Assembly: GCA_016938655.1 (NCBI GenBank)
Contig: JAFGUG010000045.1
Location: 1-64,000, forward strand
Origin: Thiotrichales bacterium
GTDB taxonomy: Bacteria > Pseudomonadota > Gammaproteobacteria > Thiomicrospirales > Thiomicrospiraceae
Direction: 5' to 3'
DNA length: 64,000 nucleotides
The translations under genes were made by a program, and so were the position numbers. Every line of letters starts with the position of its first letter. The stretch's first letter is position 1. Shown here in pieces: positions 1-64,000 of this stretch. The notes below the pieces were generated by a model, which saw only the letters and a program-made list of their open reading frames with translations, had not been told where the DNA came from and searched no databases.

Positions 1-1
1 T

Positions 2-1873
2 GTAGCGGTTGCCAGCACAACGGGCGGTAACTTCGAAAACCTAGTGACAACGGACACCGCGACCGTCACGGTCAGCGATACGATTGATGTAACAACTGTT
101 ACCTTGAGTGTAAGTGATGTAAATGTAGTTGATGGCTTAGTTACGTTTACAGCGACCTTAAGTAACCCCGGTGAAACAGGGAAAGGTAATGTCACTATCA
201 CAACCGAGCATGGAGATATTGTTATTGCTGAAGGTGGCTTGACCGGGAATATTGTGGTTTCTATAGGTTCTAGTAGTGAAGTATCTGCGACAGTTAATAA
301 AGTTGTAGGTGGGAATTTTGAAGCAGTTGATTTTTCTGGTGCAAATGCATCTGTTCCTGTTGGAACAGTAACAGAATCCATGGATGCTTCTGGTATGCCA
401 AACTTTAATGCAGGTACCCCAATTTCGAGTGGCACATTATCTGGTAGTAGCTTTTCAACAAGCAGCACTTCTGATTACGGTACCTTTACGGTTGATCCGA
501 CTACAGGAAAATGGACTTTTGAGTTAGATAATACTCTTGATACAACCAATAAACTTGCAGATGGTGAAGTTAAAAACGAAGTGTTTAAAGTGACTGTTGA
601 TGGAAAAACTGAATTTGTTATTGTTAAAGTAAATGGTGCTAATGATTCTCCGAACGCTGAGAACGCTTCATTTAGCTCTGCAACAAATACGGTTGAATTT
701 AACTTGGCCGATTATACAAGCGATGTTGAAGATGATCGTGATGGTGAGATTGGAGATACGATCCCTGGTTCTGGTGATGACTGGGTAACACGAGTAGAAA
801 TCACTTCATTACCTGAATTTGGAGACCTTTATGACGGTACAACGAAGTTGGCTATTGGAAGTATTGTTGAGGACCCAACTACAATCCGTTATGAAGTTGA
901 TTCAACTAAACTAGAAATGCCTTCTTTTGATGCAGATTCTTACTTGGATGCTGGCTTCAGTAATAGTAATAAAACTGCAAGTTTTACGGTTGATGGTGTA
1001 ACTGTCTCGGGTGGAACATTCACGGGCGACTCACCAAATGCTTCGAGTACGATTACACCAGTTGGTTTAAGTTATGTAAGTGGCAGTGATAAGCGAGGGC
1101 TTGGTGTTGGTTCTGGTGAGATCGAGTCAGGTAGTAAAGAATTTATTTCAATTAGCTTTGCATCTGTCGTAACCGGTGCATCCGTGACTTTAGCAAGTGT
1201 TTTAGGTAATTATCAAGAAACGAATACTGCAGATGCCCAAGTTAATGTTATGTTGTTAAAAGATGGTGTGGTTGTTTCACAGTTCGATTTTAATGACACT
1301 TATAATGGGTCAGGAATCTTCACAACACCACTGTTTGACGAGGATGGCTTTAATGAGATTAGAGTCTTTACTGAGGCTGACAGAAATTCGAACATCACTC
1401 TGCAAAGTTTTGAGGCAACCAACCTGCTTGTAGACGATGAATTTAATTACAATGCGGTTGATGTTGAAGGCGCTACAGAGCCGGCAACCGTGACCTTGAA
1501 TGCGGTTCTCAATGGACAAGAGAAACTTGAGATGTTTGCAGATGAAGATCGCGAGGTGTTCGAGTTACTGGATGTAAATAATGTTGGTCAATTAACCTAT
1601 ATTACAAATTACGATGTTGCCGATGATGTATTAGATTTATCAGACTTAATGGACAGTACGGTTACTAAAAATAATTTAGACCAATACTTGAAATTAGGTT
1701 TTGTGGATAGTGATGGTGATGGCAACCCTGATGCTACCTTAATTACTATTGATTCAAATGGCGATGCCGCCGGTGGCGATTTGAGCTATGTTTATATTCA
1801 AGATGCAGTGGAAGGGACTTGGAAGATTGGTGCAGATGATGATACTAGAGGGCAATTTGATTTAGATGATTAA
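2..1873 (+). CDS. Large repetitive type I-secreted adhesin, C-terminal part (5' end outside window)
   Basis: The frame is open to the left edge, so the track's GTG start at 44 is internal and the gene begins upstream. The visible part opens with Ig-like repeats (TVTLSVSDVNVVDGLVTFTA) and the tail of a previous repeat. A VCBS-like domain follows (SGTLSGSSF...YGTFTVDPTTGKWTFELDN, ending NGANDSPNAEN). The last 110 residues carry ITNYDVADDVLDLSDLM and acidic Asp/Gly-rich motifs, which match the C-terminal target region of VCA0849-type type I-secreted proteins. The protein is very acidic and has no cysteine in the visible part. The expected role is a surface or released adhesin exported by an ABC/MFP/TolC system; no exporter lies in the window. 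It is followed by a clear terminator. Confidence 0.85.
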   Translation, partial: VAVASTTGGNFENLVTTDTATVTVSDTIDVTTVTLSVSDVNVVDGLVTFTATLSNPGETGKGNVTITTEHGDIVIAEGGLTGNIVVSIGSSSEVSATVNKVVGGNFEAVDFSGANASVPVGTVTESMDASGMPNFNAGTPISSGTLSGSSFSTSSTSDYGTFTVDPTTGKWTFELDNTLDTTNKLADGEVKNEVFKVTVDGKTEFVIVKVNGANDSPNAENASFSSATNTVEFNLADYTSDVEDDRDGEIGDTIPGSGDDWVTRVEITSLPEFGDLYDGTTKLAIGSIVEDPTTIRYEVDSTKLEMPSFDADSYLDAGFSNSNKTASFTVDGVTVSGGTFTGDSPNASSTITPVGLSYVSGSDKRGLGVGSGEIESGSKEFISISFASVVTGASVTLASVLGNYQETNTADAQVNVMLLKDGVVVSQFDFNDTYNGSGIFTTPLFDEDGFNEIRVFTEADRNSNITLQSFEATNLLVDDEFNYNAVDVEGATEPATVTLNAVLNGQEKLEMFADEDREVFELLDVNNVGQLTYITNYDVADDVLDLSDLMDSTVTKNNLDQYLKLGFVDSDGDGNPDATLITIDSNGDAAGGDLSYVYIQDAVEGTWKIGADDDTRGQFDLDD

Positions 1874-1926
1874 TTATTGAAAATAAATACGTATTTTCTA
1901 TAGAATAGAGGATACCTATTAAAGTG

Positions 1927-1957
1927 AAAGCCGGCTTTATAGTCGGCTTTTTGCTTT
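1927..1957 (+). terminator. Intrinsic terminator of the adhesin gene
   Basis: The stem AAAGCCGGCT / AGTCGGCTTT has one G-U-type mismatch and a TTAT loop, followed by TTTTGCTTTT. It lies 54 nt after the adhesin stop codon. Confidence 0.85.
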
Positions 1958-1990
1958 TAAAAACATAGATTAGCTTTGGGATAGCCTTAT

Positions 1991-3337
1991 ATGCATGATA
2001 ATTTAATTGATGTAATTGAGAGTCAGGACGATATTGTCTCTTTTAAGCCAATATCAAAAGGCCGCTCAGCTTCTATTTTTAAAATAAAGCAGAGGTCAGA
2101 TAAAGGACATCAAAAAAAATTACTGCGTGTTATACGTAATATCAGTCCTCATTACCAGATTCGTAGAGAAAAAGATCTTCTTCAATACCTTAATCAATTT
2201 CCAGAGTTTATTCATTTCAATGAAATTCGACGAGACCAATTTTATTATCTTCAGTTTTTTGATTATAAAGGTAAACGAAACCTTAACTCGTATGTTTTGG
2301 AGCATGGCGTATTAAACGATTTAGATGCTAAACGAATGTTACGTCAAATTGTATGCAGCCTTGAACACATCCATGAGGTCGGTTTTGTGCATTCAGAAGT
2401 CTCACCTGAGAATATTTTGGCAGGTAAGAAGGGGGATTTCTATCTGTTAGATGTTAGCAAAGCTATGCCCTCCCTACCATCTTTTGAAGCGGAGTTGATT
2501 AATGGTTGTCACCGTTTTTCTGCTCCTGAACGTTTGAATGGCCATTTAACTGAGGCAAGTGATGTTTATTCGCTGGGCTGTACGCTTTATTATGCTTTGA
2601 CAGGTAATCATATCTATCGTTTGAACAAGTCTAAAAATGTGCTCGATCAGTTTTGGGCCCATACGCATCATTCAATTCGTAAATTAAATCGCTTACCTGT
2701 GCTTTGGCGTTGCTTGTTAACTTGGATGACACAAAAAGACCCAGCCAAACGCATTACATTGTCTGAGTTGAAAAAGTGGTTAGAAGAACCGACTTTTCCT
2801 GAATTAATTCGCAAGCAAAGCGTTACAGCTGAGCATTCATATCCTGAAGATGCCTTAACCAGTTTGGCTGATGAGCATTATCTATACCCTACGTTTAAGC
2901 AAGCATTGGCGGCAGAGCTTAATGGTGATCTAATTACGGCTTTTAATCTTTATGAAAACTGTGCTTTTAAAGGGTTTAGTCGAGCTGAGAATAACTTAGG
3001 CCTTATGTATGAGAAAGGTGAGCCTGTTGAGCAGTCTTTTGAAATGGCGGCGAATATGTATAAACATGCCTTTGAAAAAGGCAATCCTCATGCCGCCTTC
3101 AATTTGGCACGTTTATTCGAAGCAGGGCTGGGGGTAAAGCAAGACGATTACAAAGCTTATAAGTTATTTGAGTTCTCTGCGTTGCGTGGAAATTTGATGG
3201 CTCAGAATCGTTTAGGTGAGTACCTAAAAAATGGTAAAGGTGTGCATAAAAATACTGAACAAGCCAAATACTGGTTTAGTTTGGCTGCCTATTATGGCAA
3301 TCAGTTTGCCTTAAATAATTTAAAACTGTTGTCTTAA
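1991..3337 (+). CDS. Ser/Thr protein kinase-like protein (probable pseudokinase) with Sel1 repeats
   Basis: 448 aa. Residues ~15-270 have a eukaryotic-like kinase fold. An APE motif (SAPERLNG) and SDVYSLGCTLYYALTG are clear. The catalytic loop reads HSEVSPEN (residues 134-141) where active kinases have HRDxKPEN, and DFG is DVS (residue 154). The beta-3 strand reads LLRVIRN with no obvious VAIK lysine. The general base and possibly the ATP lysine are therefore missing, so this is probably a pseudokinase or atypical kinase. Residues ~300-448 are Sel1-type TPR repeats (AENNLGLMYEKGEPVEQ, AAFNLARLFEAGLGVKQ), a likely protein-binding scaffold. No membrane segment is seen. No strong ribosome-binding site precedes ATG 1991. 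It sits directly downstream of the adhesin terminator, so it is a separate transcript. A role with the neighbouring surface protein is only inferred. Confidence 0.8.
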   Translation: MHDNLIDVIESQDDIVSFKPISKGRSASIFKIKQRSDKGHQKKLLRVIRNISPHYQIRREKDLLQYLNQFPEFIHFNEIRRDQFYYLQFFDYKGKRNLNSYVLEHGVLNDLDAKRMLRQIVCSLEHIHEVGFVHSEVSPENILAGKKGDFYLLDVSKAMPSLPSFEAELINGCHRFSAPERLNGHLTEASDVYSLGCTLYYALTGNHIYRLNKSKNVLDQFWAHTHHSIRKLNRLPVLWRCLLTWMTQKDPAKRITLSELKKWLEEPTFPELIRKQSVTAEHSYPEDALTSLADEHYLYPTFKQALAAELNGDLITAFNLYENCAFKGFSRAENNLGLMYEKGEPVEQSFEMAANMYKHAFEKGNPHAAFNLARLFEAGLGVKQDDYKAYKLFEFSALRGNLMAQNRLGEYLKNGKGVHKNTEQAKYWFSLAAYYGNQFALNNLKLLS

Positions 3338-3361
3338 ACTAATAGGCTGTATTGGAAATGC

Positions 3362-3401
3362 AAAAATCCCCGTAACAAAATGATGTTTCGGGGATTTTTT
3401 T
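3362..3401. terminator. Bidirectional terminator between the pseudokinase and PEP-CTERM genes
   Basis: AAAAATCCCCG and CGGGGATTTTTTT form a stem with a T-run on one side and an A-run on the other. It can therefore end both the plus-strand kinase gene and the minus-strand PEP-CTERM gene. Confidence 0.8.
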
Positions 3402-3425
3402 GTGTTGTAACGCGAAAATAATATT

Positions 3426-4055
3426 CTAAGCTTTTCTACGACGTTTTGCCATAAAACCTACTAAGCCTAGTCCAGCCAACATCAATGCATAAGTTGAAGG
3501 TTCAGGAACTGCTGAAACACTAAAATCATATTTAACATAGTCGTACAAGTTACTTTGATTTGGATCAGTTAGGTCATTAACTTCATTCGAGTTAAACCAA
3601 GTAATGTTAATTTCGCCATCAGCTGCTGCTGATTCCCAAATAGCACCGAAGGTAGATGAACCAATTACAGTGTCTGCTTCAAATGTTTTTGCAAAAGAAA
3701 AATAATTGTAATCTTTACTATAAAAGGGCGACTCAAGACCTTCGAAATTCTCAGTTTGTTTGCTCCACTCAGCAAGTGTGAAATTATCAATTTTGAAGGT
3801 TAGTCCTTCAAAATAAGGTAATTGAGCACCGGTATATGAATAATCACCAGCAACGTCTAAAGTAAATGAAATACCGTTCGATGACTTATAATCGTCCACT
3901 GTAAAAACTACAGCGGCTTCTGGGGCTATACCATATTGTTGACCTGATGAGGTAATAGCCGTTTCATCACCAAAAATTTCTATCGGCGTGGCTGCACTAG
4001 CAAAACTAGAAAAACCGATTAATGCCGCAAATAATGGGGTTGTGAACTTCTTCAT
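3426..4055 (-). CDS. PEP-CTERM sorting-signal exported protein
   Basis: 209 aa. The N-terminus is a signal peptide (MKKFTTPLFAALIGFSSFASA). The C-terminus has VPEPSTYALMLAGLGLVGFMAKRRRKA, a textbook PEP-CTERM tripartite signal of VPEP motif, hydrophobic helix and basic tail. Proteins of this class are handed to an exosortase/EpsH membrane protease and are usually linked to exopolysaccharide or biofilm. The central ~150 residues are beta-rich and of unknown function, with no recognisable catalytic motif. Ribosome-binding site AAGGA precedes the ATG. No exosortase gene is in the window. The gene is monocistronic, with an AT-rich 206-bp upstream gap shared divergently with apt. Confidence 0.85.
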   Translation of the reverse strand: MKKFTTPLFAALIGFSSFASAATPIEIFGDETAITSSGQQYGIAPEAAVVFTVDDYKSSNGISFTLDVAGDYSYTGAQLPYFEGLTFKIDNFTLAEWSKQTENFEGLESPFYSKDYNYFSFAKTFEADTVIGSSTFGAIWESAAADGEINITWFNSNEVNDLTDPNQSNLYDYVKYDFSVSAVPEPSTYALMLAGLGLVGFMAKRRRKA

Positions 4056-4261
4056 AATGATTCCTTAGAAAACCGTAATTAGTGAAAAACAGACGTCTTT
4101 CTTATATTATGGCTCTTATTCTATTAAATATGATCACACTTTGATATTGTACTTAAGTACACAAATTAGCGATAAGTTTAATGCGGTCATAAATTTATAT
4201 TGTATTTTACTTTGAATCGTTCGAATAGTACATAGCTTATTAAAATATAAAGGATTTTTAC

Positions 4262-4780
4262 ATGTCACAACACCCTTTAGCGCAATTCCTTGATACGGTT
4301 CCTGACTTTCCAAAGCCTGGAATTCTGTTCAGTGATATCTCGCCGTTACTTAAAACGCATTTTGTTGAGACGATTGATGCGATGAGTGCGCTGTTTACTG
4401 CTGAGGAGTGGGCAAATATCGATTGCTTGGCGGGCATTGAATCGCGCGGGTTTATTTTTGCTTCTGCGTTAGCGTTTAAGCATAACAAAGGGTTTATTAA
4501 AGTCCGCAAACCGGGTAAGTTACCGAATGTTCATGCTTCAATTGATTATGGCCTAGAGTACGGAACCGATAGCTTGGAGATGCAGAAGGGCGATGGGAGC
4601 CGGATTGTCTTAATGGACGATTTAATTGCCACAGGTGGCTCTATGGGCGCGGCGGCTGAACTCTGTGAGAAAGTGGGTTATAACGTTGTGGGCATGGCGT
4701 GTTTGATTGATTTAGCCGCGTTGAACAGCTTTGCGTACAAAGACATGGTGGTTCGTTCGGTGATTCAGATTGAGGATTAA
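4262..4780 (+). CDS. apt: Adenine phosphoribosyltransferase
   Basis: 172 aa, the normal length for the family. The enzyme salvages adenine to AMP using PRPP in the cytoplasm. The PRPP-binding signature VLMDDLIATGGSM lies at residues 116-128. The N-terminal DFPKPGILFSDISPLL and AGIESRGFIFASALA segments are typical of Apt. AAGGA lies about 8 nt before ATG 4262. The gene stands alone, ending in an AGCAGGCCTGCT palindrome followed by a strong bidirectional terminator shared with convergent argH. Confidence 0.96.
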   Translation: MSQHPLAQFLDTVPDFPKPGILFSDISPLLKTHFVETIDAMSALFTAEEWANIDCLAGIESRGFIFASALAFKHNKGFIKVRKPGKLPNVHASIDYGLEYGTDSLEMQKGDGSRIVLMDDLIATGGSMGAAAELCEKVGYNVVGMACLIDLAALNSFAYKDMVVRSVIQIED

Positions 4781-4794
4781 ACCGTTTTAAAAGT

Positions 4795-4808
4795 CAGCAG
4801 GCCTGCTG
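4795..4808. repeat. Dispersed GCAGGCCTGC palindrome, copy after apt
   Basis: The 14-bp perfect palindrome CAGCAGGCCTGCTG has the directional left flank AAAAGT. It lies between the apt stop and its terminator. Confidence 0.85.
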
Positions 4809-4816
4809 AAATTAGA

Positions 4817-4857
4817 AAAGCCACGTTAAGGATTACCCTAACGTGGCTTTTTATTAT
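4817..4857. terminator. Bidirectional terminator for apt and argH
   Basis: A 15-bp stem AAAGCCACGTTAAGG / CCCTAACGTGGCTTT with one mismatch and a short loop. T-runs occur in both directions. It lies between the convergent genes apt and argH. Confidence 0.9.
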
Positions 4858-4880
4858 TAAAACGTATTAAAGCCGCTGTA

Positions 4881-6281
4881 TTAAAGCGTTTTAATATAGT
4901 CTTTTGCTCTTACAACGGCGGCTCTGACTTGGTTTGGAGCGGTACCACCCAAGTGATCACGTGCCGCAACTGAGCCTTCTAAGGTCAATACTTCAAAGAC
5001 GTCGTCTGTGATTTTGTCGCAGAAGCTTTGTAAGGTTTCTAGTGACATTTCAGATAGGTCTTCGCCACTTTTTATTCCGTGCGCCACGGCCAAGCCCACC
5101 ACTTCGTGAGAGTCTCGGAAAGCCAAGCCTTTACCAACCAAATAGTCAGCCAAGTCGGTGGCGGTTGAGAATCCACGTTTGGCGGCAGCATAAGTCACAT
5201 CACGATTAACGATAATGGCCGGAATCATATCCGCAAACGCACGTAAACTGCCTCGAACGGTATCTACCGCATCAAACAGCGGTTCTTTGTCTTCTTGGTT
5301 GTCTTTGTTGTACGCCAATGGCTGTGACTTCATTAAGGTTAATAAACTCATTAAGTGGCCGTAAACACGTCCGGTTTTACCACGCACGAGCTCTGGAACA
5401 TCGGGATTTTTTTTCTGCGGCATAATCGACGAACCGGTGCAGAAGCGGTCAGGTAAGTCAATGAATTGAAACTGTGCCGAAGACCACAGCACCAGTTCTT
5501 CTGAAAAACGCGATAAATGCATTAAGAAGGTTGCAGCAAAGGCGGTGAACTCAATGGCAAAGTCACGATCCGACACACCATCGAGTGAGTTTTCACTGAT
5601 GCGATCAAAACCAAGTAATTCAGCGGTGTAAGCGCGATCAATTGGGTAGGTGGTTCCTGCTAATGCCGCTGAACCCAGAGGCATGGTGTTGACACGTTTA
5701 CGACAATCTTGCAAACGTTCCATATCGCGCTTAATCATCTCAAACCAAGCCAAGATGTGGTGGCCAAAGGTAACCGGTTGCGCGGTTTGCAAATGGGTGA
5801 AGCCCGGCATAATCGTCGCTGCTTCACGCTCGGCCAGCTCAATCATGCCTTTTTGTAGGCGAACCAATTCAGGTAGGATTGCATCAATTTCATCACGCAA
5901 ATACAAACGAATGTCGGTGGCAACTTGGTCGTTACGTGAACGCCCGGTATGGAGTTTTTTACCGGTAAAGCCAATCAAGCCCGTTAATAATGATTCGATA
6001 TTCATGTGAATATCTTCCTGTTTGATTGACCAAGTTATCTTACCTGCTTCAATATCGGATTCAATTTGAGTTAGCCCAGTAATGATGTCTTGCAGCTCTT
6101 TATTATCCAAAATGCCCACTTTGGTCAGCATTTTAGCGTGCGCAATCGAACCTTGAATGTCCTGCTTATACATGCGGTGATCAAATTGAATGGAGGCGGT
6201 AAACTCTTCAACAAAGGCGTCGGTGGATTCACTAAAACGGGCGCTAGAGAGTTTTTCTTGGTTGTGTTGGTTGCTACTCAT
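4881..6281 (-). CDS. argH: Argininosuccinate lyase
   Basis: 466 aa. It splits argininosuccinate into arginine and fumarate, the last step of arginine synthesis. The fumarase/aspartase superfamily signature [16 protein letters not shown] is intact, as are [15 protein letters not shown] and HTGRSRNDQ near the N-terminus. Length matches the family (~460 aa). The start codon at 6281 lies 46 nt downstream of the thioredoxin-like gene on the same strand, so co-transcription is possible. It converges with apt. Confidence 0.97.
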
Positions 6282-6327
6282 AAGATTCTTAAGGTCTCAA
6301 AAAGGGTGATTTAAAAATAGGGATTTA

Positions 6328-6930
6328 TTATTGTTTTTGTTGCAGTTGTTTTTCATAGAGATCCGGGGTGATGGGAAGTCTAAAAGGGTTGTTCATGTTT
6401 TTGTATGCGATATTCAATTTGTCATGAATCAAGCCAGCATACAAATGGGTGTTGGTGATGCCGACAATACGCGGCGCCACTTCTTTACCGTTGCCGTCTA
6501 AAAACAGAACAGTTGGCGTTAAGTCGGCATTTAATTGGTAAGCCCACTCCGATTTTTTAATGAGTTTGCCATCAAATCCTGGAATGCGTTTTTGCTCATC
6601 GACCCCCACATGGCGCATAAGCACCACTTTACCATCGTAATTACCACCTCGAGCAATCGGTTCAAACACCTGTTCAATTAACTCTTCACAATACTCACAC
6701 CATGTGGCACCAAACATCAGTAAAATCGGCAGGCCTGTCTGGTTTGAGGTTTCCGCTAATTGCTCAAGGTTTGTCAGCTCTTTAAAATCGCCATGGCTTT
6801 TTGCCTGTGCAACTTGGTTAAAACTAAAAGCGAGGCACAGCATGGCTACCAGCGTCTTTAACTGAACGGATTCCCAAGCTTTTTTAAAGGGGCTGAATAT
6901 TCTTTTTTGTAAAGTTGGCAGCGTGTGCAT
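6328..6930 (-). CDS. Exported thioredoxin-like protein (CEYC active site)
   Basis: 200 aa. An N-terminal hydrophobic stretch (LVAMLCLAFSFNQVAQA) is preceded by basic residues and reads as a signal peptide or anchor. The mature part has a thioredoxin fold, with the redox motif ATWCEYCEELIEQ and a cis-proline region LTPTVLFLDGNGKEV. This is the form of periplasmic disulfide reductases such as SoxW/DsbE-like proteins. The exact partner cannot be told from sequence. It lies just upstream of argH on the same strand. The N-terminus before the hydrophobic segment is long (~27 aa) and no good Shine-Dalgarno precedes ATG 6930, so a later start is possible. Confidence 0.75.
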   Translation of the reverse strand: MHTLPTLQKRIFSPFKKAWESVQLKTLVAMLCLAFSFNQVAQAKSHGDFKELTNLEQLAETSNQTGLPILLMFGATWCEYCEELIEQVFEPIARGGNYDGKVVLMRHVGVDEQKRIPGFDGKLIKKSEWAYQLNADLTPTVLFLDGNGKEVAPRIVGITNTHLYAGLIHDKLNIAYKNMNNPFRLPITPDLYEKQLQQKQ

Positions 6931-7156
6931 GATGATTAATCACAAGTTAAAGCTTTATTTTAACTAAAAATTACAGCAAATTGACCGCCTTTTTAGTTTG
7001 CGGTTCTTAATTTAAGAGATTTACCTTAGTAATGTGGCGCTTTGTTAAAAACTCTATAAACCTTAGCCATTATTTTCAGTAAAATGGCTGGATATTAAAT
7101 TTATCCTCGCTTTTTGTAGTTAAAAAGTGGAACCGTCATCCGAACTGGGAAATAGA

Positions 7157-8095
7157 ATGAAAAAGACCTTAAGAATCGCCACTCGTAAAAGCCCGCTAGC
7201 CATGTGGCAAGCGGAATTTGTAAAAGCAGAACTTGAAAAAGCCCATCCAGGTTTAGAGATCATTCTGCTGCCGATGTCGACTAAAGGCGATAAGATTTTA
7301 GACGTGCCACTGGCTAAAATTGGTGGTAAAGGGTTGTTTACCAAAGAGCTTGAAGATCGCATGATGGATGGCGATGCTGATATTGCCGTGCACTCTATGA
7401 AAGACGTGCCAATGGAGCTACCAGAAGGCTTTGCCTTAGGCGCGATTTTAGAACGCCATGCACCGACGGATGCGTTTGTATCCAATAAATATGAGACCTT
7501 TGACGACTTGCCACAAGGCGCGATTTTAGGCACCTCTAGTCTGCGACGTAAAGCCCAGTTAATGGCGGTTAGACCCGATTTAGATGTGCGCGATTTGCGC
7601 GGAAATGTGGGCACGCGGTTAGGCAAACTGGATGCCGGTGAGTACGATGCGATTGTGCTAGCTACATCTGGCTTAATGCGTTTAGAGTTAAATGAGCGAA
7701 TTCGTCATGAAATTGCCCCAGAAATTTGTTTGCCAGCGGTGACCCAAGGCACTTTGGGCATAGAATATTTTGAAAAAGACACCGAGACCTTAGAGATTAT
7801 TCGGGTTTTAAACCACGATGAAACCGAAATTCGTACCTTTGCAGAGCGTGGCATGAACCATCGTTTAGAAGGCGGTTGTCAGGTACCAATTGGCGTTTAC
7901 GCAGAACTAGAGGGCGAGGATGAAATTTCCGTTCGTGGTTTGGTTGGCTCAGTAAATGGCGAAACCATTTTAAAAGCCTCAATTAAAGGCAAACGCAGTG
8001 ATGCTAAAAAGTTAGGCGTTGCGCTGGCCGAAGACCTTCTTAATCAAGGTGCCAGAGCCATTTTGGATGAAGTGTACGCCACAGAAAGTAAGTAA
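7157..8095 (+). CDS. hemC: Porphobilinogen deaminase (hydroxymethylbilane synthase)
   Basis: 312 aa. It polymerises four porphobilinogen molecules to hydroxymethylbilane. The N-terminus [18 protein letters not shown], the segment [13 protein letters not shown] and the cofactor-attachment segment [13 protein letters not shown] (the Cys that holds the dipyrromethane) are all present. The ORF track starts at GTG 7127. I prefer ATG 7157 because GGGA lies about 7 nt upstream and the family begins at this residue. It is the first gene of a hemC-hemD-hemX-hemY operon. Confidence 0.97.
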
Positions 8096-8104
8096 CACCG
8101 GTTT

Positions 8105-8959
8105 ATGTGCAGCTTGACGCCGACTTTTACTTTGCTTAATACGCGCCCTGAGCATCAGGCTCAAGGGTTAACTGAGTTAGTTAAAGCGGCAGGTGGTCAA
8201 GCATTAAGTTGCCCAACGTTAGCGATTGCCCTTAAAAACTTGCCGGTAAAACGCAGTGTTTTAAACCGTTTTGATAAGGTCGTGTTTATCAGTGTCAACG
8301 CCGTAAATAGCTTCGTACAACAAATACAACGCTTGCCGCAAAGTGAGCAGGCCTGCCAAAATGTGACAAACTGGTACGCAATAGGCAAAGCCACGTTTCA
8401 TGCGGCACAAAAGGTGGGTTTGCAGATTACCACGCTTTCTGGCCAGCAATTTGACAGTGAAAGTTTGTTACAGCATCCAAGCTTGCAGCACTTAAAAGGT
8501 CAAAAAGTTTTGATTGTAAAAGGGGATAACGGCCGTGAACTGTTGGCCGATTCTTTTGAGCAGCGTGGTGCGCTTGTTGAAAGTTGGTCGCTTTATCGTC
8601 GAGAGCCTTTAAGGCTTTGTACCGATGCTTGGTTAGCATTTAAAACCGCGCAAAACCCGCAGGTTTTAGCAACCAGTGTGGCAAGTTTAGAGAGTTTATT
8701 ACACGCGTTTGATGGGGCATGTGCTACAAAAGAAACGCCCATTGAAAGTCAGCAGGCCTGTTCAAAATCGCATCAAACAGAAACGTTTGATGCAAAACAG
8801 AACCAAGCATGGTTAGTTCAACAACCGCTTGTGGTGTTCAGTCAGCGCATTAAAGACTGGGCAGTTCAGCAAGGCTGGCAAGGCAAAATTTCCGTGGTTA
8901 CCACACAGAGTGACCAAGGTGTTATAGACTGTATTATTGAATCCCTTCGGGATAACTAA
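8105..8959 (+). CDS. hemD: Uroporphyrinogen-III synthase
   Basis: 284 aa. It cyclises hydroxymethylbilane to uroporphyrinogen III. The family is poorly conserved. Here the HemD-like features are NTRPEHQAQGLTELV near the start, VVFISVNAVNSFVQQ, KVLIVKGDNGRELLADSFEQRGA, and position 9 nt downstream of hemC. It is a little longer than E. coli HemD (246 aa). The extra length is a linker around residues 205-235, within which sits an AGCAGGCCTGTT near-copy of the dispersed palindrome (8751-8762). Confidence 0.92.
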   Translation: MCSLTPTFTLLNTRPEHQAQGLTELVKAAGGQALSCPTLAIALKNLPVKRSVLNRFDKVVFISVNAVNSFVQQIQRLPQSEQACQNVTNWYAIGKATFHAAQKVGLQITTLSGQQFDSESLLQHPSLQHLKGQKVLIVKGDNGRELLADSFEQRGALVESWSLYRREPLRLCTDAWLAFKTAQNPQVLATSVASLESLLHAFDGACATKETPIESQQACSKSHQTETFDAKQNQAWLVQQPLVVFSQRIKDWAVQQGWQGKISVVTTQSDQGVIDCIIESLRDN

Positions 8960-8969
8960 GGAAAACAAC

Positions 8970-10436
8970 ATGACTGAACCCGTCACGCCAAAAGCCGAAC
9001 GTCGAGTCATCGATGGTGAAGTGGTTGAACCTACCGCACAACCCCAGACCGAAAAAAGCTCTCCAGAGACCGCATCAACGGCAGACGCCAATGCGCGTCG
9101 TCGTGCGCACAACCGCACCCAACAAACCTCAGAACCCAGTGCCAGTGCTTCAAGCAGTACTAAGAATTCCAAAACGTCTGATAACCAAGCCAAAAAAGCC
9201 AGTGTAATGTCAAAGCCTTGGGTTAAAAAATCGTTATTGTGGGGCAGTTTTTTTATTATGGTGGCGGCTATTTTGTTCTACACCCGCCCAAACATGGACT
9301 GGCAAGTCGAGCATATTAACCAGTTACAGGTTCAAGTTGCCCAACTCAAGGAGAGTAATCAATCGCTGGCGGCTAAGTTAGAAAAGCAGCAGGCCGAGAT
9401 AGAGGCACGCATCGCTGAAGTGCTGAATCAACCAGAGAACCAGCCTTTAATTACGCAAGCGGATTTAGACGCAGTCACAACCGATACTAAAGCGCAATTA
9501 AGTGCTTTGTATGAACAAGTGCAAACCGATTTAACCGCTTTTAATAACCAAGCGGAAACTAAGTTACAAGCACTGGCCGAGCAGGCAAAAACCGCGCTGA
9601 CACCCAGTGATTCGGATTTAAGTGCGTTGGCCGAGTTTCAGCAAAAAGTTGAAGGGCAATTGAATCAAGTTGGCGAAGAGATGAGTCAACTGTTCACTTT
9701 TAAGCAACAGCAAGAACAAAAAGAACCTGAAGTATTGGCAGAACCAGAAAACGTGCCGCACTTAACCAGTATGCAAGTTCAGCAATGGATGGTTGACGTG
9801 AATAGCCAGTGGTTATTAAAGGGCGATGTTGAATTAACTCAAAGTCAACTTTTTGCTTTAGAGCAAGCGTTAGCCATCACTGACGTAGCCAATAAAACCG
9901 AAATTGCACGCACCATCGGGCAGGACTTAAGTGACATAAAAGCCTATTCACAACAAACCCAACAGGCGAGTCAGGTGGTGCAAAAAAACTTAGAGGCCTT
10001 ACCTCGTTTAGTTAATGCGATTCCTCAACCAAGCATGCAGCGTGAGCAAGCGCTGGCTGACTCTGTTTCTCAGACTCAAGAAGCGTCGCAAGCAACGCCG
10101 GCTGCTGTTTCACCGTTAGACACGTTGCTGGAAAAGTTTACGGGGTTAATCAGTGTTAAAAAACGTGAATCAGAAACCGAACTCTCTTCGGTAGAGGGCT
10201 TATTGTTGCACGATGTATTAATGCAGCGTTTAGCGTTACTGGTCGATCGAGTCCAGTGGGCAAGCAGTATTCAATCAACTGTGGAGCTTAAAAAAGCCAC
10301 CGCCTCAGTGCAGGCGTTTATCGATTTACACTTTAGTGCGCAAAGCCAAGCGTTTGAAGCGGTGTTAACACCGTTAAACACGATTGAGTTTAATCAGCGC
10401 AAGCCCTTAGCAGTGGTAGGTTTGAATGCAGCCTAG
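8970..10436 (+). CDS. hemX: HemX-like membrane protein of the heme operon
   Basis: 488 aa from ATG 8970, preceded by AAGGA; the track's TTG 8937 overlaps hemD and is not needed. The N-terminal ~85 residues are low-complexity, charged and cytoplasmic. One membrane helix follows (SLLWGSFFIMVAAILFY, ~residues 88-105). Then come a long coiled coil (QLQVQVAQLKESNQSLAAKLEKQ) and a C-terminal helical domain (QWMVDVNSQWLLKGDVELTQSQLFALEQAL). This matches the HemX family, historically called a uroporphyrin-III methyltransferase but lacking methyltransferase motifs. Its role in heme synthesis is not settled. Confidence 0.88.
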   Translation: MTEPVTPKAERRVIDGEVVEPTAQPQTEKSSPETASTADANARRRAHNRTQQTSEPSASASSSTKNSKTSDNQAKKASVMSKPWVKKSLLWGSFFIMVAAILFYTRPNMDWQVEHINQLQVQVAQLKESNQSLAAKLEKQQAEIEARIAEVLNQPENQPLITQADLDAVTTDTKAQLSALYEQVQTDLTAFNNQAETKLQALAEQAKTALTPSDSDLSALAEFQQKVEGQLNQVGEEMSQLFTFKQQQEQKEPEVLAEPENVPHLTSMQVQQWMVDVNSQWLLKGDVELTQSQLFALEQALAITDVANKTEIARTIGQDLSDIKAYSQQTQQASQVVQKNLEALPRLVNAIPQPSMQREQALADSVSQTQEASQATPAAVSPLDTLLEKFTGLISVKKRESETELSSVEGLLLHDVLMQRLALLVDRVQWASSIQSTVELKKATASVQAFIDLHFSAQSQAFEAVLTPLNTIEFNQRKPLAVVGLNAA

Positions 10437-10487
10437 TTTTGAGTGCACAGCTTTAATCCTTACTCCGAAAAATAAATTGGAACGTTC

Positions 10488-11666
10488 ATGAAATTGATTC
10501 TTGTTTGGGCGATTGTTTTTTTAGCCAGCACAGCCCTAGCCACTTTGATGCTCTATGACAATGGTCACGTGGCGATGGTTTGGGGCGACTGGGTTATTGA
10601 AACCAGTTTGAGTTTTGCGGTTGCTGCAACGGTGATTACCTTTATTGCCATTTATTTAACGGTTCGCCTGTTGATGAATGTTTGGCAGTTTCCAAGTCGT
10701 TGGCGTAACCGTCGTCGCATTAAACGTTACAACAAAGCAGAAACCGCCATGGCCAGCGGCATGATTGCCTTAGAGCATGGCGATTGGCAGCGTGCCGAGC
10801 GCCAGTTAATTAAAAGTGCAAAAGTTTCTGAAGCCGGTGTGGTGCACTATTTAAGTGCCGCTAAAATGGCGCACAATCAGCAGGCTTATGGTCGGTGTGA
10901 ACAGTATTTAACGCAAGCACGCGCTGAATACCCGGATGAGCATTTAACCATTGGTTTGGTTGAAGCGCGTTTATTGGCAGAACGCCAGCCTGAAGTGGCG
11001 TTGACCATTTTGGAAACGTTGCATGAGCAGCAACCTAAACAGAAAACCGTTTTAGCCGAATATGCGGGGTTGTTACGCACCTTAAAACAGTGGAATACAT
11101 TAGAGACCTTATTGCCACAAATCAAGCGTGCTAAAGCAGTGGAACGTAATGAATACGAAGCGATCGAAATTGCTATTTGGGCCGGCAGGTTGGCCAATGC
11201 CACAACAGAAGCCGAACTTGATACTCTTTGGGACTCGCTGAGTAACCGCCAAAAATTGACCCCAGAAATTTTAGCTGAATATGTTGAACAACGGCTCGGT
11301 TGGCAACAAGAGGTTGGTTTAGAGCTTTGGCTAGAGAGAGGTTTAAAAGCGCAGTGGAATGATCGTTTGGTCTATCAATATGGCCGTTTAACCTTAGGTC
11401 CTGCATTTGAACGGTTAAAAAGAGCCGAAAAATGGTTAGCTCAACAGCCTGAAAACCCCGTTTTATTATTGAGTATTGGCCGTTTAGCGTGTCGCAGTCA
11501 AATGTGGGGATTGGGTCAAAGCTACCTAAAAAAGAGTTTGAGTTTGCGTGCTGAAATAGAGACTTTTCATGCGTTAGCGCAATGCTACGAAGCAGAAGGC
11601 GAGGTAGATCAGGCGGCCTTAACCTATAAAGAAGCGATTCTACAACTTGAAGAAAAGCAGCACTAA
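10488..11666 (+). CDS. hemY: HemY-family membrane protein with TPR repeats
   Basis: 392 aa. Two N-terminal membrane helices (LILVWAIVFLASTALATLML and FAVAATVITFIAIYLTVRLLM) are followed by a cytoplasmic TPR region (AMASGMIALEHGDWQRAERQLIKSA; a last repeat near residues 355-390). It is the usual fourth gene of gammaproteobacterial hemCDXY operons. It is not the protoporphyrinogen oxidase that shares the name in Gram-positives. The start lies 51 nt after hemX. The operon converges with the minus-strand heme-sensor gene; I see no clear terminator in the 65-bp gap. Confidence 0.9.
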   Translation: MKLILVWAIVFLASTALATLMLYDNGHVAMVWGDWVIETSLSFAVAATVITFIAIYLTVRLLMNVWQFPSRWRNRRRIKRYNKAETAMASGMIALEHGDWQRAERQLIKSAKVSEAGVVHYLSAAKMAHNQQAYGRCEQYLTQARAEYPDEHLTIGLVEARLLAERQPEVALTILETLHEQQPKQKTVLAEYAGLLRTLKQWNTLETLLPQIKRAKAVERNEYEAIEIAIWAGRLANATTEAELDTLWDSLSNRQKLTPEILAEYVEQRLGWQQEVGLELWLERGLKAQWNDRLVYQYGRLTLGPAFERLKRAEKWLAQQPENPVLLLSIGRLACRSQMWGLGQSYLKKSLSLRAEIETFHALAQCYEAEGEVDQAALTYKEAILQLEEKQH

Positions 11667-11731
11667 AATTGGTATTTAGGGTTTGCGTAGCCGACCGTCA
11701 CTATAAAGCCGCTATTCAAAAAATAAACCGC

Positions 11732-13021
11732 TTAATAATCATGCGTGTTCATGCGAATGGCGGCCTCATGCATAAGTTGTTTGGCGGTGAGGCCATCAGC
11801 AGGATAGACAGCGTAGCCCATCTTAAAATTGAAATTAAAGAGGTAATCCTCCTCATTTGAGGCATTGGTTTTTCCATCTTTTAAGTCGCTTAGCAGATGC
11901 TCCTGCATCATCATAGCCCCCTCTAAGCCAGTTTCAGGGGCAATAATAACAAACACCTCTTCGTTAATTCTAAACGCCAAATCCGTAATACGTGAGTCAT
12001 TGGAAATGTGTTGGCTGAACGCATGAACTTGGGCTGCCAACTGCTCTTCTTCGCTTAACGTGTTAAAAACCTCTGTGTTGCTTGATTCTGCGCCTAATAA
12101 CTTAATAACAATCACACAAAATTCATGTTCATAGCGTTTTGCACGCATGAGTTCATAGCTCATCACTTCATTAAAACGCTCTTTATGGAACAACCCTGTT
12201 TCATGCTCGGTGACGATAAGTGCGTCTAGTTTGCTGTAAATTCCTTGTATCGCCTGAATGTGTTGAGAAATCCGCTCATCAATTTGGTCCACCTCAATAA
12301 TTGTGTGCTTTGAGCGCCGCCAATCGACCAGTTGAGCGTGATTGTCTAATTTGAGTGAGGCAATGCGTTTTGATAAGTCTTGCAAAGGAAAAAGAAGTTT
12401 TTGATGAATTGAGCGATTGGTTAAATACAGGGCAATGCCAATGAACGTGCCCATAAAGAGTAAAAAGAACAGTATTTGTGTCACCACCGAAACGGTAGCC
12501 GTTGAAAAAGGCGTTTCGTAAGCGATGGCGCCAGCTTGCTGGTTCAGTTTAATTGTGCCGGCCTTGACCTCTGCTTGATGACAGGCCAAACAAGTTTGTT
12601 CAAATTTAATCGGGTAAGCGGCATACAATTTGCCATTAAGGATGTCAGTCGTGATGACTGTTTGGTTGTTGGCTTGTACTTGCTCAATGAGCTTTTGAAT
12701 CGGTTTTGAATCAATGGCAATGGTCTTTTCGGTGTGTTTAATAAAATCAGGATGTTTTTGCATATAAAAAGTCGCACTCGGTATTTCTTGCTTTAAGTGC
12801 GCAAAGATCAGGTCGATATTCGATTGCTGCCAGCCGGTGTTGAGGTGTTTAGCAACCTCTTTATGACTGAGTTTTTGAAGGTGTTCGGTTTGGGTTTGAA
12901 TGTTGGATTGCACAAAGAAGTAGGCAGGTATCAGGGTAATAGGCAAACTAATAAGCAGGCCTGCTAAGATTGCCAACATGATTTGCTTAATAAGCAGCTT
13001 GGAAAGGGATACCTGTTTCAT
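11732..13021 (-). CDS. Membrane sensor with periplasmic c-type heme domain and degenerate GGDEF
   Basis: 429 aa. TM1 lies near residues 14-36. A ~140-residue periplasmic domain contains one CLACH heme-c motif (Cys144, Cys147, His148) in the context TYP...CLACHQAE, as in DUF3365/Tll0287-like sensors. TM2 is near residues 180-202, followed by a HAMP-like linker and a GGDEF-fold C-terminus. The catalytic signature is lost: where GGDEF is expected the sequence reads RINEEVFVIIAPETG. It probably cannot make c-di-GMP and may act as a redox or gas sensor through protein contacts. It lies 69 nt downstream of pldA on the same strand. An AGCAGGCCTGCT copy sits in the TM1 coding region. Confidence 0.78.
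   Translation of the reverse strand: MKQVSLSKLLIKQIMLAILAGLLISLPITLIPAYFFVQSNIQTQTEHLQKLSHKEVAKHLNTGWQQSNIDLIFAHLKQEIPSATFYMQKHPDFIKHTEKTIAIDSKPIQKLIEQVQANNQTVITTDILNGKLYAAYPIKFEQTCLACHQAEVKAGTIKLNQQAGAIAYETPFSTATVSVVTQILFFLLFMGTFIGIALYLTNRSIHQKLLFPLQDLSKRIASLKLDNHAQLVDWRRSKHTIIEVDQIDERISQHIQAIQGIYSKLDALIVTEHETGLFHKERFNEVMSYELMRAKRYEHEFCVIVIKLLGAESSNTEVFNTLSEEEQLAAQVHAFSQHISNDSRITDLAFRINEEVFVIIAPETGLEGAMMMQEHLLSDLKDGKTNASNEEDYLFNFNFKMGYAVYPADGLTAKQLMHEAAIRMNTHDY
12954..12965. repeat. Dispersed palindrome inside the heme-sensor gene
   Basis: Exact AGCAGGCCTGCT, within the TM1 codons. Confidence 0.8.
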
Positions 13022-13090
13022 TGTATTCTCTGCATTAAATTAAACGCGCTTGAGTTTAAGTTTTTTAGACGTTAAAGCCGTGGCGGCTGT

Positions 13091-14092
13091 TTATATACGG
13101 TCAGCCAGTACAATGCCTAAGCCAATTTTATTGTGCTGGTAGTCCATGTCAATCAGGCTGTCACCGTAGCCGCTAAACCACTGCACATAGCCCTTTATCT
13201 TTTTGGTCAACGGATAGGTGTAATCAAATTGAATAGCGCCATATTTGTTGAGAGCGTAGCGATTACGCAAGATAATGCCGTAGGTGTGTTTATTTGACTT
13301 ATAACCCAATTCTATTTCATAGTCGCCCATGTACTTTGCATAATCAAAGCTGTTGTCAAATTCATCTTTTTCATCAAAGCGTTGCCACGTTTTAAAACTG
13401 GCAAAGCTGTTATCTTTTTGCAGAAAGCCTTGCACAAAGAGTCGATTCCAACCACGTGAAAGGTCACCAGACTGACCATTAGACTGATGATTAAAACCAA
13501 GCAGTACTTTATGCAGGTTGAAGTTAAAGACATTGATATCGGTGTGCAATTCTGCCCAAAGCTCTGGTTCATGATTGGTTTCTCGAAACGGAATCGAATC
13601 TTTATTATCAAAGGCCTGCCAAAAAGAGCGATTGGTGTAGGCGGCATAAATATCAACCGAGTCGTAAACGACTTTCTTAGCGATGGGGACTTTAAAACTA
13701 AACTGAAACTGCACCTCGGTGTCTTTAAAGCTCAGAGTTTTATTCGGGCTTTGCGCTTGGAAGGGTTCTTGATTAACCGAAGAGAGGGTGTGACCCAACA
13801 TCACATAATTTAAACGGTGCGGCGTGAGTACAAATGGATTTTTTTCGGTTAAAACTTCGCTGACTCTGCGTTGCGAGAGCGGTTGTTCGGAGGCTTTGGC
13901 GGCCACACACTGGTTACGAATTTCGCCAACGGTTAAGTTATCTTCGCCATTTAACAATAGGTTGTGGATGCAAATATCGTAAGTGGTGGGTGTGTAATTG
14001 GTTAGGTCTACGGATTGGCTGACGGTTTCTGCTTTAAGTGACAGAGCATTGAATAAGCCAAAGAAAAGTAAGCTAATCCGTAAAAAGTGCAT
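13091..14092 (-). CDS. pldA: Outer membrane phospholipase A1 (OMPLA)
   Basis: 333 aa with a signal peptide (ISLLFFGLFNALSLKA). The OMPLA catalytic block is intact: FNHQSNGQSGDLSRGWNR holds the His and Ser of NHQS and the Asn of SRxWNR. The rest is an alternating beta-barrel pattern ending in short strands typical of the family. The enzyme hydrolyses phospholipids in the outer leaflet in a calcium- and dimer-dependent way. The ATG follows the flavin reductase stop codon directly (TAAATG), so translation is probably coupled. The N-terminal ~80-residue periplasmic segment with two Cys is longer than in E. coli PldA. Confidence 0.92.
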   Translation of the reverse strand: MHFLRISLLFFGLFNALSLKAETVSQSVDLTNYTPTTYDICIHNLLLNGEDNLTVGEIRNQCVAAKASEQPLSQRRVSEVLTEKNPFVLTPHRLNYVMLGHTLSSVNQEPFQAQSPNKTLSFKDTEVQFQFSFKVPIAKKVVYDSVDIYAAYTNRSFWQAFDNKDSIPFRETNHEPELWAELHTDINVFNFNLHKVLLGFNHQSNGQSGDLSRGWNRLFVQGFLQKDNSFASFKTWQRFDEKDEFDNSFDYAKYMGDYEIELGYKSNKHTYGIILRNRYALNKYGAIQFDYTYPLTKKIKGYVQWFSGYGDSLIDMDYQHNKIGLGIVLADRI

Positions 14093-14770
14093 TTAACTAA
14101 TGCACGCAGCGGGGTCGAGCCCAATGTTGGCAAAGTCGGCTTTAGCGGTTTGCACCATTGGCCAAGGGCCGCACATATAAACGGTTTTGTTCTCAAGTGA
14201 GGGGTAGTCTTTAAGCACCTGTTCATGCACCAGTCCGGTTAAGCCTTGCCACGTTTCGTCCTCTTCCGACACTACCGGAATATACAGTAAGTTCGCGTGT
14301 TGGCGTTCTAACTCTTGCATGGTTTCGTGCATGTAAAGTTCATCTGCGTGGCGTGCACCCCAGTAAAAGTGCATGGGCACTTCAACATTTTGTCTAAGCA
14401 GTTCATCCAATAGCGCTTTCATTGGCGCAAAACCGGTTCCGCCGGCGACAAACAAAATAGGCTTGTGCGCAGGTTGCACCGCCATTTGATCTTTCGGCCC
14501 TTGCATAACTAACGTGTCACCGACTTCAACGGCAAACAGTTTAGCCATCCACTCGCTATCGGCTTGTTTACGAATGTGGCACTCAATGAGTCCGTCATCG
14601 CGTGGCGCGGCAGCAATTGAAAAGGGTTTTAAGTCATCGGTTTTAAAGCCGAGCATAATGTACTGTCCTGCTGCGTAACGAATCGGAAAATCCGGTTTCA
14701 TGAGTAAACGGATAATATCCTGAGTGAAGTGCTCTAAATGCACAACTTTTAAATTATGGGTGTCTGACAT
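14093..14770 (-). CDS. NAD(P)H-flavin reductase / ferredoxin reductase-like protein
   Basis: 225 aa, close to E. coli Fre (233 aa). The FAD/flavin-binding barrel has RYAAGQYIMLGF and PFSIAAAP. The NAD(P)-binding half has ILFVAGGTGFAPMKALL, YWGARHADELYM and a terminal YMCGPWPMV. No [2Fe-2S] cysteine set is present, so it is a stand-alone reductase of the Fre type or an electron donor to a partner protein. AGGAA precedes the ATG. It sits 44 nt downstream of xthA and is translationally coupled to pldA. The physiological substrate cannot be told. Confidence 0.82.
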   Translation of the reverse strand: MSDTHNLKVVHLEHFTQDIIRLLMKPDFPIRYAAGQYIMLGFKTDDLKPFSIAAAPRDDGLIECHIRKQADSEWMAKLFAVEVGDTLVMQGPKDQMAVQPAHKPILFVAGGTGFAPMKALLDELLRQNVEVPMHFYWGARHADELYMHETMQELERQHANLLYIPVVSEEDETWQGLTGLVHEQVLKDYPSLENKTVYMCGPWPMVQTAKADFANIGLDPAACIS

Positions 14771-14814
14771 AGGGTTCCTGTAAAAATCTCTTGTAATCGT
14801 TTTTGAACAGCAAG

Positions 14815-15636
14815 TTAAACGCTAAATTCGGTCCAGATTGGCGCATGGTCGGACGGCTTTTCCATACCACGAATCTCGTAGCCCACTTCGCTAGCGATAG
14901 CACGTGCATTTAAGGGTGCGGTGGCTAAGACAGTATCAATTCTCAGTCCACGACGTGGTTCACGGTCAAACCCTTTAGAGCGGTAATCAAACCAGCTAAA
15001 TACATCGTTGGTGTCTGGATTAACGGTACGGAAGGTGTCGGTTAAACCCCAGTTCAATAAGGTTGCCCACCACTCACGCTCTTCCGGTAAAAAGCTGGTT
15101 TTACCATCACGCAACCAACGTTTACGATTCGGCTCGCCAATACCAATGTCTAAGTCGGTCGGTGAAATATTAAAATCGCCAATCACCGCAATCGGTTCTG
15201 CCGGATTACAATCCGTGTTTAAGTAGGCCATTAAGTCTTGATAAAACTTTTCTTTAGCCGGAAACTTAACTGGGTGGTCGCGGCTTTCGCCTTGCGGAAA
15301 GTAGCCGTTAATCACCTTAACGGTTTCGCCGTTTTCAAATTTAAAATCCCCAATCACCATGCGTTTTTGAGCGCTTTCATCATCGGTTGTCCAGCCAATT
15401 TGCGAATGCACCAGCTCAATGCCTTTGCGGTAGAGCATGGCCACTCCGTAATGCGTTTTTTGGCCGGCAAAAATCACGTCGTAGCCCATCGCCTCAATGT
15501 CGGCAACTGGAAACTCATGGTCTTGAACCTTCGTCTCTTGTAAACCAATAATATCGGGTTTAATTTGGTCGGTCAGGGCTTGAAGTTGGTGCAGTCTTAA
15601 GCGCACGCTGTTGACGTTAAAAGAGACGATTTTCAT
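14815..15636 (-). CDS. xthA: Exodeoxyribonuclease III / AP endonuclease
   Basis: 273 aa, matching E. coli Xth (268 aa). Motifs are MKIVSFNVNSVRLR, GLQETKVQD (metal-binding Glu), VINGYFPQGE, IGDFNISPTDLDIG and the C-terminal SDHAPIWTEF (catalytic His). It cuts DNA 5' to abasic sites and has 3'-5' exonuclease and phosphatase activity. It is the first gene of a minus-strand group xthA, flavin reductase, pldA, heme sensor. Its upstream region is a 343-bp AT-rich gap. Confidence 0.97.
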   Translation of the reverse strand: MKIVSFNVNSVRLRLHQLQALTDQIKPDIIGLQETKVQDHEFPVADIEAMGYDVIFAGQKTHYGVAMLYRKGIELVHSQIGWTTDDESAQKRMVIGDFKFENGETVKVINGYFPQGESRDHPVKFPAKEKFYQDLMAYLNTDCNPAEPIAVIGDFNISPTDLDIGIGEPNRKRWLRDGKTSFLPEEREWWATLLNWGLTDTFRTVNPDTNDVFSWFDYRSKGFDREPRRGLRIDTVLATAPLNARAIASEVGYEIRGMEKPSDHAPIWTEFSV

Positions 15637-15979
15637 TCAATATTCCAAAAAAGTTGATTGATTTACAAGAAATGATTTGATTTGAAAATTATAGCGGAAA
15701 TAGCACATTAATTGAGATTAAAGCCAATCCATACAATAAAGAAACATTTTAAAAAAGACGGCTAAAAAAAGAATGCGAAGACTTTTACGAAAGTTATCCG
15801 TAGTATTTATAGCTTTTTAGCCCAAAACCCTCTAATTAATAAGCATTTTGTTATAAACTTAGCCCTCTTTTAGATTTAGCAGTGATCGCTTCTAAATATT
15901 TGCGTTTCGATGTGTGATTGGTTCCGCTCTTACAGGTAAAATTTTGTAAGTGCTTGTTTTTGTGGAGAGGTTTATACCA
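15637..15979. other. AT-rich intergenic region between divergent xthA and the XRE-FW gene
   Basis: About 340 bp with no ORF I can support. It must hold the promoters of xthA (minus) and of the regulator-receptor pair (plus). GGCTAAAAA (15760-15768) and TTTTTAGCC (15814-15822) can pair around a small inner hairpin ACTTT-TACG-AAAGT. No T-run follows, so this is not a simple terminator. No convincing -35/-10 pair or Fur box was found by eye. Confidence 0.5.
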
Positions 15980-16603
15980 TTGCCCAAGTTAAATTTCTCA
16001 ACGCTTTTAATCAGCTTGGCCGAGCAGAGTGGGCTCTCCAAAAAAGCCATTGCTGAGCGTGCCAATATTTCGCGCACGGCACTGTATAACCTGTTTAATG
16101 GTGAAGTCAGTGAAGCCAAACTTTCAACCATCGTCAATTTAGCGAGTGCGCTTGATATTCCGCCGATTGAATTACTTAAACCCTATTTCAATAGTTTAAC
16201 CTTGGAACAAGGTGCTGAAGAGGCCTTGATGACTCACATAGACTCGGGTTTTTTAGCGGATGTGACCTATCCGGATAATTCCATTGTCTTTTCGGAGCAA
16301 GTTTTTGATAAGGTTTGGTCTGTTCGAAATACGGGGCGAACCACTTGGAAAAACCTCTTTTTAGAGTGCCAAGATGAGATGGTCTATATGCAAGGTTTTC
16401 CGGTTGGCCTGCAACCCATCGAGTCCAAAATCCCGATTCCTGAAACCGCTCCTGGTCAAAAAGCGTTAATTTCAGTCCAGCTTAAAGCGCCTTTATTGCC
16501 GTGTTCCGCCATTTCACGTTGGAAGGCGGTGGATGCTGACGGTAATTTGGTTTTCCCTGATAAATTCCCCCTTTACTGCATGGTCAAAGTAGTGGGTATG
16601 TAG
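15980..16603 (+). CDS. XRE-family regulator fused to an NBR1-like FW (Ig-fold) domain
   Basis: 207 aa from TTG 15980, preceded by GGAGAGG about 10 nt upstream. The track's GTG 15950 has no ribosome-binding site. Residues ~3-65 are a Cro/C1-type helix-turn-helix (LAEQSGLSKKAIAERANISRTALYNLFNGE). Residues ~95-205 match the Nbr1_FW pattern: FDKVWSVRNTGRTTWKNLFLE, then IPIPETAPGQKALISVQLKAPL, then ISRWKAVDADGNLVFPDKF. Three of the four hallmark Trp are present; the fourth is replaced by Tyr/Phe. There is no membrane segment, so it should be a cytoplasmic DNA-binding protein with a ligand or protein-binding Ig fold. It lies 12 nt upstream of a TonB receptor. Confidence 0.75.
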   Translation: MPKLNFSTLLISLAEQSGLSKKAIAERANISRTALYNLFNGEVSEAKLSTIVNLASALDIPPIELLKPYFNSLTLEQGAEEALMTHIDSGFLADVTYPDNSIVFSEQVFDKVWSVRNTGRTTWKNLFLECQDEMVYMQGFPVGLQPIESKIPIPETAPGQKALISVQLKAPLLPCSAISRWKAVDADGNLVFPDKFPLYCMVKVVGM

Positions 16604-16615
16604 AGTGATTACGTT

Positions 16616-18685
16616 TTGAAAATCGCTTTGAAAACACCGCTGTTGAATAGCCCAACAGGCCTGCTCATTTTGGTCGGATTGCTTTCAACACCTCCTCTTT
16701 TTGCTGCCACAGAAACCGCAAACGTAAATCATGCTCAACCTGAAACCATCTCAGACTTAGAAACGGTCACGGTCAAAAAAAACGACCTTAATCGTTCTGC
16801 CATTGCGCCCTCCGCAAAAACCGTCAATGTCATCAGTCAAACACAAATTGAGCGTTTAGCCCCCACTAAACTTGAAGAGGTTGTGACTTATCTCCCCAAT
16901 GTACAAAGTAATCGTTTAGGTGCGGGGATTGGCGAAGACTACATTGTGCGCGGGTTTGGTTTGGGTGGTCGCTTGCTATTGGATGGCGTTTTGGATAACC
17001 AAAGTTACTATATTCGAGACCCAGCGACCATTGCGCGTGTAGAGATTATTAAAGGGCACGATAGTGTGTTGTTTGGTACCGGTGCGCCGGGTGGTTCGGT
17101 GAACTTTGTTGCCAAAAAACCTCAGCAAGAAGCAGAAACCACGATGAGCTTTGGTGCGGGAAGCTTTAACAATCAACGCTGGGTTTTGGATTCAACGGGG
17201 TCGGTTAATGATGCTGATACGCTTGCCTATAGGACGGTTTTTGCCATTCAAAAAGGCGATACGTGGAAAGAGAGTGTTGAGAATGAATCGCTTACGTTGA
17301 TGAACAGTCTTGATTGGACATACGCACCTAAAAGCCATGTTTTGGCGACGTGGGAGTTTAGCCAGCAAGGGTTTCCGTACGATTTTGACAATGTTTACGC
17401 CAATGGCGAACCGGTTTACGACGTTTCGTATGTGCATCCAGAAACCGAAGCGGATCGTCAATATCACCGACTATCGCTCGATTTTGAACATTTTATAAAT
17501 GAGCAGGCCTGGTTAGAGGCCAAATTTAATGCCATACAAGGCCAACGCGATGAACGTCAAATTGGGTTTTTCTATCTGGTGTCGGATACCGATCCTTTAG
17601 TGGGTTACTACCGAGAAGTGGATGAAAGCTTTGAGCAAACCAATGTGCGTTTAGCTTTGCATCAAACCTATAAAATTGGCCAAGCCGAGCATGAATTGAC
17701 GTTCGGTTTTGAGCGCAATACCACCGATGCCAATTTTGATAATCGCCGTGCAGTCGGGGCTTTTAGTTTAGATATCTACAACCCTCAATTTGATTTTGAA
17801 TTGCCAAATGGTGCGGATTTACCACCCAGAATTGGTTTTATTGAGTGGCGTGAGCGAGCCTGGTTTGTGCAAAATAGCACGCAGATTCATCCACAACTTG
17901 AGTTTAGATTAGGCTTTAGAAGTAGCCAATATGAATTGGAATCGCAACGCAATGACCTTGTGCTCTCTCAAACCCAAGAACAGGCACTGTCTAAATCCAT
18001 GGGGTTAAGCTGGTTCGCACAACCCAATCTTGAGTTTTATGCCAGTTACAGTGACGCTTTTTTGCCAAATGTTGGAACGGACAGAAGTGGCAATTTCTTT
18101 GATGCCATCTCTGGTCAACAGAAAGAACTCGGCTTAACCTATCAAAACCGAAAACAGGGCATTGACCTTAATTTTGCTTTATTTGATATTCAACAAAGTA
18201 ACCTGTTAACCAAAGACCCCGTTGATCCAACCTATAAAATTTTAGCCGGTGAAAAGCGGGTGAAAGGTGTAGAGCTTCAGATGCAAGTTGCCGTGACCAA
18301 CAAGCTCGCCCTCAACATGAGCGCAGGCCTGTTAAATCCGAAATTAAGCAAGAACAATGACGGCTATCAAGGTAATGACTTCCCGAGCGTGCCTAAAAAA
18401 ACCGCCTCGCTCAGTTTGGCTTATCAACTAACGCCAACTGTTAATACATTTGTTGGTGCGGTGCATCAAGGCAAACGCGCAGGCGACTTAGCCAACAGTT
18501 TTTATGTGGACGCGTACACCCGTTACGATGCGGCTATTAAGTGGCAAATCAACCCGCAAATGGATGTCAATTTCAGCGTGCAAAACCTCACCGATATCAA
18601 CTACATTACCTACGCCACCGCCCAAGACTTTGTGCGCTTTGGCAACCCAAGAACGTGGATATTACTATTTTCAAGTAAACTGTAA
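16616..18685 (+). CDS. TonB-dependent siderophore-type outer membrane receptor
   Basis: 689 aa from TTG 16616. The signal peptide is hydrophobic (GLLILVGLLSTPPLFAATE). A TonB box-like ETVTVKK lies near residue 50. The plug domain has SAKTVNVISQTQIERL, NVQSNRLGAGIGEDYIVRGF and IEIIKGHDSVLFGTGAPGG-like segments (ARVEIIKGHDSVLFGTG). The remaining ~520 residues are a 22-strand-type barrel ending DFVRFGNPRTWILLFSSKL. Family knowledge points to import of ferric siderophores across the outer membrane; the actual ligand is unknown. It probably shares a transcript with the XRE-FW regulator 12 nt upstream. No inner-membrane transporter is nearby. Confidence 0.9.
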   Translation: MKIALKTPLLNSPTGLLILVGLLSTPPLFAATETANVNHAQPETISDLETVTVKKNDLNRSAIAPSAKTVNVISQTQIERLAPTKLEEVVTYLPNVQSNRLGAGIGEDYIVRGFGLGGRLLLDGVLDNQSYYIRDPATIARVEIIKGHDSVLFGTGAPGGSVNFVAKKPQQEAETTMSFGAGSFNNQRWVLDSTGSVNDADTLAYRTVFAIQKGDTWKESVENESLTLMNSLDWTYAPKSHVLATWEFSQQGFPYDFDNVYANGEPVYDVSYVHPETEADRQYHRLSLDFEHFINEQAWLEAKFNAIQGQRDERQIGFFYLVSDTDPLVGYYREVDESFEQTNVRLALHQTYKIGQAEHELTFGFERNTTDANFDNRRAVGAFSLDIYNPQFDFELPNGADLPPRIGFIEWRERAWFVQNSTQIHPQLEFRLGFRSSQYELESQRNDLVLSQTQEQALSKSMGLSWFAQPNLEFYASYSDAFLPNVGTDRSGNFFDAISGQQKELGLTYQNRKQGIDLNFALFDIQQSNLLTKDPVDPTYKILAGEKRVKGVELQMQVAVTNKLALNMSAGLLNPKLSKNNDGYQGNDFPSVPKKTASLSLAYQLTPTVNTFVGAVHQGKRAGDLANSFYVDAYTRYDAAIKWQINPQMDVNFSVQNLTDINYITYATAQDFVRFGNPRTWILLFSSKL

Positions 18686-18759
18686 GGGTTTGTTTGGGTG
18701 AATCAGCAAGGATTTGCTATTATGTTCCGCAACGTTAAATCAAATAAGAGTAAGTAAGT

Positions 18760-19617
18760 ATGAGCCGAGTGTATCGTTTGGTTATTTCTTGTCCTGATCA
18801 GGTGGGGATTGTGGCTTCTGTGGCGCAGTATATCTCTGGAAAAGGGGCGTCGATTGTGGAAGCTAACCACCATACCGATGCCACCAATGGCTGGTTCTTT
18901 ATGCGTCATGAAATTTTGGCCTCGTCTTTAAAAGAGGATTTAGCCGATTTTGAAGCCGGATTTGCGGCGGTTGCCGACAAGTTTGAGATGACTTGGTACT
19001 TGTCGGATTCTGAGAACCCGAAAAAGATTGCCTTATTTGCCTCAAAAGAGTCACACTGTTTGGCGGATTTATTGCATCGCTGGCACGAGAATGAACTGCC
19101 GGGTGAAGTGGTCTGTGTGGTGGCCAATCACGATGATTTACGCTCGATGGTCGAGTGGTACAAAGTGCCGTTTCATCATGTGCCGGTCACACCAGACACC
19201 AAGCCGCAAGCCTTTGCGGAAGCCGAAGCGGTGGTGGCGCAATACAATGCAGATGTCATTGTACTGGCGCGTTATATGCAAATTCTACCGCCAAAAATGT
19301 GCCGTGATTATGCGGGGCAGGTGATAAACATTCATCACAGTTTCTTACCATCGTTTGTGGGTGCAAAACCGTATCATCAAGCGAATGAGCGTGGTGTGAA
19401 GCTAATTGGCGCAACCTGTCACTATGTAACCGAAGATTTAGACGAAGGACCCATTATTGAGCAGGATGTGATTCGTGTGAATCATGCGCATACCATTGAT
19501 GATATGAAGCGTTTGGGACGGGATGTTGAAAAGACCGTATTGGCGCGTGGCTTACGTTATCACTTAGAAGACCGCGTTTTGATTCGTGGCAACAAAACGG
19601 TGGTGTTTGAGACCTAA
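18760..19617 (+). CDS. purU: Formyltetrahydrofolate deformylase
   Basis: 285 aa. Residues 1-85 are an ACT domain (YRLVISCPDQVGIVASVAQYI) and the rest is a formyl-transferase fold with the INIHHSFLPSFVGAKPYHQA catalytic block (Asn and His) and the DEGPIIEQD segment. It hydrolyses 10-formyl-THF to formate and THF, balancing one-carbon units. Length equals the E. coli enzyme (280 aa). It is a single gene. Its likely terminator lies inside the 3' end of convergent tmcA. Confidence 0.95.
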   Translation: MSRVYRLVISCPDQVGIVASVAQYISGKGASIVEANHHTDATNGWFFMRHEILASSLKEDLADFEAGFAAVADKFEMTWYLSDSENPKKIALFASKESHCLADLLHRWHENELPGEVVCVVANHDDLRSMVEWYKVPFHHVPVTPDTKPQAFAEAEAVVAQYNADVIVLARYMQILPPKMCRDYAGQVINIHHSFLPSFVGAKPYHQANERGVKLIGATCHYVTEDLDEGPIIEQDVIRVNHAHTIDDMKRLGRDVEKTVLARGLRYHLEDRVLIRGNKTVVFET

Positions 19618-19661
19618 TCACCGCATTTGCTGTTAGTTGGCGTAATGCGCTGTTTTTTTGT

Positions 19662-21884
19662 TCAGTACGCTTTTAAAACCCGAGAATAAGGTTCAGGTAC
19701 CTTCCTCGGGTTTTTTATTGTCTGCGTAATTAACGCTTTTAACGTCTTTTCAACGCCTTTGCGACCCGCAAGGTGGTAAGTATGCGCCACTTCTTGCCAT
19801 GGGCGTTTTTTAAGCACCTTGTCACACCAAACCGAGCGTTGCAGTTCGTTGGCTTGGCTAATAATGTGCGGGTGACGAATGCTCCACTTCCAAAGTTGAC
19901 CGCTAATCGACTCGTAAGCCCGTTCTTCACTTTGATAATCCAGTAAAGACTGTTGCAACTGCTGTGGCTGATTTTTATAGCGAAAGGTTTTATGAATCGC
20001 CAAAACCATGCAAGCCGATAGATAGGGTAGCGATTCCATCAGGATATGGGGAAACTGGGCTTGAAACTCACGTTGAATACCGGCCAATGCCTGTTGTGCC
20101 ATAGCCGAAAGCGATTGCCCGACCACGATATTATGACTGCCACTGGCCTTGTCTCGTTTTACGCCAACGTGCAGGGGAATGTAGCCTTGCTGAAACCAAA
20201 ATGACAGCAGTTCATCGGTTGCGCCAAAGCTACTGCTGAGATAGTCAACCCGCGCTTGCTTAGCCGATTGCTTTATAAAGTCTAATAACTGCTTGCCAAT
20301 GCCGCTGTTTTGCACGTGTGGGTGCACGGCTATGCGCATAATGCGCCAAGTCGAGAGCATTAAAAAGCTCGGTTGTGTATAGTGGCTGACCAACAGTTGT
20401 GGCACTAAATGCCCATGTAAGTGCGCTTTTTGGCTCTGAATTTTGCCCTCTTCTATGCACATGACCACGCCAACCACCTGTTGTTTGGATTGGGCAATAA
20501 ACAGCTTTAAGTTGGGGGCACTTAACAGCTGTTGCAGATCGTTAGGGGTGGTTTGGTAGTGGGCATGGACCAATAAATTAAACACCGATTGCAACTGCTC
20601 TGGGTTGGCGGCTAACGTTTGGGTGGAGATTTCGGTGATTGCTAAGCCAGACAGGTCGGTATCAGCAGATAGAGGGGGTTGCTGAGCATTGTCTGCTGTC
20701 GATTCCAATTGAGTATTCAGCAGTAAAGCATGATTAATAAAGCTTTCAAGCGGGTCGTTTTCTGCCCAGCGAATCGGCGTTTTAAGGTGCAGATTCTTCC
20801 AGTCTGGGGTCAGTTCGTTTAGGGTTTTCTTAAAACGTAACTCAAACCCGCGCCCCGAGCCTTCGTAGCCGTGTAAGGTGGTGGCAAACACCATACGATG
20901 ATGACGTTTTAGCAGTTCGGTTAACAGCGGTGTGGGCAAGTGCGCCGCTTCATCAACCATTAATACGTCGGCGGTGGTCGGTTGCAGTATCAGTTGGTCT
21001 GGAGCAATAAACTCAAAGGTTTTAGTCTGGTTTTGGTATTTAAATGTGAGCAGGCCTGCTTTATTGGTAATAAGGTCACACGCTGGAAAGGCCTGTTTTA
21101 AAAGTGAGCAGGCCTGCTCAAATGCGGTACTGGCTTGGTCGTAACGACTGGCGGTTAAGACAATGTGTTGTTTGCCTTTGGTAAGCAGTTCGATTGCCGC
21201 CAGCCCTAACACGGAGGTTTTACCTCGGCCACGGTCGGCACTTAAAACCAGTGGCCGTTTTCGATGGCCAAAGGCGACCTTGTTGATGCGTTTTAAGGCA
21301 CGGCTTTGGTCTTCGGTTGGGAGCGTTTGTGAGGTTAGGGTTTGCGGCAGATTGCGAGTGAAATCGTTAATGAGGTGAAGCGTGTGTTCGGCGGAGTAGT
21401 CTTCACTTAACCAAAGTGCGTTTTGTTTAAAACAGGCTTCTAAATGCTCGCTAAAGTACGGAAATGCCGAATCTGGTAAGAAAGGTGTGCTTAAAAAGCG
21501 TTGATTTTCTGGGTTTGGCAGGCCTGGCCAGTTTGCTTTGTCTTCGGTCAGAAAAACCAGCAAACCGCCAGCCCGAATCAATCCGCTCAAAATGCCCAAA
21601 CCATTGGCGCTAAAGCCGGCACGACTGTCGATAACAACCGAATCGATCTCTTGGCCGAGTAGGTGTTTGTATTGCGATTCTGATATTTGTTCAGCCAGAC
21701 TCACAAATGCATTCGGTACTTCGCCCGCCCACAAAAGGCTTTCTGAAGGTGTCCAGAGATTGGCAAGTTGCGCCATTTGCCACGCTTGCGAACCGCTTAA
21801 AACCAGCATCGCGCGATGACGATTCTGTTTTAAGTGCGCACGAAAATTTTGTAATGCAATCGAAGCGTGCATGAACCCGTCCAT
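19662..21884 (-). CDS. tmcA: tRNA(Met) cytidine acetyltransferase
   Basis: 740 aa, longer than E. coli TmcA (671 aa). Domains are an N-terminal DUF1726-like segment (~1-190), a RecD-like helicase domain with Walker A SADRGRGKTSV (~215-225) and VLMVDEAAHLPTPLL, a GNAT acetyltransferase domain (IAVHPHVQNSGIGKQLLDFI, ~490-515), and a C-terminal tRNA-binding region. It makes N4-acetylcytidine at the wobble base of elongator tRNA-Met using ATP and acetyl-CoA. It is divergent from mnmC, another wobble-base modifier. Two exact AGCAGGCCTGCT copies lie in it about 58 bp apart. The start could also be ATG 21872. Confidence 0.95.
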   Translation of the reverse strand: MDGFMHASIALQNFRAHLKQNRHRAMLVLSGSQAWQMAQLANLWTPSESLLWAGEVPNAFVSLAEQISESQYKHLLGQEIDSVVIDSRAGFSANGLGILSGLIRAGGLLVFLTEDKANWPGLPNPENQRFLSTPFLPDSAFPYFSEHLEACFKQNALWLSEDYSAEHTLHLINDFTRNLPQTLTSQTLPTEDQSRALKRINKVAFGHRKRPLVLSADRGRGKTSVLGLAAIELLTKGKQHIVLTASRYDQASTAFEQACSLLKQAFPACDLITNKAGLLTFKYQNQTKTFEFIAPDQLILQPTTADVLMVDEAAHLPTPLLTELLKRHHRMVFATTLHGYEGSGRGFELRFKKTLNELTPDWKNLHLKTPIRWAENDPLESFINHALLLNTQLESTADNAQQPPLSADTDLSGLAITEISTQTLAANPEQLQSVFNLLVHAHYQTTPNDLQQLLSAPNLKLFIAQSKQQVVGVVMCIEEGKIQSQKAHLHGHLVPQLLVSHYTQPSFLMLSTWRIMRIAVHPHVQNSGIGKQLLDFIKQSAKQARVDYLSSSFGATDELLSFWFQQGYIPLHVGVKRDKASGSHNIVVGQSLSAMAQQALAGIQREFQAQFPHILMESLPYLSACMVLAIHKTFRYKNQPQQLQQSLLDYQSEERAYESISGQLWKWSIRHPHIISQANELQRSVWCDKVLKKRPWQEVAHTYHLAGRKGVEKTLKALITQTIKNPRKVPEPYSRVLKAY
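19675..19718 (+). terminator. purU terminator embedded in the 3' end of tmcA
   Basis: AAAACCCGAG and CTCGGGTTTTTT form a 10-bp stem followed by TTATTG on the plus strand. It lies wholly within the last codons of convergent tmcA. Confidence 0.7.
21049..21060. repeat. Dispersed palindrome inside tmcA, copy 1
   Basis: Exact AGCAGGCCTGCT. Confidence 0.8.
21107..21118. repeat. Dispersed palindrome inside tmcA, copy 2
   Basis: Exact AGCAGGCCTGCT with the directional flank AAAAGTG. The palindrome extends to GAGCAGGCCTGCTC. Confidence 0.8.
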
Positions 21885-22032
21885 AAAAAATGATTAGGCT
21901 AAATCTAGCATGGTTAATTTAAGAATGCGAGGGGTGCAGTAAAATCGGTGAAATATTTCAGGCCAACAACCACGGTTTAATTATAAAAGCCATTTATAAT
22001 AATCTTTTCAAAAAAGACACGTCTCTAACGTT

Positions 22033-24033
22033 ATGAAACTCGAAAAATTACAGTCGCCCAAGCTTAGTTGGAATGCAGATTCGGTTCCTTTGTCCGAGCA
22101 GTTTGATGATTTTTACTACTCCACCGATGGTGCAGTGGACGAGTCGAGTTATGTATTTATCGAGCACAATCAGTTAGCCAATCGATTTGAGCAGGCCTGC
22201 TTACTTTCAGAAAGCTCAGCGCAGAGCGTATTTAGAATTGCTGAAACCGGTTTTGGAACGGGTTTGAATTTTTTACTGACCTTACAGCTATGGTTTCAAA
22301 AAGCGCATAAGAATAGTGCGCTGCATTTCATTTCGTTTGAAAAGTTCCCGCTGTGCATTGCCGATTTACAAAAAGCCCATCAAATTTATCCACAACTTAC
22401 TGAGTTTTCTAATGAACTTTGCCAGCATTACCCACTGTTACTACCAGGCTGGCATGACGTTTGGTTGTTTGATAAACGGGTGCGTTTAACCTTGTGGTTT
22501 GGTGATGTGTTGGCAGGCCTGCCGGAATTGGATGCGTCGGCGGGCAGTAAAGTCGATGCGTGGTTTTTGGACGGTTTTACGCCCGCTAAAAACCCAGATA
22601 TGTGGCAACCGAGCTTGTATCAACAGATGGCGCGTTTAAGCCACGAGCACACCACCTTTGCGACCTTTACTTCGGCAGGTGAGGTGCGTCGAGGCTTGCA
22701 AAAAGCAGGGTTTGCCGTCGAAAAAGCCAGTGGCTGGGGCAAAAAACGCGAGATGTGCTTTGGCTCTTTAGGGCAGGTGCGTCGTCACAGTTCAAAAGCG
22801 CCGTGGTTTAATCGCCCAGACCCGATGGCAATCGGAACGGCGATTGTAATTGGTGCCGGTTTAGCCGGCGCAAGTGTGGCGTATCAGTTGGCAAAAGCGG
22901 GCTGGCAGGTCACGGTTTTGGAGGCGGATAGCCAAGTTGCGCAACACGCCTCAGGAAATTTGGCGGGCACGATTCACCCGCTGATTACCGCCGATTGGAA
23001 CTTACGCAGTCAGTGGTATTTGCAAGGGTTTGAGGCGTCATTAAGGCTGTTATTACCGTGGTTAGCCACAAACGAGATTCAAGGAAACTTAGCAGGCCTG
23101 GTGCAATTGGCGGTGACTGAAGTCGGTGAAAAAAGGGTGCAAGAGGCGTTAACCCGAGTTGGGTTGCCCAATGAATTTGCTTATTGGATGGCGCAAGCCG
23201 AGTGTGCCGTTAAAGCGGGCACAAACGTCAGTGCGGCTGGTTTGTATTTTCCGCAAGGTGGCTGGGTGAATCCGCCATCGATTGTGACACGCTGTTTGCA
23301 GCACCCGAATATTCAATTGGAATTGAATCAAACCGTATCGAGTTTTCAACGGGCAGATAGCCAGTGGCAGGTGCAAACCCAGTCTGCGGTGTTTAAATCC
23401 GATTGTTTGGTGGTGGCAACCGGGGCTTTAAATACAGAGTTGAATCAACAGCTTGGTTTGCCGATTCGCCCGGTTAAAGGTCAAGTGTCGCACCTGTTGC
23501 CAGAACAGCAATCGGCGCCGTTAAAGTGTGGGGTGATGCATGAAGGCTATTCGGTGACCTTAGACAACGGCATGGCGGTCACAGGAGCGACCTTTGAAGC
23601 GCCAGATATGAGTCAGACACTATCAACAGACAGCCACCAAGCCAATTTAGATATTACCCAAACTGCTATGCCTGATTGGGTAAAATCGGAGGCGGGTGCG
23701 TTACAAGGCAGGGTGGCGTTTAGACCGACCACGCCCGATCATCTGCCCATTATTGGCCCGGTTGCCGACCCCGCGTGGATGACCGAAAGCTATTTAAGCC
23801 AGTCGCACACCCATGCGGTGTATCGTTACCCCTCACAACAGTATCAAGCAGGCCTGTTTGTTTCTAATGGTCACGGACCTCGCGGGTTAATGTCGGTGTT
23901 TTTAGCCGCCGAGAGTATTGTGGCCGATTTGCATGGCCAACCCCTGTTGCAACCGAATGCCTTGTATCACGCCAGCCATCCGGCGCGTTTTGCGATTCGG
24001 AGTTGGCGCAGTGGTCAGGTTGCTCAAGATTGA
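22033..24033 (+). CDS. mnmC: Bifunctional tRNA mnm5s2U34 biosynthesis protein MnmC
   Basis: 666 aa, matching E. coli MnmC (668 aa). The N-terminal ~250 residues are a methyltransferase (RIAETGFGTGLNFLLTLQ, DAWFLDGFTPAKNPDMW). From residue ~268 there is an FAD oxidoreductase (AIVIGAGLAGASVAYQLAKAGW, HASGNLAGTIHPLI) ending with SNGHGPRGLMSVFLAAE. The oxidoreductase part removes the carboxymethyl group and the methyltransferase then methylates the 5-aminomethyl intermediate on wobble uridine. It is divergent from tmcA across a 148-bp gap containing a TATAAT at 21995. One exact AGCAGGCCTGCT copy (22190) and several near copies lie in the gene. Confidence 0.97.
   Translation: MKLEKLQSPKLSWNADSVPLSEQFDDFYYSTDGAVDESSYVFIEHNQLANRFEQACLLSESSAQSVFRIAETGFGTGLNFLLTLQLWFQKAHKNSALHFISFEKFPLCIADLQKAHQIYPQLTEFSNELCQHYPLLLPGWHDVWLFDKRVRLTLWFGDVLAGLPELDASAGSKVDAWFLDGFTPAKNPDMWQPSLYQQMARLSHEHTTFATFTSAGEVRRGLQKAGFAVEKASGWGKKREMCFGSLGQVRRHSSKAPWFNRPDPMAIGTAIVIGAGLAGASVAYQLAKAGWQVTVLEADSQVAQHASGNLAGTIHPLITADWNLRSQWYLQGFEASLRLLLPWLATNEIQGNLAGLVQLAVTEVGEKRVQEALTRVGLPNEFAYWMAQAECAVKAGTNVSAAGLYFPQGGWVNPPSIVTRCLQHPNIQLELNQTVSSFQRADSQWQVQTQSAVFKSDCLVVATGALNTELNQQLGLPIRPVKGQVSHLLPEQQSAPLKCGVMHEGYSVTLDNGMAVTGATFEAPDMSQTLSTDSHQANLDITQTAMPDWVKSEAGALQGRVAFRPTTPDHLPIIGPVADPAWMTESYLSQSHTHAVYRYPSQQYQAGLFVSNGHGPRGLMSVFLAAESIVADLHGQPLLQPNALYHASHPARFAIRSWRSGQVAQD
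22190..22201. repeat. Dispersed palindrome inside mnmC
   Basis: Exact AGCAGGCCTGCT, encoding part of EQACLL. Confidence 0.8.
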
Positions 24034-24141
24034 GTAATATTGAGCGATTTAAATCGGTTTATGGGTGTTTGCTTATGCAAAGCCGTCAATAAATCGGTAT
24101 TATGGACGGCATGAAAATCGCTTAGAAAAAAGGGTTCGACC

Positions 24142-24333
24142 ATGTTCGGAAAAATCAGTTTTATCATTTTGTTAATCGCTTTTATTGCCCTAGCCATTAT
24201 GTTTGATTGGTTTGGTAGCCGCGATTTAGCCGAAAAAGGCATGGACAAAGCCAGTGTAGCGGTTGAGCACTTGGAAGAGACCGGTGATAAAGTCAGTAAA
24301 GTTATTGAAACGATTAATGAGAAAGAGAAATAG
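24142..24333 (+). CDS. Small single-pass membrane protein of unknown function
   Basis: 63 aa. One N-terminal membrane helix (ISFIILLIAFIALAIMFDW) is followed by a charged helical tail (LEETGDKVSKVIETINEKEK). An AAGGG ribosome-binding site lies about 9 nt upstream. Three nucleotides separate its stop from the YfaZ-like gene, so the two are almost surely co-translated. I recognise no family. It could be an accessory to the outer-membrane protein that follows, but that is inference from spacing only. Confidence 0.65.
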   Translation: MFGKISFIILLIAFIALAIMFDWFGSRDLAEKGMDKASVAVEHLEETGDKVSKVIETINEKEK

Positions 24334-24336
24334 ATT

Positions 24337-24933
24337 ATGAAAATGCCATTTAAATTTAACGTTGCATTAATTTCAGCAGGCCTGCTCATGGCAGCTATGA
24401 CCGGAAGTGCGCAAGCTAACTCGGTTGGACTCGATTTAGCGGTGTCGGATGAAACGGCCAATTTTGGTGCTTTTGTGCAAAATGAATCGCCAGTCGATTC
24501 AACCCGTTATGCCGCGCACTACTTTTATAACGAGCCGGGCGACAAGTTTTATTCTGCCTCAATGAAAGTGCAACGCAAAGGCATGGCTGGCAACCCAAAT
24601 TTGGATATTGGGATTAAAGGGAAAGCCTATGGTTTTACTCAGGATAGCTTTAATCTTGACGGGTTTGGTTTAATGTTGGGTGTGACAGCGCGTTATTGGT
24701 TAGATACCCAAGCGCCCGCGTCACTTTCAGTTGAAGCCTTGTATTCACCTGAGATTGTTACCTCGGGCGATTTGAACAGTGCGCGTGAGTTAGCGGTGCG
24801 AGCAGATATGCAAATTTTACCGACGATTACTGGGTTTGTTGGCTTTCGGTATTTAGCGTTAGATTTAGACCAAAATTCCAGTTATGAAATGGATAAAAAC
24901 GTTCACATAGGGGTGGAAGTCATTCTCGACTAA
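24337..24933 (+). CDS. YfaZ-family outer membrane protein
   Basis: 198 aa with a signal peptide (VALISAGLLMAAMTGSAQA). The mature part is an 8-10 strand barrel pattern (SVGLDLAVSDETANFGAFVQ, LMLGVTARYWLD, FVGFRYLALDLD) ending HIGVEVILD, as in YfaZ-like porins. Function of the family is unclear. It is preceded by the 63-aa membrane protein and ended by a strong terminator. An AGCAGGCCTGCT copy encodes part of the signal peptide. Confidence 0.78.
   Translation: MKMPFKFNVALISAGLLMAAMTGSAQANSVGLDLAVSDETANFGAFVQNESPVDSTRYAAHYFYNEPGDKFYSASMKVQRKGMAGNPNLDIGIKGKAYGFTQDSFNLDGFGLMLGVTARYWLDTQAPASLSVEALYSPEIVTSGDLNSARELAVRADMQILPTITGFVGFRYLALDLDQNSSYEMDKNVHIGVEVILD
24375..24386. repeat. Dispersed palindrome inside the YfaZ-like gene
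   Basis: Exact AGCAGGCCTGCT, encoding part of the signal peptide (SAGLLM). Confidence 0.8.
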
Positions 24934-24955
24934 TCGGGTATTGGCAGCCAACATG

Positions 24956-25004
24956 AAGCACTCTATGAAGCGGTTTTTTAACGGTTTTATAGAGTGCTTT
25001 TTTG
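24956..25004 (+). terminator. Terminator after the YfaZ-like gene
   Basis: AAGCACTCTAT and ATAGAGTGCTT form an 11-bp stem followed by TTTTTG. Confidence 0.85.
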
Positions 25005-25044
25005 TTGATAAAGACAAGTTTACAAAAGGTGTTCAGGAGTGGGT

Positions 25045-25809
25045 ATGCAAGCGACATTAAGAGTTGGATTGATTATTATTGGAGATGAAATTCTCTCGGG
25101 TAAACGTCAAGACAAACATTTAATGCAAGCCAATACGTTATTGCGTCCGCGGGGTTTAGCGGTCAGTTGGGTAAAAATATTGAGTGATGAGCCCACGTTT
25201 TTAACCCAAGAATTTAAGCAAAGTTTTGCCAGTGACGACGTGGTATTTTGTTTTGGTGGCATTGGTGCGACACCCGATGACCGCACCCGTCAGTGCGCCG
25301 CAGAGGCGTTAGGCGTGCCCATTGAACGCCACCCTGAAGCCGTTAAAGAGATTGAAGCGCAGTTTGGCGAACAAGCCTATCCGCAACGCATTCACATGGC
25401 CGAATACCCAAAAGGCGCGGCGATTATCCCCAATTTTTATAACCGTGTTCCGGGTTTTTCTATTCGTAATCACTATTTCATGCCCGGCTTCCCAATGATG
25501 GCCAAGCCGATGATGGAGTGGGTGTTAGACACCTATTATCAGCAGGCCTGCCAGAACCCGACAATTGAAAAAGGCATTAAAATCATTAACGGCCAAGAGT
25601 CGGAATGGGTAGAGTTTATGGAGCAGTTTGAAACCCAGTTTCCACAGCTTAGACTGTTCAGTTTGCCAAGTATTCTAGACGACGAAACCCGCACTATTGA
25701 CCTAGGCGTTGAAGGTTTTGCCGATGACGTTGAGCTGGGTTATCAAGCGATTATGGAAGAAGCGCAAAAACGCCAAGCCGAGTGGCAACCCTTAACGCTT
25801 TTTAAATAA
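25045..25809 (+). CDS. CinA-like molybdopterin-binding-fold protein
   Basis: 254 aa from ATG 25045, with AGGAG 5 nt upstream; the track's GTG 25039 overlaps that site. It matches the N-terminal MoCF-biosynthesis-like domain of CinA (LIIIGDEILSGKRQDKHL, FCFGGIGATPDDRTRQ, MPGFPMMAKPMMEWVL). The C-terminal deamidase domain of full-length CinA is absent, as in many short homologues. The fold binds molybdopterin or nucleotide-like ligands, and the CinA family includes pyrophosphatases of NAD/ADP-ribose. The exact substrate is unknown. Confidence 0.8.
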   Translation: MQATLRVGLIIIGDEILSGKRQDKHLMQANTLLRPRGLAVSWVKILSDEPTFLTQEFKQSFASDDVVFCFGGIGATPDDRTRQCAAEALGVPIERHPEAVKEIEAQFGEQAYPQRIHMAEYPKGAAIIPNFYNRVPGFSIRNHYFMPGFPMMAKPMMEWVLDTYYQQACQNPTIEKGIKIINGQESEWVEFMEQFETQFPQLRLFSLPSILDDETRTIDLGVEGFADDVELGYQAIMEEAQKRQAEWQPLTLFK

Positions 25810-25947
25810 CTGAGGCGCACTCAAGTCTATCGGGTAATCGATAAGCTTCAGCTTCGACCAATGTTGCTAGAATCCAGCGAACTTTAATGCTATTGTTTAA
25901 GCCTATTTCAGTCCGTTTTATTAACCCGTCCATGTTCAGTGAAAGTT

Positions 25948-27633
25948 ATGAATGATAGTCAGCGCATCAAAGCGATTTTAAAAAACAGTCAGGCCGTTAT
26001 TTTCTATTGGCGAGCTGAGGATGGCTGGCCGGTTGAATACGTTTCAGAAAATGTCAGCTTATTTGGCTATCAAGAACAAGATTTTTTGTCTGGGCGCATT
26101 CCCTATTCCAGCATTATTCACCCGGATGATATCGCTCAGGTATTCGAAGAGGTCACAACCTACACACAAACGAAACAAGACGAGTTTCGTCAAGTTTATC
26201 GCGTGCTTGATGCGCAGGGTAAGGTTCGTTGGATTGATGACCGCACGGTGATAGAGCGCGATGAAGCCGGTCATCCTGCCTATTACGTGGGCACCATCAT
26301 AGACATCAGTGACCAGAGAAAAGCGGAACAGTTCAGTCAACTACTCGGCGGCTTGTTAAATGAAAGCAGTGAAGAAGCCTATGTGTTTGAGCGTGATTCA
26401 CTCAAGTTTACCTATCTGAATACCGCTGCCTTAAATAACATAGGGTTCAGCCTTGAAGAGGCCAAAAACTTAACGCCTTTTGATATAAAGGCCGATCTGG
26501 ATTTTGTTGACTTTAAAGAGAAGCTAGCGAACTTAGACGCTTCTAATCAAAAAAATGAATTTGTTGAATTTGAAGCCATTATGAAACGTAAAGATGGCTC
26601 AGAATATTGTGCCGACGTAAAAATTCAACGGGTGTATATTGATGGCCATGCGCACTTTTTTGCGATTGTTCACGACGTTTCTAATCGTAAATATCTTGAA
26701 GAGCAGCGTGAAAAAGAGCATCAGTTTGTGCAAACGGTGATTGATGGTGTGGCCGACTCAATTATGGTTATTCAGCCGGATTATACGGTCAGCATGATGA
26801 ATAAAGCTGCGAAGACGATGCTCGACTTGGCGCCCATACAAAACACGGATTCCCCCAAATGTTACGAGATTTCACACCACCGAAGTAAGCCATGTGACGG
26901 TCAGGCGCACCCTTGTCCATTGCATATGGTGATGCAGTCTAAAACCACGGTTTCGGTGATTCATAATCACGGCAATTCGGACAAAGCGCACTACGTGGAA
27001 TTAACCGCCAAACCACTCTTAAATGATCGGCATGAGGTCTATTCGATTGTGGAGTCCTCTCATGATATTACCAGCCTAATTGAAACCCAAGAATTACTCA
27101 TTGAACAAACCGCGAAAATGTCTCATCAAGCGGGGCACGATAGCTTAACAGGCCTGCCCAATCGACGATTATTTGAAGACCGATTACGGCAAGCACTATT
27201 GCGCTCTAAGCGCACCATTGATTGCTTTGCAGTAGGGCTTATTGATGTGGATAAGTTCAAGCACATTAACGATACCTTTGGCCATTTTGCTGGCGATGAA
27301 GTGTTAGTAGAAGTGGCTAACCGTTTAAGAAATACACTGCGAACCAGCGATACGGTGGCCCGTTTGGGGGGCGATGAGTTTACGGTGATTATTGAATCGA
27401 TTCACTCAGTGGACGGCTTTAAACCCATTTTCGAAAAACTGATCGCAGCCTTTAAAGACCCAATCGAAACGCCTTTTTTTGGATCGATTCCGGTTTCAAT
27501 TAGCGTTGGCGGCAGTGTTTACCCGATTGATGCGCAGGATGAGAGCGACCTTTTAAAGAAAGCCGATTTAGCGTTGTATGAGGTAAAAGCCAAAGGTCGA
27601 AATGGCTATCAGCTGTTTAATGACATGCAATAA
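25948..27633 (+). CDS. Triple-PAS diguanylate cyclase
   Basis: 561 aa from ATG 25948 (the track starts at GTG 25939). PAS1 (~5-130, HPDDIAQVFEEV ... VRWIDDRTVIERDEAG), PAS2 (~135-250) and PAS3 (~260-385) are followed by a GGDEF domain (~395-555). The active site LGGDEFTVIIES is intact. The inhibitory site RTSD lies five residues before GGDEF, so product feedback is expected. PAS3 holds a cysteine cluster, KCYEISHHRSKPCDGQAHPCPL, which could bind metal or respond to redox. No membrane segment is seen, so it is a soluble cytoplasmic sensor-cyclase. It is a single gene ending in a terminator. Confidence 0.92.
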   Translation: MNDSQRIKAILKNSQAVIFYWRAEDGWPVEYVSENVSLFGYQEQDFLSGRIPYSSIIHPDDIAQVFEEVTTYTQTKQDEFRQVYRVLDAQGKVRWIDDRTVIERDEAGHPAYYVGTIIDISDQRKAEQFSQLLGGLLNESSEEAYVFERDSLKFTYLNTAALNNIGFSLEEAKNLTPFDIKADLDFVDFKEKLANLDASNQKNEFVEFEAIMKRKDGSEYCADVKIQRVYIDGHAHFFAIVHDVSNRKYLEEQREKEHQFVQTVIDGVADSIMVIQPDYTVSMMNKAAKTMLDLAPIQNTDSPKCYEISHHRSKPCDGQAHPCPLHMVMQSKTTVSVIHNHGNSDKAHYVELTAKPLLNDRHEVYSIVESSHDITSLIETQELLIEQTAKMSHQAGHDSLTGLPNRRLFEDRLRQALLRSKRTIDCFAVGLIDVDKFKHINDTFGHFAGDEVLVEVANRLRNTLRTSDTVARLGGDEFTVIIESIHSVDGFKPIFEKLIAAFKDPIETPFFGSIPVSISVGGSVYPIDAQDESDLLKKADLALYEVKAKGRNGYQLFNDMQ

Positions 27634-27674
27634 CAGCCAGTTTTGCCCAAGGTAAACTAACTTGGTTAACCATG

Positions 27675-27700
27675 AAGCCCGATTAAGGGCTTTTTTAATT
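27675..27700 (+). terminator. Terminator after the PAS-GGDEF gene
   Basis: AAGCCC-GATTAA-GGGCTT followed by TTTTAATTTTTG. Confidence 0.75.
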
Positions 27701-27794
27701 TTTGTGGTCACAGTGATGGTTTAACGAACCCTTTTATTAAAGGCGTTGGTGAAATCGTACTCTGAGCAATCACGGTGTTTAAAACGAGAAGAGT

Positions 27795-28973
27795 ATGACG
27801 GAAACAAGTTGGGATGTGGTGATCATTGGTGCCGGTGCTTCAGGCTTAATGTGTGCCGCCACCGCAGGGTATCAAGGTAAAAAGGTGTTGTTGTTAGATC
27901 ACGCACCCAAGGCGGCAGCTAAAATTCGTATATCGGGCGGTGGAAAGTGCAACTTTACCAACCTTGAAGTCAGGCCTGCCAACTTTATTTGCAGCAATCC
28001 CCACTTTGTAAAATCAGCCCTGTCTCGTTATCCATCCTCCGCCTTTATTGAGTTGGTTGAGCGTCACGGATTAGAGTATGAGCAGCGTGAGTTAGGTAAG
28101 CTGTTTTGCAAAGCGCGCGCTTCAGATTTGATTCAAATTCTACGCACCGAATGCGATTGGGCGGGGGTGACGGTTCAGGTAAATACCGGTATTCAGGGTG
28201 TTACCTTTAATGAATCAGCAGGGTTTACGGTGTTAACCGATTCAGGCATGGTTTCCTCTGCCAAGCTGGTGGTTGCCACCGGAGCCTTGTCGTTTCCAAA
28301 GCTTAAAGCCACGGGGTTCGGATATGACTTAGCCAAGCAGTTTGGGTTAAAGGTGATTAAACAATCGCCCGGTTTAGTGCCTTTGGTGTTTAGCGGTAAA
28401 TGGCATGAACGTTTTGCAGAACTGAGCGGTTTGGCCATGGATGTCTGTGTAACCGCAGGCGAAAAAAGTTTTAAAGAAGCGGTTTTGTTTACGCACACAA
28501 GTTTGAGTGGTCCCGGTATTTTGCAGGCTTCTAACTACTGGCAAATAGGCGAAAAAATCGAAGTTAACCTGTTGCCCGATGTTGATGTTTACCAATCGTT
28601 GCTGGACTTAAAACAATCAGGTGGTGGGTTAACTAAGTTTTTAAATCAGTACTGGCCAAAACGTTTTACCCAGATGTGGTTAGAAGTGCATCCATTAGAG
28701 GATATTGCTAACGCCTCTAATGAAGCGTTAAAGATGCATGCTGAACAGATCACGCATTGGGCGCTGTATCCTGAAAAAACCGCAGGCTACGATAAAGCGG
28801 AGGTGACCTTAGGCGGCATTGATACCGATGAGGTGTCATCTAAAACGTTTGAAGCCAAAAAACAAGCAGGCCTGTATTTTATTGGCGAAGTGTTGGATGT
28901 AACCGGCCAGTTAGGGGGGTATAACTTTCAGTGGGCGTGGGCGTCAGGCGTGGCTTGCGGATTGGCTTTGTAG
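27795..28973 (+). CDS. HI0933/BaiN-family FAD-dependent oxidoreductase
   Basis: 392 aa. The N-terminal dinucleotide-binding motif is VVIIGAGASGLMCAATAGYQG, followed by the family signature AAAKIRISGGGKCNFTN. The C-terminus has the second family block AGLYFIGEVLDVTGQLGGYNFQWAWASG. These flavoproteins (YhiN/BaiN type) are widespread; physiological substrates are mostly unknown. It stands alone. Confidence 0.88.
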   Translation: MTETSWDVVIIGAGASGLMCAATAGYQGKKVLLLDHAPKAAAKIRISGGGKCNFTNLEVRPANFICSNPHFVKSALSRYPSSAFIELVERHGLEYEQRELGKLFCKARASDLIQILRTECDWAGVTVQVNTGIQGVTFNESAGFTVLTDSGMVSSAKLVVATGALSFPKLKATGFGYDLAKQFGLKVIKQSPGLVPLVFSGKWHERFAELSGLAMDVCVTAGEKSFKEAVLFTHTSLSGPGILQASNYWQIGEKIEVNLLPDVDVYQSLLDLKQSGGGLTKFLNQYWPKRFTQMWLEVHPLEDIANASNEALKMHAEQITHWALYPEKTAGYDKAEVTLGGIDTDEVSSKTFEAKKQAGLYFIGEVLDVTGQLGGYNFQWAWASGVACGLAL

Positions 28974-29031
28974 GTCTTAGCCAGTTGGCGCTGAAATCGG
29001 TATAATAATCGCCATATTTATACGGGACAGA

Positions 29032-29487
29032 ATGAGCATGAATTTATTGAATTTAGACGAAGCGCAACGCGCACCTTTTTCCAGAATAGTCGCCGGCCTA
29101 GTGCGTGACAAAAGCATTGACCCACAAGAGATTTTTATGAATGTTTTAGAAAGCCAAGAAGCGCCAGAGATGAACTACTGGATGACGTTGGTGTTAACAC
29201 AAGAGCACTTTGTGTCACCTCAACGAGAAGTGGCGAAAGATGCGGCCGGTGAGCCGGTTAAACCTTTACAGGCGGCCTGTATTTTGCAAAATATAGGCAT
29301 GGTAGCCGCTTTGCTTGAGCTAAATGCTTTTACCGGCAGTGTGACTGGGCGTGATTTTCAGTTGTGCGCACGCATTGCTTCGCAGCATGAGGATCAAGCT
29401 GTGTTGGGGTTATTAATGAAATATGCGCAAGACATGGATGCACTTGAACCGTTTATGCGCACCTTACAAGGCGCTACCTTGCAATAG
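29032..29487 (+). CDS. Conserved-looking protein of unknown function
   Basis: 151 aa, not recognised. It is predicted largely helical, without signal peptide or membrane segment. The middle (LQAACILQNIGMVAALLELNAFTG) followed by RDFQLCARIASQHEDQAVLGLLMKYAQ loosely resembles paired helices of ankyrin-type repeats. A TATAAT hexamer at 29001 lies upstream and GGGACAG provides a plausible ribosome-binding site. It lies between the BaiN-like gene and the peroxiredoxin gene but has a clear spacer on both sides. Confidence 0.65.
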   Translation: MSMNLLNLDEAQRAPFSRIVAGLVRDKSIDPQEIFMNVLESQEAPEMNYWMTLVLTQEHFVSPQREVAKDAAGEPVKPLQAACILQNIGMVAALLELNAFTGSVTGRDFQLCARIASQHEDQAVLGLLMKYAQDMDALEPFMRTLQGATLQ

Positions 29488-29515
29488 TCTGATGAATCAT
29501 AATTTCAAAGGTTGG

Positions 29516-29534
29516 CGATAGTTAAATACTATCG
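29516..29534. promoter_or_regulatory. OxyR-like operator palindrome upstream of the peroxiredoxin gene
   Basis: CGATAGTTAAATACTATCG has 7-bp inverted arms and contains ATAG-N7-CTAT, the spacing of one OxyR half-element. Its centre lies about 65 bp upstream of the start predicted from the promoter at 29555-29583. Confidence 0.5.
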
Positions 29535-29554
29535 AAGTCTTTTAAACAATTGAT

Positions 29555-29583
29555 TTTACTAATTGGGTTGGGCTGGTTAAAAT
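29555..29583 (+). promoter_or_regulatory. Candidate sigma-70 promoter of the peroxiredoxin-glutaredoxin gene
   Basis: TTTACT, a 17-nt spacer and TAAAAT. The position fits activation from the palindrome just upstream. Confidence 0.45.
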
Positions 29584-29638
29584 GCTCACAAGTCAAAATT
29601 GACGCGTAAATAATTTATCACTTAGGAGAGATATCAAC

Positions 29639-30376
29639 ATGGCATTAGTTAACATTGAAGGTCAAAAAGTTCCATCCGTTACATTCCGTACCCGTCAGAA
29701 TGACGAGTGGGTTAACGTCACTTCAGACGAACTGTTTTCTGGTAAAACAGTTGCAGTCTTTTCTTTACCTGGTGCGTTCACCCCAACGTGTTCTTCAAGT
29801 CACCTACCTCGTTTTAACGAATTAGCAGCGACATTTAAAGCGAACGGTGTTGATGAAATCATTTGTATGTCTGTTAATGACACGTTTGTTATGAACGCTT
29901 GGGCAGAAGATCAAGAGTCTGACAATGTAACGCTAATTCCAGATGGTAACGGTGAGTTCACAGATGGTATGGGCATGCTGGTTGATAAGACAGATCTAGG
30001 ATTTGGTATGCGTTCATGGCGCTATTCAATGGTTGTTAAAGATGGCGTAATCGACAAAATGTTCATCGAACCAGAAGTACCAGGTGACCCATTTGAAGTG
30101 TCTGATGCAGATACGATGCTTGCTTATATCAACCCAGAAGCAAAAGCACCACGCGTTGCCACTATCTTTACTAAAACGGGCTGCCCATTCTGCGCTAAAG
30201 CGAAAGTAATGCTTGAAGCAAACGGTATCTCTTATGAAGAGATCCTGATCTCTAACCACGGTCCAAGTTCAAAAACACTACGCGCGGTTGCTCAAGCGGG
30301 CACAGTGCCACAAGTGTTTATTGAAGGTGAATTGATTGGTGGGTCTGACGATCTAGAAGTGTTCTTAGCTAAGTAA
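29639..30376 (+). CDS. Hybrid peroxiredoxin-glutaredoxin
   Basis: 245 aa. Residues 1-165 are a Prx5-type peroxiredoxin with peroxidatic Cys51 in [17 protein letters not shown]. Residues ~170-245 are a glutaredoxin with CPFC (Cys182/Cys185) in [18 protein letters not shown]. The fusion reduces hydrogen and alkyl peroxides with glutathione, as in the Haemophilus PGdx family. A strong AGGAGA site precedes ATG 29639. Glutathione reductase, which regenerates its reductant, is the next gene. Codon use here is enriched in preferred codons, suggesting high expression. Confidence 0.95.
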
Positions 30377-30404
30377 TTTGTTAAGACACGTTAAATGTTC
30401 TTTT

Positions 30405-30430
30405 AAAACTCAGCAGGCCTGCTGGGTTTT
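30405..30430. repeat. Dispersed palindrome in the prx-gor spacer (terminator-like hairpin)
   Basis: AAAACTCAGCAGG / CCTGCTGGGTTTT forms a 26-bp near-perfect inverted repeat with AGCAGGCCTGCT at its centre. It could also act as a terminator or attenuator between prx-grx and gor. Confidence 0.75.
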
Positions 30431-30531
30431 GAGAGTGCACTATTTGCATTAATTGCAAATGAAAGAGGGTTCAATTGCGTTTTAGCTTGAGCCCTTTTTC
30501 ATTTGTGAACCCAAATAAACAAGGAACCCTA

Positions 30532-31887
30532 ATGAAATACGATTACGATGTGATTGCAATTGGTGCCGGAAGTGGCGGTTTATCTGTTGTCGAACGAGCG
30601 GCAGAGTACGGTAAAAAATGTGCGGTTGTTGAGGCCAAAAAACTTGGTGGAACTTGTGTAAACATTGGTTGTGTGCCAAAGAAAGTGATGTGGTTTGGTG
30701 CGCATATCGCTGAAGCACTTCGTGATGCGCCGGACTTTGGGTTTCACGTGGAACAAAAAGGTTTTGATTGGCATACGTTGGTTGAAAAGCGTGAACAGTA
30801 CATCAACAATATTACCACTTGGTACGATGGCTACATTACCGACAAGGGCATTGATATTCTGCACGGGTGGGGAAGCTTTGTAGATCAGCATACGGTGATG
30901 GTGGACGGTAAGACTTACACCGCTGAGACCATTGTGATTGCACCAGGCGGTACCCCGCTGATTCCGCTTGAAACTGAGAACGCAGAATTAGGATTAACCT
31001 CTGATGGATTCTTTCAATTAACTGAACAGCCAAAAAAAGTGGCCGTTATTGGTAGTGGTTACATTGCTGTTGAGTTAGCCGGTGTTTTCCAGGCTTTGGG
31101 GTCTGATACGACCTTAATCAGCCGAAAAGATTTAGTGTTGCGCGGGTTTGATGACATGATTCGTGAAACCTTAACCGATGCGATGTTAGAGAGCGGCTGT
31201 AAAAAAGAGTACCACTTTGCCGTTAAGAAACTAGAGCGCATGGAAGACGGCACCATTACGATTCATAGTACGGACGATCAGCACGTCTCTGGTTTTGATC
31301 AAGTGGTTTGGGCCGTTGGGCGTACTACCTTAATTGAGCCACTAGCACTCGAAAAAGCGGGTTTATCAGCAAATGGGAAAGGGTTTATTGAAGTTGACGA
31401 TTGCCATAAAACATCGGTGGATAATATTTATGCGATTGGTGATGTAACGGGTCAGCCACAATTAACGCCGGTAGCGATTCGTGCCGGACGATACTTGGCA
31501 GAGCGTTTATACAATAATAAGCCTCACTTAAAGCTCGATTTAAGCTCAGTGCCAACGGTTATCTTTTCACACCCACCTGTCGGAACCGTTGGTTTGGCAG
31601 AGCATGATGCACGAAGAGAATATGGGCATGATAATGTTAAGGTTTACACTTCAAGCTTTACACCGATGCGTTATGCATTTACCAAGCACCAAATTAAAAC
31701 AGCCTTAAAGCTTGTTGTGACCGGAGAAGAAGAGAAGGTTGTGGGTATTCACATTGTCGGTGACGGTGCAGATGAGATGTTACAAGGGTTTGCGGTTGCC
31801 GTGCAAATGGGCGCAACAAAAGCGGACTTGGATGCCACCATTGCGATTCACCCTTCAAGTTCTGAAGAGCTAGTTACCATGCGTTAA
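30532..31887 (+). CDS. gor: Glutathione reductase
   Basis: 451 aa from ATG 30532, with AAGGAA upstream; the track start at 30475 has no ribosome-binding site. Length equals E. coli Gor. FAD-binding [21 protein letters not shown], redox disulfide [16 protein letters not shown] (Cys42/Cys47), NADPH-binding [21 protein letters not shown] and C-terminal [12 protein letters not shown] with the catalytic His-Glu are all intact. It reduces GSSG with NADPH in the cytoplasm. It probably works with the peroxiredoxin-glutaredoxin upstream, from which it is separated by a palindromic hairpin. Confidence 0.96.
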
Positions 31888-31906
31888 ATTGCATAAGCTT
31901 ACTTCA

Positions 31907-31939
31907 TAAAAAAGGCCTGAATGTTCAGGCCTTTTTTGT
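31907..31939. terminator. Terminator of gor, possibly bidirectional
   Basis: AAAAAAGGCCTGA-ATGT-TCAGGCCTTTTTT stem-loop. It also lies at the 3' side of the convergent PilZ gene. Confidence 0.9.
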
Positions 31940-31957
31940 ATCAGAGGGTTGAGTCGC

Positions 31958-32332
31958 TTACAGCTTTCGGTTGCTGTTAAGCTCTTCATGCATTATGGAG
32001 AGTTTTTTGAGTAGTTGGCGGTATTCAAACGTCACTTTATTTAACTTTCCACCAATGCTGAATTCAAATTGATCTTCGTCGGGGGTGACTCGGACAATCA
32101 AAATAGGGATGTCGTATTGAATGGTTTCGTCTTCAATGTCTACTTCAAAGATTAATTCCACTTCCTCATTAATTCTTAAAGGCTGACTGCTTAAAAACCC
32201 GACACCACTTGCCGAGAAGTTGATGATGGTTGTGTAAAAGCGCTCATTGTTAAGTTTTAGAATTGAAGAGCGATGTGCTGGGTAACGAATGTCACGGCGC
32301 TTTTCGTTTGTAAAACCTGAGTTTTGTGGCAT
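31958..32332 (-). CDS. PilZ-domain protein (c-di-GMP receptor), second of a tandem pair
   Basis: 124 aa. The c-di-GMP-binding signature is present: RRDIR (RxxxR) at the start of the domain and NFSASG (N/DxSxxG) about 30 residues later. A good site (GGAAGG) precedes the ATG. The protein is one soluble PilZ domain with a short C-terminal helical tail. It lies 82 nt downstream of a second PilZ gene on the same strand. The downstream target cannot be told. Confidence 0.88.
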   Translation of the reverse strand: MPQNSGFTNEKRRDIRYPAHRSSILKLNNERFYTTIINFSASGVGFLSSQPLRINEEVELIFEVDIEDETIQYDIPILIVRVTPDEDQFEFSIGGKLNKVTFEYRQLLKKLSIMHEELNSNRKL

Positions 32333-32414
32333 CTTGTAAACCTTCCTAAGTAAAATTTGCTATTCACACTATAGCACAGGGCTTGTATTTTTAAGCTAGT
32401 TTTATGTTTGTTGG

Positions 32415-32741
32415 TTAGCGACTAGCTAACTGATTATAAAGTTGGGTGTAGGCCTGAGTGGTTATGTCAAATTGCACGCCGATGTGACATTTGTGATTAA
32501 GGTGTGTGCAATGTTTCACTTCTGCTTTGAACTGAAACGGATAAATCTCTTTATTCGCGATAATATCAAAGTGCACTTCAATAAAATCGTTGTCGAGTGA
32601 TTCAATATCGGCAATAAATCCAATGCCGTTTGAAGAGAAATCGGTCATTGTGGCATAACTATTATGCTTGTCATGTAAATAGACCACAGGACGGCTTGAA
32701 GGGAGTCGTTTAGCGGTTCTTTGTTCTGCTTTCATGGACAT
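32415..32741 (-). CDS. PilZ-domain protein (c-di-GMP receptor), first of a tandem pair
   Basis: 108 aa. RTAKR fits RxxxR and DFSSNG fits DxSxxG, so ligand binding should be intact. The two adjacent PilZ proteins differ substantially outside the motifs, so this is an old duplication or a functional pairing. The ribosome-binding site is weak. The 215-bp gap upstream (32742-32956) is AT-rich and contains only a doubtful 62-codon ORF on the minus strand. Confidence 0.85.
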   Translation of the reverse strand: MSMKAEQRTAKRLPSSRPVVYLHDKHNSYATMTDFSSNGIGFIADIESLDNDFIEVHFDIIANKEIYPFQFKAEVKHCTHLNHKCHIGVQFDITTQAYTQLYNQLASR

Positions 32742-32956
32742 TTATTCTGAAGTAATTTTTGATAATTATAGCTACTTTTTATTAAATGCTTTCCGTCACA
32801 GTAATCAATAATTTTTGGGGTAGGGAAGTGCCTGTTTATGATTTTTCGCTTAGTAATAAACGCTAATAACAAGATAATTAAATGTAAGGTTGGGTAAAAT
32901 GTTCCACCAATATCAATCATTTATCAATATAAATTAATAAAAGAGGGTTTGGTTTT

Positions 32957-33487
32957 ATGACGATTCGTAATTATTTGACGTTTTCACCTGTGCTGGCAAA
33001 AACGAGCTGGGTTGATGAATCGGCCGTTGTGATCGGTAAGTGTGTGCTGCATGAAGATGCCAGTGTTTGGCCCAACGCTACTTTACGCGGTGATGTGAAT
33101 GATATTGTTATTGGCGAACGTTCAAATGTACAAGATGGCAGTGTGCTCCACACTACGCACGAGAGTGCTGCTTCTAAAGGTTCAAAATGTATTGTAGGCA
33201 ACGATGTGACGATTGGTCACAATGTGGTGCTACATGGTTGTGTTATTGAGGACGAGTGCTTAATTGGTATGGGTTCGGTGGTACTGGATAATGCGGTTGT
33301 TCAAAAAAACGTTTTAGTAGGCGCAAATAGTTTAGTGCCACCAGGAAAGGTATTGGAGAGTGGTTACCTGTATGTGGGGTCACCCGTAAAACAGGCGCGT
33401 GCCTTAACTGAGAAAGAGTTAGCCTTTTTTAAATATTCTGCACAGCATTACGTAAAGTTAAAAAATGATTATCAGCAAGCGGAGTAA
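32957..33487 (+). CDS. yrdA: Gamma-carbonic anhydrase-like hexapeptide-repeat protein
   Basis: 176 aa. It has left-handed beta-helix repeats (VIGKCVLHEDASVWPNATLRGDVNDIVIGERSNVQDGSVLH, then GNDVTIGHNVVLHGCVIEDECLIGMGSVVLD). Candidate metal-binding His residues are in VLHTTHE and TIGHNVVLHG. It resembles E. coli YrdA, whose enzymatic activity is uncertain. It is convergent with aroE; a yrdA-aroE neighbourhood is also found in E. coli. A 26-bp perfect palindrome lies between the two stop codons. Confidence 0.9.
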   Translation: MTIRNYLTFSPVLAKTSWVDESAVVIGKCVLHEDASVWPNATLRGDVNDIVIGERSNVQDGSVLHTTHESAASKGSKCIVGNDVTIGHNVVLHGCVIEDECLIGMGSVVLDNAVVQKNVLVGANSLVPPGKVLESGYLYVGSPVKQARALTEKELAFFKYSAQHYVKLKNDYQQAE

Positions 33488-33506
33488 TGATTGGTTGGTT
33501 TGAGTT

Positions 33507-33532
33507 CAATATGAGCAGGCCTGCTCATATTG
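33507..33532. repeat. 26-bp perfect palindrome between yrdA and aroE
   Basis: CAATATGAGCAGG / CCTGCTCATATTG is a perfect inverted repeat built on AGCAGGCCTGCT. It sits where a bidirectional terminator for the convergent genes would be expected; a TTTT follows on the plus strand. Confidence 0.85.
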
Positions 33533-33553
33533 GGGTTTTAAAACCGCTTTGAT

Positions 33554-34393
33554 TTAACTTTGCTGCATTTGTTCACGTACGGTTTGAATAACCGGTGCAG
33601 TTTCAGGGCGAACACCTCGCCATAGATAAAACGCCTCTGCGGCTTGTCCCACCAACATGCCCAAGCCATCCATGGTTTGACAGTTTGGTTGCGCTTGGTG
33701 CGCCCAATCCATAAAAACCGTGGGTTTTTGACCATACATCATGTCGTACACCAACGAATTTTCGCCAATAACCTCCGCTGAAACCGGTGGTAATTTGCCC
33801 TCTAAACTCGCAGAGGTGCCGTTGATAATAATATCGTAGTGCTGAGCAGGAATGTCTTCCCAGCCACTCGCAGAGATCGGAATGTCGGTGATAAAACGTT
33901 TACCCAAAACATCAGCACGATGTGCGGTACGATTTGCAATGTGAATGGTGGCCGGCAGTTTGTCAATTAAGGGGCCTAAAATCCCTTGAACGGCACCACC
34001 CGCCCCAAGAATAAGCACCTTCTGGTTTTTGAACAAGCGGTCGCCATTTAGTTCTATGTCATTAATTAAGCCAATGCCATCGGTGTTGTCGCCAGTGATG
34101 GTGCCGTCTTCATTAAAGATATAGGTATTTACAGCGTGAGCCGTTTGAGCACGTTCTGTCAATTGGTCAGCCGTTTCAAACGCATCGAGTTTATAGGGCA
34201 CGGTAATATTAATCCCTTTATAACCTTGGTTTTTAAAGTCAGCAATCGCCCATTGAAAACTCGAATCGTCAGTGTCCACCAAAATGGCTTCATAAGAGAG
34301 GTCTTGCTGAGTTTGTTCTGCAAACAAGCGGTGAATCATAGGGGATTTTGAGTGGCCAATTGGGTAACCAATTACCGCATAACGATCAGTCAT
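33554..34393 (-). CDS. aroE: Shikimate dehydrogenase
   Basis: 279 aa. It reduces 3-dehydroshikimate with NADPH. The shikimate-binding VIGYPIGHSKSPMIHRLF and catalytic-lysine segment NITVPYKLDAFE are intact. The NADP-binding loop is LILGAGGAVQGILGPL, and the C-terminal GLGMLVGQAAEAFYLW is typical. It lies 82 nt downstream of hemB on the same strand and may share its transcript. Confidence 0.96.
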   Translation of the reverse strand: MTDRYAVIGYPIGHSKSPMIHRLFAEQTQQDLSYEAILVDTDDSSFQWAIADFKNQGYKGINITVPYKLDAFETADQLTERAQTAHAVNTYIFNEDGTITGDNTDGIGLINDIELNGDRLFKNQKVLILGAGGAVQGILGPLIDKLPATIHIANRTAHRADVLGKRFITDIPISASGWEDIPAQHYDIIINGTSASLEGKLPPVSAEVIGENSLVYDMMYGQKPTVFMDWAHQAQPNCQTMDGLGMLVGQAAEAFYLWRGVRPETAPVIQTVREQMQQS

Positions 34394-34475
34394 AGGTTTT
34401 GTCTATTTGTTTATTGGATGTTTAAGGGTTTTGCTCAGTTAATATTAACTGAGCAAATTAAGGACACGTTTAACT

Positions 34476-35498
<1,023 letters not shown>

Positions 35499-35628
35499 CT
35501 AATTAACGATTGCTGAATGATACTATCCAACACCAAATTTTGCACGGCTTAACATTAAAGCCCTTAAAATACGGATTAATGTTTTTAGATAGTTTATGGG
35601 TTTCGTTTTTATAGAGAAGGAAAGTATT

Positions 35629-36078
35629 GTGACCGAACAGATGGAATATTTATTTTTTAATGAGTCTTTGGCTAAGCGGTTTACGTTGTTTTGCGAGGCG
35701 CAAGGTGTGCAAAGCAAAATCATTGCTGAAGAATCGTTTACTGGGGACGCTTCTTTTAATGTGCAGCTTGCTGACATTACCAATGATTTAATTATGGAAG
35801 CCGTTGAAGAGTGCTACAACGATCTGTTTTTTGGTGAGCAAGCGGCTGAGATTGAAGGCAATAGTGAGAGTGGTGCTTTGGCAGATGCATGTGGTGTTCA
35901 GGTACAGTTAATGTCTGGTCAATATACAACCGTGGCGATTCATCCTGAGATTATGAATAAATTATTGAGCGTTTTAACGGTTAATGAGTTGCAATCGTTT
36001 ATAAGTCAAGTTGCAGAAGACATCGAAAATCCAAAAGACGGACCTATTTGTAGAAGAACCGATTTACCCTCTATGTAG
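35629..36078 (+). CDS. Acidic protein of unknown function
   Basis: 149 aa from GTG 35629, with GAGAAGGAAAG about 8 nt upstream. The track's ATG 35596 is less well placed. The protein is acidic, soluble and has no signal. There is a conserved-looking helix QLADITNDLIMEAVEECYND and an unusual C-terminus with ICRRTDLPSM. I recognise no domain. It is divergent from hemB and 291 bp upstream of soxC; no link to either can be shown. Confidence 0.6.
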   Translation: MTEQMEYLFFNESLAKRFTLFCEAQGVQSKIIAEESFTGDASFNVQLADITNDLIMEAVEECYNDLFFGEQAAEIEGNSESGALADACGVQVQLMSGQYTTVAIHPEIMNKLLSVLTVNELQSFISQVAEDIENPKDGPICRRTDLPSM

Positions 36079-36369
36079 TGTTTACAAGGGTTTAGGTGTA
36101 ACTATATGCAGTATTTGTTTTTATCTTTATGCTTCTACTCAATTGAAAGTTATAGAAAATAGGCTTACGTATCATAAAAAAATTATATAAGAAATTACTT
36201 ATTTTTCTTTGGGTTGAGGCTTGCAGTATTAAGCGTTAACACCTATGATTATCCACCAGCAAATACTGTATCGAACAATAATGATATTGTAATACAGGCT
36301 AATAACTAGAATTAAACTCTTGAATCTGGGGTCTTTCTGCAAGACAGTGGGATCATCAAGGAGCATTAA
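36079..36369. promoter_or_regulatory. Upstream region of soxCD with repeated CAGTATT elements
   Basis: A 291-bp AT-rich gap. TGCAGTATT occurs in direct orientation at 36107 and 36222. CAGTATTTG at 36109 is mirrored by CAAATACTG at 36260. These could be regulator half-sites. AAGGAG lies just before soxC. I could not fix a promoter. Confidence 0.4.
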
Positions 36370-37731
36370 ATGACAGATCAAAACGTACAAAAGGTTGCTC
36401 TTCAAACTGAAGAAAGTCGCAACCAGGGTCGTCGTGCCTTTCTAAAGGGTAGCGCGGCTGTAGCAGGGGGCGTTCTATTTACTAAAGCGGCTTCTGCTGC
36501 TGAAGGAACGGGTTTCGACCCTAAGAAAGCAGTAGCACCTTATGCAGGTAAGACTGAAATTACAGATGTATTGCAAGATCAAGCGTCTCGTAAAACATTA
36601 GGTTTCGGTGTTCGTAAATACCCATACGGTATGCCTTCTCCATATGAGAAGGAAGTTCAGCGTCGTACTTTGGAATGGTTAACACCTGACTCAATGGCGT
36701 CTATCACAATGACTCCATTACAGAGCTTACACGGAATTATCACGCCGAACGGTCTTCACTTTGAACGTTTCCACGGTGGTGTACCAACAATCAACCCTGA
36801 TGATCACCGTTTGGTTATCCACGGTTTAGTTGAGCGTCCATTGATCTTCACTATGGATGATCTTAAGCGATTCCCATCAGTGTCACGTATCCATTTCGTT
36901 GAGTGTCCTGCTAACGGTGCACTTGAGTGGAAAGGTGTTCAGTTGAACTCGGTTCAGTGGACTCACGGTATGATGTCTTGTGTTGAGTACACAGGTGTCC
37001 GTTTATCTGATCTACTTAAAGAAGCGGGTATCAAGCCTGAAGGTAAGTGGATTATTCCTGAAGGTGCGGATGCAGCCGGTATGGCTCGTTCTTTACCGCT
37101 TGAAATCGCTATGGATGACTGTTTCATTGCTTACGCACAGAACGGTGAAGCGCTTCGTCGTGAACAAGGTTACCCTATTCGTTTAGTTGTGCCTGGCTGT
37201 GAAGCGAACATGTGGGTTAAATACCTACGTCGTATCATGGTTCACGATGTGCCAATGCAGCACCGTGAAGAGACGTCTAAGTACACAGAATTAATGCCTG
37301 ACGGAACAGCTCAGCGTTTCTCATGGTACATGGAAGCAAACTCAGTAATTACTTACCCATCACCTGATTTTAAAATGCAGGGACCAGGTAAATACTTCAT
37401 TCGTGGTTTAGCATGGTCTGGCCGTGGAAAAGTAGCGCACGTTGATGTTTCACTTGACGGTGGTAAGAACTGGAAAGAAGCTCACTTTACGTCAGCTGTG
37501 CTTGATAAGGCGTGGACTCGTTTCGAGCTTGAATGGGATTGGGATGGTTCAGAAACGTTCTTAATGAGCCGTGTTACCGATGAAACTGGTTATGTTCAAC
37601 CTCCTATGCCGCAAATGCGTAACCTAGAAGGTACCAACAACGTTTACCACCGTACTGCTATGGTTACATGGAGAGTACATCCTTGGGAAGACGGTAAAAA
37701 TGGAGGCATGATTGAAAATGTTCAGTACTAA
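36370..37731 (+). CDS. soxC: SoxC sulfite/sulfane dehydrogenase, molybdopterin subunit
   Basis: 453 aa. A twin-arginine signal (RRAFLKGSAAVAGGVLFTKAASA, residues ~20-45) marks export of the folded, cofactor-loaded protein. The sulfite-oxidase fold has the molybdenum-ligand Cys179 in HFVECPANGALEW, cofactor-binding segments SLHGIITPNGLHFERFHGG, and a C-terminal dimerisation domain (VHPWEDGKNGG). With SoxD it oxidises the sulfane sulfur bound to SoxYZ in the periplasm. Codon use looks biased towards preferred codons (high expression). It overlaps soxD, and the Moco biosynthesis cluster follows within 1.4 kb. Confidence 0.95.
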   Translation: MTDQNVQKVALQTEESRNQGRRAFLKGSAAVAGGVLFTKAASAAEGTGFDPKKAVAPYAGKTEITDVLQDQASRKTLGFGVRKYPYGMPSPYEKEVQRRTLEWLTPDSMASITMTPLQSLHGIITPNGLHFERFHGGVPTINPDDHRLVIHGLVERPLIFTMDDLKRFPSVSRIHFVECPANGALEWKGVQLNSVQWTHGMMSCVEYTGVRLSDLLKEAGIKPEGKWIIPEGADAAGMARSLPLEIAMDDCFIAYAQNGEALRREQGYPIRLVVPGCEANMWVKYLRRIMVHDVPMQHREETSKYTELMPDGTAQRFSWYMEANSVITYPSPDFKMQGPGKYFIRGLAWSGRGKVAHVDVSLDGGKNWKEAHFTSAVLDKAWTRFELEWDWDGSETFLMSRVTDETGYVQPPMPQMRNLEGTNNVYHRTAMVTWRVHPWEDGKNGGMIENVQY

Positions 37732-38791
37732 AAAAACGTTTGTTGCAGCAGCGATTGCAACATTATTTGCCGGTTCAGCAGCAGCAATGAGCGGAAGCTC
37801 TGATGGTGCATCTGCAACTGGTGGAGATAAAATTGATGGTAAATACGCAGCAAACTTTGAGCAAATTATCAAAGATGCAGACGGTAAATACTTAGATAGA
37901 GCGGTAATTGAAGCAATTTTAGGTGCAGATGCGACTCACGGTCGTGACGGCTTAATGGGTAAACTTGACCCAGCAAACCCTTACTCTTTCGAAGTTGAAG
38001 ATAGCATCGATGGTGGTAACCATGGTAATGCTCAGTGTAAAGTGCCTCTAGCTTTCACTGAAGTTCATGACAACGTTAAAGCAAACTATACACACGATAG
38101 CAATTTCGTTGCACGTGGGTTTGGTACACCGATCTCTGAAGATTCTTTAAAGATTTGGAATATTGTTGTTGATGGTGACGGTAAAGGTCTTCCTGATCCT
38201 TCAGTTGGTATGACTGTAGAAGAAGGTGCTAAGGTTTACGTACAATTCTGTGGTATGTGTCATGGTGAGTTCGGTGAAGGTGCTAAGGGGTATTTACCAC
38301 TAGCGGTAGATGAAAACCTAGTGACTTCTGACTTCAATGCGCCAGCACCTCAGAAAGCTGTAGGTAACTACTGGCCGTATGCGGTTACCTTGTTTGACTA
38401 TATTCGTCGTACAATGCCTTTCTGGACTCCAAACGCACCATTCATTGGTGACGCTGGTTACATGGGTATGACAGGTTATATCCTTCAATCTAACTACATT
38501 CCTGTAGATGATGAAGGTAACGAACTAGAAGACGATACTTTCTTCAACTCTGAAGTACTTATGAAAATGAATAAGTACATGAAGAACCAAGGTAACTTCT
38601 TCTGTGACCACCGTCCAGTTATTCATAACGCTCGTTGTATGACGAACTGTGATGACTCATTGGTTGGTGATGGTAAAGGTAACATCAATAACTTCAAGCA
38701 AGCACGCTTGTTGCCTGATGGAACCCCTCAGTACAACGTTCCACAACGTTTACATGAAGATAAGCCAGGTGTAGGTCACTCAGGAATGTAA
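37718..38791 (+). CDS. soxD: SoxD c-type cytochrome subunit
   Basis: 357 aa from ATG 37718. TTG 37712 is the track's alternative; GGAGG at 37702-37706 could serve either. The start lies inside the last codons of soxC, so translation is coupled. The signal peptide is TFVAAAIATLFAGSAAA. One CxxCH heme motif is present, FCGMCHGEFGEG (Cys178, Cys181, His182), with Met-rich candidates for the sixth ligand. A second site where a heme is found in diheme SoxD reads RCMTNCDDS with no CxxCH, so this is probably a monoheme form. It takes electrons from SoxC. A 126-nt hairpin begins right after its stop codon. Confidence 0.92.
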   Translation: MFSTKKTFVAAAIATLFAGSAAAMSGSSDGASATGGDKIDGKYAANFEQIIKDADGKYLDRAVIEAILGADATHGRDGLMGKLDPANPYSFEVEDSIDGGNHGNAQCKVPLAFTEVHDNVKANYTHDSNFVARGFGTPISEDSLKIWNIVVDGDGKGLPDPSVGMTVEEGAKVYVQFCGMCHGEFGEGAKGYLPLAVDENLVTSDFNAPAPQKAVGNYWPYAVTLFDYIRRTMPFWTPNAPFIGDAGYMGMTGYILQSNYIPVDDEGNELEDDTFFNSEVLMKMNKYMKNQGNFFCDHRPVIHNARCMTNCDDSLVGDGKGNINNFKQARLLPDGTPQYNVPQRLHEDKPGVGHSGM

Positions 38792-38917
38792 TTTTAAGCG
38801 GCTGAAAGGTCGCTTAGCACACCAATCTCGGCGTTAGGAAATAGACGTTTACCGATGTAAACTCTGATTTCCTGCCTTGATCTTGGCACACTAAGCAAAC
38901 TTTCAACCTGCTTAAAA
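38792..38917. repeat. 126-nt imperfect inverted repeat directly after soxD
   Basis: TTTTAAGC (38792) pairs with GCTTAAAA (38910). Moving inward, further pairs are TGAAAG/CTTTCA, GCTTAG/CTAAGC, CCAA/TTGG, GGC/GCC, AGGAAAT/ATTTCCT, AGA/TCT and GTTTAC/GTAAAC around a CGAT loop. I count about 45 base pairs. It begins at the first base after the soxD stop codon and is followed 10 nt later by the operon terminator. It could be an RNA 3' structure or a palindromic (ERIC/MITE-like) DNA insert. Confidence 0.7.
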
Positions 38918-38927
38918 AGCATTTTAC

Positions 38928-38964
38928 AAACCCGCTATTCCTTTTGGAGTAGCGGGTTTTTTTG
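38928..38964 (+). terminator. Terminator of the soxCD transcript
   Basis: AAACCCGCTATTC-CTTTTG-GAGTAGCGGGTTT, a 13-bp stem with one wobble, followed by TTTTG. Confidence 0.9.
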
Positions 38965-39055
38965 TGTCTGTCATTCATGGTTTCTTCATGCTTTAACGAT
39001 CGTAATTACTTGTTCTAGTTAAAAATTATTTTATTCTAATTCATTGTAAATATTA

Positions 39056-39084
39056 TTGAACTCTTATGAGTTTGTCTGTAAAAT
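39056..39084 (+). promoter_or_regulatory. Candidate sigma-70 promoter of the moa operon
   Basis: TTGAAC, a 17-nt spacer and TAAAAT, giving a leader of about 60 nt before moaA. That leader (GGTTGGCTATAGCG...CATAACC) can form a small stem. It is too short to hold the known Moco riboswitch. Confidence 0.5.
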
Positions 39085-39150
39085 GCGTTATTCCCGGTTG
39101 GCTATAGCGCCTGAAGTTCGCACAGCTCCATAACCAAGAGACAAGCGTTT

Positions 39151-40152
39151 ATGAAAACAGAATTGATTGACCCATTTAATCGAAAAATTGAATACATCCG
39201 AGTTTCGGTCACGGACTTATGTAACTATCGTTGTGGCTACTGCATGCCTGAGCAAGGGGTTCATCCAGAAGGTAATCATAAAGAGTATCTTTCGTATGAT
39301 GAATTAGCGCGTATCATCAAAGCGTTTGTTAAGTTAGGTGTTGCAAAGGTACGTTTAACCGGTGGTGAGCCGTTGGTGCGTAAAAATTTATCGCATTTAG
39401 TCTCTGAAATTAGTACCTATGAAGGGCTTGAAGATATTGCCTTATCAACCAATGCTCATCATTTAGAACGTGAAGCACAAGCCTTAAAAACAGCGGGCAT
39501 GACCCGTTGTAATATCAGTATTGACTCCTTAAAACCTGAACGCTTTAAAAATATAACGCGTGGCGGAGATTTAGTGAAAGTGTTGGCGGGGGTTGATAAG
39601 GCTCTAGAAGTTGGAATGACACCTGTAAAGTTCAATATGGTGGTAATGAAAGGCACCAATGACGATGAAATTGAAGCCATGGTTGATTACGGGTTAGAAA
39701 AGGGCGTTGAAGTGCGCTTTATTGAAACCATGCCGATTGGCCCAGCAGGGGTGAGCATGATGAATCAGCATTATCCAGCAAGTAAAATTTTAGCCAGAGT
39801 CAAAAAACACGTCGGTGCCGATTTAATTCCGTCAGCGGGTAAGACACATGATGGCCCTGCTCGTAATTTTATTATTGCCGGTACCAATACTCGTATAGGC
39901 GTTATTTCTGCAGTATCTGAGCACTTTTGCGAAACCTGTAACCGTGTACGTTTAACTGCACGTGGTGTATTAGCACTGTGTTTAGGGCAGGAAGATTCGG
40001 TTGATCTACGCACGCCTTTACGTGATGGCATTACAGATGAAGGTTTAGAGCAATTGATTAAAGATGCCATGTTAAAGAAACCTGAAAAACATTTCTTTAA
40101 CGAGAATGTGCATAACATTGAATTTAGACAAATGGTTCAGTTAGGCGGATAA
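39151..40152 (+). CDS. moaA: GTP 3',8-cyclase (molybdopterin step 1, radical SAM)
   Basis: 333 aa. The radical-SAM cluster motif is CNYRCGYC in VTDLCNYRCGYCMPEQG. A second [4Fe-4S] cluster is held by CETCNRVRLTARGVLALCLG near the C-terminus. RLTGGEPLVRKNL is the SAM-contact segment. It starts Moco synthesis from GTP. First gene of moaA-moaD-moaE-moeA-moaC. The usual Gly-Gly tail is at residues 332-333 (LGG). Confidence 0.97.
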   Translation: MKTELIDPFNRKIEYIRVSVTDLCNYRCGYCMPEQGVHPEGNHKEYLSYDELARIIKAFVKLGVAKVRLTGGEPLVRKNLSHLVSEISTYEGLEDIALSTNAHHLEREAQALKTAGMTRCNISIDSLKPERFKNITRGGDLVKVLAGVDKALEVGMTPVKFNMVVMKGTNDDEIEAMVDYGLEKGVEVRFIETMPIGPAGVSMMNQHYPASKILARVKKHVGADLIPSAGKTHDGPARNFIIAGTNTRIGVISAVSEHFCETCNRVRLTARGVLALCLGQEDSVDLRTPLRDGITDEGLEQLIKDAMLKKPEKHFFNENVHNIEFRQMVQLGG

Positions 40153-40187
40153 GTCCTAATAAGTTTGAAGTAAGAGAGGAAGAAGAG

Positions 40188-40436
40188 ATGGTCAATATCT
40201 TATATTTTGCAAGTTTTAGAGAGGTCTTAGGTCAAGCTCAAGAACAGCTCAATGGGCAGTTTAATACAGTCGATGCTCTAATTCATGAACTTGCTGGGCG
40301 TGGTGACAATTGGAAGATGGCACTTTTGGATAATCAAAACTTACAGATCGCCGTTAATCATGATGTTGCCAGCCGCCAGACCGAGATCAAACCGGGTGAT
40401 GAAGTTGCGTTTTTTCCGCCAGTAACGGGAGGCTAA
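40188..40436 (+). CDS. moaD: Molybdopterin synthase small subunit
   Basis: 82 aa. The ubiquitin-like fold ends in FPPVTGG; the terminal Gly-Gly carries the thiocarboxylate that donates sulfur to the dithiolene. AGAGGAAG precedes the ATG. It lies between moaA and moaE, its partner in the synthase. Confidence 0.95.
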   Translation: MVNILYFASFREVLGQAQEQLNGQFNTVDALIHELAGRGDNWKMALLDNQNLQIAVNHDVASRQTEIKPGDEVAFFPPVTGG

Positions 40437-40442
40437 GTTCGT

Positions 40443-40910
40443 ATGGACTTATATCCTAATATCAAAATTCAAGAAGCGGATTTTGATTTAACCACAGAAG
40501 TAAATAACTTGCGTGAAGGTCATCGCGATATTGGTGCGGTTGTCTCCTTTACAGGGACGGTGCGTGATATAAATGAAGGTGACGAAGTCTCAATTTTAGA
40601 GCTTGAACACTATCCTGGTATGACTGAAAAAGCGTTAGAGAAGATTCGAATAGAAGCCCATGAGCGTTGGCATCTCGAATCAAGCTTAATTATTCACCGT
40701 ATCGGCAAAATGTATCCAACCGACCAAATTGTTTTGGTTGCGGTTGCGAGTCGTCATCGTGAAAACGCTTTTTACGCGGCGCATTTTATTATGGACTACC
40801 TAAAAACCAACGCACCCTTTTGGAAAAAAGAGACCTTACCTGATAGCAGTGAGCGTTGGGTGGATGCGCGTATTACCGATCAAGAAGCTGAAAAGCGTTG
40901 GGCTGTTTAG
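40443..40910 (+). CDS. moaE: Molybdopterin synthase catalytic subunit
   Basis: 155 aa, matching the family (150 aa). Motifs are GAVVSFTGTVRDINEGD, LELEHYPGMTEKALEKI, RIGKMYPTDQIVLVAVAS, FIMDYLKTNAPFWKKE and ERWVDAR, with the active-site Lys residues. It starts 6 nt after moaD, using a GGAGG inside the moaD end. An intrinsic terminator lies downstream before moeA. Confidence 0.96.
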   Translation: MDLYPNIKIQEADFDLTTEVNNLREGHRDIGAVVSFTGTVRDINEGDEVSILELEHYPGMTEKALEKIRIEAHERWHLESSLIIHRIGKMYPTDQIVLVAVASRHRENAFYAAHFIMDYLKTNAPFWKKETLPDSSERWVDARITDQEAEKRWAV

Positions 40911-40961
40911 GCAAAAACAGGCCTAAATTTAGACCCTTTTATAAAAATAAAATTCTGTCAT

Positions 40962-40986
40962 TCCCCGCTTTTGCGGGGATTTTTTT
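40962..40986 (+). terminator. Terminator or attenuator between moaE and moeA
   Basis: TCCCCGC-TTTT-GCGGGGA followed by TTTTTTT. Only about 10 nt separate it from the moeA start codon, so it would limit read-through into moeA-moaC. Confidence 0.85.
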
Positions 40987-40996
40987 GAGAGCCAAT

Positions 40997-42202
40997 ATGA
41001 AAACATTTGAAGAAGCACTTTACTATTTACTGTCGCATGTGCAGCCGACCGACAAGACTGAGAATGTCGCTATTCACCGTGCATTAGGACGCGTATTAGC
41101 GGAACCTATTTATGCAGATGTGAATGTCCCTCCCCATAACAACAGCATGATGGATGGCTACGCCTTACACAGTTTTGACCTTGAACAAAACTCAGTTTTA
41201 GAGGTGGGCCAGCGTATTCCGGCTGGAACCGAGCCTGAGCCCCTAAAACCGGGAACGGCGGCACGCATTTTTACCGGTGCCCCCATTCCTGAAGGCGCTA
41301 ATATGGTGGTGATGCAGGAAGAAACAGAGCAAGTGGGGGATCATCAGATACGAATTACGGCCGAGAGCACCCAGCCACAGCAAAATATCCGTTATAAAGG
41401 TGAAGATATTGCCAATGGTGATGAAATCCTTAAGAGAGGGCACAAATTGCGTCCTCAGGACTTAGGGTTGATTACCTCAATTGGGATTGGACAGGTCAGT
41501 GTCTATCAGCCACTTAAAATAGCGACCTTTACAACCGGCAGTGAATTACTAGAGCCGGGTGACGCGCCACAGAAAGGTAAAATTTATAATGCTAATCGTT
41601 ATGTTCTAGCAGGCCTGGTACCGGCACTAGGCTTTGAGCTTATCGATTTAGGCAGTGTTGAGGATACCTTGGAAGCAACTGTGGATGCGATGCAACAAGC
41701 GGCGAGCATTGCCGATGTGGTCGTGACCACCGGTGGCGTATCGGTTGGAGAGGAGGACCACATTAAACCGGCGATTGAGCAGCTAGGGTCATTAGATATG
41801 TGGGCCGTTAAAATGAAACCCGGCAAGCCACTGGCTTACGGAAAAATTGGTGATACCCCATTTATTGGTTTGCCAGGGAATCCGGTCTCTGCCTTTGCAA
41901 CTTTCAACTTATTTGCGCATCCGTACTTGTTAAAAATGCAGGGTGCCAATGAAATTAAGGCCAAGCCCGTTTGGTTAGAAGCCGCTTTTGAATGGACAAA
42001 ACCTGGCTTTAGACGGGAGTTTGCACGCGCTAAACTGGTGAATAAAAACCAAAAGACCTACGTCAAAATTTACCCGCAACAAGGCTCGGGGGTTTTAACC
42101 TCGACTGTTTGGGCAGAGGGTTTTGTGGTCATTCCAGAAGACACCACCATTGCCAAAGGTGACAAAGTTGCCTTCTATCCATTTAATCCCATTAACGAGT
42201 AA
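40997..42202 (+). CDS. moeA: Molybdopterin molybdotransferase
   Basis: 401 aa from ATG 40997; the track's 40898 start would overlap moaE and run through the terminator. It inserts molybdate into adenylylated molybdopterin. MoeA features are [74 protein letters not shown] and [15 protein letters not shown]. It is followed by moaC 11 nt later. Confidence 0.96.
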
Positions 42203-42213
42203 TTGAGGCCTTT

Positions 42214-42693
42214 ATGAGCGACCACGTCTTAACCCATTTAGATGAAAAAGGCCAAGCACGTATGGTGGATGTGAGTGCCAAAGCACACACCGAGCGCGAA
42301 GCAACGGCAACGGCAACCATTTTTATGCAGCCGGAAACCTTAACCATGATTGTGGAAGGTAAGCATAAAAAAGGCGATGTCATGGCGACCGCCCGTATTG
42401 CCGGTATTATGGCGGCAAAACGCACGCCGGATTTGATTCCCATGTGCCATCCGCTCATGATTACCTCGGTCAAAGTGGAATTATTGCCAGACTTAGAGAA
42501 AAATTGTGTCGTGATTAACGCCACCTGCAAAACCGTTGGCCAGACAGGGATAGAAATCGAAGCCTTAATGTCTGCTTCGACGGCCGCTTTAACGCTTTAC
42601 GATATGTGTAAAGCCGTCGACAGAGGTATGGTAATTAATGAGGTGAAATTGCTTGAAAAAATAGGCGGAAAATCCGGTCATTGGCAGCGTTAA
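42214..42693 (+). CDS. moaC: Cyclic pyranopterin monophosphate synthase
   Basis: 159 aa, matching the family. It acts on the MoaA product to form c[52 protein letters not shown] and [24 protein letters not shown] are MoaC signatures. GAGG lies just before the ATG. It is the last gene of the Moco cluster; no terminator is seen before the GIY-YIG gene, so read-through is possible. Confidence 0.97.
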
Positions 42694-42743
42694 ACACTTG
42701 CAGTGATTGCCGCATAAAGGCCTGTTAATAATGAGTTTGATGC

Positions 42744-43046
42744 ATGGAAGAAGCTGAGAAACCGGAGTCAAAAAGTGAGCAGGCCTGCTTAGATTCAAAT
42801 CAGAAATGGTTTGTGTATCTATTGCGTTGTGCCGATGACTCTTTATATTGCGGCGTGACCACGAACTTGACCAAGCGTTTACGTCAACATAATGGTGAAT
42901 TAGTGGGCGGTGCTAAGTACACCAAAGTACGTCAACCGTGTGAACTGGTGTATTCAGAACCCTCTGAAAACCGACGTTCCGCCACTCAGAGAGAGTATGC
43001 CATTAAGCAACTTAGCCGTGCTCAAAAGCTGCAACTGATTCGCTAA
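42744..43046 (+). CDS. GIY-YIG nuclease-domain protein (UPF0213/YhbQ-like)
   Basis: 100 aa. The GIY-YIG-type core is WFVYLLRCADDSLYCGVTTNLTKRLRQHN, with a C-terminal AIKQLSRAQKLQLI. Stand-alone proteins of this kind resemble SLX1-type nucleases, but their role in bacteria is poorly known. The first ~20 residues are extra compared with YhbQ and contain the palindrome AGCAGGCCTGCT (SEQACL), so the true start might lie later. A strong terminator follows. Confidence 0.85.
   Translation: MEEAEKPESKSEQACLDSNQKWFVYLLRCADDSLYCGVTTNLTKRLRQHNGELVGGAKYTKVRQPCELVYSEPSENRRSATQREYAIKQLSRAQKLQLIR
42778..42789. repeat. Dispersed palindrome in the 5' end of the GIY-YIG gene
   Basis: Exact AGCAGGCCTGCT with left flank AAAAAGTG, matching the directional consensus. 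Confidence 0.8.
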
Positions 43047-43071
43047 CCGTATTTTCATTTGTCTGCAAATA

Positions 43072-43107
43072 AAAAAGGCCGCTATGTTAAACATAGCGGC
43101 CTTTCTA
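43072..43107. terminator. Bidirectional terminator between the GIY-YIG gene and deaD
   Basis: AAAGGCCGCTATGTT / AACATAGCGGCCTTT is a perfect 30-bp palindrome with A/T tracts on both sides. Confidence 0.9.
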
Positions 43108-43127
43108 GCGTTTAAGACAACAGCGGA

Positions 43128-44918
43128 TTACTCAGCTGAAGGCTTACGTGCACGACGTGGCTTACCTTTGTCTTTAGACGGTGCCGACGAGTTACGTGTT
43201 AAACGCTTACGCGGTGCCGCGGCTGCGCCAGATTCACCAATCGTTTTAACTTTTGCAATTTTCAGTTGCTGGCCACAAACCCAAGCATTTTTAAGGTCTG
43301 CAACCGCTTCTTTCGGCATATCAGAAGGCAGATCAACCGTGCTGAAGCTGTCTTCAATATTTAACTGCTGAATGAACTCGCTGTCTAGGTTCGCTTCGTT
43401 GGCGATGCAGCCAACGATATTGCCAGGACGAACACCGTGGCTACGACCGACTTCCAAACGGTAACGGCTCATGCCTGCGTTTGGTGTCGCAGAGCGTTCA
43501 CGACGAGGACGTGGTTCGCGACGACCTTCGCTACGTTCTCCACGGTTTCCGCGATCACGGTCACGATTGTCTTCACGTGGTTCGCGTGTTGGACGTTGTG
43601 GCTTGTCTTCTAAGAAGAAAGGCACATCACCTTGCATCATTTTGGCCAAACCAGCGGCAATTTCAACCGCTGGAATATTGTGTTCATTTTCAATCTGCTC
43701 AATCATTTCGTGAAAGAACTTAGTCTCTTCCAGTTTAGCGGCTTCAATCACGCGCTCTTTGAAACGAGTAATACGATTGTCGTTGATGTCTTGCGTTGAA
43801 GGCAGTTCCATTTGTGTAATTGGCTTCTTAGTCGTATGCTCAATTGAACGCAGTAGACGACGTTCACGAGGCGCTACAAATAAGATGGCGGTTCCAGAAC
43901 GACCTGCACGACCGGTACGACCAATACGGTGCACGTACGATTCGTTGTCATGTGGAATGTCATAGTTAATAACGTGGCTGATACGTGGCACATCAAGTCC
44001 ACGGGCAACGACGTCCGTTGCAACAAGAATGTCTAAGCGACCTTTTTTAAGTTGGTCAACAATCCGTTCACGTTGGTTCTGGGCAATGTCACCGTTAAGC
44101 GCGGCAGAGGCGTAACCACGGGCTTCAAGTTTTTCAGCCAGTTCAACAGTCGCGGTTTTAGTACGAACGAAGATGATAATACCGTCGGTTTGTTCGTGTT
44201 CTAAAATACGAGTCAATGCATCTAACTTGTGGGTACCACTGACTAACCAGTATTTCTGGTCTATCGTAGTAGCGGTTGCGGTGGCTTGCTTTACAATAAC
44301 TTCGGTAGGGTTGTTTAGGTGACGCTGCGCAATGCGGTTAACTTCTTTTGGCATGGTGGCAGAGAATAGGGCAATTTGACGCTGTTTAGGCGTGTGCTCA
44401 AGTATCCACTCAACATCATCAATAAAGCCCATGCGTAGCATTTCGTCCGCTTCATCTAAGATCAGTGTTTTTAGCTTATCAAGTTTTAGCGTGCCTTTAC
44501 GGATATGGTCCATAACACGACCAGGCGTACCGACTACAACGTGGACACCACGGCTTAAAGCACGAATCTGTGTGCTGTAATCTGAACCACCGTAAATCGG
44601 TAGAACGTGGAATCCTTTCATGTGGTGTGCAAAGCCTTGGAAGGCTTCAGCAACCTGAATCGCTAATTCACGAGTCGGTGCTAGCACCAATACTTGAGGG
44701 TCTTTTTGGCTAAAGTCGGCGTTGCTTAATACTGGTAGAGCAAAGGCTGCGGTTTTACCCGTACCCGTTTGTGCCATACCTAATACGTCGCCACCTTTAA
44801 GTAATACAGGGATCGCTTGTGCTTGGATTGGTGATGGGGTTTCATAGCCGATATCTGTAATGGCTTTTAATAGGTCAGGGCTTAATCCCAAATCTTCAAA
44901 TTTGACTTCTGTTGTCAT
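43128..44918 (-). CDS. deaD: DEAD-box ATP-dependent RNA helicase (DeaD/CsdA)
   Basis: 596 aa, near E. coli DeaD (629 aa). Helicase motifs are AQTGTGKTAAFALP, PTREL, LDEADEMLRMGF, SAT (ALFSATMP) and HRIGRTGRAGRSG. A DbpA-type RNA-binding domain (RYRLEVGRSHGVRPGNIVGCIANEA) and an Arg/Asp/Gly-rich linker (PREDNRDRDRGNRGERSEGRREPRPRRERS) follow. It unwinds structured RNA in ribosome assembly and mRNA turnover, often cold-induced. A long 461-bp non-coding region upstream suggests a regulated leader. Confidence 0.96.
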   Translation of the reverse strand: MTTEVKFEDLGLSPDLLKAITDIGYETPSPIQAQAIPVLLKGGDVLGMAQTGTGKTAAFALPVLSNADFSQKDPQVLVLAPTRELAIQVAEAFQGFAHHMKGFHVLPIYGGSDYSTQIRALSRGVHVVVGTPGRVMDHIRKGTLKLDKLKTLILDEADEMLRMGFIDDVEWILEHTPKQRQIALFSATMPKEVNRIAQRHLNNPTEVIVKQATATATTIDQKYWLVSGTHKLDALTRILEHEQTDGIIIFVRTKTATVELAEKLEARGYASAALNGDIAQNQRERIVDQLKKGRLDILVATDVVARGLDVPRISHVINYDIPHDNESYVHRIGRTGRAGRSGTAILFVAPRERRLLRSIEHTTKKPITQMELPSTQDINDNRITRFKERVIEAAKLEETKFFHEMIEQIENEHNIPAVEIAAGLAKMMQGDVPFFLEDKPQRPTREPREDNRDRDRGNRGERSEGRREPRPRRERSATPNAGMSRYRLEVGRSHGVRPGNIVGCIANEANLDSEFIQQLNIEDSFSTVDLPSDMPKEAVADLKNAWVCGQQLKIAKVKTIGESGAAAAPRKRLTRNSSAPSKDKGKPRRARKPSAE

Positions 44919-45379
44919 TCATTTTCCTTTTACACGATGGTCGTGGGTCTAATTGCCCTGGAATAATGAAAAACGTGCGTTCAAATAAGATTTGAATCAG
45001 ACAATCAGAACCTTTGAGAGGGCTCAATTGCGCTGTCGATATCGGGTTTGATAAGGACCGTAGTAGTTATTCTGGGGCAAAAGCGTCTATATAGTGAGAC
45101 TCTATTTTTAGAATCTCTTAATGAGCGTTTTGCAACTAAACGGTCGATTCGAAGGCGCTGCTATGCTTGGAAATTGTCTCCAAGAGAGGCCGAGGTCGAA
45201 GTGCTAAAACTGGGGCAAAATGCTCGTTTTGGGTCTCTTCAAAAGCCATACTTAATAAAGGGTACAGGCCTGAAAGAACGCGGATTATACAAAAAAATTA
45301 ATGGTAATGCAAGAATAATTAATGACCAATTAAAAGTAGATTTTATTTGCGGCCTTTGGAGGAATTAAATGGGGCTTGA
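44919..45379 (-). promoter_or_regulatory. 461-bp region upstream of deaD, probable long 5' leader
   Basis: No supported gene. The 106-codon plus-strand ORF at 45048-45368 has no ribosome-binding site or protein-like composition. CTGGGGCAAAA occurs twice (45072, 45210). On the minus strand, TTGCAA-17-TCTAAA near 45140-45110 is a possible promoter. TTCAAAT-C-TTATTTGAA and CTTGGA...TCCAAG inverted repeats could fold in the leader. E. coli deaD also has a long regulated 5' UTR. Confidence 0.5.
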
Positions 45380-47617
45380 TTAATGTGTGGTCTGATTGCC
45401 CAAATGGCCACTTTGTTTTTTTAAAGCGTGTAACGATTGGTGCTCGCTTGGGGTTTTCAAAAAAACACTTTCAAACTCATTTGCAGGCACCGGCTGGCTG
45501 TAGAAGTAGCCTTGAATCAGCAGGGAACTTGACAGAGTGGTTAGAAAACTCGCCTGCTCTTGGGTTTCAACGCCTTCGGCGACCACAGCTAAATTTTTGG
45601 TCTGAGCAAGCTGAATAATCGACTCAACAATGGCAATATCATCGGTATTTTCTGGAATATTACGAATAAAGCTTTGGTCAATTTTGAGTTCGTGAATCGG
45701 CAGTTTTTGTAAATAACTCAAAGAGGAATAGCCTGTACCAAAATCATCAATTGAGATTTGAAATCCTAAACTTACCAGGTGTTGAATTTTTTGGAGAGCC
45801 AGCTCGGTATTACGGATTAGCACGCCCTCAGTCAGCTCTAAGGTAATGGTGTTTGGATTAACTTGCGTAAACTTAACCAGACCAATCACCAGCTCAACAA
45901 AACTTTGTTCATGAAACTGAATCGGGCTAATGTTAATGGACATCCTCAGGGTTCCGTACTGTTCATTCCATGCTTTAGCTTGCAGGAAGGCTTTGTGCAT
46001 TACCCATAAACCAATTTTAATGATTTGCCGACCCTCTTCTGCCACTGGGATAAAGTCATTGGGTGGCACTAGACCCAGTGCTGGATGGAACCATCGCAAT
46101 AGAGTTTCCATGCCAACAGTTCGGCCTTCAGAGTCAATTTGCGGTTGAAAATAGAGTTGAAACTCATCGTCTAATTCAGAATGGTTCAATGCCTGAAGCA
46201 TCTCTAAGCGATGTTGGGCGGCACTGCAAAGCTTATCTTCAAATTGATAAACCTGATTCCCCCCTAGGTTTTTTGCTTCATGCATTGCCATGTTACTGTG
46301 GCGAATAATCTCATCCGCTAAGCTGAGTGACTCCAAGCCTTTAAAGATATACACGCCAATACTGGCTGAACTGTGTAAAGAGCGATGTTGTATGGTGTAG
46401 CGGTCATCAATCGAGTGACGAATTTTGTGGGCTAACCCCATAATATGAGTGAGTGCTTCGACACTGTCTTGACTGACCTCATTGACCAAAATGGCAAATT
46501 CATCACCGTCTAAGCGAGCAACGACATCCTGCTCTGCGGACAACTCGGTAATTTTTTGAGAGACTAAAATTAACAGTTGGTCGCCAATAGTATGCCCTAA
46601 AGTATCGTTAATCATTCTAAAACCGTCGAGGTCTAATAGGATTAATCCAGAATAACTCATTGATTTTTCGGTGTTTTCGAGTGTGGCAGCAACCTTGTTG
46701 TTAAGTAGCGTGCGATTTGCCAGGCCTGTTAAGTTATCGTAATAGGCCAAACGCTCAATTTCACTGCGGGCTTCTTGAATGTCGGTAATGTCTTGTAATA
46801 CACCAATAAAATGTTCGATATTACGATTGCTGTCGGTCATCATCGACAGGCTTAACACCGCATGGTATTGCATCTGTTCTGATGGCGTCAGCTGTACTTC
46901 ACCACTCCAGCGACCATCGGTTAACAGTGCATGCATGACAGAGTCGAATGGAACGCGTAACACCACCTGTTTTTTTAGCCATTCGATATAGGTCATTTGA
47001 CTCAGTGTTTGTGTGCTTAAACCGGTATAGGCTGAAAATGTGTAGTTGGGTTGGGTAATGTAGCCGCTTGAATCGGTGATAAATTGCCCGGCATAGCTGG
47101 CTTCCATGAGCTTGATTTGAGCTTCAGCTTGAATTTGTAGGGATTGATCTTGCATTAAGATCATGTAGTTTTCAGTTTTATCGATTGTTGAATGGATCGA
47201 ATAAGCTTTAATTAAAACGGGGACCAGTTGGTTTTTATGACCATTAAAACTGCGAACCCAAACGAGCGGGCTAATTAAGTTGGTTTTGTTTTCTGCTGTT
47301 GATAGCTGTTGAAACCAGGTGGTCAGCTCAAAGGGAATTTGGTTGCGTTTTTGTGTGTAAATTTCCAGTTGTTCCAATACGGGTGCATCTGATTTTGCAG
47401 GATTGATATAACTGCTGGCTTTTTGATTCAATAAAACCAAATCTAACCGCTTCGAGATTAAAAACAGTCCGTCATAAAAGGCATCGGCAATCTGCTGTTT
47501 TTGACGGTGATGCGAGTGGTTGAGTTGCGCAACCAGTTCGGTCATTTCTGAGTCAATATGCGGTGTTTTCATAACGATATGGGCGTTCACAATTAAACAA
47601 GTTGAGCCATCATACAC
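45380..47617 (-). CDS. PAS-GGDEF-EAL protein, downstream paralog
   Basis: Up to 745 aa; the start is uncertain between ATG 47617 and ATG 47572, neither with a good ribosome-binding site. Domains are N-terminal sensory (~1-165), PAS (~165-290), GGDEF (~290-455) and EAL (~470-725). The GGDEF motif is DGDEF (ARLDGDEFAILV) and there is no inhibitory RxxD, so cyclase activity is doubtful. EAL is intact: ETLLRW, DDFGTGYSSLSYL, KIDQSFI and VAEGVETQEQ, so it is mainly a c-di-GMP phosphodiesterase. It is a paralog of the next gene, 112 bp away. Confidence 0.9.
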   Translation of the reverse strand: MYDGSTCLIVNAHIVMKTPHIDSEMTELVAQLNHSHHRQKQQIADAFYDGLFLISKRLDLVLLNQKASSYINPAKSDAPVLEQLEIYTQKRNQIPFELTTWFQQLSTAENKTNLISPLVWVRSFNGHKNQLVPVLIKAYSIHSTIDKTENYMILMQDQSLQIQAEAQIKLMEASYAGQFITDSSGYITQPNYTFSAYTGLSTQTLSQMTYIEWLKKQVVLRVPFDSVMHALLTDGRWSGEVQLTPSEQMQYHAVLSLSMMTDSNRNIEHFIGVLQDITDIQEARSEIERLAYYDNLTGLANRTLLNNKVAATLENTEKSMSYSGLILLDLDGFRMINDTLGHTIGDQLLILVSQKITELSAEQDVVARLDGDEFAILVNEVSQDSVEALTHIMGLAHKIRHSIDDRYTIQHRSLHSSASIGVYIFKGLESLSLADEIIRHSNMAMHEAKNLGGNQVYQFEDKLCSAAQHRLEMLQALNHSELDDEFQLYFQPQIDSEGRTVGMETLLRWFHPALGLVPPNDFIPVAEEGRQIIKIGLWVMHKAFLQAKAWNEQYGTLRMSINISPIQFHEQSFVELVIGLVKFTQVNPNTITLELTEGVLIRNTELALQKIQHLVSLGFQISIDDFGTGYSSLSYLQKLPIHELKIDQSFIRNIPENTDDIAIVESIIQLAQTKNLAVVAEGVETQEQASFLTTLSSSLLIQGYFYSQPVPANEFESVFLKTPSEHQSLHALKKQSGHLGNQTTH

Positions 47618-47728
47618 ATTTTAAGCGGTTTCAAATAGAGACGAATTACGTAGTGAATATAAGGTTTTTTTGGGTGTTGTAAACGTGAGGTGAAACGCAA
47701 TTGAAAATGCGTTTTGTGCGCGTTTTAA

Positions 47729-49861
47729 TTAGTGGATAGCGGGTTTTTCTGGAAAAAACGTCTCTTCAAATTCAAGCTGGGTGCAAGGACGGCTGTATAA
47801 AAAGCCTTGTATCAAAATTTCACCGGGTTGCTGGTTTAAAAATTCGGCTTGCGCTTGGGTTTCTACGCCTTCGGCCACAATGAGCAACTTTTTGGAGCGC
47901 GCCAAGCTAATAATCGATTCAACAATGGCAATGTCGTCTTGACTCTCAGGTACCCTAAAAATAAAACTTTGGTCAATTTTGAGTTCATGAATCGGTAGCT
48001 TCTGTAAATAACTTAATGAGGAGTACCCCGTTCCAAAGTCATCAATTGAGATTTTGATTCCTAACTTATGCAACTGTTCAATTTTTTTCAGCGCACTTTC
48101 TGTGTCAGCAATTAACACCCCTTCGGTCAGTTCCAGAGTAATGTTGATTGGGTTAACGCCGGTGGCCTCCATCATAAACTCGGTTTGCTCTACAAAATCC
48201 ACTTCATGGAATTGAATCGGGCTGATATTAATAGAAAGGTTAAAGTCGGGTTGCTGGTCCGCCCAGAGCTTGGCTTGGGTGAAGGCTTTGCCCATCACCC
48301 AGTGGCCTAAACGTAATATTTGGCGCCCCTCTTCGGCAATTGGAATAAATTTGCCTGGAGAGATAAAGCCGAGTTCAGGGTGAATCCATCGCAGTAGGGT
48401 TTCTGCACCATGCAATCGCTTGTTGGTTCCAAGTTGTGCCTGGTAGTAGAGTTGAAATTGTGCATCTAAATCAGCGGTAGTGAGCGCTTGTTCAAGCTCA
48501 CGGCGCTCAATCAGGGCTTCAGAAAGTGAGGGTTCGTAAAAATAGGTTTTGTTATTGTTACGCCTTTTAGCCGCCGCAACCGCCAAGTCGGCATACACCA
48601 TCAAGTTTTCTGCGGAGTCATTGTCCGCAAACGGGAAAATCGTAATGCCAATACAGACGGCGCTGTTAATGGTGATTTCGTTTAGGTGGTAATTTTTATT
48701 TAGGCGCTTGCTTATTTTTTGAGACAGGTGATAGGCGTTTTGAGTGGCTTTGTTTTTAGAGGTTGCCTTGTCTTGCGTCATGATTAGGAATTCGTCGCCG
48801 CCAATTCGAGCAATGGTGTCCTCTTCCCTTAAAAGACTTTTTAAGTTTTTAGCAACTTGTTGCAACAGTAAATCGCCAGTATTGCGACCAAAGGAGTCGT
48901 TGATGGCTTTAAAGCGGTCTAAGTTGATAAAAAACAGTGATGCGTAACTGTGATGGCGTTTGTGATGACGAATGGCCGTTTCTAAATGTTCGGTGGCGAG
49001 TCGGCGATTGGCTAAGCCGGTCAAGTCGTCATAGTAGGCCATCTGCTCAATGGCCAGTTGGGCTTCATGAATATCGGTAATGTTTTGAATAGTGGCAACA
49101 TAGTGCTCGATGTTCATTTGCTCATCTAACAGCATTGAAATACTTAACACGGCGTAGAAGGTGGTATCGGGCATGGGGTGAAGTTCCACTTCCCCGCTCC
49201 AGTGTTTGGTTTCGAGCAGGGTGGTTAACACTTCATGCGAGCTGGTTTTTAGGCGTACCTGCTTATCGAGCCAGCCGGTTAGTGTAATGCTTTTTAGGGC
49301 TTGCGCTGAGAGGCCTGTTAAGGCGCAAAAGGAGTCGTTTGGATGGGTGATGTAGCCTTTTTCATTGGTAATAAACTGACCGTCATAACTGTTAAAGGCC
49401 GCTTCCATCAAGCGTCGTTGGGTATCGGCTTGCGCATAAACCGTACGATCATAAAACACCACTAAAAGATCGCGTACCTCACCCTCTGGCGTTAACAGTG
49501 CCTTACCGGAGATAAGCAGCGGTTTGGTTTTAAGTGTTAACGGGTCTTTTAGCCAAATATAGGCCTCTTTGGGCTCATCTGATGGACTGGCCATGAGTTC
49601 ATCCAACCAAGGCTTGATATGAAAGGTAAGGGTGGCTTTTTTGTTTTTTGAGAAGGGGACGGTTTCAATGAAGGCGGTGTTATCAAGGTAATCTTTAAAG
49701 AGGACTTTGGCCTCGTCGTTGATAATTCGTGGATTAAGTTCGGGGGTGAAAACAAGTACCGCTTCATGGAAGGCGCAAATGATGGAAAGTTTGTTCTCTT
49801 TCTCTTCTTGAAGCAGGGCAACGCTCTGTTCAAGTTGAGCGTAGAGTTTGTTTGAATTCAT
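47729..49861 (-). CDS. PAS-GGDEF-EAL protein, upstream paralog
   Basis: 710 aa with the same layout as the downstream paralog. GGDEF is intact (ARIGGDEFLIMT), with an RxxD site (REED) five residues before it. EAL is intact (ETLLRWIHPELG, DDFGTGYSSLSYLQ, KIDQSFIFRVPE, VAEGVETQAQ). It could make or degrade c-di-GMP depending on signal. The pair shares near-identical stretches at protein and DNA level around LSYLQKLPIHELKIDQSFI, showing tandem duplication followed by divergence. No membrane segments are apparent, so both are soluble. Confidence 0.92.
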   Translation of the reverse strand: MNSNKLYAQLEQSVALLQEEKENKLSIICAFHEAVLVFTPELNPRIINDEAKVLFKDYLDNTAFIETVPFSKNKKATLTFHIKPWLDELMASPSDEPKEAYIWLKDPLTLKTKPLLISGKALLTPEGEVRDLLVVFYDRTVYAQADTQRRLMEAAFNSYDGQFITNEKGYITHPNDSFCALTGLSAQALKSITLTGWLDKQVRLKTSSHEVLTTLLETKHWSGEVELHPMPDTTFYAVLSISMLLDEQMNIEHYVATIQNITDIHEAQLAIEQMAYYDDLTGLANRRLATEHLETAIRHHKRHHSYASLFFINLDRFKAINDSFGRNTGDLLLQQVAKNLKSLLREEDTIARIGGDEFLIMTQDKATSKNKATQNAYHLSQKISKRLNKNYHLNEITINSAVCIGITIFPFADNDSAENLMVYADLAVAAAKRRNNNKTYFYEPSLSEALIERRELEQALTTADLDAQFQLYYQAQLGTNKRLHGAETLLRWIHPELGFISPGKFIPIAEEGRQILRLGHWVMGKAFTQAKLWADQQPDFNLSINISPIQFHEVDFVEQTEFMMEATGVNPINITLELTEGVLIADTESALKKIEQLHKLGIKISIDDFGTGYSSLSYLQKLPIHELKIDQSFIFRVPESQDDIAIVESIISLARSKKLLIVAEGVETQAQAEFLNQQPGEILIQGFLYSRPCTQLEFEETFFPEKPAIH

Positions 49862-50024
49862 TCACTAAAACCAGTGGTATTCATTTAAGAAACCTCGATT
49901 CTAGCGAACTAATAGGGTGTTGCCAATAGCTAACCCTAGAGAATTTGAAGAAATTTTCAGGTTGTTTTTTAAACCCTATGATTTTACTAGGGTATTTTGT
50001 TTTGACTACGTAATTATTACTTTT

Positions 50025-51389
50025 CTACAAAACGCTCGGTAGCCAAGTCACTATTTCTGGCCAGATGGCAATGCAAACCAATACGCTCAGTTGAATCGTG
50101 ATAAAGGGAATGGTGCCTTTATAAAGATCGGCGGTTTTAAGTTCAGGAGGCGCAACGCCTCTTAAATAGAACAGGGCAAAGCCAAACGGCGGCGTTAAAA
50201 ACGCGGTTTGCAGGTTAATGGCAATCATAATGCCTAACCAAATCGGGTCAACGCCCATCATCAATAGAATCGGTGCGACCACCGGTACCACCACATAGGT
50301 AATCTCAATAAAGTCGAGAAAGAAGCCCAGTACAAACATTAACGCCATCACAATCAACATGGCGGTAAATACGCCGCCCGGTAGACCGTTTAATAACTCG
50401 GTAATTAAGTCGTCGCCACCTAAGCCTCGGAACACCAATGAAAACACCGCCGCACCAATAAAAATCAAGAAGATCATACTGGTGACGTTGAGGGTGTTAC
50501 GCATGACGATATTTAAGGTTTTAAGGCTCAGTTTACTTTTTAGCAACGCCAGAATGGTGGCGCCGAGCGCACCTAACGCCGCCGCTTCGGTTGGCGTTGA
50601 AAAGCCGCCTAAAATCGAGCCAAGTACTAATAAAATCAGCATTAATGGCGGGATTAAACTGCCCAGAACACGTTTTGACAGGCCAGGTGCAACGGGTTTA
50701 CCAACATTGTTTGGCACACTGTCTGGATGCATAACGGCTTTGATAAAAATATACAACATGTATAAAACCACCAACATCATGCCGGGAAACAGGGCACCGA
50801 TAAATAGGTCGCCGACCGAGAGGGTTTCTGGTGAGAAGATGCCTTGGTTTAATTGTGCTTGCTGATACGAGGACGACAAAACGTCACCCAGTAGAATTAA
50901 GACAATCGACGGTGGAATGATTTGCCCAAGCGTGCCAGAGGCGCAGATGGTGCCACTGGCCAGTTTCGGGCAGTAGCCTTGTTTAAGCATGGTTGGCAGT
51001 GCCAGTAAGCCCATTGTGACCACCGTTGCGCCAACAATTCCAGTGCTGGCGGCAAGTAGCATGCCTACAAGAATTACGGCAATGCCTAGTCCGCCTTTGA
51101 CACCGCGCATCACCTCGTCCATGGTGTTTAACAGTTGTTCGGCAATTTTAGACTGTTCAAGCATAATGCCCATAAACACAAACAGCGGCACGGCAATCAG
51201 GGTTTCGTTGGCCATAATGCCGTAAACACGATTGGGCAGGCTTTGCAAAAAGGCCATGTCGAACGCACCAATGGCATTGGCAAACAGAGCAAACAGCAAC
51301 GATACGCCAGCCAGAGTAAAAGCAACCGGGAAGCCTACCAGTAAGGCGATGAAAATAAGGCCAAATAAAACCAGAGCGAGCCATTCCAT
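50025..51389 (-). CDS. TRAP transporter large permease (DctM type)
   Basis: 454 aa from ATG 51389; the track extends to 51611 but that reading overlaps dctQ and is out of character. About 12-13 hydrophobic segments start with LALVLFGLIFIALLVGFPVAFTLAG. TGIVGATVVTMGLLALPTMLKQGY and GTLGQIIPPSIVLILLGD are DctM signatures. It is the main permease of a sodium-driven TRAP importer. The ATG overlaps the dctQ stop (TAATG). No substrate-binding DctP gene is in the window, so the substrate cannot be inferred. Confidence 0.92.
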   Translation of the reverse strand: MEWLALVLFGLIFIALLVGFPVAFTLAGVSLLFALFANAIGAFDMAFLQSLPNRVYGIMANETLIAVPLFVFMGIMLEQSKIAEQLLNTMDEVMRGVKGGLGIAVILVGMLLAASTGIVGATVVTMGLLALPTMLKQGYCPKLASGTICASGTLGQIIPPSIVLILLGDVLSSSYQQAQLNQGIFSPETLSVGDLFIGALFPGMMLVVLYMLYIFIKAVMHPDSVPNNVGKPVAPGLSKRVLGSLIPPLMLILLVLGSILGGFSTPTEAAALGALGATILALLKSKLSLKTLNIVMRNTLNVTSMIFLIFIGAAVFSLVFRGLGGDDLITELLNGLPGGVFTAMLIVMALMFVLGFFLDFIEITYVVVPVVAPILLMMGVDPIWLGIMIAINLQTAFLTPPFGFALFYLRGVAPPELKTADLYKGTIPFITIQLSVLVCIAIWPEIVTWLPSVL

Positions 51390-51949
51390 TAGAGTGTCCC
51401 CTCTGTTTCGTGTAAATCCTCTTTTGGAACATATTCCGGATAGCGAATCTCTAACCAAGATTTCGCCGCGACCGCCAAAGATTGCAAAATCACCAGGCCT
51501 GCCATAATTAAAATCAGGGTTTTTAGCAGGTATAAATAGCCTAAGCCACCGCCTTCTGCGGAGGTTTCTTGAACTGCCCAGCTGGCACTGACGTAATCCC
51601 AACCACTCCAAAACAGATAGACCATGCTTGGAATTGCCAATACAACAACCCCAATCAGGTTAATCCACGCTTTGCGTTTTGGGGAGGCTTGCGAGTAAAA
51701 CACGTCAACTCGCACATGTTGGTTTTGTTGATAGGTGTAAGCGATACCCAGCATAAACAGAATGGCGTGGTTGTACATCACCGCCTCTTGCATGGCGATG
51801 GAACCGGTATTAAAACCGTAACGCAGAATAACAATCAGAGCGGTCAGAATGACCAGCGACAAACTGCCCCAAGCAACAAGATACCCGAGTTTAAGTTGAA
51901 AACGGTCTTGAATTTGAATGAATTGGTTTAGAAATTTGGCAAACGGCAT
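51389..51949 (-). CDS. TRAP transporter small permease (DctQ type)
   Basis: 186 aa with four membrane helices (LVAWGSLSLVILTALIVIL, AVMYNHAILFMLGIAYTY, WINLIGVVVLAIPSMVYLFW, LIMAGLVILQSLAVAAK). QNQHVRVDVFY is the DctQ signature. It pairs with the large permease and overlaps it by one base. Confidence 0.9.
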   Translation of the reverse strand: MPFAKFLNQFIQIQDRFQLKLGYLVAWGSLSLVILTALIVILRYGFNTGSIAMQEAVMYNHAILFMLGIAYTYQQNQHVRVDVFYSQASPKRKAWINLIGVVVLAIPSMVYLFWSGWDYVSASWAVQETSAEGGGLGYLYLLKTLILIMAGLVILQSLAVAAKSWLEIRYPEYVPKEDLHETEGTL

Positions 51950-52042
51950 AAGGTTTAGTTGTCTTAAAATTTGCCAATATTGTACGTTTTTAGCGTTGTT
52001 TTTGCAGGTTTTTACGCATCAACTCGGTTTTTACAAAATTTG

Positions 52043-52067
52043 AAAATCAGCAGGCCTGCTGAGTTTT
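52043..52067. repeat. Dispersed palindrome upstream of dctQ, copy 1
   Basis: AAAATCAGCAGGCCTGCTGAGTTTT contains AGCAGGCCTGCT and reads AAAACTCAGCAGGCCTGCT in reverse. It lies downstream of the RcnB-like gene and may help end it. Confidence 0.8.
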
Positions 52068-52080
52068 GATCATTTCTTTA

Positions 52081-52098
52081 AAAGTCAGCAGGCCTGCT
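52081..52098. repeat. Dispersed palindrome upstream of dctQ, copy 2
   Basis: AAAGTCAGCAGGCCTGCT, 38 bp from copy 1, in the consensus orientation. Confidence 0.8.
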
Positions 52099-52123
52099 AA
52101 GGTTTAAATAACGTTTACAACGT

Positions 52124-52519
52124 TTAACGAATTTGCCAAATAATATCCGACAATACCCGTGTTCGAGTGTTCATAATCGCCATGTCATTACCAATCATGA
52201 CCCGTGCGTAACCTTTTGGAAGGCTTGGAAAATGGCGGTTTAAATCCCTTGAAATCGGTTTTGGACGATACTGTTTAGGCAAGCGTTCGTGTTGGTGGTA
52301 ACGCTGATAGTAGCTTGGCGGTACTCGGTAGTGTTGAGGTTTTGGGTGACCGTAATAGTGCTCAATATAACGGCGTTGGTAGTCGGAGAAGCGCAGATTA
52401 ACTTGGTTATGGTGATCATGAACGGCCACACTGCCGCTGGCGTGGGTTGGGTAAATCGTGCAACCTTGCAACGTCAGAACCAAGGTGCCGAGTAGTAAAA
52501 CTAGAATCGGTGTTTTCAT
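52124..52519 (-). CDS. RcnB-like lipoprotein
   Basis: 131 aa from ATG 52519, with GGGAGT upstream; the track's 52642 start is less likely. The N-terminus is a lipoprotein signal with lipobox LQGC (LVLLLGTLVLTLQGC). The C-terminal ~50 residues, LPKQYRPKPISRDLNRHFPSLPKGYARVMIGNDMAIMNTRTRVLSDII, match the RcnB/PF11776-type domain. E. coli RcnB affects nickel/cobalt homeostasis in the periplasm. The Tyr/His/Arg-rich middle (YQRRYIEHYYGHPKPQHYR) is unusual. It starts 111 bp from divergent priA. Confidence 0.75.
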   Translation of the reverse strand: MKTPILVLLLGTLVLTLQGCTIYPTHASGSVAVHDHHNQVNLRFSDYQRRYIEHYYGHPKPQHYRVPPSYYQRYHQHERLPKQYRPKPISRDLNRHFPSLPKGYARVMIGNDMAIMNTRTRVLSDIIWQIR

Positions 52520-52630
52520 TTTAAACTCCCTGTTCAAGAACGAAAAATACCCTTTTAATTTAACTGTTTTTATTGAGATAAGCGTTGAATGATTCCTAAC
52601 AGAGTGTGACAGATTGGGTAAAATGCCTGC

Positions 52631-54862
52631 ATGATTATTCAAGTCGCCGTCCCCGGCCCCTTTTTAACGCCGTTAGATTATTTGTATGATTTAACCGAAG
52701 GCCCCAAGCCTGTCTTGGGTGGACGGGTGCGCATCCCTTTTCGTAATAAAGAGCGGATTGGTTTGGTTATGAACCTGCCAGAACAGTCTGATTACGACCC
52801 TAAAAAAATCAAAACCGTGATAGACGTGCTCGATGCCGAACCGTTATTTAATCAAACTCACTTAAAGTTTATTGAGTGGGCGGCACAGTATTATCACGAA
52901 CCTATTGGCGAAGTGGTTCAGGCTGCGTTGCCTAAAAAGCTGCGTGCCGGTGAAGCGGTTGAGGTGGAAGGTCTGCCCGCTTGGAAGCTTTCGGCAAGTG
53001 GGAAAAAAGTGACACCTAACGATCTGCCTAAAAACGCCAAACATCAAATTGCGTTATATAACCTCCTTAAACAGGCCTCTGAACCACTCAGTGTCAGTCA
53101 GCTTAATGGCCAGCTTGAAAGTTGGCGTGCCAGCCTTAAAAAGTTTATCGAAGCCGGTTGGATTGATGAACACCGTGGGCTTTGTTTGGCCGACACCTAT
53201 CTTGGCGAAGCACCGAATCACACCTTAAATGACGAACAACAGCACGCCGTCGATGCCGTGGCGAGTCTACCAGACAAAACGTTTAAAGCCTTTTTGGTCG
53301 AGGGCGTCACCGGCAGTGGTAAAACCGAAGTCTATTTGGGCATGATTGAACAGGCCATTAAACAGGGCAAGCAAGCCTTGGTGTTGGTGCCCGAAATTGG
53401 TCTAACACCACAAATGGTGTCGCGATTTAACGCCTTTTTGCAAAAGCCAATCGCGACCTTGCACTCGGGGATGAATGACTCAGAACGTTTATGTGCGTGG
53501 CATTTGGTGCGTACAGGGCAAGTTAGCGTGCTTTTAGGAACACGTTCGGCCATTTTTGCACCCTTTAAAAACTTGGGGTTGTGTATTATTGATGAAGAGC
53601 ATGACCTGTCGTTTAAGCAGCAGGAGGGCTTTCGGTATTCGGCTCGTGATTTAATGATTCGACGTGCATTTGATTTAAAAATCCCGGTGGTATTAGGCTC
53701 GGCGACGCCATCACTGGAAACCCTGCACAATGCCAAAGCGGGGCGTTATGGCTATCTGCAACTTAAGTTGCGTGCCGCTAATGCACAAATGCCCTCTATT
53801 AAACTGTTGGATATTCGCGGTGAAAAAGTCCAAGAGGGCGTGACTGCTCCCCTCAAAAACGCCATGCAAAAACACCTAGAAGCCGGCGGCCAAGTGCTGT
53901 TGTTTTTAAATCGTCGTGGGTTTGCACCGGTTTTAATGTGTCACGACTGTGGCTGGCAAGCGCAGTGCCCCAGTTGCGATGCCAACATGACTCTGCATCA
54001 AGCGGCATTCCCAAGTTCTGCCGATACCTTGCGTTGTCATCACTGCGGTCATCAAGCGTTTGCGCCGCAGGCCTGTCCAAGTTGTGAATGTACCGAGTTT
54101 GTGAAAATCGGGCAAGGCACCGAACGTTTAACTGAAACGGTTACCGAATGGTTTCCTAAACACCGAGTTGTCAGAATTGACCGCGATACGACTCGCTTAA
54201 AAGGCAAAATGAAAGAGCTCACCGATTTGGCGCGCAGCGGTGAAGCCGATATTTTAATTGGCACACAGATGTTAGCCAAAGGGCACCATTTTCCCAATGT
54301 GACCTTAGTGGGACTGATCGATATTGACCAAGGGCTGTTTGGCGCCGACTTTAGGGCGCCTGAGCGCATGGCACAACTGGTTTTGCAGGTGGCCGGGCGT
54401 GCCGGGCGGGGTGAAAAAGCCGGGGAAGTGTTGATTCAAACACACCACCCAGACCATCCGATGTTACGGACCTTGGTTTCGCAGGGGTATGATCAATTTG
54501 CGATTGAAGCCCTAAAGGAGCGCAAGTTGGCCTCTTTGCCACCGTTTAAGTACCAAATTATGTTGCGTGCTGAAGCGCATCTTGCGCAAGATGCACGGCA
54601 CTTTTTGAGCGAGCTAAAGCAGGCTTTGCTGCAGATGCAGTCTGAGCAAGGTGCAGATTCAAACGGTCTTGAGATTTGGGGGCCAGTTTCCGCTCCGATG
54701 GAACGCCGTCAAGGCCGTTACCGTTACCAGCTGTTAATTCAATCGGCACAGCGGTCGCAATTGCATAAACTTTGGAACCAAGTGGAGCCGTATGTGTATT
54801 CCAGTCCGCTCGCGCGCAAAGTGCGTTGGAGTATCGATGTGGATCCGCAAGAGATGAACTAG
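52631..54862 (+). CDS. priA: Primosomal protein N' (replication restart helicase)
   Basis: 743 aa, near E. coli PriA (732 aa). It has a DNA-binding N-terminus, Walker A VEGVTGSGKTEVYLG, DEEHD, a helicase C-domain (GTQMLAKGHHFPNVTLVGLID, QVAGRAGRGEKAGEVLIQT) and the paired zinc-binding CxxC sets MCHDCGWQAQCPSC and CHHCGHQ...CPSC. It reloads the replisome at stalled forks. It starts only 111 bp from divergent rcnB-like and runs alone. Confidence 0.97.
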   Translation: MIIQVAVPGPFLTPLDYLYDLTEGPKPVLGGRVRIPFRNKERIGLVMNLPEQSDYDPKKIKTVIDVLDAEPLFNQTHLKFIEWAAQYYHEPIGEVVQAALPKKLRAGEAVEVEGLPAWKLSASGKKVTPNDLPKNAKHQIALYNLLKQASEPLSVSQLNGQLESWRASLKKFIEAGWIDEHRGLCLADTYLGEAPNHTLNDEQQHAVDAVASLPDKTFKAFLVEGVTGSGKTEVYLGMIEQAIKQGKQALVLVPEIGLTPQMVSRFNAFLQKPIATLHSGMNDSERLCAWHLVRTGQVSVLLGTRSAIFAPFKNLGLCIIDEEHDLSFKQQEGFRYSARDLMIRRAFDLKIPVVLGSATPSLETLHNAKAGRYGYLQLKLRAANAQMPSIKLLDIRGEKVQEGVTAPLKNAMQKHLEAGGQVLLFLNRRGFAPVLMCHDCGWQAQCPSCDANMTLHQAAFPSSADTLRCHHCGHQAFAPQACPSCECTEFVKIGQGTERLTETVTEWFPKHRVVRIDRDTTRLKGKMKELTDLARSGEADILIGTQMLAKGHHFPNVTLVGLIDIDQGLFGADFRAPERMAQLVLQVAGRAGRGEKAGEVLIQTHHPDHPMLRTLVSQGYDQFAIEALKERKLASLPPFKYQIMLRAEAHLAQDARHFLSELKQALLQMQSEQGADSNGLEIWGPVSAPMERRQGRYRYQLLIQSAQRSQLHKLWNQVEPYVYSSPLARKVRWSIDVDPQEMN

Positions 54863-54897
54863 GTCAGTTGGTAAACAGCCAATTAAACCGAGCATTG

Positions 54898-54909
54898 AGC
54901 AGGCCTGCT
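54898..54909. repeat. Dispersed palindrome in the priA-SPFH spacer
   Basis: Exact AGCAGGCCTGCT, 36 nt after the priA stop. Confidence 0.8.
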
Positions 54910-55029
54910 GGTCAGATTATCGCCAGCTTTTTGTCAGGTTTGCTACGTAAACTTACGTTATGATGTGATTTTATACATGGCCGTTGATAAGCACGGTTTT
55001 CATTTTTTAGTTGCATAAAAGGATTGGGT

Positions 55030-55944
55030 ATGGAGTTTCTAAGTTTTGTGGGTGTGGTTTCGGCACTGGTCATTATTTACCTATTCTTAGGGGTGAAAAT
55101 TGTGCCACAGGCTGAAAACTGGGTCATTGAACGTTTGGGCAAATATCACCGAACGTTGGGGGCGGGGATTAATTTTATTGTGCCGTTTATCGATCAACGT
55201 CGCTCTAAGTTCAGTACTCAGGAGCAGATTATTGATGTGCCGCGTCAGGCCGTTATCACCAAAGATAACGTCAGTATTCAAATTGATGCCGTGGTGTTTA
55301 TTCGTATTAACGATGCCAAACAAGCAACCTATGAAATTCAAGATTTGAAAATCGCTATTGCCCAATTGGCACAGACTACTTTGCGTGCCGAAATTGGGCG
55401 GATGGAACTGGATGAAACTTTAAGCTCGCGTGCGGATTTAAATGCGGTGTTATTAATTGCGTTGGATGCGGCCAGTTCCACTTGGGGAGCGAAAGTCACG
55501 CGTGTGGAAGTGGCTGATATTTCAGTTCCGCAAGCGGTACAAACCGCCATGGAACTGCAAATGGAAGCCGAGCGTCGAAGACGTGCCACCGAAACCGAAG
55601 CCGAAGGGGATAAAAATGCCCTGATTATGCAGGCGGAAGGTGAACGTCAGCAAGCCTTTAAACAAGCCGAGGCGGTTGAACGTATGGCCGATGCCCACAA
55701 GTATGAAAAAGAGCAGTTGGCCATGGGTGAACAGCGTGCCATGGAAGTGATTAACGAAGCGATGGCGGTGAATCAAAACGCCGCCGGCTTCTTGTTGGCA
55801 AAAGACCGTATTGCGGCATTCTCTAAACTCGCTGCGAGCGATTCTGCAAACAAGGTAGTAGTACCGATTGAAACCTCAGAGATGGTGGGTTCGTTGACCG
55901 CTCTGGTGAGTTTGTTAGGGCAATCCAATACTCCGACTAAATAA
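55030..55944 (+). CDS. SPFH/Band-7 membrane protein (QmcA/paraslipin-like)
   Basis: 304 aa from ATG 55030, with AAGGA upstream (the track starts at TTG 55024). An N-terminal helix SFVGVVSALVIIYLFLGV is followed by an SPFH domain (VPQAENWVIERLGKYHRTLGAGINFIVPFIDQ) and a long coiled coil (MEAERRRRATETEAEGDKNALIMQAEGERQQAFKQAEAVERM). Proteins of this type form membrane microdomain scaffolds. The NfeD partner is 18 nt downstream. Confidence 0.92.
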   Translation: MEFLSFVGVVSALVIIYLFLGVKIVPQAENWVIERLGKYHRTLGAGINFIVPFIDQRRSKFSTQEQIIDVPRQAVITKDNVSIQIDAVVFIRINDAKQATYEIQDLKIAIAQLAQTTLRAEIGRMELDETLSSRADLNAVLLIALDAASSTWGAKVTRVEVADISVPQAVQTAMELQMEAERRRRATETEAEGDKNALIMQAEGERQQAFKQAEAVERMADAHKYEKEQLAMGEQRAMEVINEAMAVNQNAAGFLLAKDRIAAFSKLAASDSANKVVVPIETSEMVGSLTALVSLLGQSNTPTK

Positions 55945-55962
55945 AGAGGCTAAGGCGTTTTA

Positions 55963-56403
55963 ATGGAAAATATTTTACCGATTATTCCCGCTTGGATTAT
56001 GCTCACCATTGGCGTTGCGCTTTTGGGTATTGAGCTGTTAATTGGCTCGTTTATTGTGCTGTTTTTTGGGATTGCTTTTATTGTCGTTGGCGCAACCGGC
56101 TTCTTTTTGAATTGGCCATCGGGCGAGATCCAGTTGTTAGTTACCATTTTGTTGGGCGGCGCTCTGAGCTTTGCTTTACGCCGCGTTTTAATGTCTGGAA
56201 CGGATAAAACAGATATGCCATTAGAGACCATGCAAGGTGGGGATCTTGGTCAGATTGTCGCGTATGGCGGTGCTTTAAGTGTGATGTATAAAGGTACGAC
56301 GTGGACGTTTAGAAGTACCGATGAACAGACTTTGGCAGAAGGGGACGAAGTGTTGGTTGAGAAACTAAAAAACAACGTGGCGTATGTTAAAAAAGTTGAT
56401 TAA
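55963..56403 (+). CDS. NfeD-family short protein
   Basis: 146 aa. Two to three membrane helices (IMLTIGVALLGIELLIG, FIVLFFGIAFIVVGATGFFL, LVTILLGGALSFAL) are followed by a C-terminal OB-fold (GQIVAYGGALSVMYKGTTWTFRSTDEQTLAEGDEVLVEKLKNNVAYVKK). NfeD proteins pair with SPFH proteins, as here. It lies 18 nt downstream of the SPFH gene. Confidence 0.9.
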   Translation: MENILPIIPAWIMLTIGVALLGIELLIGSFIVLFFGIAFIVVGATGFFLNWPSGEIQLLVTILLGGALSFALRRVLMSGTDKTDMPLETMQGGDLGQIVAYGGALSVMYKGTTWTFRSTDEQTLAEGDEVLVEKLKNNVAYVKKVD

Positions 56404-56447
56404 AGCATTTGCCATGTTTGGTGTTTGTTTTTAATTTTTTTAAAGTG

Positions 56448-56459
56448 AGCAGGCCTGTT
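56448..56459. repeat. Near-copy of the dispersed palindrome after nfeD
   Basis: AGCAGGCCTGTT with left flank TAAAGTG; one base differs from the exact 12-mer. Confidence 0.7.
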
Positions 56460-56468
56460 CAATTTTAG

Positions 56469-57722
56469 CTAAGGACTATTGAAGCTTTGCGTGGTTTTAA
56501 CTTCTGAAATGAATTCTTTTAAGTCAATAAGCCATTGCTGTTGATTAGTGGTATAGCTAGCGTGAATTTCAGAGGGAATAATAAGCTGTAATTTACTTTG
56601 TTGCATCTCTTGTGTTTGACTTTCACTGATCGCAGGTTCTAGGGTCACGAGGTGTTTTTTCTCAACCCTACTGCCTTCAGATAAAACCTGCCTCCAGCGG
56701 TCTTTACAGCTTGTTTTTGCGCCAAGTAGCCTAAGATTGGTTGTAGAAAAAACTGAGTCATGGTATTTTTCAAAACTTGGGAATATGAAATCTGGTTTTT
56801 TCTTGTTTTCGGTCGTTTTTTTACTTGAGCCCTGTTCGAATGCAAGTTTGTTTTCGCAAAATATATGGTTCAGGTGCCTTTCAAACGCATGACCGGCACG
56901 GGATTTTCTTCTATTTTGCACGCTTAATGAGTAGTGAATGAATTCATCTACATCATCGCCCGCTGTTCCAAATCCATCTTTTAATTTTTTTGCGACTAAG
57001 TGCTTTTCATAGATACGAAACAGCATCTCTTCTTGGTTCATCCAGCTAAGCAAGCTCTTGTCGGGTTCTTCTATAGGGCAGTATTCGTTTAATGTCTTCC
57101 GAGCATAAAATGAAAAGTCCTGCGTTGAAGGAAATGTTATGCCACCAAAATTTTCGGTTAATTTCTCTAGCCATTCGTCTTCAATGTTAGTAGGTATGTT
57201 CGTTTCTATCCCAAGGTCTTCTAATAAGAACCGAAGGGGCAAGCTAATATTTTCTAGAGTGAGCTCACCGCGCTGGAAGCTATTGGTCACTTGCTCTAGT
57301 CCAAAAAGATTTCTGAGTTGATTTTCATAAGTTGAGCTAGCTGAGGTAAACACCAATATAAGAGTGCCATCCGTAGCTTTTGCGATTAGAAAAAAGTCTT
57401 GTGCAGAGATTCTTTCCGTAACGGCATTATTTTTATAATAAAGACGATATTCTGCGGAACGGTTTTTTTGGTGGTAACGAGTGTCATACCAAGTGACCGT
57501 ATCATATGTAATTTCAACAGCAGAATCATCTTCTAGGTATAGCATCTTGGCTTCAAATGTTAGTACTTCACTCCCAGCAGGCTCGCCTAAGAATTCTTTA
57601 AATCCTACTTTTACTAGCCCACCAATTTCATGCTGATTCGATTTGTATGGGTTAGCATCTACTTCTGATAAGTATTTAGCGGCAACGCCTTCAATGTAAT
57701 TCGAAATAGAATCGCTGAGCAT
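56469..57722 (-). CDS. Type II restriction endonuclease, EcoRII family
   Basis: 417 aa from ATG 57722, which follows the methyltransferase stop by 1 nt (TAAAATG); the track's TTG 57743 overlaps it. EcoRII itself is 404 aa. The C-terminal catalytic domain is clear: RAGHAFERHLNHIF, KKKPDFIFPSFEKYHD and LRLLGAKTSCKDRWRQVL (PD-(D/E)xK core). The N-terminal half is the effector-DNA domain expected of two-site type IIE enzymes. EcoRII cuts CCWGG, so the same or a related specificity is inferred. Codon use is more AT-rich than the neighbours. Confidence 0.9.
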   Translation of the reverse strand: MLSDSISNYIEGVAAKYLSEVDANPYKSNQHEIGGLVKVGFKEFLGEPAGSEVLTFEAKMLYLEDDSAVEITYDTVTWYDTRYHQKNRSAEYRLYYKNNAVTERISAQDFFLIAKATDGTLILVFTSASSTYENQLRNLFGLEQVTNSFQRGELTLENISLPLRFLLEDLGIETNIPTNIEDEWLEKLTENFGGITFPSTQDFSFYARKTLNEYCPIEEPDKSLLSWMNQEEMLFRIYEKHLVAKKLKDGFGTAGDDVDEFIHYSLSVQNRRKSRAGHAFERHLNHIFCENKLAFEQGSSKKTTENKKKPDFIFPSFEKYHDSVFSTTNLRLLGAKTSCKDRWRQVLSEGSRVEKKHLVTLEPAISESQTQEMQQSKLQLIIPSEIHASYTTNQQQWLIDLKEFISEVKTTQSFNSP

Positions 57723-57723
57723 T

Positions 57724-58953
57724 TTAATGACCTTTATTTGCAATGATTATGGGTTTAATTAATTCAGCAACGGCTTTGAAAGCTGGCATTACCACAGAGT
57801 TACCAAACTGTTGGTAAGCGCGCGTATCAGATACAGGGATTATAAAGTTATCACCATAGCCCATTAACCTTGCACACTCTCGAGGCGTTAGTCTCCTAGG
57901 ATTTTTGTGATTGCCTTGCCACACTAATATTTCTGACCCGTCTTTGTGATAACGAGCAGAAAGTGTTCGAGAGACGCTGTTTGGATAAACCAATCCAAAA
58001 CCAAAGCCATTACCTTTCGCTTTATGTTTAGCGGCATAAGCTTGCAAATAAGCCCATAATTTGTCGCTTAATGTGTACTTCTCTAGGATCTTTGTTTGGC
58101 AATGATCAAAGTATTTAGATTTGTCATGTTCTAAGTAGGGCTCTGTCCCATCTGTTTTGTGAAAGATATCGCTCATTGTTCGCTTATTTTTGGACGGTAA
58201 ACTTAAGCGCTCCCATGAAAATTGGGTTTTTTCTTTAAAGCCGATGATTACAATTCTTTCTCTATGTTGTGGCGTCCAGTGCTGACCGTCTATAACTTTA
58301 GAGTGCACTTCATAGCCAAGTTCCTCGGTTAGAGTGCGCATAATTACATCTAAGGTTCTGCCTTTGTCATGTGACTTGAGGTTTTTAACATTCTCCAGAA
58401 CGAATGCTTGTGGTCTTTTTTCTGCGATGATTCGAGCAACATCAAAAAACAATGTGCCTTGTGTTTCGTCGGAAAAGCCATGTGCTCGTCCCATTGAATT
58501 TTTTTTTGAAACGCCCGCTAGTGAGAATGGTTGGCATGGAAACCCTGCTAAGAGCACATCATGGTCTGGTATATCTTTCTCATCAATTTCAGTAATATCA
58601 CCGTTCAAATTGTGTAAATCGTTGTAATTTGCTTGATAGGTTTTTTGAGAGTAAGTGTCCCACTCACTGGTAAAAACGCAATGTCCCCCAATATGCTCAA
58701 ATGCTTGGCGGATTCCACCTATCCCAGCAAATAAATCAATGAACTTGAAGTTGTTTTTTAATGCCGTAGTTTTCTCAAAAGGGAGAAGGATTTGCTCAAG
58801 TCGGTTTGTGATGTAGGGCTTTGGAGCAGACTCTTTTGATAGCCATCTAGTCAGTGTGCTGGGGGACACCTCCAAAGCCTGTGAAAGTTCTTTGGGAGAT
58901 AAGTAGGTATTGGCTTGTTTAAGAAGCTCATAGGCAGGTGTTTGGTTTGGCAT
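57724..58953 (-). CDS. DNA (cytosine-5) methyltransferase (EcoRII/Dcm type)
   Basis: 409 aa. An N-terminal helix-turn-helix ([20 protein letters not shown], ~15-45) precedes the methyltransferase. Motif I is [19 protein letters not shown], motif IV is [14 protein letters not shown] with catalytic Cys140, ENV is at FVLENVKNL, and a target-recognition region precedes [16 protein letters not shown]. It protects the host at the endonuclease site; the N-terminal HTH may also regulate the operon. The pair is likely horizontally acquired. Confidence 0.94.
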
Positions 58954-59029
58954 ATTTTTATCTCTGGGAATTTTTAATGCATTTTAAATGATTTATTCCT
59001 AGATTTTGTTATTAAATCGCTTAATGTGC

Positions 59030-59974
59030 TTACTTGAGCTGTTTAGTCTGTTTGGCAAACTCATCGAGTGAGATTTCCACCAGGCCTGCTCGATCTCGAG
59101 CTGGGCCTTTAATGACCTCTTGTGCCGCCCAAGCGTGGCCATGCACCACTTCATAGGTGGCGGGGATTTTACCCTCTGAACGTAAGGTTTCATACGCTTC
59201 TAACATATTATGAAAACGTTGTTTGCCCATTAACCCTTTACTACGATTCAGGCTCGCATTGGTGGCACCAATCGCTTTTAAATCTTTGAGCACGCCCATT
59301 GGCTTGTCGTAAGTAAGGGTGAAGTGTTCAACGTCCATAACCGGCTGACCAAAGCCATTACGAATTAACGCATCGCCAATATCATGCATATCTACAAACT
59401 GATTAACGTGGGCATCCACACCGTCTGTTATCGCCCAAGCTTGTTTTAACTCTTTTAACGTGTCAGGGCCAAAGGTGGTGAACATAATCAACCCTTCTGG
59501 GCGCAGAACGCGTCGAAATTCGGCAAACACGCTGTCTAAATCATCACACCACTGCAACATTAAGTTACTCACTAATAAGTCCACACTGTTATCTGCCAGT
59601 GGCAGGGCGTAGGCGTCGGCATTCAATAAGGTTGCACCATTGTTCTGCCAGATCGATTGCGGTAACCAGTTGAATTTACGCTTTTTTAAACGTTGCTCGG
59701 CGTGTTTTAACATGGCCAGTGAGAGGTCTATGGCGATCACACTGGCCTGTGGATAACGTTGTATGACCTTCTCAGTTAACAGGCCGGTACCTGCACCAAT
59801 GTCGACAATCACTCTGGGGTCAAGGGTGGTCAACGCCAGTCTTTCATCGACGCGTTCGGCGACCGTTTTTTGCAAAATAGCCGCTTCATCATAGGTAGGC
59901 GCCGCATGACTAAAGTGCTGTTTGATATGCGAGCGGTTTACCGGAGGCGTTGAGTGTTTCAGTGGTTCTGACAT
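59030..59974 (-). CDS. bioC: Malonyl-ACP O-methyltransferase
   Basis: 314 aa. SAM-binding VIVDIGAGTGLLTEKVIQRYP and LSLAMLKHAEQRL lead into DLLVSNLMLQWCDDLDSVFAEFRRVL. The C-terminal GMGANxxx-like segment reads KAIGATNASLNRSKGL. It methylates malonyl-ACP to start pimelate synthesis. It lies 15 nt downstream of bioH on the same strand. Confidence 0.93.
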   Translation of the reverse strand: MSEPLKHSTPPVNRSHIKQHFSHAAPTYDEAAILQKTVAERVDERLALTTLDPRVIVDIGAGTGLLTEKVIQRYPQASVIAIDLSLAMLKHAEQRLKKRKFNWLPQSIWQNNGATLLNADAYALPLADNSVDLLVSNLMLQWCDDLDSVFAEFRRVLRPEGLIMFTTFGPDTLKELKQAWAITDGVDAHVNQFVDMHDIGDALIRNGFGQPVMDVEHFTLTYDKPMGVLKDLKAIGATNASLNRSKGLMGKQRFHNMLEAYETLRSEGKIPATYEVVHGHAWAAQEVIKGPARDRAGLVEISLDEFAKQTKQLK

Positions 59975-59989
59975 AGTGATAAAGTTGGC

Positions 59990-60796
59990 TTATTGATTGG
60001 GTTGATTTAAAAAGTTGAGCAGGGCTTGAGCGGTCTGTTCAGGGTGCGAATAAAACGGCATATGTGCGGCACCGTGAATAATCGCAACCTCTGCTTGGGG
60101 CTGTATTGTACTGAATTCTTCTATAAATTCTTTTGGTATCAATGGATCATTTTCACCTAGCAGCCATAAAGAGGGTAAGTGAAGCGCCTTTAAAGCTTGT
60201 CGATTATCCATCTCTTTGAGCAGTTGTAAACCTTGTGCCAAGCTGACGGCTTTGGGGAGGCGGCGTTGTTTCATCTGTGAGATAAACAGTTTCATGAGCT
60301 TACGCGCGCCGTCCGCGCCTTGAATTTGCAGCTTCCAGAAATGAGTTAAGGTGGCCGCGGTGTCTTTGCCCAAGGCTTGAATAAAGTCATTTAATAAGCC
60401 AGGTTGCACCGCCCAATGCCAATCTTTGGCCTGAATAAATTTGGGGGTGGAGGCCAGGCTGGTTAAAGATAGGAGGGTTTCTGGGTTTTGAATGGCAATT
60501 TTTTGTGCGAGTAAACCACCTAAAGACCAACCGACTAAGTGCGTGTTTTTTGGCATGACCGCAACCAACGCATCCACCCATTTTTGTTCCAGTTGGTCGG
60601 CGGTGATTTTGTCATTGATAATTGGACTTTGGCCACAGCCCGGTAGTTCAATTAAGGTAATGCTAAATTGTTCAGCAAAATAGGTTTCTATCCACGCTTT
60701 CCAAACACTGTTTTGTGCACCCCAACCATGAATAAAGGTGAGGTTGGGACCGTGGCCAAATTGTTCAATGTGCAGTTGGGGGCTTTCTAAGTTCAT
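59990..60796 (-). CDS. bioH: Pimeloyl-ACP methyl ester carboxylesterase
   Basis: 268 aa alpha/beta-hydrolase. The nucleophile is Ser91 in HLVGWSLGGLLAQ. The acid and His are in WLLGENDPLIPKEF and HGAAHMPFYSHPE. HGWGAQNSVW is typical of BioH. It removes the methyl ester from pimeloyl-ACP. It is upstream of bioC; on its own 5' side lies the divergently oriented csp gene. Confidence 0.92.
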   Translation of the reverse strand: MNLESPQLHIEQFGHGPNLTFIHGWGAQNSVWKAWIETYFAEQFSITLIELPGCGQSPIINDKITADQLEQKWVDALVAVMPKNTHLVGWSLGGLLAQKIAIQNPETLLSLTSLASTPKFIQAKDWHWAVQPGLLNDFIQALGKDTAATLTHFWKLQIQGADGARKLMKLFISQMKQRRLPKAVSLAQGLQLLKEMDNRQALKALHLPSLWLLGENDPLIPKEFIEEFSTIQPQAEVAIIHGAAHMPFYSHPEQTAQALLNFLNQPNQ

Positions 60797-61038
60797 GTTT
60801 TAATTTAAGTTACCGTTCGTTGAGTGAGGTGGCTTGTTTCATCAACTTATTCTAATCGTTTTGATGTCTATTCTGGGGGAATAGTTGCTGTCACTGTCAT
60901 AAAACATTATTAAACTATCTGCAATCTAGGGTATCTTTTTAAAGATGGCGGTGTTATAGTCAACAAGTGTTACGCCTTTTACTCAAGTTTCTTTGTGTAA
61001 GGGAAGACGTAATGGTTTTGTTATATTTTGAGGTTTAT

Positions 61039-61248
61039 ATGTCAGATTTAGTTACTGGTACCGTTAAATGGTTTAACGATGAAAAAGGTTTTGGTTTTCT
61101 TGCGCAAGAAAGTGGACCAGATGTATTTGTTCACTTCCGTGCAATTAACGGTACAGGACGTCGTTCTTTGGCTGAAGGTCAAGGCGTTACGTTTGAAGTT
61201 GAAGAGGGTGATAAGGGATTACAAGCGGCTAACGTTACTCCGCTATAA
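61039..61248 (+). CDS. Cold-shock protein (CspA family)
   Basis: 69 aa from ATG 61039, with GAGG upstream; the track's 60967 start adds a non-Csp N-terminus. RNA-binding RNP1 KGFGFL and RNP2 VFVHF are intact, in [30 protein letters not shown]. It is an RNA chaperone. The region 60797-61038 before it (242 bp) probably holds a long leader, as in many csp genes. It sits on the opposite strand in the middle of the biotin cluster, with its own terminator. Confidence 0.93.
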
Positions 61249-61287
61249 TTTCTTGGGTTAATAGGCTCACGCTTATTGATTCACTCC

Positions 61288-61315
61288 AAAGCAGGCTTCT
61301 AGTCTGCTTTTTTTA
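61288..61315 (+). terminator. Terminator of the cold-shock gene
   Basis: AAAGCAGGCT-TCT-AGTCTGCTTT followed by TTTTA. Confidence 0.85.
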
Positions 61316-61383
61316 TGCCTGTCAAAACGTCTTATCTTTTAAATAACCTTTGTTTTGCTTATTCGCAACGTCTGATTTGGAAT

Positions 61384-62565
61384 TTATGATTGAATTTCAG
61401 TTTGCACAGCGTTGAGTGCGTCTAATAGAGTCTCAATGTGCTCCGAAGTGTGGCCTGCAGATAGGGTCACACGTAGTCGTGCTTGCCCGACAGGAACCGT
61501 GGGTGGACGAATCGCGGTGATCCAAAATCCTTTTTGCTTGAGTGCGTCACTCCATTCAATCGCAGTTTCACTGCTCCCCAAAATAATCGGTTGAATGGCG
61601 GTTTGTGATTCCCACAATTGTAAACCTAACGCTTGAGCCCCTTGTCGGAACTGCTGAATGTGTTGTTGCAACCGTGCTCGTTCGGGTTCGGCTTCAATGA
61701 CTCGTTTGAGTGCTGCACGACTCGCCAGAGCATTTAGTGGTGACATGGCGGTGGTGTAAATGTACGGGCGTGCAAACTGTATTAGGCTTTCAATTAAGGT
61801 TTGACTGCCCGCCACAAATGCGCCTGATGTGCCAAACGCTTTGCCTAAGGTGCCGATGAGAATGGTGTCCGCTGTGGGCTTTACGCCTTGAACATCAAAA
61901 CAGCCTTTTCCTTGTTTACCGAGCATTCCAAATCCGTGGGCATCATCCACCATTAACCAGGCCTGCTGACTTTCCGCAAGATTTAAAATGTTTGAGAGTG
62001 GCGCCATATCGCCATCCATACTAAAAACGCCATCGGTGGTAATCATCGCTTGGCCATGGTTGACTTGGGTTAAGCGACGTTCGAGGGCGGCCATGTCTAA
62101 ATGTGGGTAACGTTTTAAATCGGCTTCGCTGTGCAATGCACCGTCAATCAGCGAGGCGTGATTGAGTTTGTCGGCCAGAATGGTGTCGCCTTTTTGCATC
62201 AGTGTCTGTTGTACCGCCAAGTTGGCCATATAACCGGTGGAAAATAACAACGCGCGTTCGCAACCAAGCCAATCGGCCAGTTCGTCTTCAAGCAGGTGGT
62301 GGTGCAGATGGTGGCCGGTGACTAAGTGCGCAGCCCCCGAACCATAGCTGAGAGTTTTATCTTGCAAACCTTGCATAACGGCCTCACGAATAGCCGCATC
62401 GTTAGCCAAGCCCAGATAGTCATTCGAGCTGAAGTTAATCACCGATAAGCCGTTAATTTGCATCTCTGCTTGTTGAGCAGTAAAGGTCAAAGGGCGTTGG
62501 CGATAGAGGTGTTGGGCGGTGCGTTGTTGCAACAGCGGGTTGAAGCGCGATTCGATGGACATCAT
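61384..62565 (-). CDS. bioF: 8-amino-7-oxononanoate synthase
   Basis: 393 aa, near E. coli BioF (384 aa). The PLP enzyme of the AONS family joins pimeloyl-ACP (or -CoA) and alanine. NFSSNDYLGLANDAAI, YGSGAAHLVTGHHLHHHLLE, DDAHGFGMLGKQGKG and the PLP-lysine block ILIGTLGKAFGTSGAF are present. GAGG precedes two in-frame ATG codons (62565, 62562). It lies 85 nt downstream of bioB, with a palindrome between them. Confidence 0.95.
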   Translation of the reverse strand: MMSIESRFNPLLQQRTAQHLYRQRPLTFTAQQAEMQINGLSVINFSSNDYLGLANDAAIREAVMQGLQDKTLSYGSGAAHLVTGHHLHHHLLEDELADWLGCERALLFSTGYMANLAVQQTLMQKGDTILADKLNHASLIDGALHSEADLKRYPHLDMAALERRLTQVNHGQAMITTDGVFSMDGDMAPLSNILNLAESQQAWLMVDDAHGFGMLGKQGKGCFDVQGVKPTADTILIGTLGKAFGTSGAFVAGSQTLIESLIQFARPYIYTTAMSPLNALASRAALKRVIEAEPERARLQQHIQQFRQGAQALGLQLWESQTAIQPIILGSSETAIEWSDALKQKGFWITAIRPPTVPVGQARLRVTLSAGHTSEHIETLLDALNAVQTEIQS

Positions 62566-62610
62566 TCGACCTCAGGAAACGGAAGAATCGTCAGCAGGCA
62601 AACCTAAAAA

Positions 62611-62625
62611 GTCAGCAGGCCTGCT
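62611..62625. repeat. Dispersed palindrome in the bioB-bioF spacer
   Basis: GTCAGCAGGCCTGCT with left flank AAAAA, matching the directional consensus. A partial copy GTCAGCAGGC lies 20 nt before it. Confidence 0.85.
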
Positions 62626-62650
62626 AAGATTGGGTTAAGCGTGTTTAATA

Positions 62651-63676
62651 TTAAGCGGTAAGCTCGGTTGCTTGTTCAGCCAGCTTTTGCGCGGCTTGTT
62701 CGGCTTTTTTGTTTTGTTGCATCTGAATACCCAGTTTTTTAAATAACTGAATATCGTGATCGGACTCTGGGTTTTCGGTGGTGAGAAGTTTGTCACCATA
62801 GAAAATGGAGTTGGCACCGGCAAAGAAACACAAGGCTTGCGCTTCATCTGTCAAACTCATGCGACCGGCCGACAAGCGCACATAGGTTTGTGGCATTAAA
62901 ATACGCGCAGTGGCAATCACACGAATAAACTCAAAGGAATCGGTTTGATCTTTCATGTGTGCCAATGGCGTGCCTTCAATCGCAACCAATAGGTTAATCG
63001 GCACCGAATTTGGGTGCACACGCATGGTTGAGAAGGTGCGCAGCAGTTCGGCGCGGTCTTTGTGCTGTTCGCCCATGCCGATAATCCCACCCGAGCAGAC
63101 ATTGATGCCGGCTTGCTGGACCTTGTCGATGGTGTCTAAACGGTCTTGGTAGTTACGGGTGGTGATGACTTGTGGGTAGAACGCCTCAGAGGTATCTAGG
63201 TTGTGATTGTAATAATCTAATCCGACCTCTTTGAGTTGTCTCACTTGATCGTCATTCAGCATGCCTAAAGTTAAACAGGTTTCTAGGCCTAAATCCTTAA
63301 CAACGCGCACCATCTCTAACACCCGTGGAAAGTCTTTTTTGTTTGGATTACGCCACGCTGCGCCCATGCACAGGCGGGTTGCACCGCGCTCTTTGGCCAC
63401 CAATGCTTGCTCAATGACCTCTTGCACTTCCATCATCTGTTCTTTTTCAATGTCGGTGTAGTTTCGGGCACTTTGCGAGCAGTACGAACAATCTTCGGCA
63501 CAGCCACCGGACTTTATGTTTACCAGCGTGCTGGTTTGCACTTCGTTTGGATTGAAAAACTGGCGATGGACACTTTGCGCATGAAACATCAAATCGTTAA
63601 ATGGCAGATCCATAATGGCGCGGATTTCCTCTACCGTCCAGTCGTGTCTAATTTGTCCAATTTTTTCTAAGTTCAT
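62651..63676 (-). CDS. bioB: Biotin synthase
   Basis: 341 aa. The radical-SAM cluster motif is CAEDCSYC in [17 protein letters not shown]. Further conserved segments are [38 protein letters not shown]-like ([12 protein letters not shown]) and the C-terminal [14 protein letters not shown]. It inserts sulfur into dethiobiotin. It is the first minus-strand biotin gene, transcribed from the promoter at 63735-63763. Confidence 0.97.
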
Positions 63677-63734
63677 AGGATTTTCCAGTTTTTCTAAGGT
63701 AAAGGCGCCTTAGGTATCAAATTTTAATTGAGAT

Positions 63735-63763
63735 ATTATACTGTATTAGAACGATTCTGCGAA
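63735..63763 (-). promoter_or_regulatory. Candidate bioB promoter
   Basis: On the minus strand, TTCGCA, a 17-nt spacer and a perfect TATAAT. It lies about 60 bp upstream of the bioB ATG and divergent from comF. Confidence 0.55.
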
Positions 63764-63775
63764 AAGGAGTCCACA

Positions 63776-64000
63776 ATGCACTGGTTAGAAAAATGGTTAA
63801 TCCCGCCACGTTGCGTCATCACAGGCCTGCCAACTTTGGAACGCGATTTATCCTTGGAATTGGTGAACGATTGGCCGGTACCGCAAGCCGTTTGTCCGCA
63901 ATGTTGTGAGCCAAGTGCGTTGGGTGAGGTGTGCGGAGCCTGTTTGACCCAACCCCCTGCTTTTGACCGAACCCAAGTTGGGTTCTATTTTGATAAGGAA
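63776..64000 (+). CDS. ComF-family competence/phosphoribosyltransferase-like protein (3' end outside window)
   Basis: 75 codons are visible from ATG 63776 to the window edge; it is absent from the ORF track because it has no stop here. AAGGAG lies 7 nt upstream, a near-perfect site. The N-terminus has LEKWLIPPRCVITG and a cysteine set VCPQCCEPSALGEVCGAC like the zinc-ribbon start of ComF. ComF proteins are needed for DNA uptake in transformable bacteria and end in a PRTase domain, which would lie outside the window. A bioB-comF divergent arrangement is common in gammaproteobacteria. Confidence 0.75.
   Translation, partial: MHWLEKWLIPPRCVITGLPTLERDLSLELVNDWPVPQAVCPQCCEPSALGEVCGACLTQPPAFDRTQVGFYFDKE

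Follow-up and report, generated by a model that had tools for sequence, protein, structure and literature searches.

An ERIC-like palindromic element behind soxD, from a dispersed family that in its genus lies mostly in sense behind genes, is a candidate 3'-untranslated-region hairpin

ERIC sequences (also IRU or RU-1) are imperfect palindromes of ~127 bp whose hosts, according to a 2024 review, are the Enterobacteriaceae and Vibrionaceae (PMC10969869). In Yersinia, ERIC copies in 3' regions alter the stability of the upstream mRNA in an orientation-dependent manner (PMC2229807, PMC10969869), and a model of ribosome-dependent cleavage by RNase E has been reported for them (PMC2229807). NEMIS hairpins affect mRNA as well (PMC2229807). 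The REP/BIME elements of E. coli are intercistronic palindromes proposed to stabilize the upstream mRNA (PMC3733652).

We analyzed a palindrome located behind soxD in a stretch of 64,000 nucleotides (hereafter, the window). A first-pass annotation had described a 126-nt imperfect hairpin at the soxD stop codon (positions 38792 to 38917), followed by the operon terminator. Both structures are present in the sequence. The region from 38780 to 38970, terminator included, folds at -76.6 kcal/mol, compared with -41.2 ± 4.1 for 200 dinucleotide shuffles, none of which was as low (z of -8.6), and the hairpin without the terminator forms ~47 pairs at -47.6 kcal/mol. The repeat unit goes a little beyond the annotated limits, extending over ~134 nt from 38789 to ~38922. 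The features are as follows, R1 designating a covariance model of the element core for which we used six dispersed relatives in addition to nine soxD copies.

36370..37731, forward strand: soxC, sulfite dehydrogenase SoxC (TIGR04555, 602 bits).
37712..38791, forward strand: soxD, c-type cytochrome subunit (Pfam cytochrome c domains; tblastn to relatives), named from its position behind soxC.
38789..38791, forward strand: soxD stop codon TAA, its TA being the presumed insertion target (sequence).
38789..38922, forward strand: ERIC-like palindromic element, full extent (fold; orthologous sites with and without the element; alignment of 11 soxD copies).
38822..38886, forward strand: conserved core, GCGTT ... 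tip ... GCCTTGATCTT (R1, cmsearch 74.8 bits; own-genome search).
38843..38866, forward strand: tip, the soxD copy's version of the ERIC tip, GACGTTTAC-CGAT-GTAAACTC (alignment of the family; E. coli ERIC).
38928..38964, forward strand: separate intrinsic terminator AACCCGCTATTCC-TTTT-GGAGTAGCGGGTT with a T run, stem at ~38928-38959 (fold).
39151..40152, forward strand: moaA, the next gene downstream (TIGR02666).

Comparison with relatives set the 5' end of the element at the TA within the stop codon. The 3' end, near 38922, is degenerate, with GCAT where relatives have ...GTTA, and the terminal TA, which is kept in congeners (e.g., G021, G009, and G023), has been lost. The draft genome containing the window (G000, 7.7% contamination) is probably a mixture of two relatives; it also contains a second soxD, 77% identical and without the hairpin (G000:C41:15912-16985, locus L078). 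Gene content suggests that the genus of the window consists of Thiomicrorhabdus-like sulfur oxidizers.

We then compared the element with one E. coli ERIC sequence. Like ERIC, the family consists of intergenic imperfect palindromes of ~120 to 130 bp with TA at their ends (at the 5' end alone in the soxD copy), and its consensus carries the ERIC core GTCACTTAC-n4-GTAAGCTC at the tip, with GCGTT and GCCTT flanks in the same order. R1 scored 25.4 bits on the E. coli ERIC tip CCCCAGTCACTTACTTATGTAAGCTCCTGGGG, the best unrelated stretch in the 64 kb reaching 9.7 bits. Where this family has CTGCGTT and YGCCTTGA, E. coli ERIC has GCTGCGTT upstream and GCCGCCTT downstream of the tip; the tip of the soxD copy itself (GACGTTTAC...GTAAACTC) has diverged from that of ERIC. 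The Rfam model V_AS5 (RF02818) hits E. coli ERIC at an E value of 9e-8, below its gathering score, and gave no match to the elements of relatives (E≤0.5) or to the window region (E≤5); no Rfam family reached its gathering score for the element. Unlike those of ERIC, the copies occur outside the Enterobacteriaceae and Vibrionaceae (PMC10969869), their outer arms and inner-stem spacing are different, and in this genus they show a strict sense, stop-codon placement. The first-pass annotation had recognized an ERIC-like size and shape, which we confirm, but had denied a likeness in sequence, which the conserved core does display. We conclude that the soxD element is ERIC-like and likely shares common descent with ERIC. 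Its family takes ERIC-like sequences far outside the host groups that the review lists (PMC10969869). REP/BIME elements, although also intercistronic, are 20- to 40-bp units of another sequence and not TA-inserting palindromes of such size, and NEMIS/Correia and RUP elements, TA-ended MITE-type palindromes compared here by description, have other hosts.

Searches with R1 established that the element belongs to a family of dispersed, TA-bounded palindromes of roughly 120 to 130 bp. The draft genome of the window had at least 20 copies at an E value of <1e-3, nearly all intergenic, and each of the 32 genomes from the same genus contained the element. At the level of the order, 43 of the 63 sampled genomes and 6 of the 7 genera were positive, and an even sample of the class yielded 22 of 369 genomes with copies at an E value of <1e-5; within the class, no fewer than 12 further families had related elements. 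Several of the class-sampled genomes carry the element as a young MITE with near-identical copies (consensus GTAACTACTCAGCTCACCCCTGAAATCCGCCATTTCTGCGTTRAAAAATGGTCATTTACACNTGTAAACTCACATTTTTTGCCTTGAACTGACGAATTTCAGGGGCAATCTGAGCAGTTAC), and counts of its terminal inverted repeat (TIR), TAACTRCTCAG, imply ~260 copies in G272 and ~115 in G045. A few longer copies in G045, of ~167 and 217 bp (L180, L184, and L192), contain another small palindromic insert inside the element. A plasmid collection gave no match to the element. A riboswitch or small RNA (sRNA) specific to soxD was rejected, because copies follow many unrelated genes. The first-pass annotation had suggested searching the genome and its relatives for further copies and soxD 3' regions for covariation, and would have counted the absence of both against its reading; many copies were found in both places, and covariation was found as well (see below).

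The soxD locus itself is polymorphic for the element, which occupies 14 of 31 orthologous 3' ends. The other 17 sites, most of which run directly into a terminator, lack it, so the element is dispensable there, and on a weakly resolved SoxD tree its presence is patchy, with 8 changes. A clean pair of filled and empty sites was provided by a sister copy: G011 carries a 119-bp element just behind a gene with a conserved neighborhood, and the site is empty in G001, G028, and G022. The small mobile palindrome, one of the options raised in the first-pass annotation, is supported by the many copies and by this pair, and the best reading of the element is an ERIC-type miniature palindromic mobile element (MITE). 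Copies would insert at TA dinucleotides, at soxD the TA of the stop codon, and would be mobilized in trans by a transposase. The sampled flanks of unpaired TIRs in G272 and G045 revealed no autonomous partner that shares these ends, and two long-spaced TAACTRCTCAG TIR pairs, whose open reading frames (ORFs) were inspected, were not recognized as transposases.

We then looked into the position of copies relative to genes, using simple ORF calls on the best-scoring copies fetched from the genus, those of G029 being treated separately. The nearest upstream gene was on the same strand for 107 of the 113 copies, and 70 copies started at its stop codon (56 TAA, 11 TAG, and 3 TGA), 29 of which were then followed by a terminator-like hairpin. 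Most remaining sense copies were later members of tandem arrays or lay behind a terminator. As orthologous copies are not independent, we also give the placement collapsed by upstream gene family, which was 29 versus 2 (p = 5e-7). By the same method, copies from other families had no stop bias (6/44 stop anchored) and were in sense in 22 cases versus 18 not (40 classifiable). G029, a genome with numerous similar copies, was intermediate, with 11/20 stop anchored and 13/20 in sense. Since these young copies are already biased toward stop codons, insertion targeting could account for some of the bias.

The copies recur behind the same genes. They followed orthologues of a given upstream gene in up to 9 fetched genomes; besides soxD, these genes include dnaK and atpC, each followed by a copy in 8, ilvC, ileS, and rlmH in 5 each, and ubiE, gapA, purH, and nrdA in 4 each; at these recurrent loci, nine upstream proteins and one downstream protein (pgk) were checked against NCBIfam. 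Several copies are intercistronic, namely, those of dnaK-dnaJ, gapA-pgk, ileS-lspA, and a cbbQ-cbbO-like pair (downstream genes identified by NCBIfam for pgk and by eye for the others). At atpC the element is situated after a terminator, and behind ilvC the hairpin and terminator form a unit that occurs as many as four times in a row. The ilvC unit measures 194 bp, comprising one ERIC-like hairpin and one intrinsic terminator, and stands in tandem at L229 (1656-2470, G021) and in G000, G014, G015, and G030.

Could these patterns arise from a palindrome that simply targets TA in stop codons, survives where it is harmless, and has no role in soxCD expression? The sense orientation would then stem from the way in which the element transposes, or from the removal of antisense copies by selection. 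Such neutrality would account for the filled and empty sites, the patchy presence at soxD, the stop bias of the young G029 copies, and the very high copy numbers in other genomes. However, in many species the element stands behind the same genes, its pairing preserved, hosts of other taxonomic families carry the same elements without the stop bias and with a much weaker orientation bias, and the tandem hairpin-plus-terminator arrays persist at ilvC. We therefore regard a purely neutral element as rather unlikely, while acknowledging it as the most serious competitor among the readings that we weighed.

A function at the level of DNA was also considered. REP/BIME elements serve as DNA sites for gyrase or IHF, and the strong palindrome could likewise be a protein-binding or cruciform site instead of an RNA structure; an inversion of the hairpin tip described below shows that a DNA hairpin was involved in replication errors. 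Yet a DNA site would have no reason to stay in sense at stop codons, and the conservation of asymmetric bulges is in keeping with a strand-specific RNA. We find this explanation very improbable, the sense orientation at the stop codon pointing to the RNA.

The placement points to the explanation that we favor and hold to be probable, in which an ERIC-type MITE has been kept as a hairpin in the 3' UTR, where it would modulate how the mRNA is processed or decays. The genus retains copies almost only in sense and directly behind genes, and each copy would therefore place a long hairpin after a stop codon, ahead of the terminator or of the following cistron. Once transcribed, this hairpin would most probably act on the mRNA, by blocking 3'-to-5' decay of the upstream message or by setting a ribosome-dependent cleavage site, and upstream and downstream cistrons would then be expressed at different levels. 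As the stop codon lies at the base of the hairpin, a ribosome that terminates there would melt the first pairs, consistent with the model reported for Yersinia ERIC, in which cleavage by RNase E depends on the ribosome (PMC2229807). The patchy soxD presence and the location of the atpC element after a terminator count against a retained hairpin. The first-pass annotation had proposed stabilization of the soxCD mRNA; the sense-strand, stop-codon placement lends this option indirect support, the sequence being compatible with a destabilizing as well as a stabilizing net effect on the message.

We then analyzed how the hairpin changes between species. Among the soxD copies, 11 of the 14 core pairs had changed on both sides, which is the covariation sought in the soxD 3' regions. 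Between G014 and G009, 36 of 138 columns differ; 8 pairs have changed on both sides and are still paired, and 3 to 6 are broken. Changes in the stem between species are thus largely compensatory. RNAalifold, run on a full-length MAFFT alignment, recovered the inner stem alone, as the outer arms are not alignable at the sequence level. Between the sister species G013 and G031 (L068 and L061), the 38-nt tip of the soxD element is exactly inverted, and the 98 flanking bases show three further differences. The pair neatly illustrates how an RNA hairpin can evolve by template switching. Template switching can make and maintain RNA hairpins (PMC8794818), and compensatory change alone is no proof of selection, since hairpin-templated replication can yield the same result (PMC8794818).

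The conserved letters, being confined to the bulges and the tip, also bear on the idea that the 3' hairpin is processed into a stable sRNA acting in trans. A long stable stem followed by a terminator is also seen in sRNAs derived from 3' UTRs, and Rfam lists V_AS5, the model that hits ERIC, as an antisense RNA gene. However, the arms vary from copy to copy and from species to species, which leaves no shared seed, and we judge such an sRNA to be very improbable.

Returning to the retained 3'-UTR hairpin, we tentatively extend it to the whole genus of sulfur oxidizers, where the ERIC-derived palindrome may have been domesticated as a standard 3'-UTR or intercistronic RNA module, in sense at TAA stops of core genes (dnaK-dnaJ, gapA-pgk, ileS-lspA, ilvC, and soxCD). 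The stems might be kept paired partly by hairpin-templated replication, and the bulges might be preserved for the sake of a nuclease or RNA-binding partner that is itself conserved. A genus with near-universal sense, stop-codon placement, frequently behind the same housekeeping genes across species, offers a natural experiment on how mobile palindromes turn into 3' elements of mRNAs.

Two further features of the window were noted. The region upstream of moaA (~39050 to 39115) contains a promoter-like TTGAATTCTAAT...TGTAAAAT followed by an inverted repeat, CGTTATTCCC-n-GGCTATAACG, which we take to resemble a ModE operator; it is present in most congeners and had no match in Rfam. The palindrome CAGGCCTG has 36 sites in the window (e.g., 4798, 21051, 30414, and 52051), compared with 0.55 expected, and CCAGGCCTGG was also found behind soxD terminators in relatives. 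It might be of the highly iterated kind or serve as an uptake or structural signal.
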